Under the pieces are notes generated by a model. It worked only from the letters and a program-made list of their open reading frames with translations. It had not been told where the DNA came from and made no database searches. This document shows positions 1 to 35,731 of a stretch of DNA of 35,731 nucleotides, piece after piece. The stretch comes from Acidimicrobiia bacterium (lineage in GTDB: Bacteria; Actinomycetota; Acidimicrobiia; Spongiisociales; JAHEDJ01), in assembly GCA_029210695.1 (NCBI GenBank), contig JARGFH010000034.1, positions 6,301 through 42,031 of the forward strand, read 5' to 3'. How positions within the stretch are numbered: the first letter of the stretch is position 1; each line of letters begins with the position of its first letter. A program made the translations under genes and the position numbers.

Positions 1-310
1 CGGCGGTGGTGCTGGCCGAGATGACCGGGCAATCGGTGCCTGCTGCTCCGGCGGTGGCGGCGGCTGCACCGGTGGCACCGGCAGTCTCTGCAGCTGCGGC
101 GGTGAGTGCCGGTGAACTCGATTGGGCGGCGGCTGCGAGTGCGGCCGGTATGCCGGAGAAGTTGTTCAGGCGGAGTGTGGAGGCGAAGGCGAAGGCGAAG
201 GGGGTTGATCCGGCGGTGGTGCTGGCCGAGATGACCGGGCAATCGGTGCCTGCTGCTCCGGCGGTGGCGGCGGCTGCACCGGTGGCACCTGCAGTCTCTG
301 CAGCTGCGGC
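1..310 (+). repeat. 210-bp tandem direct repeat inside the cytochrome b subunit gene
   Basis: Bases 1-100 recur at 211-310 with one mismatch (g at 80, t at 290). The period is 210 bp, exactly 70 codons, so the reading frame is kept. The first copy starts at or before the window edge, so more units may lie upstream. Similarity stops abruptly after 100 and 310. The encoded unit has an Ala/Pro/Val linker and a charged helix. Confidence 0.9.
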
Positions 311-878
311 GCCGTCTGCTGCCCCTGCTGCGGCCACGGCCACGATCCCCAAGGATGTCCGGCCCCAGCGCTTGCTCACCGTGGTCAAGGCCAGGGCAAT
401 CCAGCAGGTCAAGGCTGAGCCGAGCGACAAGGTCAGCACTTGGCCGCACTTGCTCCTCATCGAGTTTGTTGCCCTGCTGGCGGTAACGGCACTGCTAATC
501 GTCATGTCGGTTGTGATTCAGGCGCCATTGCTGGAGGCGGCCAACGCCAACGTCACGCCCAATCCATCTAAAGCACCCTGGTATTTCCTCGGACTCCAGG
601 AACTGTTGACCTACTTCGATCCCCAGATCGCCGGTGTGACCGTGCCGACGATCATCGGTTTGTTCGGCTTCATGGCTATCCCTTACCTCGACCGCAACCC
701 GTCGAACAAGCCGGCGGATCGCAAGTTCGCCATCTTCATGTATACGTTCTTCATCATGGGCGCAGCAACACTGACGATCATCGGCACGTTGTTCCGCGGA
801 AGGGGCTTCAACTTCACCTACCCGTGGACCGACGGCATCTTCTTCGATGACCTCAAAGACTGGATCAACTTCGAATGA
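3..878 (+). CDS. Cytochrome b C-terminal subunit (subunit IV-like) of a menaquinol-cytochrome c reductase, 5' end outside window
   Basis: This is the quinol-oxidising membrane subunit of a bc-type complex in which cytochrome b is split. The reading frame is open to the window edge, so the true start lies upstream. Counting from the GTG at 6, residues 149-290 match the C-terminal cytochrome b domain: membrane segments at about 149-171, 211-228 and 241-263, and the motif APWYFLGLQEL (190-200), a PEWY-like quinol-site loop. The first 115 residues are unusual: an Ala/Pro/Val-rich stretch and a short helical motif (MPEKLFRRSVEAKAKAKG, then VDPAVVLAEMTG) with 70-residue periodicity. The gene overlaps the Rieske gene by 4 bp (ATGA). 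The haem-binding N-terminal half of cytochrome b is presumably encoded upstream. The domain assignment is firm; the role of the extension is unknown. Confidence 0.88.
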   Translation, partial: AVVLAEMTGQSVPAAPAVAAAAPVAPAVSAAAAVSAGELDWAAAASAAGMPEKLFRRSVEAKAKAKGVDPAVVLAEMTGQSVPAAPAVAAAAPVAPAVSAAAAPSAAPAAATATIPKDVRPQRLLTVVKARAIQQVKAEPSDKVSTWPHLLLIEFVALLAVTALLIVMSVVIQAPLLEAANANVTPNPSKAPWYFLGLQELLTYFDPQIAGVTVPTIIGLFGFMAIPYLDRNPSNKPADRKFAIFMYTFFIMGAATLTIIGTLFRGRGFNFTYPWTDGIFFDDLKDWINFE

Positions 879-1729
879 CGGCTACCCAGATTGTCCTGGT
901 CGCGATCATCGCTGTGGCGGTGCTGGCCGCGTTGGCGGCCTTTTCGATCGCCTCTCGAAAGGCCGGTCCTGATTGGAGAGCGGGGATGGACGGGCGCGCT
1001 CTCCGGGAGGATCGATCCAGGGTGTTGGTGGCTGCCGCCCCAGCCGTGGTGGAGGCTGACGAGGAAGAAGCCAGGGCCGAAGTCGAGGCACCCGTCGAGC
1101 CGGCCGGCGTCCGCCCGGTTGAGGTGGCCCGAATCGAAGAAGTCTCGGCAGATGAGGCCGGCGTGACGAGGCGGCAGTTCTTCAACAGGGCGACTCTGGC
1201 ACTCTTCGGAACGTTCTCGGTAGCAATGGGTGGCAGCATGCTTGCGTTCATTTGGCCCAACCTGAAAGGCGGATTCGGATCGGACATCGATGCCGGCCCC
1301 ATCGACGAGATCCGCACCCAGGTCTTCCAGGCGGACGGTTCCATTACGCCGCTATTTCGGCCGGATGCACGGGCCTACATCGTTCCCATCACCGACGAGG
1401 AGCTGGCAGGCTCACAATTCGTCGACAAGAGCCTGGCGGCCGGTGGCTTCATGGCGTTGTTCCAACGTTGCGTGCATCTGGGGTGCCGGGTCCCCTGGTG
1501 CAACACATCGCAAGGTTTCGAATGCCCGTGCCATGGTTCGAAATACAACTACACCGGGGAGTACGAGGCTGGACCGGCGCCCCGCAACCTCGATCGCTTC
1601 GTGGTCGAACTGCAGAACGATCGGTTCATCATCAAGACCGGGCAGATCATCGAGTCGCCGCGGGCACCGGAGAAGTCGGTGTCGTATCCGCAGGGGCCTT
1701 CCTGCATCGCCATCGAGAGCGCGGGGTAG
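875..1729 (+). CDS. qcrA: Rieske [2Fe-2S] iron-sulfur subunit of the bc complex
   Basis: This subunit passes electrons from menaquinol to cytochrome c at the outer face of the membrane. The 284-residue protein has the two Rieske boxes: CVHLGC (199-204) and CPCHGS (217-222). By family knowledge C199, H201, C217 and H220 bind the cluster, and C204/C219 form the stabilising disulfide. There are two membrane segments, at about 5-26 and 104-127. Between them is a 75-residue acidic Ala/Glu/Val-rich linker. The second segment is preceded by RRQFFNRA (99-106), a twin-arginine-like signal placed internally, as in actinobacterial QcrA proteins that have extra N-terminal helices. The ATG overlaps the previous stop by 4 bp. 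The next gene starts 4 bp after this stop. Confidence 0.93.
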   Translation: MTATQIVLVAIIAVAVLAALAAFSIASRKAGPDWRAGMDGRALREDRSRVLVAAAPAVVEADEEEARAEVEAPVEPAGVRPVEVARIEEVSADEAGVTRRQFFNRATLALFGTFSVAMGGSMLAFIWPNLKGGFGSDIDAGPIDEIRTQVFQADGSITPLFRPDARAYIVPITDEELAGSQFVDKSLAAGGFMALFQRCVHLGCRVPWCNTSQGFECPCHGSKYNYTGEYEAGPAPRNLDRFVVELQNDRFIIKTGQIIESPRAPEKSVSYPQGPSCIAIESAG

Positions 1730-1732
1730 CAC

Positions 1733-3178
1733 GTGTCGGGAAGCCTCATCATTGCCATCGTTTCGGCAGCCGTGATCTCATGGCTTGCCTACATCTTGTC
1801 GGTGACAATGAAGAAGCAAGAGAATCCCGACCCCGGTCCCAACCGCCGCCGGCCGCTCTCGGATGAGAATCTGGAGACGCGGCGACTCGACCGCTGGCTG
1901 GCAGCCGCGGTTGTCTTCTCGGGGTTCCTGGCCGTCTCACTCCCGTTCTACTTTCTCACCGAGCAGAACCGCCAGGAGAGCTTCGTCGACGCTTTCGACG
2001 AAGAAGCGGTCGCCCGCGGCTCGCACCTCGTTGCCGAGTTCGCCTGCGAGAGCTGCCACGGCCCCGGGTTCGTAGGTGGAGCAGCCTCCTACGTCGAGAA
2101 GCGGAGCGACATCTCCGTGAGCTGGGCGGCTCCCGCCCTCGATGACATCTTTTACCGTTACGAGGCCGATGAAGTGCGATTCTGGCTCGTATACGGCAGG
2201 GCCAATAGCCCGATGCCTGCCTGGGGCCTGGCGGGGAATGGCCCGATGAACGATCAGCAGATCGACGATCTCATCGCCTATCTCGCCTCAATCGAGATCA
2301 GCCAGGAAGAAGCTCTCTCCAAGGCAGACACCGGAGTCACCGTGGCATTGAATCGTCTCGCCAACGCCGAAACGACCGTCGAACAGTCGGTGGCCGAGCA
2401 GGAGACGCTGATCGCGGAAATCGAGGCCGCGCCCGAGTTGTTGACGGTGGCGGAGAGTTTCGAGCAGCGCGCAGTTGCTGCCCTCGAATCCGCCGACACG
2501 GGCCGCGATACCGATGGTGACGGTATTTCCGATGTCGCGGAGACCGAGATCGCGGCGGTCACCGTCGCGGCGGCCGAGGCAGGCCTGTCTTTCGGCGGCT
2601 CGACGGTCGCTCCGGTTCTGCTGGACCCGGGCAACCCGGAGTCGACCCTCGGTGTGCCCGACCTACAGGCTGCTCGCACTGCGGTCTCCTCCCTCTCCTC
2701 GTTGGCTACCAACCTCCGCACAACGGCCGAGAATCAAGGCCCGCTCCTGACCAGGGCGCAATCCGGCCTCGACTTCCTCGTCGCTGCCCGGGACAACCAG
2801 CTGTGGGCCGTCGATGTCGAGCAGATCGCCGCGGTTACCTTCGGTGGCAACCGCGACGATGCAGAGCGCGCCGTCGGTTTGTTCAACTCCTACTGTGCCC
2901 GCTGCCACACGGCCGGGTATTCCGCCGGGGTCGCCTACACGGAGGAGTCCGGATCGGGCGCGTTGGGCCCGGCGCTCTGGAACGGTCGGGCGAACGTGCA
3001 GTTCGAGTCGGCGGACGACATGGTCGATTTCATCGCCAACGGATCCGAACTCGGCAAGGCGTACGGTGTCAACGGAGTCGGCAGGGGATACATGCCTGGA
3101 TTCGGGAAGGTCCTCACCCAGAGAGACCTCGAGCTGGTGGTTGAGTACCTGCGCGGCGAAACGCTACGGGGGTTCTGA
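1733..3178 (+). CDS. Membrane-anchored dihaem cytochrome c subunit of the bc complex
   Basis: This is probably the electron acceptor from the Rieske protein. The 481-residue protein begins with two hydrophobic segments (about 4-24 and 56-76). It has two class I cytochrome c domains, with haem sites CESCH (105-109) and CARCH (388-392) and probable Met ligands M161 (in MPAWG) and M454 (in YMPGFG). The two domains are separated by about 180 residues of mostly helical, Ala/Glu-rich sequence. That linker carries DTDGDGISDVAE (259-270), a DxDxDG calcium-loop motif of the thrombospondin-3/dockerin type. Actinobacterial QcrC proteins also carry two haems, but usually with closely spaced domains and a C-terminal anchor, so this is a different arrangement. 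The start is a GTG 4 bp after the Rieske stop. Confidence 0.85.
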   Translation: MSGSLIIAIVSAAVISWLAYILSVTMKKQENPDPGPNRRRPLSDENLETRRLDRWLAAAVVFSGFLAVSLPFYFLTEQNRQESFVDAFDEEAVARGSHLVAEFACESCHGPGFVGGAASYVEKRSDISVSWAAPALDDIFYRYEADEVRFWLVYGRANSPMPAWGLAGNGPMNDQQIDDLIAYLASIEISQEEALSKADTGVTVALNRLANAETTVEQSVAEQETLIAEIEAAPELLTVAESFEQRAVAALESADTGRDTDGDGISDVAETEIAAVTVAAAEAGLSFGGSTVAPVLLDPGNPESTLGVPDLQAARTAVSSLSSLATNLRTTAENQGPLLTRAQSGLDFLVAARDNQLWAVDVEQIAAVTFGGNRDDAERAVGLFNSYCARCHTAGYSAGVAYTEESGSGALGPALWNGRANVQFESADDMVDFIANGSELGKAYGVNGVGRGYMPGFGKVLTQRDLELVVEYLRGETLRGF

Positions 3179-3179
3179 G

Positions 3180-3545
3180 ATGCGCGAACTGTTTCGCTCG
3201 ATCCTGTCGGCCAACCTGACCTTCACGGGGATCGTTCTGACCGCCGCCTCGTTTGCGGTGTTCTTCGGCAGCGGGTACCTGCTTCTCTACACGAATCTTG
3301 GCAAACGTCTCGGGTTCCTGATCGCCGGCTCCGGTGTGTTTGGGTGGGCGACGATCAACAGCCTGCTATTCGTGCTCTATGCGCCCAGGGGGCCGCGACC
3401 TGCCGACTTCGAGGGCCTCAACGCCTGGGAGATCCGGTTGATCCCGATGACCTGGATGGTCGTATCGGCGATCCTGTTCGCCGGGTTCCTGGTGACGCTC
3501 AATCGACTCGAAGACGACGACGAGAACGTCGCGAGTAGCCCCTAG
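3180..3545 (+). CDS. Small three-helix membrane protein of the bc operon, function unknown
   Basis: The ATG lies 1 bp after the dihaem cytochrome stop, so translation is probably coupled. The 121-residue product has three hydrophobic segments (roughly 15-37, 45-69 and 89-110), an Arg-containing N-terminus, a charged PRGPRPADFEGLNAWE loop before the third helix, and an acidic tail (EDDDENVASSP). No haem or metal motif is visible. Its place as last gene of the operon suggests an accessory or assembly subunit of the cytochrome complex, but this rests on position only. Confidence 0.75.
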   Translation: MRELFRSILSANLTFTGIVLTAASFAVFFGSGYLLLYTNLGKRLGFLIAGSGVFGWATINSLLFVLYAPRGPRPADFEGLNAWEIRLIPMTWMVVSAILFAGFLVTLNRLEDDDENVASSP

Positions 3546-3575
3546 CGGGTTGCGCTGAGTTCGGTACCACCAACG

Positions 3576-3597
3576 CCCGGATTCACTGCTGTCCGGG
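3576..3597 (+). terminator. Weak hairpin after the bc operon
   Basis: Arms CCCGGA (3576-3581) and TCCGGG (3592-3597) form a 6-bp stem with a 10-nt loop, 30 bp after the last gene of the operon. Only a short T-containing run follows, so termination here is uncertain. Confidence 0.3.
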
Positions 3598-3646
3598 TTC
3601 AGGTGTACTCGTCATCTGTCTGGCGAGCGCAACGGTGTAATCCGGA

Positions 3647-3681
3647 GCCAATTGCCAATTGCCAATTGCCAATTGCCAATA
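3647..3681. repeat. Heptamer tandem repeat (GCCAATT x4 plus GCCAATA)
   Basis: Four exact copies of GCCAATT and a fifth with one change lie head to tail in the convergent gap between the bc operon and rex, ending 13 bp before the rex stop codon. Each junction creates CAATTG, so the array is self-complementary and AT-rich compared with its surroundings. No gene is seen here. Confidence 0.9.
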
Positions 3682-3694
3682 GCCAGCAGGCTCG

Positions 3695-4324
3695 CTACCC
3701 CCGGTCGTTGCGCACGTAGTAGCCCAGGATCTGCAGTTCGGTCGACAAATCGACCCGGCGCACGGCGGCGTTGTCCAGGTGGAGCACCGTCTGCGCGAAG
3801 TTCAAGATCGACCGGATGCCACAGTCCTCGAGTTGCTGTGCGACTTCCTGGGCAACCGCAGTCGGAGTAGTGATGATGCCGATCTCGACGTCATGCTCGG
3901 CGACGTCGGCTGCGAGGTGGCGGAGGTGGCGAACCTCGAGGTCGCCGATCCTGGTCCCGACTTTCTCGGGGTTTGTGTCGTAAAGCCCGACGATGTGGAA
4001 CCGGGCTGCGCCGAAGTTGTCGTAGCTGGCCAGCGCAGCACCGAGATTGCCGATGCCGACGATCACGACACCGAAGTCCCGGGTGAGGCCTAGCGCCTCC
4101 CGGATCTGCTGACCCAGCACCGCGCTGTCGTATCCAACCCCCCGTACCCCGTGGGTGCCCAGGAACGACAGATCCTTTCGGACCTTGGCGGCGTTGACGT
4201 TGACTCGACTGGCCAGGATCTCAGATGAGATCGTTCCCATCCCTTCAGACTGGAGGGTCTCGAGTGCGTAGAGATAGAGGGGGAGTCGGGCGACCGATGC
4301 CGGCGGGATTGTGACTGACTTCAC
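3695..4324 (-). CDS. rex: Redox-sensing transcriptional repressor Rex
   Basis: Rex is a cytosolic dimeric repressor that leaves DNA when NADH is high. The 209-residue protein has the usual length and layout. The N-terminal winged helix includes SVARLPLYLYALETLQ and AAKVRKDLSFLGTHGVRGVGYD. A Rossmann domain follows, with VVIVGIGNLGAALASY as the NAD(H)-binding loop, then YDTNPEKVG. The C-terminal swapped helix ends ELQILGYYVRND. The start is a GTG at 4324, chosen because conserved family sequence begins a few codons later and a -10 box sits 6 bp upstream; no ribosome-binding site is visible, so the transcript is probably leaderless. A Rex operator overlaps this start. Neighbours are respiratory genes, which are the classical Rex targets in actinobacteria. 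Confidence 0.95.
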   Translation of the reverse strand: MKSVTIPPASVARLPLYLYALETLQSEGMGTISSEILASRVNVNAAKVRKDLSFLGTHGVRGVGYDSAVLGQQIREALGLTRDFGVVIVGIGNLGAALASYDNFGAARFHIVGLYDTNPEKVGTRIGDLEVRHLRHLAADVAEHDVEIGIITTPTAVAQEVAQQLEDCGIRSILNFAQTVLHLDNAAVRRVDLSTELQILGYYVRNDRG

Positions 4325-4326
4325 AA
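4309..4326 (-). promoter_or_regulatory. Rex operator covering the rex start codon
   Basis: On the minus strand the site reads TTGTGAAGTCAGTCACAA. Compared with the published Rex consensus TTGTGAA-N4-TTCACAA it matches 13 of the 14 defined positions, and the outer TTGTGA/TCACAA arms are perfectly inverted. It includes the GTG start codon and the inferred transcription start, so bound Rex should block its own transcription (autoregulation). Confidence 0.8.
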
Positions 4327-4330
4327 ATCG

Positions 4331-4336
4331 AATTTA
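4331..4336 (-). promoter_or_regulatory. Probable -10 box of rex
   Basis: TAAATT on the minus strand is followed by 6 bp and then the GTG start. This spacing puts the transcription start at or next to the start codon, which fits leaderless actinobacterial promoters. Confidence 0.55.
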
Positions 4337-4385
4337 CCCGCCTGAGGGCCAGATCCCGCAATTCACGGTCCCTCCGGGGGGCGGG

Positions 4386-4391
4386 TAGGCT
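4386..4391 (+). promoter_or_regulatory. Possible -10 box of the flavoprotein gene
   Basis: TAGGCT (TANNNT type) lies 10 bp before the ATG at 4402. No Shine-Dalgarno sequence is visible, so the transcript would be leaderless or nearly so. No convincing -35 box was found. Confidence 0.35.
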
Positions 4392-4401
4392 CCCGCCCCT
4401 G

Positions 4402-5640
4402 ATGACAGCTCCCGATGTGGTGGTCGTCGGCGGAGGGCCTGCTGGCTCTGCCGCCGCATTCTGGCTGGCGAGTGCCGGCCATTCTGTGACGCTGGTCGAG
4501 AAGAAGGCCTACCCCCGGGAGAAGACCTGCGGAGACGGGCTCACCCCGCGAGCGATCCTCCAGTTGCAGGAGCTCGGGTTCGATTTCGATGTTCCACAGT
4601 TCCACCGGGTTCACGGCTTGCGGTCGTATGCAGGAGACAATCTCAAACTCGAAATGGAATGGCCCGACCATTCGATCTATCCGAATTGGGGTGGGGTGAT
4701 TCGCCGGGCCGATCTCGATCAACAGGTGGCGCTGCTGGTCGAGAAGCAGGGAGCGACGATCCGGCAGCAGGTCGAAGCTACGCCTGTGATCGAAGACGGC
4801 CGCCTGACCGGGGTGGAGCTCAATCACAACGGCGAGACCGAGGTGCTCAACCCGAAGGTGGTCGTAGTCGCCGACGGATCGTTGAGCCGGTTCGGGTGGA
4901 GCCTCGGGACGAGCCGGCGGCGCGACTACCCGCTCGGCCTGGCTGCCCGTGGCTACTTCTCGTCTCCTCGTTCGGACGATGGCTTCCTCGAGAGTCAGCT
5001 CGACATTCGGGATGAAACCGGGGCTGCAATGCCGGGGTACGGGTGGGTGTTTCCGCTCGGAGACGGCACCGTCAACGTCGGTGTTGGGCTGTTGTCGACC
5101 TTCAAACGCTGGAAGCATGTCAACACGAACGACATGATGGCGGCCTACGTTCGTTCGGCTCCCGACTACTGGGAGCTCTCGGAGGCGTCTCAGCTCACCA
5201 AGCCGCGGGGCGGCAAGCTGACGATGGCCCTCTCCGTTGGGCCACTGGCAGGGCCCAACTGGCTCGTCGCCGGCGACGCAGCCGGGGCCATCAACCCGTG
5301 GAACGGGGAAGGCATCTCCTATGCCTACGAGACGGGCCGGATCGCCGCCGACCACATTTCGGCTGCCCTGGCCGGCGACGACCTCTCCCTGCTGCAACGC
5401 TATCCGCAGTTTCTGCAGGACACCTACGGCGACTACTACAAGATGGCCCGAATCTTTGTGAAGGCGATCGGGCAGCCTTTGGTGATGCGGACGTTGACCC
5501 ATACGGGATTGCGGTCCAAGCCTCTGATGGAATGGGTGCTCAAGGTGATGGCCAACTTGCTGGAGCCCGAGGAGAAATCGATCGGCGACCAGGCGTACCG
5601 CCTGCTCGAAGGAATCGTCAGGGCCGCCCCCCGCATTTGA
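4402..5640 (+). CDS. Geranylgeranyl-reductase-family FAD-dependent oxidoreductase (possible menaquinone side-chain reductase)
   Basis: Members of this family saturate isoprenoid double bonds, in geranylgeranyl lipids or in the menaquinone side chain (the MenJ type in mycobacteria). The 412-residue protein has an N-terminal FAD-binding motif VVVGGGPAGSAAA (about 7-19), the family motif EKTCGDGLTPRA, and a second FAD motif WLVAGDAAGAINPWNGEGI near residue 290. The C-terminal part is helical and probably membrane-associated. It is divergent from rex and lies between bc and nuo genes, which favours a quinone-linked role, but substrate cannot be decided from sequence. The ATG at 4402 starts directly at the conserved N-terminus. 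Confidence 0.85.
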   Translation: MTAPDVVVVGGGPAGSAAAFWLASAGHSVTLVEKKAYPREKTCGDGLTPRAILQLQELGFDFDVPQFHRVHGLRSYAGDNLKLEMEWPDHSIYPNWGGVIRRADLDQQVALLVEKQGATIRQQVEATPVIEDGRLTGVELNHNGETEVLNPKVVVVADGSLSRFGWSLGTSRRRDYPLGLAARGYFSSPRSDDGFLESQLDIRDETGAAMPGYGWVFPLGDGTVNVGVGLLSTFKRWKHVNTNDMMAAYVRSAPDYWELSEASQLTKPRGGKLTMALSVGPLAGPNWLVAGDAAGAINPWNGEGISYAYETGRIAADHISAALAGDDLSLLQRYPQFLQDTYGDYYKMARIFVKAIGQPLVMRTLTHTGLRSKPLMEWVLKVMANLLEPEEKSIGDQAYRLLEGIVRAAPRI

Positions 5641-5699
5641 AACGGTTTTCGGGCGACGGTGTTGTCATAGAGCGCAAATGCGGCGCGATCGATTGTGAA

Positions 5700-6614
5700 T
5701 CAGGTGCGCTCGGCGCGACTCACCAGGTAGGCGCCTCCGATGGTGACTACGACACCTATCAGCTGGATCGGCTCGACGCGCTCTGCCAGCACCAGGAAGC
5801 CCAGGACCAGAGCGACGATCGGTACGAGGTATGCGACCACCGACCCGCGCGAGGCGCCGACGCGTCCGGCTAGGGCGAGCTGCGTCGCCCTAGCAACGCC
5901 GGTCCCTACGACGCCGAGGATGACTACTGCCAGCACGGGCACCCATTCGAATGATGAACGAGCGAGCCCGGTGAATCCGATCGGGATGAGCGCCACGGAG
6001 GCGACGGAAAGGGTGCGAAGCGTCACGGCCATCGCCCCGTAGCGTTGCTGGAGGGGCACTAGGAGGTTGTTGGCGACGCCGTAGCAAACGACTGCCGTCA
6101 GCACGTAGGCGATCCCAAGTGCCGAACCCACCTCGCCTCCGAGTGTCGGAATCGATAGGAGAACGATCCCGGAGAAGCCGACTGCCAGGCCGATGCGTTG
6201 GCGCATCCCCGGGAGCCTGCGCATCAACAGCGCAGCAACCGTGGCGGTGGCGATGGGGATGCCGCTGACCAGCATCCCGGCGACGGCCGAGGCGATCCGC
6301 TCTTCGGCCGCCGCGAACAGCCATGCCGGCGCCGCCTGTCCGACGACGCCGAGGAAGGCGATTCGACTCCAGTCGCCCCGGGCGACGGGGGAGCGGGACC
6401 TGGCGAACAGGGCCAGCGCGCCGGCACCCAGTGCGACTCTCCCGAAGGCGATCACCCCCGGCGTGAGCGATCGGAGTCCGAGGGCCATCCAGAGAAAGGC
6501 AGACCCGAAGACCAGACCGTTGAACGCCACCAGTGCCCAGTGCGAAGGAGTGAACGCCTCCCGATGGGTGCCCTCGGAGGTCGTGAAGATGGCGATTCGG
6601 GGCGGCTGCGTCAT
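5700..6614 (-). CDS. EamA/DMT-superfamily membrane transporter
   Basis: This is a predicted inner-membrane exporter of small metabolites; the substrate is unknown. The 304-residue protein has about ten hydrophobic segments arranged as two EamA repeats (roughly 30-155 and 170-300), with typical phrases such as FGSAFLWMALGLRSLTPG in the first half and LVPIVALVLGFLVLAERVEP in the second. It converges on the flavoprotein gene (59-bp gap, no clear terminator) and diverges from nuoA. The ATG at 6614 begins 7 bp downstream of a palindromic element that fills the leader region. There is no visible ribosome-binding site. Confidence 0.85.
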   Translation of the reverse strand: MTQPPRIAIFTTSEGTHREAFTPSHWALVAFNGLVFGSAFLWMALGLRSLTPGVIAFGRVALGAGALALFARSRSPVARGDWSRIAFLGVVGQAAPAWLFAAAEERIASAVAGMLVSGIPIATATVAALLMRRLPGMRQRIGLAVGFSGIVLLSIPTLGGEVGSALGIAYVLTAVVCYGVANNLLVPLQQRYGAMAVTLRTLSVASVALIPIGFTGLARSSFEWVPVLAVVILGVVGTGVARATQLALAGRVGASRGSVVAYLVPIVALVLGFLVLAERVEPIQLIGVVVTIGGAYLVSRAERT

Positions 6615-6620
6615 GATGAA

Positions 6621-6677
6621 CCGTTTTCGCGCGGGGATCGCACCCTATACGGTTCGATTCCCGCGCGAGAACAGTTG
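6621..6677. repeat. Palindromic intergenic element, copy A
   Basis: Arms GTTTTCGCGCGGG (6623-6635) and CCCGCGCGAGAAC (6660-6672) pair over 13 bp with one G-T type mismatch, around a 24-bp centre containing ACCCTATA. A second copy at 30260-30315 shares the arms, flanking bases and the ACCCTATA core. On the minus strand the core reads TATAGGGT, which could serve as a -10 box about 30 bp before the transporter ATG. It is either a shared operator/promoter or a small REP/MITE-like element. Confidence 0.75.
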
Positions 6678-6762
6678 CCGGGAGGGCCGACTCGTGACAG
6701 GCGACCCACCGGTAAGCGACTTACGGCCCCGTCTTTGGTTTTTGTGGTGCTACCCGAACCTC

Positions 6763-6768
6763 TAGTCT
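6763..6768 (+). promoter_or_regulatory. Possible -10 box of the nuo operon
   Basis: TAGTCT fits the TANNNT pattern and lies 26 bp before the nuoA start, leaving room for the GAGGAG ribosome-binding site. The -35 region is not convincing. No Rex-operator-like sequence was found between 6615 and 6794. Confidence 0.35.
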
Positions 6769-6794
6769 TGCGGCGGGAAAGAAGAGGAGCTCCG

Positions 6795-7211
6795 TTGGAT
6801 CTGGCCGCATACGTGCCCGTGGCTTTCATGTTCCTGCTCGTGATGGCATTCGCCGCCGTCACCCTCGTTCTCTCTCGTCTCGTCTCTCCGAATCGCCCGA
6901 CTCCCGAGAAGCTTGCCCCCTACGAGTGCGGCATCGTTCCAGAGGTTGAGCCGGTCCAGCGCTTTCCCGTCAAGTTCTATCTCGTTGCGATGCTCTTCGT
7001 CATCTTCGATATCGAGATCATCTTCCTCTTCGCCTGGGCTGTGAACTTCCGTGAGCTCGGCTGGTTCGGTGTCGCCTCCGTGGGGATTTTCACGCTGCTC
7101 GTCCTCGAGACCCTCGGCTACGTATGGAAACGCGGCGCGCTCGACTGGAACGTGCCCCGCCGCGCCCGCCAGGTATCCGTCGGGACCGTCGTCGACGAGG
7201 AAGCCGCCTGA
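6795..7211 (+). CDS. nuoA: NADH-quinone oxidoreductase subunit A
   Basis: NuoA is a small membrane subunit at the junction of the peripheral and membrane arms of complex I. The 138-residue protein has three hydrophobic segments and the family motifs PYECGI and [21 protein letters not shown]. The start is a TTG at 6795, chosen because a GAGGAG ribosome-binding site lies 5 bp before it and family similarity begins at once ([14 protein letters not shown]). A longer open frame upstream is not supported. First gene of the nuo operon; its TGA overlaps the nuoB ATG by 1 bp. Confidence 0.92.
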
Positions 7212-7681
7212 TGGCTCACCCGGCCAACCCACCCGGCTTCCTGCTCGCCAACCTCGACAAGGTGAGGCACTGGGCCCAGACCCGGTCGATGTTCACCGTC
7301 ACCTTCGGTCTAGCCTGCTGCGCCATCGAGATGATGGCCACCGGGGCCGGCCACTACGATCTTGCCCGCTTCGGTATGGAGGTCTTCAGGGCGTCGCCAC
7401 GACAGGCGGACCTCATGATCGTGGCCGGCCGGGTCTCACAGAAGATGGCGCCCGTACTTCGCCAGGTCTACGACCAGATGCCGGAGCCCAAATGGGTGAT
7501 CTCGATGGGTGCGTGCGCCTCCACCGGCGGAATGTTCAACAACTACGCACTCGTGCAGGGCGTTGATCAGATAGTGCCAGTTGACATCTACATCCCCGGC
7601 TGCCCTCCCGGGCCGCAGTCGCTGATGCACGGGATTCTGACCTTGCACGACAAGATCATGAGCGGGGAGATCGCTCACTAA
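7211..7681 (+). CDS. nuoB: NADH-quinone oxidoreductase subunit B
   Basis: NuoB carries cluster N2, the last iron-sulfur centre before quinone. The 156-residue protein has the four expected cysteines: C36 and C37 in GLACCAIE, C102 in MGACAS, and C131 in IPGCPPGP. The ATG at 7211 overlaps the nuoA stop, so the upstream open frame is ignored. It ends on TAATG shared with nuoC. Confidence 0.97.
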
Positions 7682-8214
7682 TGACAGATGATCAGGCAAT
7701 CGACGTGCAAGAAGAGAAAACTCCTTCCCGCACACTGCCCGACCAGGCGGTCCTACGGGCGATCGCCGAGCAGTTCGATGACATCGAATGGACCCTGTCG
7801 ACCGGCCAGGATGTGTTCATGGTTCCCAAGGACCGGGTGCTGGACATCGTCCAGGCGGCGAAGGATGCCGGATTCGAGTTGCTGGCAGATCTGACGGTGA
7901 CCGACTACTTCCGAGGCAGATCCCCCCGGTTCGAACTGGTCATCAACTTGTTGTCGATGCAGCACCAACTCCGACTCCGCCTCCGTGCCCCGGTCCCGGT
8001 CGAAAACGTGCATGTGCCATCGGTGGTTGGTGTATACCCGGGAGCGAACTTCTACGAACGTGAAGCATTCGATCTGTTCGGTCTGGTATTCGACGGCCAT
8101 CCAGACCTGACCCGCATCCTGATGCCGGACGAGTGGGAGGGACATCCGTTGCGCAAGGACTTCGGGATGGGGTCCGTACCGGTGCAGTTCAAAGACTCTC
8201 ATCAGGTGCAATGA
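7681..8214 (+). CDS. nuoC: NADH-quinone oxidoreductase subunit C
   Basis: NuoC is a peripheral 30-kDa-type subunit that packs against NuoD near the quinone site. The 177-residue protein contains the signature GANFYEREAFDLFGLVFDGH followed by PLRKDF near the C-terminus. About 25 charged residues precede the conserved domain. It is a separate gene, not fused to nuoD as in enterobacteria. The ATG overlaps the nuoB stop by 1 bp. Confidence 0.95.
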   Translation: MTDDQAIDVQEEKTPSRTLPDQAVLRAIAEQFDDIEWTLSTGQDVFMVPKDRVLDIVQAAKDAGFELLADLTVTDYFRGRSPRFELVINLLSMQHQLRLRLRAPVPVENVHVPSVVGVYPGANFYEREAFDLFGLVFDGHPDLTRILMPDEWEGHPLRKDFGMGSVPVQFKDSHQVQ

Positions 8215-8215
8215 C

Positions 8216-9577
8216 ATGACCGACCAAAAACGCAGAGACAAGCGCCACGTCGACGTCTGGTTGACCGGCACCGAAGAGCCCGATTGGCTCGTCGACTCAA
8301 CCGACGAGGGTGCCCAGAAGATGGCGGCTCACGAGACCGCGGCTCGACTCCTCGATCAAGAGGGCCTGGTTGTAGGCGATGACCGGGTCCTGGACGAGGA
8401 TGTTGCCCCCGAAGACGAGTTGATGATCATCAACATGGGCCCCCAGCATCCCTCGACGCACGGCGTGCTGCGCCTCAACATCGAACTCGAGGGCGAGATC
8501 ATCCGTCGTTCCAAGCCGATCATCGGCTACCTGCACACCGGCATGGAGAAGACCGGCGAGGAGCTCACCTGGCTCCAGGGACCCACCAACGTCACCCGGA
8601 TGGACTACCTCGCACCCTTCCACAACGAACTCGTCTTCTCGCTGGCCGTTGAGAAGTTGCTCGGGATCGACATCCCACCTCGCGCTCTGGCCATCCGTGT
8701 TCTGATGACCGAACTGAACCGGGTGTCGAGCCACCTGGTCGCTCTGGCGACCAACGGCATGGATATCGGGGCACTTTCGATGATGTTGTACGGGTTCAGG
8801 GACCGTGAGCGCATTCTCGCCTTCTTCGAGAAAACGACCGGCTTGCGCATGAACCACAACTACATCCGGCCGGGAGGCGTCGCCGCCGACCTTCCGCCCG
8901 ACTGGCAGGAAGACATCGAGTTCATCCTCGACAAAGTCCCACCCCGGATGCTGGAGTACGAAGATCTCCTCAAAGCCAACCCGATCTGGATGGGGCGCAC
9001 CATCGGTGTCGGAGTCATCACGCTCGAGGAGTGCCTCGCTTACTCCGTGACCGGTCCGACCCTCCGGGCCGCCGGGAGCGATTGGGATCTGCGCAAGGCT
9101 TTCCCCTATTCCGGTATCGAGAACTATCACTTCGAGGTACCGGTCGGCGAGCGAGGAGACGTCTACGACCGCTATCGGGTCCGGGTCGAGGAGATCTGGC
9201 AGTCGCTCTCGATCGTCAAGCAGGCGGCGGAATCAATGCCGGAAGGCGACTACAAGACCGACGATCGCAAGGTGGCGCCGCCACCGCGAGCTCGCATCGA
9301 CGAGTCGATGGAAGCCCTGATTCACCATTTCAAGATCTACACCGAGGGATTCCAGGTTCCCGAGGGTGAGGCGTACGTGGCGATCGAGTCACCCCGGGGA
9401 GAACTCGGTGCCTACCTCGTCTCTGATGGTGGATCCCGGCCCCTACGGATGCATATGCGGACACCATCGTTCGCCAATCTGCAAGGCCTTCCGGTGATGA
9501 TGGCCGATTCGCTCATCGCCGACACCGTTGCCACGATCGCCTCGCTCGATCCCGTCCTGGGAGATGTGGACCGGTGA
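8216..9577 (+). CDS. nuoD: NADH-quinone oxidoreductase subunit D
   Basis: NuoD is the 49-kDa subunit and forms the quinone-binding cavity with NuoB. Family motifs include INMGPQHPSTHGVLR, GYLHTGMEK, NRVSSHLVALATNGMDIGA and, at the C-terminus, PSFANLQGLPVMM and LDPVLGDVDR. The protein has 453 residues; the first 75 or so form a charged, poorly conserved extension (KRRDKRHVDVW onward) before the conserved core. The ATG at 8216 lies 1 bp after the nuoC stop. A 55-bp gap before nuoE is the first real spacer in the operon. Confidence 0.96.
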   Translation: MTDQKRRDKRHVDVWLTGTEEPDWLVDSTDEGAQKMAAHETAARLLDQEGLVVGDDRVLDEDVAPEDELMIINMGPQHPSTHGVLRLNIELEGEIIRRSKPIIGYLHTGMEKTGEELTWLQGPTNVTRMDYLAPFHNELVFSLAVEKLLGIDIPPRALAIRVLMTELNRVSSHLVALATNGMDIGALSMMLYGFRDRERILAFFEKTTGLRMNHNYIRPGGVAADLPPDWQEDIEFILDKVPPRMLEYEDLLKANPIWMGRTIGVGVITLEECLAYSVTGPTLRAAGSDWDLRKAFPYSGIENYHFEVPVGERGDVYDRYRVRVEEIWQSLSIVKQAAESMPEGDYKTDDRKVAPPPRARIDESMEALIHHFKIYTEGFQVPEGEAYVAIESPRGELGAYLVSDGGSRPLRMHMRTPSFANLQGLPVMMADSLIADTVATIASLDPVLGDVDR

Positions 9578-9632
9578 AGACTTCTCGCTTCGCTCGCAGC
9601 CGTGAATTGACCTCCGTTCCTGAGAGGGTCTC

Positions 9633-10310
9633 ATGAGCTGGCCGGCCGAGACCATCGCCCGGGCAAACGACATCATTGCTCGCTATCCGGAGAAGCGGTC
9701 GGCCGTCATGCCGCTGCTGTACATAGCAATGAGAGAAGAAGGCCGGCTCACCGATGAGGGAATGCGCCATGTGGCCGAGCTGACCGGTTTGACTCCCGCC
9801 CAGGTTCAGTCCGTCGCCTCCTTTTACGTCATGTACAAGACGGAGTCGCAGGGAAAGTACCTGGTCTCAGTCTGCAGTTCTATCTCGTGCTTCCTACTCG
9901 GCGCCGATGAGGTTCTGCACGCCGTCGAGGAAGCAGCCGGAATTCCGGCCGGCGAGGCCGACGACGAAATCGGCGTCGAGCACGCCGAGTGCATCGGTGC
10001 TTGCGGTGGCGCTCCCGCCTGTCTCGTCAACTATGAACTGGTCGAAGGGGTCACGCCGGCAAAGGCCAAAGAGATGATCGAATGGCTCCGCAATGCCAAG
10101 CCGGAGGTCATCAACGCCGATGAGCTGCAGACCCTGTTCGGCGGCAGGCGCAGCTTTGACTGGGCGATCAAGGAAGACAACGGAGCGATCGGCCCATATC
10201 CGGCGTTCCCCCCGTTTGGCACTGCAGCTCATAACACGCCGGCCCTGGAGCCGGGACGACTCGCACCGAGTGGCTCGCGACCTGCCACCTCCGAAGGGGG
10301 CGCTTCGTGA
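9633..10310 (+). CDS. nuoE: NADH-quinone oxidoreductase subunit E
   Basis: NuoE carries the [2Fe-2S] cluster N1a of the NADH-oxidising module. C81, C86, C120 and C124 have the family spacing (CSSISC and CIGAC). At 225 residues it is longer than the usual ~160-170: residues 172-225 form a Gly/Pro/Ala/Ser-rich tail ending PATSEGGAS. A GAGAGGG ribosome-binding site precedes the ATG. The stop overlaps the nuoF GTG by 4 bp. Confidence 0.95.
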   Translation: MSWPAETIARANDIIARYPEKRSAVMPLLYIAMREEGRLTDEGMRHVAELTGLTPAQVQSVASFYVMYKTESQGKYLVSVCSSISCFLLGADEVLHAVEEAAGIPAGEADDEIGVEHAECIGACGGAPACLVNYELVEGVTPAKAKEMIEWLRNAKPEVINADELQTLFGGRRSFDWAIKEDNGAIGPYPAFPPFGTAAHNTPALEPGRLAPSGSRPATSEGGAS

Positions 10311-11623
10311 ACCAGACCCTCGTTCTGTTCAAGCGCATGACCGAGCACCCGGCCGATTCACACACGATCGACCGCTACCTGGAGACGGGTGGGTACGAGC
10401 AAGCCCGGGTCGCCCTCGGCCGGACCCGCGACGAGCTCGTCGAACTGGTCAAGAGCTCCGGGCTGATTGGACGCGGTGGTGCCGGGTTCTCCGCCGGAAT
10501 GAAGTGGTCGTTCCTTGCTCCTGCTCGTCCTGCGTATCTAGTGGTCAACGGTGATGAGTCCGAGCCGGGCACGTTCAAGGACCGTCAGCTGCTCGAGCGT
10601 GACCCGCACCAGATGGTCGAAGGCATGATCATCGCGGCGGTTGCCAACGAGGTGCACGAAGCGTTCGTCTACATCCGGGGTGAGTACCCCAAGCCGGCTC
10701 GCCGTGTCCAGCAAGCCGTAGCCGACGCCTACGAACGCGGGTTCCTGGGCCGGGATGTCATGGGCACCGGCTATCACCTCGACATAACCGTCCACCTCGG
10801 GGCCGGCGCCTACATCTGTGGCGAAGAGACGGCGTTACTCAACAGCCTCGAGGGCCGCCGCGGTGAACCACGACTGAAGCCACCGTTCTTCCCGGCCGCC
10901 AAGGGTCTCTACATGCTGCCGACGATCGTCAACAACGTCGAGACGATCTCGAATCTCCCCCACATCGTGGAGCGAGGGATCGATTGGTATCGCGGGCTAG
11001 GACACGATGTCGACACCGGGACTTTCCTCTTCTCGGTCTCCGGTCACGTGCAGAAGCCCGGCAACTACGAGTTGCCGCACGGGATGACCTGGCGAAAGCT
11101 GATCTACGACGTCGCCGGCGGGATCCGGAACGACAACGAGCTCAAAGCCTGGGTTCCCGGCGGTGCTTCGGCTCCGTGGTTTGTTCCCTCCGAACATCTC
11201 GATCTCGAGATCACGAAGTCGGTCACCGATTCGAGCGGGTCCATGCTCGGCTCCGGTGCGGTCATTGTGATGGACGAAACCACGGATATGGTGGCGGCGG
11301 CCGAGCGCCTCGTGCGGTTTTTCGCTGAGGAGTCCTGCGGCCAGTGCACTCCGTGCCGCGAGGGCACCACCTGGCTCGACATGATCCTCCGGCGCATGCT
11401 CGACGGGGGCGGCCGGGCCGTCGATCTCGATCTGCTGTACGACGTATCGGACAATATCTCGGTCGGCGTCGGCTGGCCCCCCAAGCAGACGACCATTTGC
11501 CCGCTTGGCCCTTCGGCCGTCAGCGCCGTCAAGTCTCTGCTCGAGTACTTCCGTCCCGAAGCCGAAGCGCACATCGCCAGAGCGAACCGTGTTCCGGTCA
11601 CGATCAAGGGGTTCGGGCAATGA
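10307..11623 (+). CDS. nuoF: NADH-quinone oxidoreductase subunit F
   Basis: NuoF binds NADH and FMN and carries cluster N3. The 438-residue protein has the glycine-rich NADH/FMN loop GRGGAGFSAGMKW (55-67), NGDESEPGTFKDR (81-93), the FMN segment GAGAYICGEETALLNSLEG (165-183), and the [4Fe-4S] ligands C344, C347 and C350 in CGQCTPC plus C398. The GTG start at 10307 overlaps the nuoE stop (GTGA). The nuoG ATG overlaps the stop by 4 bp. Confidence 0.96.
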   Translation: MNQTLVLFKRMTEHPADSHTIDRYLETGGYEQARVALGRTRDELVELVKSSGLIGRGGAGFSAGMKWSFLAPARPAYLVVNGDESEPGTFKDRQLLERDPHQMVEGMIIAAVANEVHEAFVYIRGEYPKPARRVQQAVADAYERGFLGRDVMGTGYHLDITVHLGAGAYICGEETALLNSLEGRRGEPRLKPPFFPAAKGLYMLPTIVNNVETISNLPHIVERGIDWYRGLGHDVDTGTFLFSVSGHVQKPGNYELPHGMTWRKLIYDVAGGIRNDNELKAWVPGGASAPWFVPSEHLDLEITKSVTDSSGSMLGSGAVIVMDETTDMVAAAERLVRFFAEESCGQCTPCREGTTWLDMILRRMLDGGGRAVDLDLLYDVSDNISVGVGWPPKQTTICPLGPSAVSAVKSLLEYFRPEAEAHIARANRVPVTIKGFGQ

Positions 11624-14151
11624 CCGAAATGGTCACGATCAATGTCGACGGCGAGGACCGCCGGGTCCCGGCCGGGGAGACGCTCATACAGGCGTGTCTC
11701 GACACGGGCTCGTACGTGCCGCATTTCTGTTACCACCCCCGGATGGAACCGGTTGGCATGTGCCGCCAGTGCATGGTCGAAGTGGAAACCCCGCGCGGAA
11801 CCATGCTGGTGCCGTCGTGCACGATGTCGGTCAACGATGGCTTGGTGGTCCACACCAAGTCGGAGACGGTCAAGAAAGTGCAGGAGGGCATGCTCGAGTT
11901 CCTCCTCATCAATCATCCGCTCGATTGTCCCGTCTGTGACCGCGGCGGCGAATGCCCACTCCAGGACCAGACCATGGCCTGCGGTCCAGGGGAGAGTCGG
12001 TTCGTCGAGGAGAAGCGTCACTACGAGAAGCCCATCCCGATCTCCGATCTCGTCTTCCTGGACCGGGAGCGCTGCATTCTCTGTGCCAGGTGCGTGCGGT
12101 TCAGCGAAGAGATTTCGGGTGATCCGCTCATCGAGTTCATGGATCGAGGCGCCAACAATCAGATTCAGACGTTCCCGGACGAACCTTTCTCCTCGTACTT
12201 CTCCGGCAACACCGTGCAGATCTGCCCGGTCGGAGCGCTAACGGCAGCCCCCTACCGCTTCCGGGCGCGTCCTTGGGACCTCCAGAAAGCAGCCAGTACG
12301 TGCACGCACTGCACCACCGGTTGTGACATCTCGGTCGACTCCTCACAGAATCAGGTACTTCGCTTCAACGGGGTCGACAACGACTTCACCAATCACGGTT
12401 GGCTGAGCGACAAGTGCCGCTTCGGGTTCGAGTTCCTCGGCTCTGATCGGCGGGTTACCACCCCGCTCATCAAGGGCGAAGATGGTGAGCATCGGGTCGC
12501 GTCCTGGAGCGAGGCACTCGATCTCGTCGCAGGGCGCCTCTCGGCCATCATCGAACGCGACGGCGGAGGATCAGTGGCCGCTCTCGGGGGCGCCCGTGGC
12601 ACGAATGAGGACGCGTATGCCCTCTCGAAGTTCATGCGAACCGCGGTCGGTTCCAACCATGTCGACGCCCAGATGGACGACGGCCTCGATCCACAGTTCC
12701 TAGCCGCCGTGGCCGGGCGCGGCCGGATCAACGATCTGGAATCTGCCAAGGCGATCTTGCTCTGGGGCCCCGACCTCAAGGAGGAGAACGGTACGTTGTA
12801 CCTTCGCGTGCGGCGGGCCGCCCAGACGCTCGGAGCAAGGCTGATCGTGGTCCACCCTCGACGCACCGGCCTCGACGACCGGGCCGCCTTCAAGTTCACC
12901 TACCGGCCCGGTGCGGGAGCGGAAACCTTGCGCAAGCTCGTGGCGGGTGAGGGCGAGTTCGCGGCGGCGCGAGAAGCGCTCAATGAGGGACCGGTCGTGG
13001 CTCTGGTCGGTCGGACCGGATACACAGAAGATCCGCGTCTCGCCGAAGCGGTGGCGGCCTTCGCCCGCGATCTCCCGGATTCGTCCGTGCTGGTGCTGGC
13101 CAGGCGATCAAACGTGTTCGGGGCCCTCGACATGGGTCTGGCGCCGACGCTGTTGCCGGGACGCGTCTCGGCAGACGACGAATCCGGACGGGCGTTGCTG
13201 GCTTCGGTATGGGGCGAGTTGCCGGATGCGGTGGGCCGTCGGGCGAAGGGCATTCTGCAGGGGGTTCGCGATGGAGCCATTAAGGCCCTCCTGTTGATGG
13301 GCGCCGACCCCGTTCGCGATGTTCCCGACGGTGCACTTGCCTCGGCCGCACTCGGCGAGGCGGAGTTCATCGTTGCCATCGATCTGTTCGTCACAGATTC
13401 CTCAGCCCTCGCCGATGTGATCCTTCCGGCTGCCGCCTTCACCGAGAAGGACGGCTCCGTCACCAACCTCGAAGGCCGGGTGCAGAAGGTCAATCAGGTC
13501 GTCGCACCCCCAGGACAAGCGCGGGCAGATTGGTCGATCCTCGACGACCTGGCCCGCCGGTTGGGCAAACCGCTCGGGTTCGGCTCGGTGGAGATCGTCG
13601 CCAAGGAAATGGCGGCGGCCGCTCCTGCCTATGCGGGCGTCGAGTGGGATGACCTCGAGACCGAAGCCGGCGTCGTGGTGCCTACCGGCGATGCAACACA
13701 GCCGCTCCACTACGTGCCGGTCGCCGGCTGGTCCGCCGGTGGCGGGGACAGCTCCACCGCCGAAGCCAGGGGTAGCGGGGCAAACGCGTTCGCGCTCCAC
13801 TACGCCCGGACCCTCTACGACGATGGCGTATTGATGCGTAGAGGTCTATCGCTCCACAAGCTAGCCCCGGGTGGCTTCGCAGCCATCACCTCCGGTGACG
13901 CCCGACGCCTCGGTGTTGATGAAGGCGACATGGTGACGGTCAACGAAGTGCCTCTACCGCTGCGCATCGACGACTCGCTGCTCGACGGGGTGGTGTACGT
14001 TCCGTTCAACCAGCCCGGTATTGCTCCGCTGGGGGATTCGCCGGAGGTCTCGGTGTTGCCGTTCACCCAAGCGGAGGGGGGCTCTGTCGCTCCCCCTCTT
14101 GGGGGGAGTACCGGCGGAGACGAAGGGTCCGACGGGGAGGGGGGCTCCTAG
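11620..14151 (+). CDS. nuoG: NADH-quinone oxidoreductase subunit G, with repeat-derived C-terminal tail
   Basis: NuoG is the large peripheral subunit that relays electrons through several clusters. The 843-residue protein shows ligands for [2Fe-2S] N1b (C37, C48, C51, C67), N5 (H99, C103, C106, C112) and N4 (C152, C155, C158, C202). It also has C228, C231, C235 and C266 for the extra N7-type cluster, the last spacing being 30 residues. A molybdopterin-oxidoreductase-like domain follows. The last 24 residues are Gly/Ser/Glu-rich and come from the hairpin-bearing element described separately. The ATG at 11620 overlaps the nuoF stop. nuoH starts at the next base after the stop. Confidence 0.95.
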   Translation: MTEMVTINVDGEDRRVPAGETLIQACLDTGSYVPHFCYHPRMEPVGMCRQCMVEVETPRGTMLVPSCTMSVNDGLVVHTKSETVKKVQEGMLEFLLINHPLDCPVCDRGGECPLQDQTMACGPGESRFVEEKRHYEKPIPISDLVFLDRERCILCARCVRFSEEISGDPLIEFMDRGANNQIQTFPDEPFSSYFSGNTVQICPVGALTAAPYRFRARPWDLQKAASTCTHCTTGCDISVDSSQNQVLRFNGVDNDFTNHGWLSDKCRFGFEFLGSDRRVTTPLIKGEDGEHRVASWSEALDLVAGRLSAIIERDGGGSVAALGGARGTNEDAYALSKFMRTAVGSNHVDAQMDDGLDPQFLAAVAGRGRINDLESAKAILLWGPDLKEENGTLYLRVRRAAQTLGARLIVVHPRRTGLDDRAAFKFTYRPGAGAETLRKLVAGEGEFAAAREALNEGPVVALVGRTGYTEDPRLAEAVAAFARDLPDSSVLVLARRSNVFGALDMGLAPTLLPGRVSADDESGRALLASVWGELPDAVGRRAKGILQGVRDGAIKALLLMGADPVRDVPDGALASAALGEAEFIVAIDLFVTDSSALADVILPAAAFTEKDGSVTNLEGRVQKVNQVVAPPGQARADWSILDDLARRLGKPLGFGSVEIVAKEMAAAAPAYAGVEWDDLETEAGVVVPTGDATQPLHYVPVAGWSAGGGDSSTAEARGSGANAFALHYARTLYDDGVLMRRGLSLHKLAPGGFAAITSGDARRLGVDEGDMVTVNEVPLPLRIDDSLLDGVVYVPFNQPGIAPLGDSPEVSVLPFTQAEGGSVAPPLGGSTGGDEGSDGEGGS
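14086..14145 (+). repeat. Hairpin-bearing coding element, copy 1 (nuoG 3' end)
   Basis: This 60-bp stretch matches the two nuoI copies at most positions, including the hairpin CTCCCCC/GGGGGGAG, the AGTACCG box, GAAGGGTCCG and the closing GGGGAGGGGGGC. It is read in the same frame as in nuoI. An isolated GGAGGGGGGC just upstream (about 14073-14082) looks like the end of a lost preceding unit. Confidence 0.85.
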
Positions 14152-15291
14152 ATGGACTTCTGGGATTACGCCATCATCGCCGTCCGGGTGATCCTCGCCT
14201 TTGCCATTCCGCTGGTGGCGGTCGTCTTCCTGGTGTGGGGAGAACGCAAGATCAACGCCGACATGACCAACCGAATTGGCCCGGACCGGGCCGGTCCGTG
14301 GGGGATTCTCCAGACGGTGGCGGACGGGTTGAAGCTGTTCTTCAAAGAACAGGTCACGCCTCGCAAGGTCGAGTTCCTCATGTATGCGGCGGCTCCCGTC
14401 ATCGCCCTCGTCCCTGCCTTCATGACTTTCCTCATCATCCCGTGGGGTCAGGGATTCACCTTCGAGATCGGTGGAAAGGTACGCGAATTCGCCTTCGTCG
14501 GAGCCGACCTCAACGTGGGGGTCCTGTTCTTCCTCGCCATGTCCTCGGTAGCCGTCTATGCGGTAATCCTGGCCGGATGGTCGTCCGGCTCGAAATACCC
14601 GCTGCTGGGTGGTGTCCGTGGCACGGCGCAGGCCATCTCCTATGAAGCCGCCATGGGACTCGCCATGGTGGCGGTTGTGTTGTTTGCATCCACGACGTCG
14701 AGCGAGGGTGGCACGTTGTCTCTCGTCGAACTCGTCGAGCGACAGCGAGGGACCTGGGACGAAGTCGTGACCCTCCCCGGCGGACTCGCCTGGTTCGAGA
14801 ACGTCCTGGGGTTGATCCCCCGGTGGAACATCCTGCCGCAGTTCATTGCGTTCGTGATCTTCATGATTGCCGCGGTTGCTGAGACCAATCGGGCTCCCTT
14901 CGACCTGGTCGAGGCCGAGCAGGAACTGGTCGGTGGGTTCCACACGGAGTACTCGGGGTTCCGCTTCGCGATGTTCTTCCTGGCCGAGTACACGAACATG
15001 TTCAACATGTCGGCGATAGCCGTTGTGCTGTTCTTTGGTGGTTGGGACGGGCCGACGTTCGATAGATGGCTGCCGGGCTTCTTCGTGACGATGCTGCCGC
15101 TGTTCTGGTTTCTGCTGAAAACGGCGGCGGTCTTGTTCGTCTATATCTGGATCCGGGCGACCTGGCCGCGGTTGCGGTACGACCAGTTGATGACGCTCGG
15201 CTGGAAGCGATTGATCCCGGCGGCGCTCGTCTGGCTCATCGCGTCCACAATCGTGGTATCGATTCGCCAGTTCGGCTGGCCATGGGCTTGA
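14152..15291 (+). CDS. nuoH: NADH-quinone oxidoreductase subunit H
   Basis: NuoH is the membrane subunit that closes the quinone tunnel. The 379-residue protein has about eight hydrophobic segments and the family motifs VWGERKINADMTNRIGPDRA, QTVADGLKLFFKE and AETNRAPFDLVEAEQELVGG. It starts directly after the nuoG TAG. The following GAGAGGAGG ribosome-binding site serves nuoI. Confidence 0.96.
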   Translation: MDFWDYAIIAVRVILAFAIPLVAVVFLVWGERKINADMTNRIGPDRAGPWGILQTVADGLKLFFKEQVTPRKVEFLMYAAAPVIALVPAFMTFLIIPWGQGFTFEIGGKVREFAFVGADLNVGVLFFLAMSSVAVYAVILAGWSSGSKYPLLGGVRGTAQAISYEAAMGLAMVAVVLFASTTSSEGGTLSLVELVERQRGTWDEVVTLPGGLAWFENVLGLIPRWNILPQFIAFVIFMIAAVAETNRAPFDLVEAEQELVGGFHTEYSGFRFAMFFLAEYTNMFNMSAIAVVLFFGGWDGPTFDRWLPGFFVTMLPLFWFLLKTAAVLFVYIWIRATWPRLRYDQLMTLGWKRLIPAALVWLIASTIVVSIRQFGWPWA

Positions 15292-15304
15292 GAGGAGGTG
15301 ACCG

Positions 15305-16093
15305 ATGGGAATCCTGAATGACTTTGCCAAGGGCCTCAGGGTCACCTTGCGCCAGATCTGGGGCGAACGGGTCACTGCTGAGTATCCGAAGGACATGCGT
15401 GAGAAGCCCCAGCGTTTCCACGGGCGGCACGTGCTGAACCGCTATCCGGACGGCATGGAGAAATGCATCGGCTGCGAACTGTGTGCAGGCGCCTGTCCTG
15501 CCCACTGCATCTATGTGCGCGGAGCCGACAACCCGATCGAGGCGCCCGTATCTCCCGGGGAGCGGTTCGGGTTCGTGTACGAGATCAACATGCTCCGTTG
15601 CATCTTCTGCGCCTTGTGCGTCGAAGCCTGCCCTACCGAGGCCATCACGATGACGCATCTGTTCGAGATGTCGACCACCAATCGCGAGGATGCCATCTAC
15701 ACCAAGCGGGAACTGCTGGTGGAACCCGACGGCACGCCCAACCACATGTTCCCGGACGACCCGCTCGCAGACGTCGAAGAACTTCGCAAAGCGGACGGCT
15801 GGATGCGGGCGGTGGCTCCCGGCGGTCGCGCTGCCTATGAAGGTCTCACGCCCTGGAGTGAATCAGCGGGGGTCGGTGTTCGCCCCTCCGAACCGGGCCA
15901 GGACCCTCTGCGGCCGATCGCGGCGGACCTGCCTGATTTCCTGGCGATCGCTCCCCCCGATGGGGGGAGTACCGACGGGCCCGAAGGGTCCGGCGGGGAG
16001 GGGGGCACGATCGCTCCCCCCGATGGGGGGAGTACCGACGGGCCCGAAGGGTCCGGCGGGGAGGGGGGCTTCTTGCCGGAGGAGGAGTCCTGA
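15305..16093 (+). CDS. nuoI: NADH-quinone oxidoreductase subunit I, with repeat-derived C-terminal tail
   Basis: NuoI carries clusters N6a and N6b that hand electrons to NuoB. Ligands are C54, C57, C60, C64 ([11 protein letters not shown]) and C99, C102, C105, C109 ([11 protein letters not shown]). The conserved part ends around residue 180. At 262 residues it is long for the family: after a Pro/Gly-rich stretch, residues about 214-256 are two tandem 21-residue units beginning [20 protein letters not shown]. Each is encoded by an identical 61-bp element. The ATG has a strong GAGAGGAGG ribosome-binding site 4-6 bp upstream; the stop overlaps the nuoJ ATG. Confidence 0.95.
15946..16006 (+). repeat. 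Hairpin-bearing coding element, copy 2 (nuoI 3' end)
   Basis: This 61-bp unit is identical to copy 3, which follows after 2 bp (period 63 bp, 21 codons). It contains CTCCCCCC-GAT-GGGGGGAG, a perfect 8-bp stem with a 3-nt loop, followed by a second CGGGCCCG palindrome. Confidence 0.92.
16009..16069 (+). repeat. Hairpin-bearing coding element, copy 3 (nuoI 3' end)
   Basis: Base-for-base identical to copy 2. The nuoI stop and nuoJ start lie about 22 bp after it, so the nuoI-nuoJ junction in the mRNA directly follows two very stable hairpins. Confidence 0.92.
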
Positions 16094-16623
16094 TGGTGGA
16101 GTTGATCCTCTTTGTCATCCTGGGGGCGGTTGCCATTTTCGGCGCTCTGTCGGTCGTCTTCGCCAAGAACCCGGTTTACGGGGCGATGGGTCTGATGCTG
16201 ACGCTGTTTTCACTGGCCGTGTTCTACGTGATGCACCTGGCGCACCTCGTTGCCGCGGTGCAGATAATCGTCTACGCAGGTGCGGTGATGACGCTCTTCC
16301 TCTTCGTCATCATGCTGATCGGGGTCGACAGGGACGAGGATACGAGCGAGAAACTGCCGATGCAGCGGCAACTCGTATCTGGACTGGGCCTGGTTGTCGT
16401 TCTGATCGCAGGCGTAGCGGTCGTCGGCGGTCGGTTCGACTGGGTGCGGCCGGCCACCTCCACAATCGAGGTCAACGGGACCGTGCAAGAGGCCGGCCTG
16501 GCACTGTTCACCGATTGGATATTGCCGTTTGAGGCGACCTCGCTGCTATTGATCATCGCCGCCGCCGGGGCCATCGCGCTGGCCTACTACGGGCCGCGCC
16601 GCCGCGATCGAGAGGATGCGTGA
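16093..16623 (+). CDS. nuoJ: NADH-quinone oxidoreductase subunit J
   Basis: NuoJ is a membrane-arm subunit of complex I. The 176-residue protein has about five hydrophobic segments and the family motif [20 protein letters not shown] in the third. A polar tail (PRRRDREDA) ends it. The ATG overlaps the nuoI stop by 1 bp. Confidence 0.94.
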
Positions 16624-16928
16624 TGGAAGTCACTGCCGGCTGGTATATGTCGCTTGCGGCCCTCTTGTTCATCATCGGGGCAGGCGGCATGCTGATCAGG
16701 CGCAATGCGCTGATGATGTTCATGTCCATCGAGTTGATGCTGAACTCGGTCAACCTCACGTTCGTGGCTGCAGGGAAGGAACTCGGTTCCCTCGACGGAC
16801 AGCTGGCCGTATTCTTCGTCCTGGTCGTGGCGGCCGCCGAAGTCGTAGTAGGCCTGGCGATCATCGTCTCGGTGTTCCAGCACCGGTCGAGCGCCTCTGC
16901 CGATGAACTCTCGGATCTGAGGGGATAG
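16623..16928 (+). CDS. nuoK: NADH-quinone oxidoreductase subunit K
   Basis: NuoK is a small three-helix membrane subunit with two conserved glutamates in the proton path. The 101-residue protein has the helix [17 protein letters not shown], with the first Glu, and [13 protein letters not shown], with the second. The ATG at 16623 shares one base with the nuoJ stop (TGATG). A GTG 3 bp earlier is possible and would add one residue. Confidence 0.94.
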
Positions 16929-16953
16929 CAATGGGCCGCTTCGCTTCGCTCTC

Positions 16954-16988
16954 GATTACCAGATACCGGGTACCGGGTACCAAGTATT
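16954..16988. repeat. Degenerate heptamer array in the nuoK-nuoL spacer
   Basis: Five consecutive 7-bp units read GATTACC, AGATACC, GGGTACC, GGGTACC, AAGTATT. The shared pattern is NNNTACC. The array fills much of the 73-bp spacer, one of the longest gaps inside the nuo operon. It has the same period as the array at 3647-3681 but a different sequence. Confidence 0.7.
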
Positions 16989-17001
16989 CGGCAGGTGCCG
17001 A

Positions 17002-18897
17002 ATGACCGATTTCATCTGGCTCATTCTCGCCTTGCCGGCCGCCGGGGCCGTACTACTGCACTTCTTTGGGAAACGGCTCGGTGAGCCTGCGGCCGGTTGG
17101 ATCGCTTCGCTGTTCGTGTCGGCCGCGTTCGTCTATGCAGTCGTGGCCGCCGTGCCGTTCTTTCAGGGAACCGGCCACCCCGAATCGGTGGTGCTGTGGT
17201 CGTGGATGCCGGCCATCGGCGCCGAGTTCGCCATCCGGTGGGATCCGCTCTCATCCCTGATGACCTTGGTGGTTACAGGAGTCGGAGCGCTCATTCATTT
17301 CTACGCCATCGGCTACATGCACGGCGACCCGCGTTTCTCCCGGTTCTTCACCTATATGAACCTGTTCGCCACCGGGATGCTCACCCTCGTTCTGGCAGAC
17401 AACTTCGCCATGCTGTTCCTCGGTTGGGAAGCCGTCGGACTCTGCTCGTACCTGTTGATCTCGTTCTGGTACACCAAGCCGTCGGCGGCCGCAGCCGGCA
17501 AGAAGGCGTTCATCGTCAACCGCATCGGTGACTTCGGCTTCATGATCGCGCTCATGATCATCCTCACGCAGTTCGGGACGCTCTCGTTTGATGTCCTCGA
17601 CGACCCGCACCTCGGACTGACGACGGGTCTGGCTACGGCAGTTGGCCTGTTGATGCTGGTCGGTGCCGCAGGGAAATCGGCGCAGATTCCTCTCTATGTG
17701 TGGCTCCCTGACGCGATGGAAGGCCCGACCCCCGTTTCTGCACTCATCCATGCCGCCACGATGGTCACCGCCGGCGTGTACCTCGTGGCCCGCAACGCGG
17801 CGATCTACGAGATGGCACCGATCGCGGCCACGACCGTCGCCACGGTCGGGGCGCTGACCGCCCTGTGGGCGGCGACGATTGCCATCGCCCAGAAAGACAT
17901 CAAAGCGGTCCTTGCCTATTCGACCGTCTCACAGCTCGGCTACATGTTCATCGGTGTCGGGAGCACCGCCTACGTGGCAGGCATGTTCCATTTCATGACC
18001 CACGCTTTCTTCAAGGCATTGCTCTTCCTCGGTGCCGGATCGGTGATCCACGCCATGTCCGACGAACAGAACATGGACAAGATGGGCGGTCTCGCCAAGC
18101 ACATGCCGGTCACCGCCACCACGATGGGCATCGCCACATTGGCGATCGCAGGGGTTCCGCCGCTGGCCGGCTTCTGGTCGAAGGATGAGATCCTCGGTTC
18201 GGCCTTCAACCAGGGCGGCTGGATGGTGGTGCTGTGGGGGATCGGACTGCTGACCGCCGGCATCACCGCCTTCTACATGACCCGTCAGTTCGTGATGGTC
18301 TTCCTGGGCAAGCCGCGGTGGGACGATGGAGTCCGTCCGCACGAGTCTCCGAAGACGATGACGGTCCCGCTGATGGCGCTGGCCGCACTGACCGTGGGCG
18401 GCGGATTCCTCAACACTCCTTTCCGGACCGGTCTGGAGCGCTACCTCGAGCCGAGTTTCGAAACTGTGGAAGGCGCCATTCACATGGCCCACCCTGCCGA
18501 GGGATCAACAGCCTGGATTCTGGCCGGGGTGGCCGTGCTGGCCGGGTTGGTGGGGATCTTCCTCGCCTACCGGCTCTATGCCGGTCCCGAAGAGCGGCGG
18601 GAGCGAGTGTTGCAGCGGTTCGCCCGCCCGATCTTCACCTGGGAGAACGCCTACTGGGTCGACCGCTTCTACGGCAAGACGATCGTGCTGCCCGGCAAGG
18701 CGGTAGCCGGGTGGGCTGCGTTCAAGTTCGATCTCGGCTTCATCGACGGGATGGTCAACGGGGTCGCCGGTCTGGTCAAGCGGTTCGGCACGATCGTCCG
18801 TCCACTGCAGACCGGCTTCGTTCGCAACTATGGCGTCATGCTCGCCGCCGGTTCGGTCGGCCTACTCGTCTGGTTCTTGAGTAGGGGCGGGTTGTGA
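17002..18897 (+). CDS. nuoL: NADH-quinone oxidoreductase subunit L
   Basis: NuoL is the distal antiporter-like proton-pumping subunit with the long lateral helix. The 631-residue protein has many hydrophobic segments and the motifs LFLGWEAVGLCSYLLISFWY, DAMEGPTPVSALIHAATMVT and MTHAFFKALLFLGAGSVIHA. The C-terminal region has the long amphipathic part and a last membrane anchor ending FLSRGGL. The start codon overlaps no upstream gene; a 73-bp spacer with a heptamer array precedes it. Confidence 0.95.
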   Translation: MTDFIWLILALPAAGAVLLHFFGKRLGEPAAGWIASLFVSAAFVYAVVAAVPFFQGTGHPESVVLWSWMPAIGAEFAIRWDPLSSLMTLVVTGVGALIHFYAIGYMHGDPRFSRFFTYMNLFATGMLTLVLADNFAMLFLGWEAVGLCSYLLISFWYTKPSAAAAGKKAFIVNRIGDFGFMIALMIILTQFGTLSFDVLDDPHLGLTTGLATAVGLLMLVGAAGKSAQIPLYVWLPDAMEGPTPVSALIHAATMVTAGVYLVARNAAIYEMAPIAATTVATVGALTALWAATIAIAQKDIKAVLAYSTVSQLGYMFIGVGSTAYVAGMFHFMTHAFFKALLFLGAGSVIHAMSDEQNMDKMGGLAKHMPVTATTMGIATLAIAGVPPLAGFWSKDEILGSAFNQGGWMVVLWGIGLLTAGITAFYMTRQFVMVFLGKPRWDDGVRPHESPKTMTVPLMALAALTVGGGFLNTPFRTGLERYLEPSFETVEGAIHMAHPAEGSTAWILAGVAVLAGLVGIFLAYRLYAGPEERRERVLQRFARPIFTWENAYWVDRFYGKTIVLPGKAVAGWAAFKFDLGFIDGMVNGVAGLVKRFGTIVRPLQTGFVRNYGVMLAAGSVGLLVWFLSRGGL

Positions 18898-18955
18898 TGG
18901 TTCTCGACCAGTCGCGAGTCGCGCGTCCGGCTATTCGCGCAGGGAGGTGCAACTG

Positions 18956-20500
18956 ATGACCTTCCCCATCCTCGCCTCCCTCATCCTCACTCCGGTGGCT
19001 GCCGCGCTGGTGGTGGCGCTGGTTCCCAACCGCCGGTCGGAACTGCACCTTCCGCTGGGAATCACGCTCTCGATGATCCCGCTTGCCCTGGCCGGGTGGC
19101 TGTTCTTCGCCTTCGAAAAGGGTGTGGCCGGCTATCAGTACACCCAGCAGGCCTGGTGGTACGAGCCGTGGGGGATGTCGTGGCATGTTGGCGTGGACGG
19201 CATTTCGCTGGCCCTGGTGGCTTTGACCGCCCTGCTGGTGCCGATCTCACTGACCGCTTCCACCTCCATCGTCGACCGCACGAAGCTGTTCGTGGTCTTC
19301 ATGCTGATATTGGAGGCGGGCCTGATCGGAGTGTTCCTGGCGCTCGACATGATCCTCTTCTTCCTGTTCTTCGAGGTCGTGCTGGTTCCGATGTACTTCA
19401 TCATCGGCGTCTGGGGTGGCGAGCGACGCATCTACGCCGCCTACAAGTTCTTCTTGTACACCGCCCTCGGGTCTGCACTGATGCTGGCCGGGATCATCGC
19501 ACTGGCCTTCTTCCATCGAGATCAAGCCGGGCTGCTCAGTTTTGACTACCAGGAACTGCTGAACCTCCAACTCAGCGACAACGCTCAGTTGTGGCTCTTC
19601 GGCGCGTTCGGCCTGGCGTTTGCCATCAAGGTGCCCATCTTCCCGCTGCATACGTGGCTTCCTGATGCCCACGTCGAAGCGCCGACCGCCGGCTCGGTCA
19701 TGCTGGCCGGCGTTCTGCTGAAACTCGGCACCTACGGTTTCATCCGGTTCAATCTGGGGCTGTTTCCGCAAGCCACAGTTGACCTGGTGCCCGTCATGGC
19801 AACACTGGCGGTCATCGGCATCCTGTACGGCGCCTATGTCGCCATCGTCCAGCCGGATCTGAAGAAACTGGTTGCGTATTCGTCGGTCAGCCACCTCGGG
19901 TTCATCGTGCTCGGCACGTTCGCGCTGACGCAGGCGGCCGTCGAGGGAGCCGTCATCCAGATGGTCAACCACGGCATCACCACCGGCGTTCTGTTCCTCA
20001 TGGTCGGCATGATCTACGAGCGGCGCCATACGAAGAAGATCGAGGACTTCGGTGGGATCTGGCAGGTCGCCCCGTGGTTCTCGGGTGTCTTCCTCTTCAC
20101 GGCCTTCGCCTCGATCGGACTGCCCGGGCTCAACGGCTTCGTGGGTGAGTTCATGGTGCTGATGGGCAGTTATGCAACGCTTCCCGTAGCCGCCATCCTC
20201 GGTGCCTTCGGGGTGGTGCTGGCCGCCATCTACTTGCTGTGGGCCTATGAACGGGTGTTCACCGGTCCGATCACGATCGAGGAAAATCGTGAGGTGGCAG
20301 ACCTCAACGTCCGCGAGGTGAGCTTGCTGGCCCCGCTCGTTGCCCTCATGCTGGTCCTCGGGCTCTACCCGAACATCATCCTGGACAGGGTGTCCCCGTC
20401 TGTCGAAGCAGTGCTCGACCGGATAGAAGCGACGACGACCTACGTGGTCCCCGAACCCGGACCGCTGTTCGAGGTGCTGGGAGGAGGCCAGGGTGAGTGA
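18956..20500 (+). CDS. nuoM: NADH-quinone oxidoreductase subunit M
   Basis: NuoM is an antiporter-like proton-pumping subunit. The 514-residue protein has about 14 hydrophobic segments and the family motifs FFEVVLVPMYFIIGVWGG, HTWLPDAHVEAPTAGSVMLA and LKKLVAYSSVSHLGF. The ATG at 18956 is preferred over a GTG at 18947 because the GGGAGG ribosome-binding site (18939-18945) is correctly spaced only for the ATG. A 58-bp spacer without recognisable features separates it from nuoL. It overlaps nuoN by 8 bp. Confidence 0.95.
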   Translation: MTFPILASLILTPVAAALVVALVPNRRSELHLPLGITLSMIPLALAGWLFFAFEKGVAGYQYTQQAWWYEPWGMSWHVGVDGISLALVALTALLVPISLTASTSIVDRTKLFVVFMLILEAGLIGVFLALDMILFFLFFEVVLVPMYFIIGVWGGERRIYAAYKFFLYTALGSALMLAGIIALAFFHRDQAGLLSFDYQELLNLQLSDNAQLWLFGAFGLAFAIKVPIFPLHTWLPDAHVEAPTAGSVMLAGVLLKLGTYGFIRFNLGLFPQATVDLVPVMATLAVIGILYGAYVAIVQPDLKKLVAYSSVSHLGFIVLGTFALTQAAVEGAVIQMVNHGITTGVLFLMVGMIYERRHTKKIEDFGGIWQVAPWFSGVFLFTAFASIGLPGLNGFVGEFMVLMGSYATLPVAAILGAFGVVLAAIYLLWAYERVFTGPITIEENREVADLNVREVSLLAPLVALMLVLGLYPNIILDRVSPSVEAVLDRIEATTTYVVPEPGPLFEVLGGGQGE

Positions 20501-21977
20501 GTTCTTCCCGATCATCGCGCAGATCGATTCGACCGCGTTCAACATCTCGTATCTGGCGATCGCACCCGAGCTGATTCTGGCTGCAGGGGCGGCGCTCATC
20601 CTCATGATCGACGTGTTCTACAAGCCACGTTCGGCCGTGCATGCCGGTCTCGTGTTCTCGACGCTGATCCTGGCGACTGCTTCTGCGATTCTGCTGTACG
20701 ACCGCGTGCAGGACGGTGCGACCACCCACTTCTCGGGAATGATCGTTGCAGACGAGTTCGCCGTGCTCGGCATCTTCATCCTGCTGGCGGTGACTGCTCT
20801 GGGACTGCTCGTCGCCTGGCCGATGGTGGAGGAACTCGGGCGGCGCGGCTCCGAAACCGTGGCGCTGGTTCTACTGTCGGCAGCCGGGTTCATGTTCATG
20901 GTGTCCGGTGCCCACCTGATGATGATCTTCCTCGGGTTGGAGATCGGATCGATCTCGCTCTACATCCTGGCCGGGATCACCCGCGACAGCATTCGATCCG
21001 ATGAAGCAGCCCTCAAGTACTTCCTGCTGGGATCTTTCGCCTCGGCGATCTTCGTCTACGGCGTCGCCCTTGCTTTTGCAGGGACGGGGGAGTTGTCGTT
21101 GAGCGGCATAGCCGAGCAGTTGCCCGCCACCGCGGTCGTGCTGAGGCCGGGTGTGGTGCTGGCCGCGATCGCGCTGATCATCACGGGACTGCTGTTCAAG
21201 GTGACCGCCGCCCCGTTCCATTCGTGGGCGCCGGACGTGTATCAAGGTTCACCGGCCGGAATCGTCGGTTACATGGCGACTGCCGCCAAGGTTGCCGGCT
21301 TCGGAGCGTTGGTGAGAATCCTGTATGTGAGCTTCGCGTCGTTCTCTGATGACTGGGGTCCTGCCCTGGCGGCGGTGGCCGCTGTCTCGATCGTGCTCGG
21401 CACGGTGATGGCGATCATGCAGACGGATATGCGCCGCCTGCTGGCCTACTCAGGTGTCGCTCATGCCGGATTCATCATCACCGGCATTGTTGGCGGGAAT
21501 CTCCAGGCCGTCTGGTTCTATCTGGCTGTGTACGTGATCCAGTTGATTGCTGCCTTCGCCGTGGTGTCGGTGATGGCAGGACCGACCGGCTCCGTGTCTC
21601 CACTGGACGACTACAAGGGTCTCGGCAGACGCTCGCCTTATCTGGCCGGTGCTTTGACGGTGATGCTGCTGGCGTTGTCCGGGATGCCGGCGACGTCCGG
21701 TTTCATCGGCAAACTCGGTGTCTTCACTTCGGCGTGGAGCGGCGGCTACGAGTGGCTGGTCATCACCGCCCTCGTGGCCTCGGTGGCCGGGTTCTTCTTC
21801 TACATCCGGATCATGGTGCTCATGTATATGGAGGAGCCGGTTCTTGCCGAAGCTCCGGGGGCCGACGTGGCGAAGCCGGTTGTTTCCCCGAATGTTGAGG
21901 TGGTCCTGGCCATCGCGATCGCCATCACCATCTTCTTGGGTGTGTATCCGACCCCGCTGCTGAACTTCCTCGGGTAG
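20493..21977 (+). CDS. nuoN: NADH-quinone oxidoreductase subunit N
   Basis: NuoN is the third antiporter-like subunit and last gene of the operon. The 494-residue protein has about 14 hydrophobic segments and the family motifs GLEIGSISLYILAG, PFHSWAPDVYQGSPAGIVGY and DMRRLLAYSGVAHAGF. The GTG start at 20493 has a GGAGGAGG ribosome-binding site 5 bp upstream, inside the end of nuoM. The 40 bp after the stop show no clear terminator before the convergent gene. Confidence 0.95.
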   Translation: MSEFFPIIAQIDSTAFNISYLAIAPELILAAGAALILMIDVFYKPRSAVHAGLVFSTLILATASAILLYDRVQDGATTHFSGMIVADEFAVLGIFILLAVTALGLLVAWPMVEELGRRGSETVALVLLSAAGFMFMVSGAHLMMIFLGLEIGSISLYILAGITRDSIRSDEAALKYFLLGSFASAIFVYGVALAFAGTGELSLSGIAEQLPATAVVLRPGVVLAAIALIITGLLFKVTAAPFHSWAPDVYQGSPAGIVGYMATAAKVAGFGALVRILYVSFASFSDDWGPALAAVAAVSIVLGTVMAIMQTDMRRLLAYSGVAHAGFIITGIVGGNLQAVWFYLAVYVIQLIAAFAVVSVMAGPTGSVSPLDDYKGLGRRSPYLAGALTVMLLALSGMPATSGFIGKLGVFTSAWSGGYEWLVITALVASVAGFFFYIRIMVLMYMEEPVLAEAPGADVAKPVVSPNVEVVLAIAIAITIFLGVYPTPLLNFLG

Positions 21978-22017
21978 GCAGGAACCCTTCCCGGACTCGT
22001 GGTAGACCGGTGCCGAT

Positions 22018-22827
22018 CTAGGCAGCGAGCGTCCAGCCAGTTTCGAGCCGGTAGAGGTACCGATCGGTCAGGTGGTTCAGCACCCGGCGGGCCGAACGAA
22101 AACGGGCGGCGATATCGCCGACCACCGGCAGCGAACCACTATCCAAGGCGGCGGCGTTGTACCAGTCGGAACCCAACGACTCCATGGCCTCCAGACCGTA
22201 CGACATGACGCTTCGATCGCACAGCGCCAGCATTTCGTCTGAGGCCTTGCCGACGGTTCGCCCGAGTTGTACGGCATCGACCGGTCGCAGCGGGTTGGTG
22301 CCGGTGTGGTCTGGGAATACACCCGTGCGGAAAAGGCTCAGATCACCCAGGCGGCGCAAGAGGACCGTCCGATCGTCCGGGAGCGCCTCCTCGAGCCAGA
22401 GAGCCATACCCAGCAAGTCGAAGGGACCGGCCGGTACCGGGGGCGATTCCGGCAGCGCGAACGAGGACAGCAGTGCAGCGAGGTAGGACGTCCGTCCGGG
22501 GTCCTGGACGAACTCGAGCAGCGGCGCAACGTCGAAGACCGGCATCCTCGATCCCGGCCCTATCCATTCATCGACATAGGTTGCTTCCCGAAGATCGTCG
22601 GCCGTTTTGTGGATCAGAACCGAGAACAGCAGGAACGGCGAAACGACGTCGGCCGGATGAGCGTGACGGTCGAGGACCTTCTCGAACACGTCCGGACGGG
22701 CCAACAGCTCGTGGATCTGCCACGGCCGGCGGCGCAGCTCGGTGGCGAGGTCGCCGGGATCCGTTCCGACGATGGCGGCCAGCGTTCCTAGATCTCGCTC
22801 GGTCAGATCATCCAGATATGAGGTCAT
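22018..22827 (-). CDS. Unrecognised soluble protein, 269 residues
   Basis: I do not recognise the family. The product is acidic to neutral, mostly helical and without membrane segments or signal peptide. The N-terminus (YLDDLTERDLGTLAAIVG and RRRPWQIHELLARPDVFEKVL) looks like a short helical domain. The middle has FLLFSVLIHKTADDLRE and a proline-rich stretch PESPPVPAGP. The C-terminus has repeated Arg-rich helices (RFRSARRVLNHLTDRYLYRLE). A GGAGA ribosome-binding site precedes the ATG and codon use looks like that of neighbouring genes. It converges on nuoN and diverges from the bactofilin-like gene across 205 bp. Confidence 0.7.
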   Translation of the reverse strand: MTSYLDDLTERDLGTLAAIVGTDPGDLATELRRRPWQIHELLARPDVFEKVLDRHAHPADVVSPFLLFSVLIHKTADDLREATYVDEWIGPGSRMPVFDVAPLLEFVQDPGRTSYLAALLSSFALPESPPVPAGPFDLLGMALWLEEALPDDRTVLLRRLGDLSLFRTGVFPDHTGTNPLRPVDAVQLGRTVGKASDEMLALCDRSVMSYGLEAMESLGSDWYNAAALDSGSLPVVGDIAARFRSARRVLNHLTDRYLYRLETGWTLAA

Positions 22828-23020
22828 TCTCGTCTCCGGGCGTTGTCCTCTGGGGTTGATGCCGACGTGGTTTCAGTTTCACCTTCTACTCGTTGTCTAT
22901 CGGCATCGAAGTGGAGCGGGTTGAATGGTTGTCAACCGATGCAGGGGCAGGCGAAGTCCTTCGGAGAACCTGATCGTGGATGACTCTGTCTCAACGGATC
23001 GGTCAACCGGGGGTGCCCAC

Positions 23021-23026
23021 TAGCCT
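23021..23026 (+). promoter_or_regulatory. Probable -10 box of the bactofilin-like gene
   Basis: TAGCCT is followed by 6 bp and then the GTG at 23033. This is the same leaderless layout as at rex. The rest of the 205-bp divergent gap (22828-23032) shows no further clear feature. Confidence 0.4.
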
Positions 23027-23032
23027 CGGCTC

Positions 23033-24214
23033 GTGCAAACCATGCGGTGGACTATCTCCATTCTCCTCACGGGGTTCTTCCTGACCGGATCGGCGGCGCC
23101 GGCGCTGGCCGCTGATCGAGCCACTGCCGACTTCGTCGTGGTCGGTGTCGACGAGGTCATCGAGGAAGATCTCTACGCAGTCGGCAACTCCGTCGACGTG
23201 CGAGGCACTATCGACGGCGACCTCATCGCCTTCTCGGGCAGCGAGGTCCGCATCGGAGGCGTCGTCACCGGCGACGTCATCGCAGTAACCGGCCGGGTCG
23301 TCATCGATGGGACGGTCGAGGGCTCGGTGCGGGCCACCGCCGGCTCGGTCTTTGTCGGCGGTGTGGTGAAACGCGACGTTGTCGTCGTGGCAGGCCAGAC
23401 GGAAGTGACGGGACGGGTGGGTCGAGATCTGCTCGTGTGGGGTTGGTCGCTCAACCTCGCCGGGTCGGTGGATGGCGTCGTCTTGGGGCAGACCCTGGGG
23501 ACCACCCGGATCTCGGGCGACGTCGGCAAGAACGTCGAGATGACCGTAGGAAGTCTCGAGGTCATGGCGGGAGCGTCGGTGGCAGGTGATCTCGGCTACC
23601 GGTCGCCCGACCCGGCGAGCATTGACGAAGACGCTGAGGTGGGCGGTCAGTTCATCCAGCGTGAACCGACCAGGCAGAACGTCCGACTGCGAGCCGTCGT
23701 GCTGGTCGGGGCGATTCTCAGCGTCCTCATCTTCATCGTCGGTGGACTGGCGCTGTTCTGGCTGGCACCACGCTCACTCGAGCAGGCGGCCGGTTCGGTC
23801 CGATCGAACCCGGTGGCCGCCACGGTGACCGGAACCCTGCTTCTGCCGATCCCGGTATTGATTCCCGCCGTCGTCGCAACGATCGCGGCAACCGCTCAAC
23901 CCGACGTCGCCTTGCCTCTGGCGCTTGCGCTGATACCCGTCGCTATCGGTGTCCTCTGCCTGTTCGCCCTTGCATCGGTGGCGGCACCGGTGCCCGTCCT
24001 GACCGCGGTGGGTCGGTTGATAGCTCCGAACCGCAGTGCCTTCTTCGGGTTTCTCCTGGGTGCCGGGATCTTCTTTGGTGCCGTACTCATACCCGTCGTC
24101 CGGTGGATCGTGATTCCCGCGGTCGTCGTACTCGGTCTCGGCTCTTGGGTGATGGGCGCCATGCAAGCGCGTGGGAGCGGCGACTGGGAGATACCCGTAG
24201 ATATTGACGCATAG
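23033..24214 (+). CDS. Exported bactofilin-like beta-helix membrane protein
   Basis: The 393-residue protein has an N-terminal signal peptide ending in APALA (about residue 27). Next comes a region of about 170 residues with short repeated strands such as VDVRGTIDGDLIAFSG and VVIDGTVEGSVRATAG, the pattern of bactofilin/polymer-forming beta-helices. After a linker there are about four membrane segments (from about 222 on) and a short acidic tail. The beta-helix would thus sit outside the membrane, unlike classical cytosolic bactofilins. Function is unknown; an envelope scaffold is a fair guess. The GTG at 23033 fits a leaderless transcript; an ATG at 23042 is the alternative. Confidence 0.75.
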   Translation: MQTMRWTISILLTGFFLTGSAAPALAADRATADFVVVGVDEVIEEDLYAVGNSVDVRGTIDGDLIAFSGSEVRIGGVVTGDVIAVTGRVVIDGTVEGSVRATAGSVFVGGVVKRDVVVVAGQTEVTGRVGRDLLVWGWSLNLAGSVDGVVLGQTLGTTRISGDVGKNVEMTVGSLEVMAGASVAGDLGYRSPDPASIDEDAEVGGQFIQREPTRQNVRLRAVVLVGAILSVLIFIVGGLALFWLAPRSLEQAAGSVRSNPVAATVTGTLLLPIPVLIPAVVATIAATAQPDVALPLALALIPVAIGVLCLFALASVAAPVPVLTAVGRLIAPNRSAFFGFLLGAGIFFGAVLIPVVRWIVIPAVVVLGLGSWVMGAMQARGSGDWEIPVDIDA

Positions 24215-24233
24215 CATGCGATAGCGATAGTCT
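24204..24233 (+). promoter_or_regulatory. Promoter for the ESX-like gene pair
   Basis: TTGACG (24204-24209), an 18-bp spacer and TAGTCT (24228-24233) make a good sigma-70-type promoter. The -35 box lies within the last codons of the preceding gene. An AGGAGCGG ribosome-binding site follows before the GTG at 24263. Confidence 0.5.
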
Positions 24234-24262
24234 GAGATCTCCACTGAGCAGCAGGAGCGGCT

Positions 24263-25204
24263 GTGGGTGACCTCCGACTGATCAATCAAACCGGGTTATA
24301 CCGGGTGGCGTCGCGGTTGGACGAAGCCACCGGCGAGCTTCAATCCAGTGCGCGTGCGCTGATGACGGTCCTCGAGACGGTCCCGGCCGTGCTCGATCAC
24401 ACGACGGCGCTTCATTCTGTGGCTGCCGCGCTCGAGGCGGCGGCCGCGGATTTGCGAAGGCGTCGCCTCGAGGAGCCACCGACGGGGCCTTTCTGCGAAG
24501 CCCCAACCATCCAGATTGACCAGCGACCGGTCGGGATGGTCGGCTTCGAAGGCTCCTCCGAGGCCTGGGGCGTCGATGCCGTCGATGACCGCGGCCGATG
24601 GTTGCGGGACTCCGTGATTCGAGGGGAGTGGAGCGGCCGGGTTGCGGCTCGACACACCGACATCCACGGGCCGCTCGGCACGTTCTCGGCTTCCGCATTG
24701 ACCGCCGAGAGCCGGGCGGAGGGGTGGATCGGGTTTGACGACTGGGCACTCGAGCTCGGTGGTGGAGCCGAGGTCGCGCTTCAGCTGGCGCAGGTCGAGT
24801 ACGGCCTCGACACGGCGTATGTCGACGTATCGAGCGAGGCATTCGTCGGCGGCGAGGCGTCGGCCTTCGGCTACCTCGACCTGGGGTTCGTCGATGGTGA
24901 CGCCGGTTTCGAGGGCGGAGTGGACGCCTTCGTCGGGATGGCCGCGACGGCAGAGCTCGGAATGGGAACCGATACGGTGGGGCTGATTGCCGGCGGAGAG
25001 GTAGGTATCGGCTTCGGAGTCGATGCCGACCTGGCGGTCGGGTACGACGATGGCGTTGCCAGCTTCGATTTCGGTGCGTCGGCGTTCCTGGGCCTAGGTG
25101 GTGGAGTCGACATGAGCTTCGATGTCGATTTAGCCGCCATCGGCAAGGTCACAGTCGACGTGATCGAGGGAGCTTCCACCTGGATCGGGTCACTGTGGCC
25201 ATGA
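24263..25204 (+). CDS. Glycine-rich protein with ESX/WXG-like helical N-terminus, possible secretion substrate
   Basis: Residues 1-75 are predicted helical and resemble the helical hairpin at the start of ESX-type substrates and polymorphic-toxin carriers (SRLDEATGELQSSARALM and LHSVAAALEAAAADLRRRR), but no WXG motif is present. Residues 95-165 hold a Trp-rich segment. Residues 170-300 are Gly/Ala/Asp-rich imperfect repeats (such as GGEASAFGYLDLGFVDGDAG and GGEVGIGFGVDADLAVGY) that look like beta-rich carrier regions. No signal peptide and no recognisable toxin domain is present. The next gene overlaps by 4 bp. Secretion is inference; an intracellular structural protein is possible. The start is a GTG behind a ribosome-binding site. 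Confidence 0.6.
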   Translation: MGDLRLINQTGLYRVASRLDEATGELQSSARALMTVLETVPAVLDHTTALHSVAAALEAAAADLRRRRLEEPPTGPFCEAPTIQIDQRPVGMVGFEGSSEAWGVDAVDDRGRWLRDSVIRGEWSGRVAARHTDIHGPLGTFSASALTAESRAEGWIGFDDWALELGGGAEVALQLAQVEYGLDTAYVDVSSEAFVGGEASAFGYLDLGFVDGDAGFEGGVDAFVGMAATAELGMGTDTVGLIAGGEVGIGFGVDADLAVGYDDGVASFDFGASAFLGLGGGVDMSFDVDLAAIGKVTVDVIEGASTWIGSLWP

Positions 25205-25647
25205 TCACCTATGCCGGCAACGGATTCAGATTGGCAGTGCCTCGCGATTGGTCGCGATTGGCAAACGAGCAGCACATCGCCGCCTTTCTCGGCCGGTCCG
25301 TCGACGGCGTTAGGTCGTCGATGACGATCAGCCGCTACCGGGGATCTGCCATCGATGCCGCCGGGAGAGCCCGAGAAGACCATGTCGATCGATTCGACGG
25401 TCATGAGGTTCTCCACGAATCGTCAGGATGTGACTCCTTCTACCGGCGCTATGCGTGGGCGGGCCCGGACGGACTCCGCATCATCCAACACCAGTTGTTC
25501 GCTGCCGGGCTGGTGCTCACCTGTTCACGGGTCGATTCAGCGTCGACGGAAGGTGACGAGAAGATGTTCGTGGCCGCCATTCGGAGCCTCCGTGTTGGGA
25601 GCGGCCAACAGACGAGCTCGGAGCGGGAACAACTTCGGCCCGGGTAG
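25201..25647 (+). CDS. Small DcrB/LpqN-like (PsbP-fold) protein, possible partner or chaperone of the preceding gene
   Basis: The 148-residue protein begins GNGFRLAVPRDWSRL and ends its conserved part with FVAAIRSLR, a pattern typical of DcrB/DUF1795 and mycobacterial LpqN-type domains. It lacks a signal peptide or lipobox, so it should be cytosolic. In type VI systems cytosolic DUF1795 proteins (Eag) act as effector chaperones. The 4-bp overlap with the preceding gene suggests the two products interact. Family membership is judged from pattern only. The ATG at 25201 is preferred over a GTG 6 bp earlier because of the ATGA overlap. Confidence 0.6.
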   Translation: MITYAGNGFRLAVPRDWSRLANEQHIAAFLGRSVDGVRSSMTISRYRGSAIDAAGRAREDHVDRFDGHEVLHESSGCDSFYRRYAWAGPDGLRIIQHQLFAAGLVLTCSRVDSASTEGDEKMFVAAIRSLRVGSGQQTSSEREQLRPG

Positions 25648-25700
25648 TTCTATCAGCGCCCGGCCCAGAGAAGCGGAACCGCACGGAGCGGCGGCGGACG

Positions 25701-26009
25701 TCAGCCTTCTTCGGCCATCCTGGCGATGGCGACCACCCCGCCGGCGAGGTTGGCCGCCCGAAAGCCGTTGGTTTCGAGCCAGGCCGCGGCATGCTGAGAA
25801 CGGTTGCCGGTACGGCAAACCACCAGGATCGGGGTATCGGGAGACAGTTGATCGAGGGAGGAGGGGAGTTCACCCATGCTGATGAGCTTGGCGTCCGGTA
25901 GGACGCCGGTCTGGGCCCACTCGAAGGGCTCGCGGATGTCGAGCAGCAAGGCATCATGCTCCTCGACCCACTGTTTCCAGGCGTCGGCACCCACCTGTTC
26001 GATGTCCAT
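25701..26009 (-). CDS. Single-domain rhodanese (sulfurtransferase)
   Basis: The 102-residue protein is one complete rhodanese domain of the cytosolic GlpE/PspE size. It moves sulfane sulfur to acceptors such as thiols. The active-site loop CRTGNRS starts with the catalytic C65, and LLLDIREPFEW is the other family signature. A GGAGGGG ribosome-binding site lies just before the ATG. It diverges from a CstR-like repressor gene across an operator-like palindrome, which supports a role in persulfide handling. Confidence 0.9.
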   Translation of the reverse strand: MDIEQVGADAWKQWVEEHDALLLDIREPFEWAQTGVLPDAKLISMGELPSSLDQLSPDTPILVVCRTGNRSQHAAAWLETNGFRAANLAGGVVAIARMAEEG

Positions 26010-26084
26010 GGCCCCTCCGGCGACTCAACGAATACCCAGAAGAGTGTATCGAGCCTGCCATCTATCTCGATTGCTGCGGATACG

Positions 26085-26100
26085 GTACCCTACAGGGTAC
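26085..26100. promoter_or_regulatory. CsoR/CstR-type operator between rhodanese and repressor genes
   Basis: GTACCCTACAGGGTAC is a perfect inverted repeat (7-bp arms, 2-bp centre) of the ACCC/GGGT type used by CsoR-family repressors. It overlaps TACGGT (26081-26086), a -10 candidate for the repressor gene, and TAGGGT-type boxes in the other direction. A related site lies at 28180-28200. Confidence 0.7.
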
Positions 26101-26121
26101 AGGTACCACCGAAAGGCGGAT

Positions 26122-26391
26122 ATGCAGTTCGAGTCCAGCACCGTCGAAGAATCCATTCGGCGCCTCAGGCGGATAGAGGGCCAGATCGGTGGCGTGATCC
26201 GCATGATGGAAGACAACCGCGAATGCCGCGAGGTGTTCCAGCAGGTGGCGGCTGCCACGAAGGCGCTCGAGCGGGTTGGCTTCAAGCTCCTCGCCTCGCA
26301 ACTCCGCGAGTGTGTCGTTGATGAGGAGAGCGCCGCCAGAGAGGGATACACCCCTCAGGAACTGGAACGTCTCTTCATGAGTCTTTCCTAG
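26122..26391 (+). CDS. CsoR-family repressor, CstR-like (persulfide-sensing type)
   Basis: The 89-residue all-helical protein has the CsoR/FrmR layout (SIRRLRRIEGQIGGVIRMME at the start). It keeps two cysteines at the family positions, C35 and C64, but the copper-ligand histidine four residues before the second cysteine is replaced by Q60. Copper sensors need that histidine, whereas CstR persulfide sensors keep only the two cysteines. With rhodanese genes on both sides, a persulfide-responsive repressor is the best reading. The start is the ATG at 26122 with GAAAGG 6 bp upstream; upstream in-frame sequence crosses the operator and is not coding. Confidence 0.85.
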   Translation: MQFESSTVEESIRRLRRIEGQIGGVIRMMEDNRECREVFQQVAAATKALERVGFKLLASQLRECVVDEESAAREGYTPQELERLFMSLS

Positions 26392-26398
26392 ATTGCGC

Positions 26399-26404
26399 TA
26401 GCGT
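26399..26404 (+). promoter_or_regulatory. Possible -10 box of moaA
   Basis: TAGCGT lies 9 bp before the moaA ATG, in the 22-bp gap after the repressor gene. It could give moaA its own near-leaderless transcript. Read-through from the repressor promoter is equally possible. Confidence 0.3.
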
Positions 26405-26413
26405 CCGTATCTC

Positions 26414-27418
26414 ATGCTGAGGGATACCCGGGAACGGGCGCTCAAGGACCTGCGCATTTCGGTAACCGACCGATGCAATTTTCGGTGCCGTTATTGCATG
26501 CCGAAGGAGATCTTCTCGCGCGAGTATGAGTTTCTCGAGAGGGAACTCTTGCTGTCATTCGAGGAGATCACCCGTCTCGTCAACATCTCCATCGGCCTCG
26601 GCGTTGAGAAGGTGCGGATAACGGGAGGTGAGCCGCTCCTTCGCAAGGATCTCGAGCATCTGATCGAGCAGATGTCTACCCTCGACGGGTTGCGCGATGT
26701 CACGTTGACCACAAACGGAGTGCTGCTGGAACGCAAGGCCGCGGTTCTGGCGAAGGCCGGTCTGCGGCGGGTCACGGTGAGTCTCGACTCGCTCGACGAC
26801 GAGGTCTTCATGAAGATGAACGACGTCGGGTTTCCAGTGGCGAAGGTCCTTGACGGCATAGAAGCGGCGGCGAAGGCCGGACTGACCCCCATCAAGGTCA
26901 ACATGGTGGTCAAGCGCGGTGTCAACGATGAATCGATCGTCGACATGGCCGGGCACTTCCGAGGGACCGGCCACATCGTCCGGTTCATCGAGTACATGGA
27001 TGTGGGCACCACGAATGGGTGGCGCCTCGATGACGTCGTTCCGGCAGTGGAGATCCTCGAGCGGATCGGCAAACGATTCCCGATTGAACCGCTCGGCGCC
27101 AACTACCCGGGTGAAGTGGCTAGAAGGTGGCGGTACGCGGATGGGGAGGGAGAGATCGGGGTGATCACGTCGGTGACCCGTCCCTTCTGCTCGACCTGCA
27201 CGAGGGCGCGTATCTCAGCAGACGGCCGGCTGTACACGTGTCTCTTTGCCGCCTGGGGACGTGACCTGCGCGGTCTGCTGCGCTCTGGAGCCACCGATGA
27301 GGAGATCAGAGCGGTCCTCGTTGATGTTTGGACGAAGCGCGACGACAACTATTCGGAACGCCGATCGTCGGCGACGACGGGTCTTGGCAAGGTCGAGATG
27401 AGCTACATCGGAGGCTGA
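26414..27418 (+). CDS. moaA: GTP 3',8-cyclase MoaA (molybdenum cofactor biosynthesis)
   Basis: MoaA is the radical SAM enzyme that starts molybdopterin synthesis from GTP. The 334-residue protein has the SAM cluster motif CNFRCRYC (C21, C25, C28), the GGEP motif (71-74), and the second-cluster cysteines C259, C262 and C276 in [18 protein letters not shown]. It ends with the typical SYIGG; the terminal Gly-Gly is needed in the family. All key residues are present. No other cofactor-synthesis gene is in the window, so its placement beside the sulfur module may be chance or may reflect sulfur demand for cofactor assembly. Confidence 0.95.
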
Positions 27419-27423
27419 GAAGA

Positions 27424-27542
27424 GGTTCTAGTGGTCCGTCGCGGATTTGGTGACTTGGTCTCCTGCCGGACGATCCCCGCTGTGGCAGGGTTCGTGGCAC
27501 TGCCTACCCCGGTCATCAAATAGCAGACAGACCACTAGGTTC
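27424..27542. mobile_element. Small inverted-repeat element (MITE-like) after moaA
   Basis: TAGTGGTC (27429-27436) and GACCACTA (27530-27537) are perfect terminal inverted repeats of a 109-bp segment, with similarity continuing for several bases inward. GGTTC flanks both sides (27424-27428 and 27538-27542), which would fit a 5-bp target duplication. No coding capacity is present. A transcription-related structure is the alternative. Confidence 0.45.
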
Positions 27543-27581
27543 TAGGTTTTGGGTCCTGGTCCTGATGGCCGGTCCCCACCC

Positions 27582-28007
27582 TCACTGCGTGATGTTGAAT
27601 CCGCTGCTGTACCAGGCCTGAATGCCGCCATCGAGGTCGTAGACGTCGACAAAACCGAGATCCCGCATCGTTCCCATCGCAGTGCCGGAGCGGTTGCCGG
27701 AGTTGCAGTAGACGAAATAGGTCTTGTCTTTGTCGAGCTGGTCGAGTTGATCGGCGAAGTTCGACTCGTAGAAGTCGATGTTGACCGACTCGGCGATGTG
27801 GCCCGCGTTGAATTCCTCTGGGGTCCGGATGTCGAGGATGACGAAGTCCCCGGAGGCGGCATTGTCGGCGACCAACTGGTTGGCGTCGGCCGCGTTGATC
27901 AGTTGAATCGATTGCGTGGCTGGTGCGTCGACGGTGGCCGTTCCGGAGCCGCACGCTCCGAGCAGGACAACTGCAGAGAGGCCGGCGGCGATGATTCGGG
28001 TCTTCAT
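27582..28007 (-). CDS. Secreted rhodanese-domain lipoprotein
   Basis: The 141-residue protein has a lipoprotein signal, with lipobox LLGAC giving lipidated C19. One rhodanese domain follows, with FVILDIRTPEEF and the active-site loop CNSGNRSG (catalytic C101). It should act at the outer face of the membrane on external sulfane sulfur. The start is the ATG at 28007, with a GAGGTG ribosome-binding site 6 bp upstream; a longer frame upstream would destroy the signal peptide. A CstR-like operator lies about 175 bp upstream, linking it to the cytosolic rhodanese. Confidence 0.9.
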   Translation of the reverse strand: MKTRIIAAGLSAVVLLGACGSGTATVDAPATQSIQLINAADANQLVADNAASGDFVILDIRTPEEFNAGHIAESVNIDFYESNFADQLDQLDKDKTYFVYCNSGNRSGTAMGTMRDLGFVDVYDLDGGIQAWYSSGFNITQ

Positions 28008-28176
28008 GGTGTCACCTCGTTGTTTCAATTGAGAAGCGGCCCCAGCGTAGGAGCCGCCGTCTATGACCTGGTGTCCGCGGCGCCGGCCTGCATCCGGAGA
28101 GGGGAGAAGTCGGCGGGAGACTTCAATGGGCCGGAATCGGGGAGAAACCAGCCGGCACCTGTCGGACACCAGATAC

Positions 28177-28200
28177 ATCATACCATACAGGGTGGGGTAT
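28177..28200 (-). promoter_or_regulatory. Promoter with second CstR-like operator, upstream of the rhodanese lipoprotein
   Basis: The segment 28180-28200 has the form ATACC-N11-GGTAT. Its core TACCATACAGGGTG matches 12 of 14 positions of TACCCTACAGGGTA at the first site. It overlaps TATGAT (minus strand, 28177-28182), a good -10 box. Bound repressor would therefore block the promoter. Confidence 0.55.
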
Positions 28201-28215
28201 GCAGGCTCTCATTCA

Positions 28216-28267
28216 TTTTCTCGGCAATGCTATGTATCGTTTTTCGACCATTGCATTGCGGAGAAAA
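28216..28267. terminator. Long inverted repeat, likely terminator after the kinase gene
   Basis: Arms of 15 bp (TTTTCTCGGCAATGC at 28216-28230 and GCATTGCGGAGAAAA at 28253-28267) pair with one mismatch around a 22-nt loop. The segment is AT-rich compared with its surroundings and lies 8 bp after the kinase stop codon, between two minus-strand genes. The A/T ends would supply a U-tract in either direction. Confidence 0.45.
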
Positions 28268-28274
28268 CGGGAGT

Positions 28275-28811
28275 TCAGCCGAACTGGGCCATCCAGGCAG
28301 CAGCTTCCCTGGGTGATCGAAGGTGCACCGTCTTCAGGTGGCTGGTTTGGGGAGCTTCGAGTAACACTGCGTATTTTCGCCGGTTCTTCCGGTAGGTGGT
28401 TAGAGCCCACCAGATGATGGAATCGCGAGAGAACACAGCGCTGAATCGTTCCCGGTTCCCAGACCAAAGCTCCTCTCTCGTGGCAATTCGTCGCGCCGTC
28501 CGAGTCGTCACTTGCCACATCACCCGCGCCAGTCGGTAGTCGAGCCAAACGAGTGTGTCTGCTTTCGGCCAGATGAGATCGCGAACTGCCGAGTAGTTCC
28601 CATCCACCACCCATTGGTCGGCGCTGAGCGCCGACTCGACCCGACGGCGTAATACCTCAGGGTGCGCCTCGGTCCAGCCCGGTTCCCAGTGCAGAGAGTC
28701 GAGTTCGACGTGCGGCACGCCCAACATGGCGGCCAGTCGGCCGGAGACGGTGGTCTTCCCAGAGCCGCTTGTTCCTACCACCGCGACGCGCTGCACGACG
28801 ACCCTCGTCAC
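28275..28811 (-). CDS. P-loop kinase of the adenylate-kinase-like (FlaR/topology-modulation) family
   Basis: The 178-residue protein has a Walker A motif GTSGSGKTT (13-21) close to the N-terminus. ELDSLHWEPGW and WVVDGNYS follow; these are common in small kinases annotated as topology modulation proteins or AAA-type nucleoside kinases. The substrate is unknown. The GTG start at 28811 overlaps the decarboxylase stop by 4 bp, so the two are co-transcribed. Confidence 0.8.
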   Translation of the reverse strand: MTRVVVQRVAVVGTSGSGKTTVSGRLAAMLGVPHVELDSLHWEPGWTEAHPEVLRRRVESALSADQWVVDGNYSAVRDLIWPKADTLVWLDYRLARVMWQVTTRTARRIATREELWSGNRERFSAVFSRDSIIWWALTTYRKNRRKYAVLLEAPQTSHLKTVHLRSPREAAAWMAQFG

Positions 28812-30238
28812 CCGGCCGATGCGGCGGCTTGGACGATCAGGTCCCAGGCGTGGTGGACGTGGCGGTCTTCTGTGTAGGTCTGACCGATGGCCATTCGCAG
28901 GGTCAGCTGGCCGTCGAGCTTGGTATGCGTGAAGAATGCCTCACCCGACGCATTGACCGTGTCCAGGATGTGCTGGTTCACGGCGTCTCCGCCACGATGG
29001 CGGAAGCAGACCAGATTGACCGGGACCGGGGCCGCCAGGTCGAAGTCGGGATGCTCTCGAACCCGGTCGGCGACCTCCTTGGCCATCCGCAAATGCCCGG
29101 CGACATGGTGCCGGAGCCCTTCCACCCCGTAGTGCCGGACCACGAACCACAACTTCAAAGCCCGGAAACGGCGGCCAAGTCCTATCTGCCAATCCCGGTA
29201 GTCGATCACTGCGCCGGACTCTGTTGCGGCGTTGCGGAGGTATTCGGGCAGCACCGAGAGCGTGTTGATCAAAGCCGACCGGTCGGCGACGTAGAGAGCT
29301 GAGAAATCCAGGTTGGTGAACAGCCACTTGTGTGGGTTGACGACGTAGCTGTCTGCCAGTTCAACGCCTTCGTGGAGCCACCGCATCTCCGGCAGCACCG
29401 TCGCCGACCCCGCCAGGGCCGCATCGACGTGAAACCATGCGCCGTGCCTCCTGGCGATCTCTCCGATCCTTCGCACGGGATCGATCGCCGTCGACGATGT
29501 CGTTCCTACAGTTGCGATCACAACGGCAGGCGTCTTGCCGGCCGCCACATCCTCCAGCAGCAAGCGTTCGAGGTGTTCGGGCTCCATGGCATAGTCCGCG
29601 TCGACATCGACGAGATGCAAGTTTGCCGATCCGATGCCGGCGATGCGTACAGCCTTCTCGACCGACGAGTGAGCCTGGGTCGACGTATAGGCGGTGAGGT
29701 GGCCGAGGTCGCCCGTTGCATTGGTAGTGAACCCGGTGGCCCGTTCGCGAGCGGCGAGGATGGCCACCAGCGTCGACGAAGAAGCGGTGTCCTGGATCAC
29801 CCCGCCCCCCAGCCCAGTCGACAGGAAGGCGTCCGGCAACCCGAGCAGCTCGACCAGCCAGTCCATGACATGCGTCTCCAGCTCGGTGGCGGCCGGGCTG
29901 GTCGCCCACAGCATGCCCTGGGTCCCGAGGCCGGCCGAGATCAGCTCTCCGAGAATTGAGGGGGCGGACGCGTTTCCGTTGAAGTACGCGAAGAAGTTCG
30001 GCGATTGCCAGTGAGTGATGCCCGGCATGATGATGGAATCGAGATCGTTCAGCATCGCTTCGAACGATTCGCCGGATTCAGGCGGATGAGTCGGAAGCCG
30101 GGCGCGGATGTCGCCGGGTTGGACTTGCGACAGCACCGGGTAGTTCTCGACGTCCTCGAGGTAGCCGGCCACCCATTCAATTGCGGCGTGACCGGCCACC
30201 CGGAACTCATCAGGCGTCATATGGAAGCTCTTGCGCAT
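28808..30238 (-). CDS. PLP-dependent aromatic L-amino acid decarboxylase (group II)
   Basis: The enzyme decarboxylates aromatic amino acids (tryptophan, tyrosine or DOPA type) to amines. With the ATG at 30238 the protein has 476 residues, the family's usual length. It has MTPDEFRVAGHAAIEWVAGY at the start, QAHSSVEKA (stacking His), FHVDAALAG (Asp contacting the PLP ring) and NPHKWLF (PLP lysine, K304). A TTG at 30256 or an ATG at 30220 are alternative starts; none has a strong ribosome-binding site. Palindromic element B lies directly upstream. Substrate choice cannot be read from sequence. It overlaps the kinase gene by 4 bp. Confidence 0.88.
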   Translation of the reverse strand: MRKSFHMTPDEFRVAGHAAIEWVAGYLEDVENYPVLSQVQPGDIRARLPTHPPESGESFEAMLNDLDSIIMPGITHWQSPNFFAYFNGNASAPSILGELISAGLGTQGMLWATSPAATELETHVMDWLVELLGLPDAFLSTGLGGGVIQDTASSSTLVAILAARERATGFTTNATGDLGHLTAYTSTQAHSSVEKAVRIAGIGSANLHLVDVDADYAMEPEHLERLLLEDVAAGKTPAVVIATVGTTSSTAIDPVRRIGEIARRHGAWFHVDAALAGSATVLPEMRWLHEGVELADSYVVNPHKWLFTNLDFSALYVADRSALINTLSVLPEYLRNAATESGAVIDYRDWQIGLGRRFRALKLWFVVRHYGVEGLRHHVAGHLRMAKEVADRVREHPDFDLAAPVPVNLVCFRHRGGDAVNQHILDTVNASGEAFFTHTKLDGQLTLRMAIGQTYTEDRHVHHAWDLIVQAAASAG

Positions 30239-30259
30239 GAACGGCACGTTACCCAAATC

Positions 30260-30315
30260 CCGTTTTCGCGCGGGAATTCCACCCTATAGGGGCAGATCCC
30301 CGCGCGAGAACGTTG
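30260..30315. repeat. Palindromic intergenic element, copy B
   Basis: Same element as at 6621-6677: arms GTTTTCGCGCGGG and CCCGCGCGAGAAC, core ACCCTATA, and matching end bases. Here the centre contains the palindrome CCTATAGG. It fills the gap between the inositol-phosphate synthase stop (30316) and the decarboxylase start. As a terminator it lacks a U-tract. Confidence 0.75.
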
Positions 30316-31632
30316 TTAGTCCTCGTAGTACTCGGAGCCGAGGTGGGTGATCAACTCCTCACCCATCCAATGGCGGAGGGTGTTCTTCAGCTTGATTTGC
30401 TGAATGAACAGGTCGTGCTCCGGGTAGAGGCCTTCCGCCACCTGAGGGCTCTTGTAGTAGAAGCTGAGCCATTCCTGGATTCCCGCCTTGCCTGCCCGCC
30501 TGGCCAGGTCCATATAGAGCGCCAGGTCGAGCACCAGGGGAGCGGCGAGGATCGAGTCACGGCACAGGAAATTCACCTTGATCTGCATGGGATAACCCAT
30601 CCACCCGAAGATGTCGATGTTGTCCCAGCCCTCTTTGTTGTCTCCGCGGGGCGGGTAATAGTTGATGCGAACCTTGTGGTAGAGGTCGCCGTAGAGGTCC
30701 GGGTACTGGTCGGGTTGGAAGATGTGCTCCAGTGCGCCCAGTTTTGAGACTTCCTTGCTGCGGAAGCTGCCGGGGTCGTCGAGGACCTCTCCGTCGCGAT
30801 TTCCGAGGATGTTGGTCGAGAACCAGCCGTCCACACCCAGCATGCGTGCCTTGAGGCCCGGCGCCAGGATCGTCTTGATCAGCGTCTGGCCGGTCTTGTA
30901 GTCCTTGCCGCTCACCGGCAATCCCTCGCGCAGCGCCAGTTCCAACAACGCAGGCGTGTCGACGGTGATGTTCGGCGCCCCGTTGGCATACGGCACACCC
31001 ATCGAGAGGGCTGCATATGCGTAGATCTGACTTGGAGCGATCTCCGGATCGTTCGTCTTCAAACCGTGTTCGAACGCTTCGAGGCTCTGATGAACGGCAC
31101 CCGGCTCGCGGTAGACCTCGGTGCTCCCGCACCACACCATCACCAACCGGTCGCAGGCGTTTTCGGTACGGAACCGGTCGATGTCGTCCATCAACTGCTG
31201 AGCCAGGTCGAGCTTGGTCTCGCCTTGCTTGACGTGCGTCCCGTCGAGCAGCCGCACGTACTCCCTGTCGAAGACGGCGGTCATCGGCTCGATCGCCTCG
31301 AGTTCGGCTCTGATCGGTTCGAGTTGACGGTCGTCCAGCACCCCGGCGGTGAGAGCGGCTTGATAGGCGTTTTCGGGGATCGGGTCCCAGCCGCCGAAGA
31401 CCAGGTCATCGAGGCCGGCCAGCGGGACGAAGTCCTTGATCAGCGGGTTGCGTTGCTCGGTGCGCTTGCCGAGTCGGATGCGTCCCGACTGCGTGAGTGA
31501 GCCGTGCAGCTGGGTGAGCTCCCTGCGGCCGGCCAACACTCCGGCGATGAAGGTGGTGGCCACTGCCCCCATTCCGGGGAGGAGGACGCCGAGCCTGCCT
31601 TCGGCCGGCTTGATTTCGAGTGGTGTGCTCAT
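30316..31632 (-). CDS. ino1: Inositol-3-phosphate synthase
   Basis: The enzyme converts glucose 6-phosphate to inositol 3-phosphate with NAD+, the first step toward phosphatidylinositol and mycothiol-type compounds in actinobacteria. The 438-residue protein has the N-terminal dinucleotide loop GVLLPGMGAVATTFIAGV, then VMVWCGSTEV, PVSGKDYKTGQTLIKT and NILGNRDGEVL. It also has WDNIDIFGWMGYPMQIKVNF and the conserved SILAAPLVLDL near the C-terminus. It is longer than the ~360-residue mycobacterial form. It diverges from the LysR gene across 114 bp. Confidence 0.93.
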   Translation of the reverse strand: MSTPLEIKPAEGRLGVLLPGMGAVATTFIAGVLAGRRELTQLHGSLTQSGRIRLGKRTEQRNPLIKDFVPLAGLDDLVFGGWDPIPENAYQAALTAGVLDDRQLEPIRAELEAIEPMTAVFDREYVRLLDGTHVKQGETKLDLAQQLMDDIDRFRTENACDRLVMVWCGSTEVYREPGAVHQSLEAFEHGLKTNDPEIAPSQIYAYAALSMGVPYANGAPNITVDTPALLELALREGLPVSGKDYKTGQTLIKTILAPGLKARMLGVDGWFSTNILGNRDGEVLDDPGSFRSKEVSKLGALEHIFQPDQYPDLYGDLYHKVRINYYPPRGDNKEGWDNIDIFGWMGYPMQIKVNFLCRDSILAAPLVLDLALYMDLARRAGKAGIQEWLSFYYKSPQVAEGLYPEHDLFIQQIKLKNTLRHWMGEELITHLGSEYYED

Positions 31633-31710
31633 GACGAGTGGATCCCTTGGGTTGAGATGGTCTCGTCAGCATATGGGTCAACCTGATCAGCGGACAAGTC
31701 AATGAAACCA

Positions 31711-31739
31711 TTCAGACACATAAGGAATTCCTATACAAT
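31711..31739 (+). promoter_or_regulatory. Promoter of the LysR gene
   Basis: TTCAGA (31711-31716), a 17-bp spacer and TACAAT (31734-31739) form a good promoter. The transcription start would fall 7 bp on, at the ATG at 31747, so the mRNA is probably leaderless. This argues against the ATG at 31738, which overlaps the -10 box. Confidence 0.55.
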
Positions 31740-31746
31740 GACCGAC

Positions 31747-32610
31747 ATGGACGTCACCGCTCCTGAACTCAACATTCAGCTACGCCAGCTCGCCTATCTG
31801 GCCGAAGTCGCACGAGGTACCAGCTGGACCGATGCCGCCGATCGGCTCGGTATCAGTCAGCCGGCCCTGTCCCAGTCCATGCACGAGCTGGAACGCCGGC
31901 TCGGTGTCCGGCTGTTCGAGGCCGTTGGGCGGCGGCGGGTGCTCACCGCCGAAGGCAGACAGGCGGTGGCGTATGCCCGTGACGTCCTCAATACCACCGG
32001 GGATCTGCGGTCCGAACTCCACGCCACCGGAACGACGTTGCATGGTCGGCTCAGGGTCGGCATGATCGATGCCGCCAGCCTCTACGTGCTCCCCGACGCC
32101 ATCCATGCCTTCCGGAGCAGACACCCGGACGTGGACCTCGAGCTCACCGTCGCCCCCTCGACCCCACTTCTCGATGGACTTCGCATTCTCGAGCACGACG
32201 TTGTCTTCGTCACCGGGCCGGTGGATGAACAGGGACTCAGCTCAGAGGTGATCCGCCATGAGCCGCTCTATCTCTACGGACCGGATGACGGTGATCCCGC
32301 CACCGGTGACTGGGTGATGTATCCAAGGAGCAGCCGGACCAGGGGCGTCATCGATCGCTTCTTCGCCGACGCCGGGTGGACGCCGCACATCATTCTCGAA
32401 AGTGCCAATCCGGCAGTGCTTACTCAGATGGTCGGCCTCGGGTTCGGATGGGCCGTCCTTCCCGAGGCAGTGGCTGAAGGGGGAATCACTCCCCTCGAGA
32501 AATCCCGGCCCGGACCGGTCGCCCGGCGCCTGCTGGCCGCCGTCTGGCGAGCATCCGCCGCCGGCAACCCTCGCCTGGCGGCCTTCCTGGCGGTGGCGAC
32601 CGGAGCGTGA
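31747..32610 (+). CDS. LysR-family transcriptional regulator
   Basis: The 287-residue protein has the N-terminal winged helix of the family (QLRQLAYLAEVARGTSWTDA, then DRLGISQPALSQSMHELERR) and a C-terminal substrate-binding domain from about residue 75 on. The effector is unknown. LysR regulators often control the divergent gene, here inositol-3-phosphate synthase, but no conserved T-N11-A site is certain in the 114-bp gap. The start at 31747 is chosen from the promoter geometry. It converges on the citramalate synthase gene with an 18-bp gap. Confidence 0.9.
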   Translation: MDVTAPELNIQLRQLAYLAEVARGTSWTDAADRLGISQPALSQSMHELERRLGVRLFEAVGRRRVLTAEGRQAVAYARDVLNTTGDLRSELHATGTTLHGRLRVGMIDAASLYVLPDAIHAFRSRHPDVDLELTVAPSTPLLDGLRILEHDVVFVTGPVDEQGLSSEVIRHEPLYLYGPDDGDPATGDWVMYPRSSRTRGVIDRFFADAGWTPHIILESANPAVLTQMVGLGFGWAVLPEAVAEGGITPLEKSRPGPVARRLLAAVWRASAAGNPRLAAFLAVATGA

Positions 32611-32628
32611 GGGCTGGTGCGGGGTCGG

Positions 32629-34191
32629 TCAGCCCGCATTCCGGATCAGCCCGAGAATCAATCCGTCGGTCAGCGCCTCCCACGAGGCTTCGATGACGTT
32701 CTCGTGCACTCCGATGGTTCCCCACAACGTCGTGTGATCGGACGTCTCCAAGAGGACGCGCACCGACGCCTCGGTGCCGTCTGATGAGTCGAGCACCCGG
32801 ACCCGGTAGTCCGTCAGCCGCAAGTCGGACACCTGCGGAAACCGTTCTCGCAGTGCGCTGCGGAGGGCCTGATCGAGCGCATGCACCGGCCCAACTCCCT
32901 CCCCGGTCGTCACGACCCGCTCACCATCCACGATCACCTTGACGGTGGCCTCCGCCACCACCTCTTCGTCGGCCCTGCGCTCGGTGAACACCCGGAATGA
33001 CTCCAGTTCGAAGTACTTCTGTTCCCAACCAGCCAGTTTTCTGACCAGTAGTTCGAATGATCCGTCGGCCGCCTCATAGTGGTAGCCCTGATGTTCCCGT
33101 TCCTTGACGACTTCGATCACCCGGGCGGCGAGCTCATCGTCCATTTCGAGGCCCAGTTCGGCTGCCTTCGAGGCGATCGAGGCCCTACCGGCCAGTTCCG
33201 AGACGACCATGCGACTGGCGTTACCCACCAGAGACGGGTTGATGTGCTCGTAGGCATCGGGCCGTCGGGCGAGGGCCGACGTGTGGAGCCCCGCTTTGTG
33301 AGTGAACGCCGATGTCCCGACGTACGGACGGTGGGGGTCGAGGGTGATGTTGACGACTTCGGCCACGTGATGGGAGATCGGACCGAGCATTTCGAGGCGG
33401 CCCTCCGGCAAGACCGCCATCCCTTCCTTGAGGATCAGATCGGGGATGAGCGTCGACAGGTCGGTGTTGCCGGTCCGTTCTCCGTATCCGTTGATGCAAC
33501 CCTGCACTTGCCTCACTCCGGCCCGGATGGCCGCCAGCGAAGACGCCACCGCAGTGCCGGCATCGTTGTGGAAGTGAACGCCGAGCTGAGCGTCCGGGAA
33601 GACCTGCTGAACGGCTGCAACGGTCTCGAGGATCTCGTGCGGCAGCGTTCCCCCGTTCGTGTCGCACAGCACCAGTCGTTCGGCGCCGGCGTCGAGCGCC
33701 ACCCGGAGGGTCGTGAGGGCAAAGTCCGGGTTGCCGTGGAACCCGTCGAAGAAGTGCTCGGCGTCGAAGAACACCCGGCGGTCGTGGTCACGCAGAAAGG
33801 CGACCGACTCCGCCACCATCCGGGCGCCTTCGTCGAGGTCGGTCCGGAGCGCCTCTCGAACGTGGTAGTCCCAGGACTTGCCGACGATGCAGATTGCTTC
33901 GGTTTCGGCGGCGAGCAAGGCGGCAAGCTGGGCGTCGTCCTCAACCGATCCGCGCGGGCGTCTGGTCGAACCAAAGGCCACGAGGGTCGCGGTTGTGAAG
34001 TTCAGCTCCGAACGGGCCCGTCGGAAGAACTCGTCGTCCTTCGGGTTGGCGCCCGGCCAGCCGCCTTCGACGTACTGCACCCCGAGATTGTCGAGCAGGC
34101 CGGCAATGCGCAGCTTGTCGCCGACGGTCAGCGAGATGCCCTCCTGCTGTGAACCGTCCCGCAGCGTCGTGTCGTAGATCTCGAGTGTCAT
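32629..34191 (-). CDS. cimA: Citramalate synthase (isoleucine pathway)
   Basis: The enzyme condenses pyruvate and acetyl-CoA to (R)-citramalate, giving 2-ketobutyrate for isoleucine without threonine. The 520-residue protein has the LeuA/CimA catalytic signatures: DTTLRDGSQQEG near residue 7, VLCDTNGGTLP, HFHNDAG and GCINGYGERTGNTDLSTL. A C-terminal LeuA-type allosteric domain follows from about residue 395. Length and the WPGANPKDDEFF segment fit the CimA branch rather than isopropylmalate synthase. The ATG at 34191 has GGGAG 5 bp upstream; frame open further upstream covers the leader and attenuator. The Ile-rich leader peptide supports the isoleucine assignment. Confidence 0.9.
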   Translation of the reverse strand: MTLEIYDTTLRDGSQQEGISLTVGDKLRIAGLLDNLGVQYVEGGWPGANPKDDEFFRRARSELNFTTATLVAFGSTRRPRGSVEDDAQLAALLAAETEAICIVGKSWDYHVREALRTDLDEGARMVAESVAFLRDHDRRVFFDAEHFFDGFHGNPDFALTTLRVALDAGAERLVLCDTNGGTLPHEILETVAAVQQVFPDAQLGVHFHNDAGTAVASSLAAIRAGVRQVQGCINGYGERTGNTDLSTLIPDLILKEGMAVLPEGRLEMLGPISHHVAEVVNITLDPHRPYVGTSAFTHKAGLHTSALARRPDAYEHINPSLVGNASRMVVSELAGRASIASKAAELGLEMDDELAARVIEVVKEREHQGYHYEAADGSFELLVRKLAGWEQKYFELESFRVFTERRADEEVVAEATVKVIVDGERVVTTGEGVGPVHALDQALRSALRERFPQVSDLRLTDYRVRVLDSSDGTEASVRVLLETSDHTTLWGTIGVHENVIEASWEALTDGLILGLIRNAG

Positions 34192-34206
34192 GTTGGCTCC
34201 CAAATG

Positions 34207-34234
34207 AAAAACCCCTCGCGCTGGGCGAAGGGTT
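34207..34234 (-). terminator. Attenuator terminator in the cimA leader
   Basis: On the minus strand AACCCTTCGC and GCGAGGGGTT form a 10-bp stem (one G-U pair), and the transcript ends in a run of U. It sits 16 bp before the cimA start codon and after the leader peptide, the layout of a transcription attenuator. Confidence 0.75.
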
Positions 34235-34238
34235 GGTG

Positions 34239-34264
34239 GCGCATACCGATAGCAGGGTATGCGC
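34239..34264 (-). promoter_or_regulatory. Leader hairpin between leader peptide and attenuator
   Basis: GCGCATACC and GGTATGCGC form a perfect 9-bp stem with an 8-nt loop. It begins at the base after the leader-peptide stop codon, so a ribosome at the stop codon would cover its first arm. It is the likely pause or switch hairpin of the attenuator. Confidence 0.7.
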
Positions 34265-34300
34265 TCAGTCGATAATGATGAAGGTGGCTGCAGCGGACAT
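34265..34300 (-). CDS. Isoleucine leader peptide of cimA
   Basis: A 12-codon frame encodes MSAAATFIIID and a TGA stop, with three consecutive isoleucine codons (ATC ATT ATC) close to the stop. It lies between a strong promoter and the attenuator hairpins of an isoleucine-pathway gene, as expected of an attenuation leader peptide. The ATG falls within a few bases of the inferred transcription start, so it is probably translated leaderless. Ribosome stalling at the Ile codons would sense charged tRNA-Ile. Confidence 0.75.
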   Translation of the reverse strand: MSAAATFIIID

Positions 34301-34309
34301 GTGGTGGGC

Positions 34310-34338
34310 AGTATGACTGATGCCCGACGTGGAGTCAA
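34310..34338 (-). promoter_or_regulatory. Promoter of the cimA leader
   Basis: On the minus strand TTGACT (34333-34338), a 17-bp spacer and CATACT (34310-34315) form a near-consensus sigma-70 promoter. Transcription should start about 7-9 bp on, at or just before the leader-peptide ATG at 34300. Confidence 0.65.
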
Positions 34339-34773
34339 TGCAATAGGGGATATCGGGGTCGCCCGAACGCGGACAGCCGGGACCCGCCGACGTCCGCATG
34401 GCAGCCAATCTGTCTCGTCCGACTGAATCTGTGCCTGTGGGATTTGTGCCTCAAGCGGTTGTGAGGGGTTGTCCTGCGCTGGATCGGTTCGGAGCAGACC
34501 GGAGAAGGCCTACCGACCCTCAGGCCGCCTTCATACTCATCGGATCGTCGAGGTGGAGAGCCCCGCTGCTTGGCTCGCCTACGCCGACATGTCCTGAAGG
34601 TCAGGGAAGCGTTGGGCTGAATGCACCGACGAACCCAGTACTCGAACCACTTGGGGGCCATCATCTGCTCGCCAAGCCGTTCGACGAGCTCTGCGACGGT
34701 TCGCGTCGGCGCTCGGCAGCCCCCGCCAGAACGGCGCGAATGCGCTCGGTAGTTCAGTTGACCATTGAGGTTG
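34339..34773. other. Unassigned DNA between cimA promoter and toxin-antitoxin pair
   Basis: No gene is supported in this stretch of about 435 bp. Long open frames exist on both strands, but their products are Arg/Pro/Ser-rich with no recognisable motif. No tRNA, terminator with U-tract or repeat shared with the rest of the window was seen. A decayed gene or island edge is possible. Confidence 0.6.
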
Positions 34774-34781
34774 TAGCGTTG

Positions 34782-34803
34782 TTGTGGCATGATTGTGGCA
34801 TGA
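34782..34803 (+). promoter_or_regulatory. Tandem 11-bp direct repeat over the antitoxin start (possible autoregulatory operator)
   Basis: TTGTGGCATGA occurs twice head to tail (34782-34792 and 34793-34803). The second copy includes the antitoxin ATG at 34800. TAGCGT (34774-34779) just upstream could be the -10 box. Antitoxins with ribbon-helix-helix or AbrB-type folds usually bind repeated sites in their own promoter. Confidence 0.5.
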
Positions 34804-35036
34804 CCAGAGTGAGAGTGAGTACCACGGTGGACGAGAGATTGCTCGAAGAGGCAAGACGCCTTCGAGCTGACGTCAACGACGCAGGGCTGATCGACGAAGC
34901 GCTCGCAGCGCTACTTGCACAACACAGGGCCGTCGAGATCGATGTGGCCTATAGCGCCTATGACGCTCAGCCGCTCGACCAACCCGACGAATGGGGTGAC
35001 CTGGCGTCTTTCCGTGAGGCCGCTGGGTCATCATGA
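34800..35036 (+). CDS. Type II antitoxin, ribbon-helix-helix/MazE-like
   Basis: The 78-residue protein begins [20 protein letters not shown], a short beta-strand followed by a helix as in ribbon-helix-helix antitoxins. It ends in an acidic, flexible region ([18 protein letters not shown]) of the kind that wraps the toxin. It should neutralise the downstream MazF-like toxin and repress their promoter. The ATG at 34800 is chosen because the conserved pattern starts immediately. Its stop overlaps the toxin ATG. Confidence 0.8.
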
Positions 35037-35362
35037 AGGATCTGCCAAGTCGCGGAGACGTTTGGTGGTGCGAACTACCTCAGATCTCCCGCCGACCCGT
35101 CGTTGTCCTGTCGCGTGACGTAGCAATACCGCGGCTCCGCCGAACGGTGATCGCTCCGTGTACGACCAACATCAGGGGCCTCCCCAGCGAGGTCGTGCTC
35201 GAACCAGAAGGCGATCCGATCCCTCGAACGTCGGCGGTGAATCTGGATTCGATCGAGAGCGTCTCGGTCGGAACGCTCACCGAGCGGCTGGGACGCCTGA
35301 GCGATGAGCGAATGCGCCAGGTATGCGAAGCGCTCAACGTCGCCGTCAATTGCTGCCCCTGA
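35033..35362 (+). CDS. mazF: MazF/PemK-family endoribonuclease toxin
   Basis: MazF toxins cut mRNA at short sequences and stop growth when free of antitoxin. The 109-residue protein has the family elements [53 protein letters not shown] and [15 protein letters not shown] in order and at near-normal length. The loop between the first two strands is shorter than in typical MazF, which often carry a GSE/GHE segment before RPV. All else looks intact. The ATG overlaps the antitoxin stop by 4 bp (ATGA). Confidence 0.88.
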
Positions 35363-35731
35363 ACGTTGTCGAATCCTCACGAGATCACCAAACCCTGGAC
35401 AAGAACGAGCACTTGGCGGAGCAACCCCGATCGGCACTTCAAAGGGCGGGTTCTCGGTTCTCGCGAGGTCTACTTGGTGATCGAATTGGACAGGGCTTCC
35501 AGTGGTGGTGGTGGTGGTCTCATCCCCGCGTCGGATCATTGAGCAGTAGCCCGATGAGAGTCCGGTGGCTTTCATCCTGGTGTTGAAATGCTGTTGGGTG
35601 TGCCATCGTTGGGAGCACATACACGAGGCAAGCCGGACTCAGTCGCTGTCCCGTTGTCAAGGGCCATCTTGATGTCCTCGCTGGTGGCCATCGGCGGTCC
35701 TCGCTGGTGGCCAAGAAAGGTCCTTGTGTTT
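35363..35731. other. Unassigned DNA downstream of the toxin gene
   Basis: No gene is supported. The stretch holds a 9-bp inverted repeat, GATCACCAA (35383-35391) and TTGGTGATC (35474-35482), 100 bp end to end. It also has a GTG-triplet run at about 35502-35518, and a 17-bp direct repeat beginning GTCCTCGCTGG at 35674-35690 and 35697-35713. This mix of repeats could mark the edge of a mobile element that continues beyond the window, but no transposase sequence is recognisable. Confidence 0.5.

Follow-up and report, generated by a model that had tools for sequence, protein, structure and literature searches.

Textbook attenuation of transcription is a contest between two RNA folds, and the leader in front of the citramalate synthase gene cimA in an Acidimicrobiia bacterium raises the question of how a ribosome translating a leader peptide might control a terminator if the competing fold is missing. 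The gene lies on the minus strand (32629..34191, ATG at 34191) of the window, i.e., the whole stretch of 35,731 nucleotides that was analyzed. Its product, a protein of 520 amino acids, belongs to the NCBIfam equivalog TIGR00977 (679 bits at a cut-off of 450; E 3.4e-204).

Architecture of the cimA leader

All parts of the leader are located on the minus strand upstream of cimA within 132 bp. The promoter is composed of the −35 element TTGACT (34333..34338) and the −10 element CATACT (34310..34315), both conserved in relatives and separated by a spacer of 17 nt, and it is the sole sigma70-like site within 1 kb (one found, 0.1 expected). Downstream lies a leader ORF (34265..34300; ATG at 34300, stop codon TGA at 34267-34265) for the 11-residue peptide MSAAATFIIID with three consecutive Ile codons (34279-34271). 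The −10 box and the ATG are 9 nt apart, so that transcription is expected to start 0–5 nt 5' of the ATG, which would make the leader ORF leaderless or almost leaderless. A hairpin of nine perfect base pairs, P1 (34239..34264), is supported by folding and covariation and uses the base directly after the stop codon for its first pair, its arms being GCGCATACC (34264-34256) and GGTATGCGC (34247-34239). After a gap of 4 nt the intrinsic terminator and the start of its T run follow (34207..34234), consisting of the 10-bp hairpin AACCCTTCGC-CCAGC-GCGAGGGGTT (34234-34210) and then TTT; it is the sole terminator with a proper T run in 1 kb (two found, 0.4 expected). The promoter, the peptide, the hairpin following the stop codon and the terminator before cimA had been described in the initial annotation, and all of them were recovered here.

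The 106-nt leader RNA folds with −35.7 kcal/mol compared to −24.0 ± 3.2 kcal/mol for shuffled sequences (z −3.7). Searches of Rfam at gathering and at relaxed thresholds resulted in no relevant family in the leader, the weak matches belonging to irrelevant families, and no Rfam T-box was recognized at the gathering score. Similarly, a search of plasmid DNA revealed no sequence similarity to the leader.

As to the neighborhood, a MazF/PemK-like toxin gene (PF02452, E 5e-18; window 35033-35362, plus strand) is encoded approximately 460 bp upstream of the cimA promoter. A small ORF upstream of this gene and overlapping it presumably encodes the antitoxin and has no Pfam match, both together spanning window 34801-35362 on the plus strand. 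A gene for a LysR-type regulator (PF00126, PF03466; window 31702-32610, plus strand) faces the 3' end of cimA and is transcribed divergently from a gene for myo-inositol-1-phosphate synthase (30316-31632, minus strand).

Conservation of the leader in cimA loci and in other operons

For the comparison among relatives, 99 related genomes were searched with the CimA protein and 79 cimA loci of the same order were taken regardless of their upstream content. The same leader design was found in 79 of these 79 loci, which excludes chance, and in six further loci (L082, L085, L090, L091 and, from Ca. Actinomarina, L130 and L143). L081, with a CimA that is 97% identical, is from the same genus as the window organism, and named GTDB contigs assign the group to the class Acidimicrobiia. 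Codon, promoter and antiterminator statistics were obtained for 54 non-redundant cimA leaders. Ile is encoded at the codons −2, −3 and −4 before the stop in 49, 46 and 48 of the 54 leaders, respectively, and exactly one codon separates the last Ile codon from the stop in 48/54; AUC (118) and AUU (60) are used for Ile, next to a single AUA. The stop codon is TAG in 47/54 leaders, so that the G of the stop forms the first pair of P1. In all 84 called leaders P1 starts at an offset of −1 or 0 relative to the base after the stop and is separated by 0–7 nt from the terminator, and in the called cimA leaders it has a length of 22–34 nt. By the criteria applied, an intrinsic terminator lies between leader ORF and gene in 84 of 85 leaders; in the 85th (L130) the hairpin is weaker, and a long T run comes after it.

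The promoter is conserved as well, with a match of at least 5/6 to CATACT at the −10 position in 44/54 relatives and of at least 5/6 to TTGACC, 16–19 nt from the −10 box, in 48/54. The start codon follows the −10 box after 6–11 nt in the 54 relatives, and a Shine-Dalgarno-like sequence is absent from the leaders of 52 of them and present in two. The distance between terminator and cimA is variable (15–160 nt). Thus, the comparison with relatives proposed in the initial annotation gave the expected picture: what is kept comprises the run of Ile codons, the stop, P1 and the terminator, and drift is seen in the N-terminal codons, the loop of P1 and the gap between terminator and gene.

The leader caller favors the motif, as it selects the ORF richest in Ile together with the best hairpin in the vicinity of the stop. 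Moreover, the MAFFT alignment misplaces some P1 arms, and the pair counts were repeated with the stems anchored at their base. For P1, the eight base-anchored pairs form in 92% of cells and show 171 both-side changes, and for the terminator the base-anchored pairs are formed in 99% with 106 both-side changes, compared to 24–64% formed in the slid-register control. An independent pair count yielded 67 both-side changes versus 24.7 in shuffles, and none of 500 shuffles reached the observed number. A similar detector applied to 50 cimA upstream regions from other classes of the phylum made two unconvincing calls (L323, L333), both of which have no T run and were rejected as false. Together, this control and the covariation counts argue that the design is not an artefact of the motif-favoring detector.

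As the leader frame and the Ile codons are conserved in relatives, the reading of the locus as an Ile attenuator, put forward in the initial annotation, is supported. Judged from its sequence, the leader very probably attenuates cimA transcription by a ribosome-mediated mechanism in response to the charging of tRNA-Ile. The attenuator had also been taken to confirm that the LeuA-like enzyme encoded by cimA serves isoleucine; this role agrees with the TIGR00977 assignment, and its basis is the protein family as much as the leader.

The two Ca. Actinomarina loci show that AT-rich marine genomes keep the design, their peptide ending in MKKIIIII, P1 directly adjoining the terminator and P1 using G-U pairs. 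In one family of the order (f8; G011, G018, G031, G038, G044, G056, G060 and others) several near-complete genomes have no close CimA match and no such leader, suggesting a loss of the citramalate route.

A covariance model was built from the cimA leaders, which biases it to codons of branched-chain amino acids (BCAA). In the genome of the window organism it found two places, the cimA leader itself (65.6 bits) and a leader before ilvB-ilvN-ilvC-leuA (44.5 bits, E 2.9e-8; G000:C1:104032-104110 within L198, G000:C1:103800-109300). The latter has the peptide MFSTEILVLQ with codons for Ile, Leu, Val and Leu, a P1 starting in the stop codon and then a terminator. In the class Acidimicrobiia, 170 of 247 genomes have a match, and in its other orders the leader is found upstream of ilvB (e.g., LLVVA, VLVVT) or of leuB (VIVIP and similar). 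Across the phylum 57 of 396 genomes match, outside the class mostly at ilvB with the codons L-V-L-I, and these matches include a few at cimA (L260, L275, L276). These loci were found by the covariance model and their register is partly given by construction; the 79 cimA loci were found independently.

At L103 the gene order is a putative leuB, an ilvE-like aminotransferase gene, both assigned by reading the sequence, and cimA, with the putative leader upstream of leuB; cimA has no leader of its own at this locus because it is part of the leuB-ilvE-cimA operon. The same operon is observed at L203–L231 in other orders of the Acidimicrobiia, the leuB leader carrying Val and Ile codons, and the LeuB proteins of such operons may serve the citramalate pathway.

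Antiterminator search and a proposed switching step

In classical attenuators a segment upstream of the terminator pairs with one of the terminator arms. The best duplex of each terminator arm with the leader was compared to dinucleotide shuffles, and no excess complementarity was found in 54 cimA leaders (mean z +0.29 for the 5' arm and −0.10 for the 3' arm), in 24 ilvB leaders (+0.19 and −0.44) or in 24 leuB leaders (+0.58 and +0.09). As controls, the 5' arms of E. coli attenuators gave z values of −4.6 (thr), −1.2 (trp), −1.7 (his), −2.4 (ilvG) and −2.1 (leu); pheA was left out, as the region used (L166) does not contain pheL. Furthermore, P1 and terminator are disjoint in all 84 leaders. 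As far as can be read from the sequences, the classical mutually exclusive antiterminator is absent from these leaders, and the earlier remark that none was obvious by eye is thus upheld against shuffles and E. coli controls.

The window leader was also folded with a ribosome placed at each codon, as had been suggested in the initial annotation. The pairing probability of the terminator is 0.97 at every position. For P1 it is 1.00 if the ribosome sits at either of the first two Ile codons, lower at the third and 0 at the Asp codon and the stop. RNA folding alone therefore alters P1 only and leaves the terminator in place. Since thermodynamics predicts the terminator in every ribosome state, switching needs a steric or kinetic step.

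A candidate for such a step is provided by the distance between ribosome and polymerase, taken as the number of nucleotides that separate the P site from the active site of the polymerase at the termination point, which was set 8 nt beyond the stem. In 118 leaders covering all gene classes it amounts to 30.6 ± 2.5 nt if both hairpins are folded and a ribosome occupies the first sensor codon. P1 lengths in this set range between 23 and 41 nt without compensation by the rest of the distance (r 0.12), showing that the conserved quantity is the folded distance. For a ribosome at the stop codon and a melted P1, the distance is on average 44 nt (38–51) for cimA, 47 nt for ilvB and 41 nt for leuB. 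In the literature, 28 nt correspond to no free mRNA between both machines and a large collided fraction is seen at ≤37 nt (PMC11711091), and intrinsic termination in vitro drops from 21.5 to 9.9% if a ribosome follows the polymerase (PMC10135430); these distance limits were obtained for E. coli complexes, and actinobacterial polymerase and ribosome may differ.

These distances, the published collision limits and the effect of a trailing ribosome lead to a steric proposal for P1. If enough Ile-tRNA is available, the ribosome would reach the stop codon and, once this codon is in the A site, would by standard ribosome dimensions cover all nine bases in the 5' arm of P1. P1 would be melted, leaving approximately 44 nt between P site and active site of the polymerase, and the terminator would fold and stop transcription. 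If Ile-tRNA is scarce, the ribosome would stall on the Ile codons, and with the first of these in the A site P1 would, by the same dimensions, be left free. P1 could then fold between the stalled ribosome and the polymerase and shorten the link to approximately 30 nt, which is near the collision limit of 28 nt, so that the terminator hairpin would find no room in the exit channel and cimA would be transcribed. P1 would thus shorten the mRNA like a clip instead of offering an alternative pairing partner. We put this steric switching step forward tentatively, its chances being a little short of even, and consider the statement as a whole, an Ile attenuator of cimA combined with a steric switch, to be somewhat favored. 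Similarly, it is plausible, although somewhat less likely than not, that the leaders of cimA, ilvBNC-leuA and leuB-ilvE-cimA form a widespread class of actinomycetotal BCAA attenuators in which a hairpin at the stop codon folds only under a stalled ribosome and jams ribosome and polymerase, leaving the terminator no space, without alternative pairing.

A close rival to the steric clip is a direct block by P1, in which the helix 0–7 nt upstream cannot enter the exit channel and the base of the terminator stays open, the ribosome deciding merely whether P1 exists. It agrees with the short gap between P1 and terminator in all leaders and with the masked folding, in which P1 exists solely while the ribosome sits on the Ile codons. 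However, P1 would also form without any ribosome and result in constitutive readthrough, which is costly, and this reading appears rather unlikely. It is also unlikely that the leader is a classical attenuator with an exclusive antiterminator that was missed for being short, pseudoknotted or overlapping the terminator by few bases. The antiterminator of C. glutamicum ilvBNC has a mere trinucleotide in common with the terminator, and the duplex-energy test could overlook such a case (PMC11857589); M. tuberculosis ilvB1 is likewise modelled with exclusive hairpins (PMC13236596). Against a missed antiterminator stand the terminator arms at shuffle level in the cimA, ilvB and leuB leaders, the scores of −1.2 to −4.6 for the five E. 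coli 5' arms and the overlap of P1 and terminator in none of the 84 leaders.

The E. coli trp leader offers a known example of a leader-region hairpin at which the polymerase pauses, which counts in favor of P1 being a pause hairpin that synchronizes the leaderless ribosome; alternatively, P1 might be part of a tandem terminator, the terminator in either case being constitutive or otherwise controlled. Clusters of adjacent hairpins have been proposed elsewhere to induce termination (PMC8355165), which speaks for a tandem arrangement and against the steric reading. A pause or tandem function does not account for the fixed position of the Ile codons, the last of which is exactly one codon away from the stop, or for the start of P1 within the stop codon in most leaders, and it is improbable. 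Translational instead of transcriptional attenuation, as reported for cysteine genes of M. smegmatis (mentioned in PMC13236596), was rejected as highly improbable because the distance of 15–160 nt from terminator to cimA allows for no fixed element over the cimA ribosome site. Finally, a role of the P1 palindrome as a DNA operator was rejected, as the stem covaries and its sequence is not kept.

Relation to known attenuators

The cimA leader would work like the known amino-acid attenuators and shares the features of these that can be examined in a sequence: a putative short leader ORF with codons for the regulated amino acid and an intrinsic terminator between leader ORF and structural gene. 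The mutually exclusive hairpin of the trp and his type is missing, i.e., no antiterminator sequesters a terminator arm. With these leaders, amino-acid attenuation is extended to citramalate synthase, and an Ile role of LeuA-like enzymes in uncultured Acidimicrobiia is supported. They constitute a large, covariation-supported family in which sensor codons, stop and two disjoint hairpins stand in strict register and no competing fold is present. Should the steric model be true, this would be a clean natural case of ribosome-polymerase distance serving as regulatory variable.

The enterobacterial trp, his, thr, leu and ilvGMEDA attenuators are alike in having a leader peptide rich in codons for the product, followed by a terminator before the first gene. 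The cimA leaders differ from them in having no conserved antiterminator pairing, in their predicted leaderless start, in regulatory codons that end one codon before the stop and in a first hairpin that starts at the stop. The LEU element of leuA forms a pseudoknot, the base stem of which pairs leader codons with the Shine-Dalgarno box of leuA (Seliverstov 2005), whereas the cimA leaders consist of two simple hairpins at a distance of 15–160 nt to the gene. A leaderless BCAA peptide and a terminator are also found in the ilvB leader of S. lividans (MRTRILVLGKRVG; PMC8079986) and in other actinobacterial ilvB leaders (Seliverstov 2005, PMC1262725), whose BCAA codons either come to an end five codons ahead of the stop or overlap with the terminator (PMC8079986, PMC1262725). 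The mechanism of these ilvB leaders was described as unclear, and both surveys contain no cimA or leuB attenuator (PMC1262725, PMC8079986); in the open-access literature no attenuator was found reported for cimA.

The nearest studied relatives in function are the attenuators of C. glutamicum ilvBNC and M. tuberculosis ilvB1. The three-hairpin attenuator of C. glutamicum ilvBNC, with the ilvB-II motif, is also actinobacterial and has a leaderless BCAA peptide and a terminator (PMC11857589, PMC10272879). Its antiterminator overlaps the terminator by GCC and its first hairpin covers the leader start, whereas the boundary trinucleotide shared in this 'fast' type is not found in the 84 leaders, in which P1 and terminator are disjoint with a gap of 0–7 nt. 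M. tuberculosis ilvB1 uses LVVI codons and the same occupancy logic, a ribosome at the stop being proposed to mask a structure formed upon stalling; it differs in having been modelled with mutually exclusive hairpins (PMC13236596). With respect to the proposed switching step, E. coli pyrBI is a precedent, as a closely trailing ribosome prevents the terminator hairpin without any antiterminator (described in PMC10135430). pyrBI senses UTP via polymerase pausing, whereas for cimA the signal would be the stalling of the ribosome together with a hairpin that shortens the distance.
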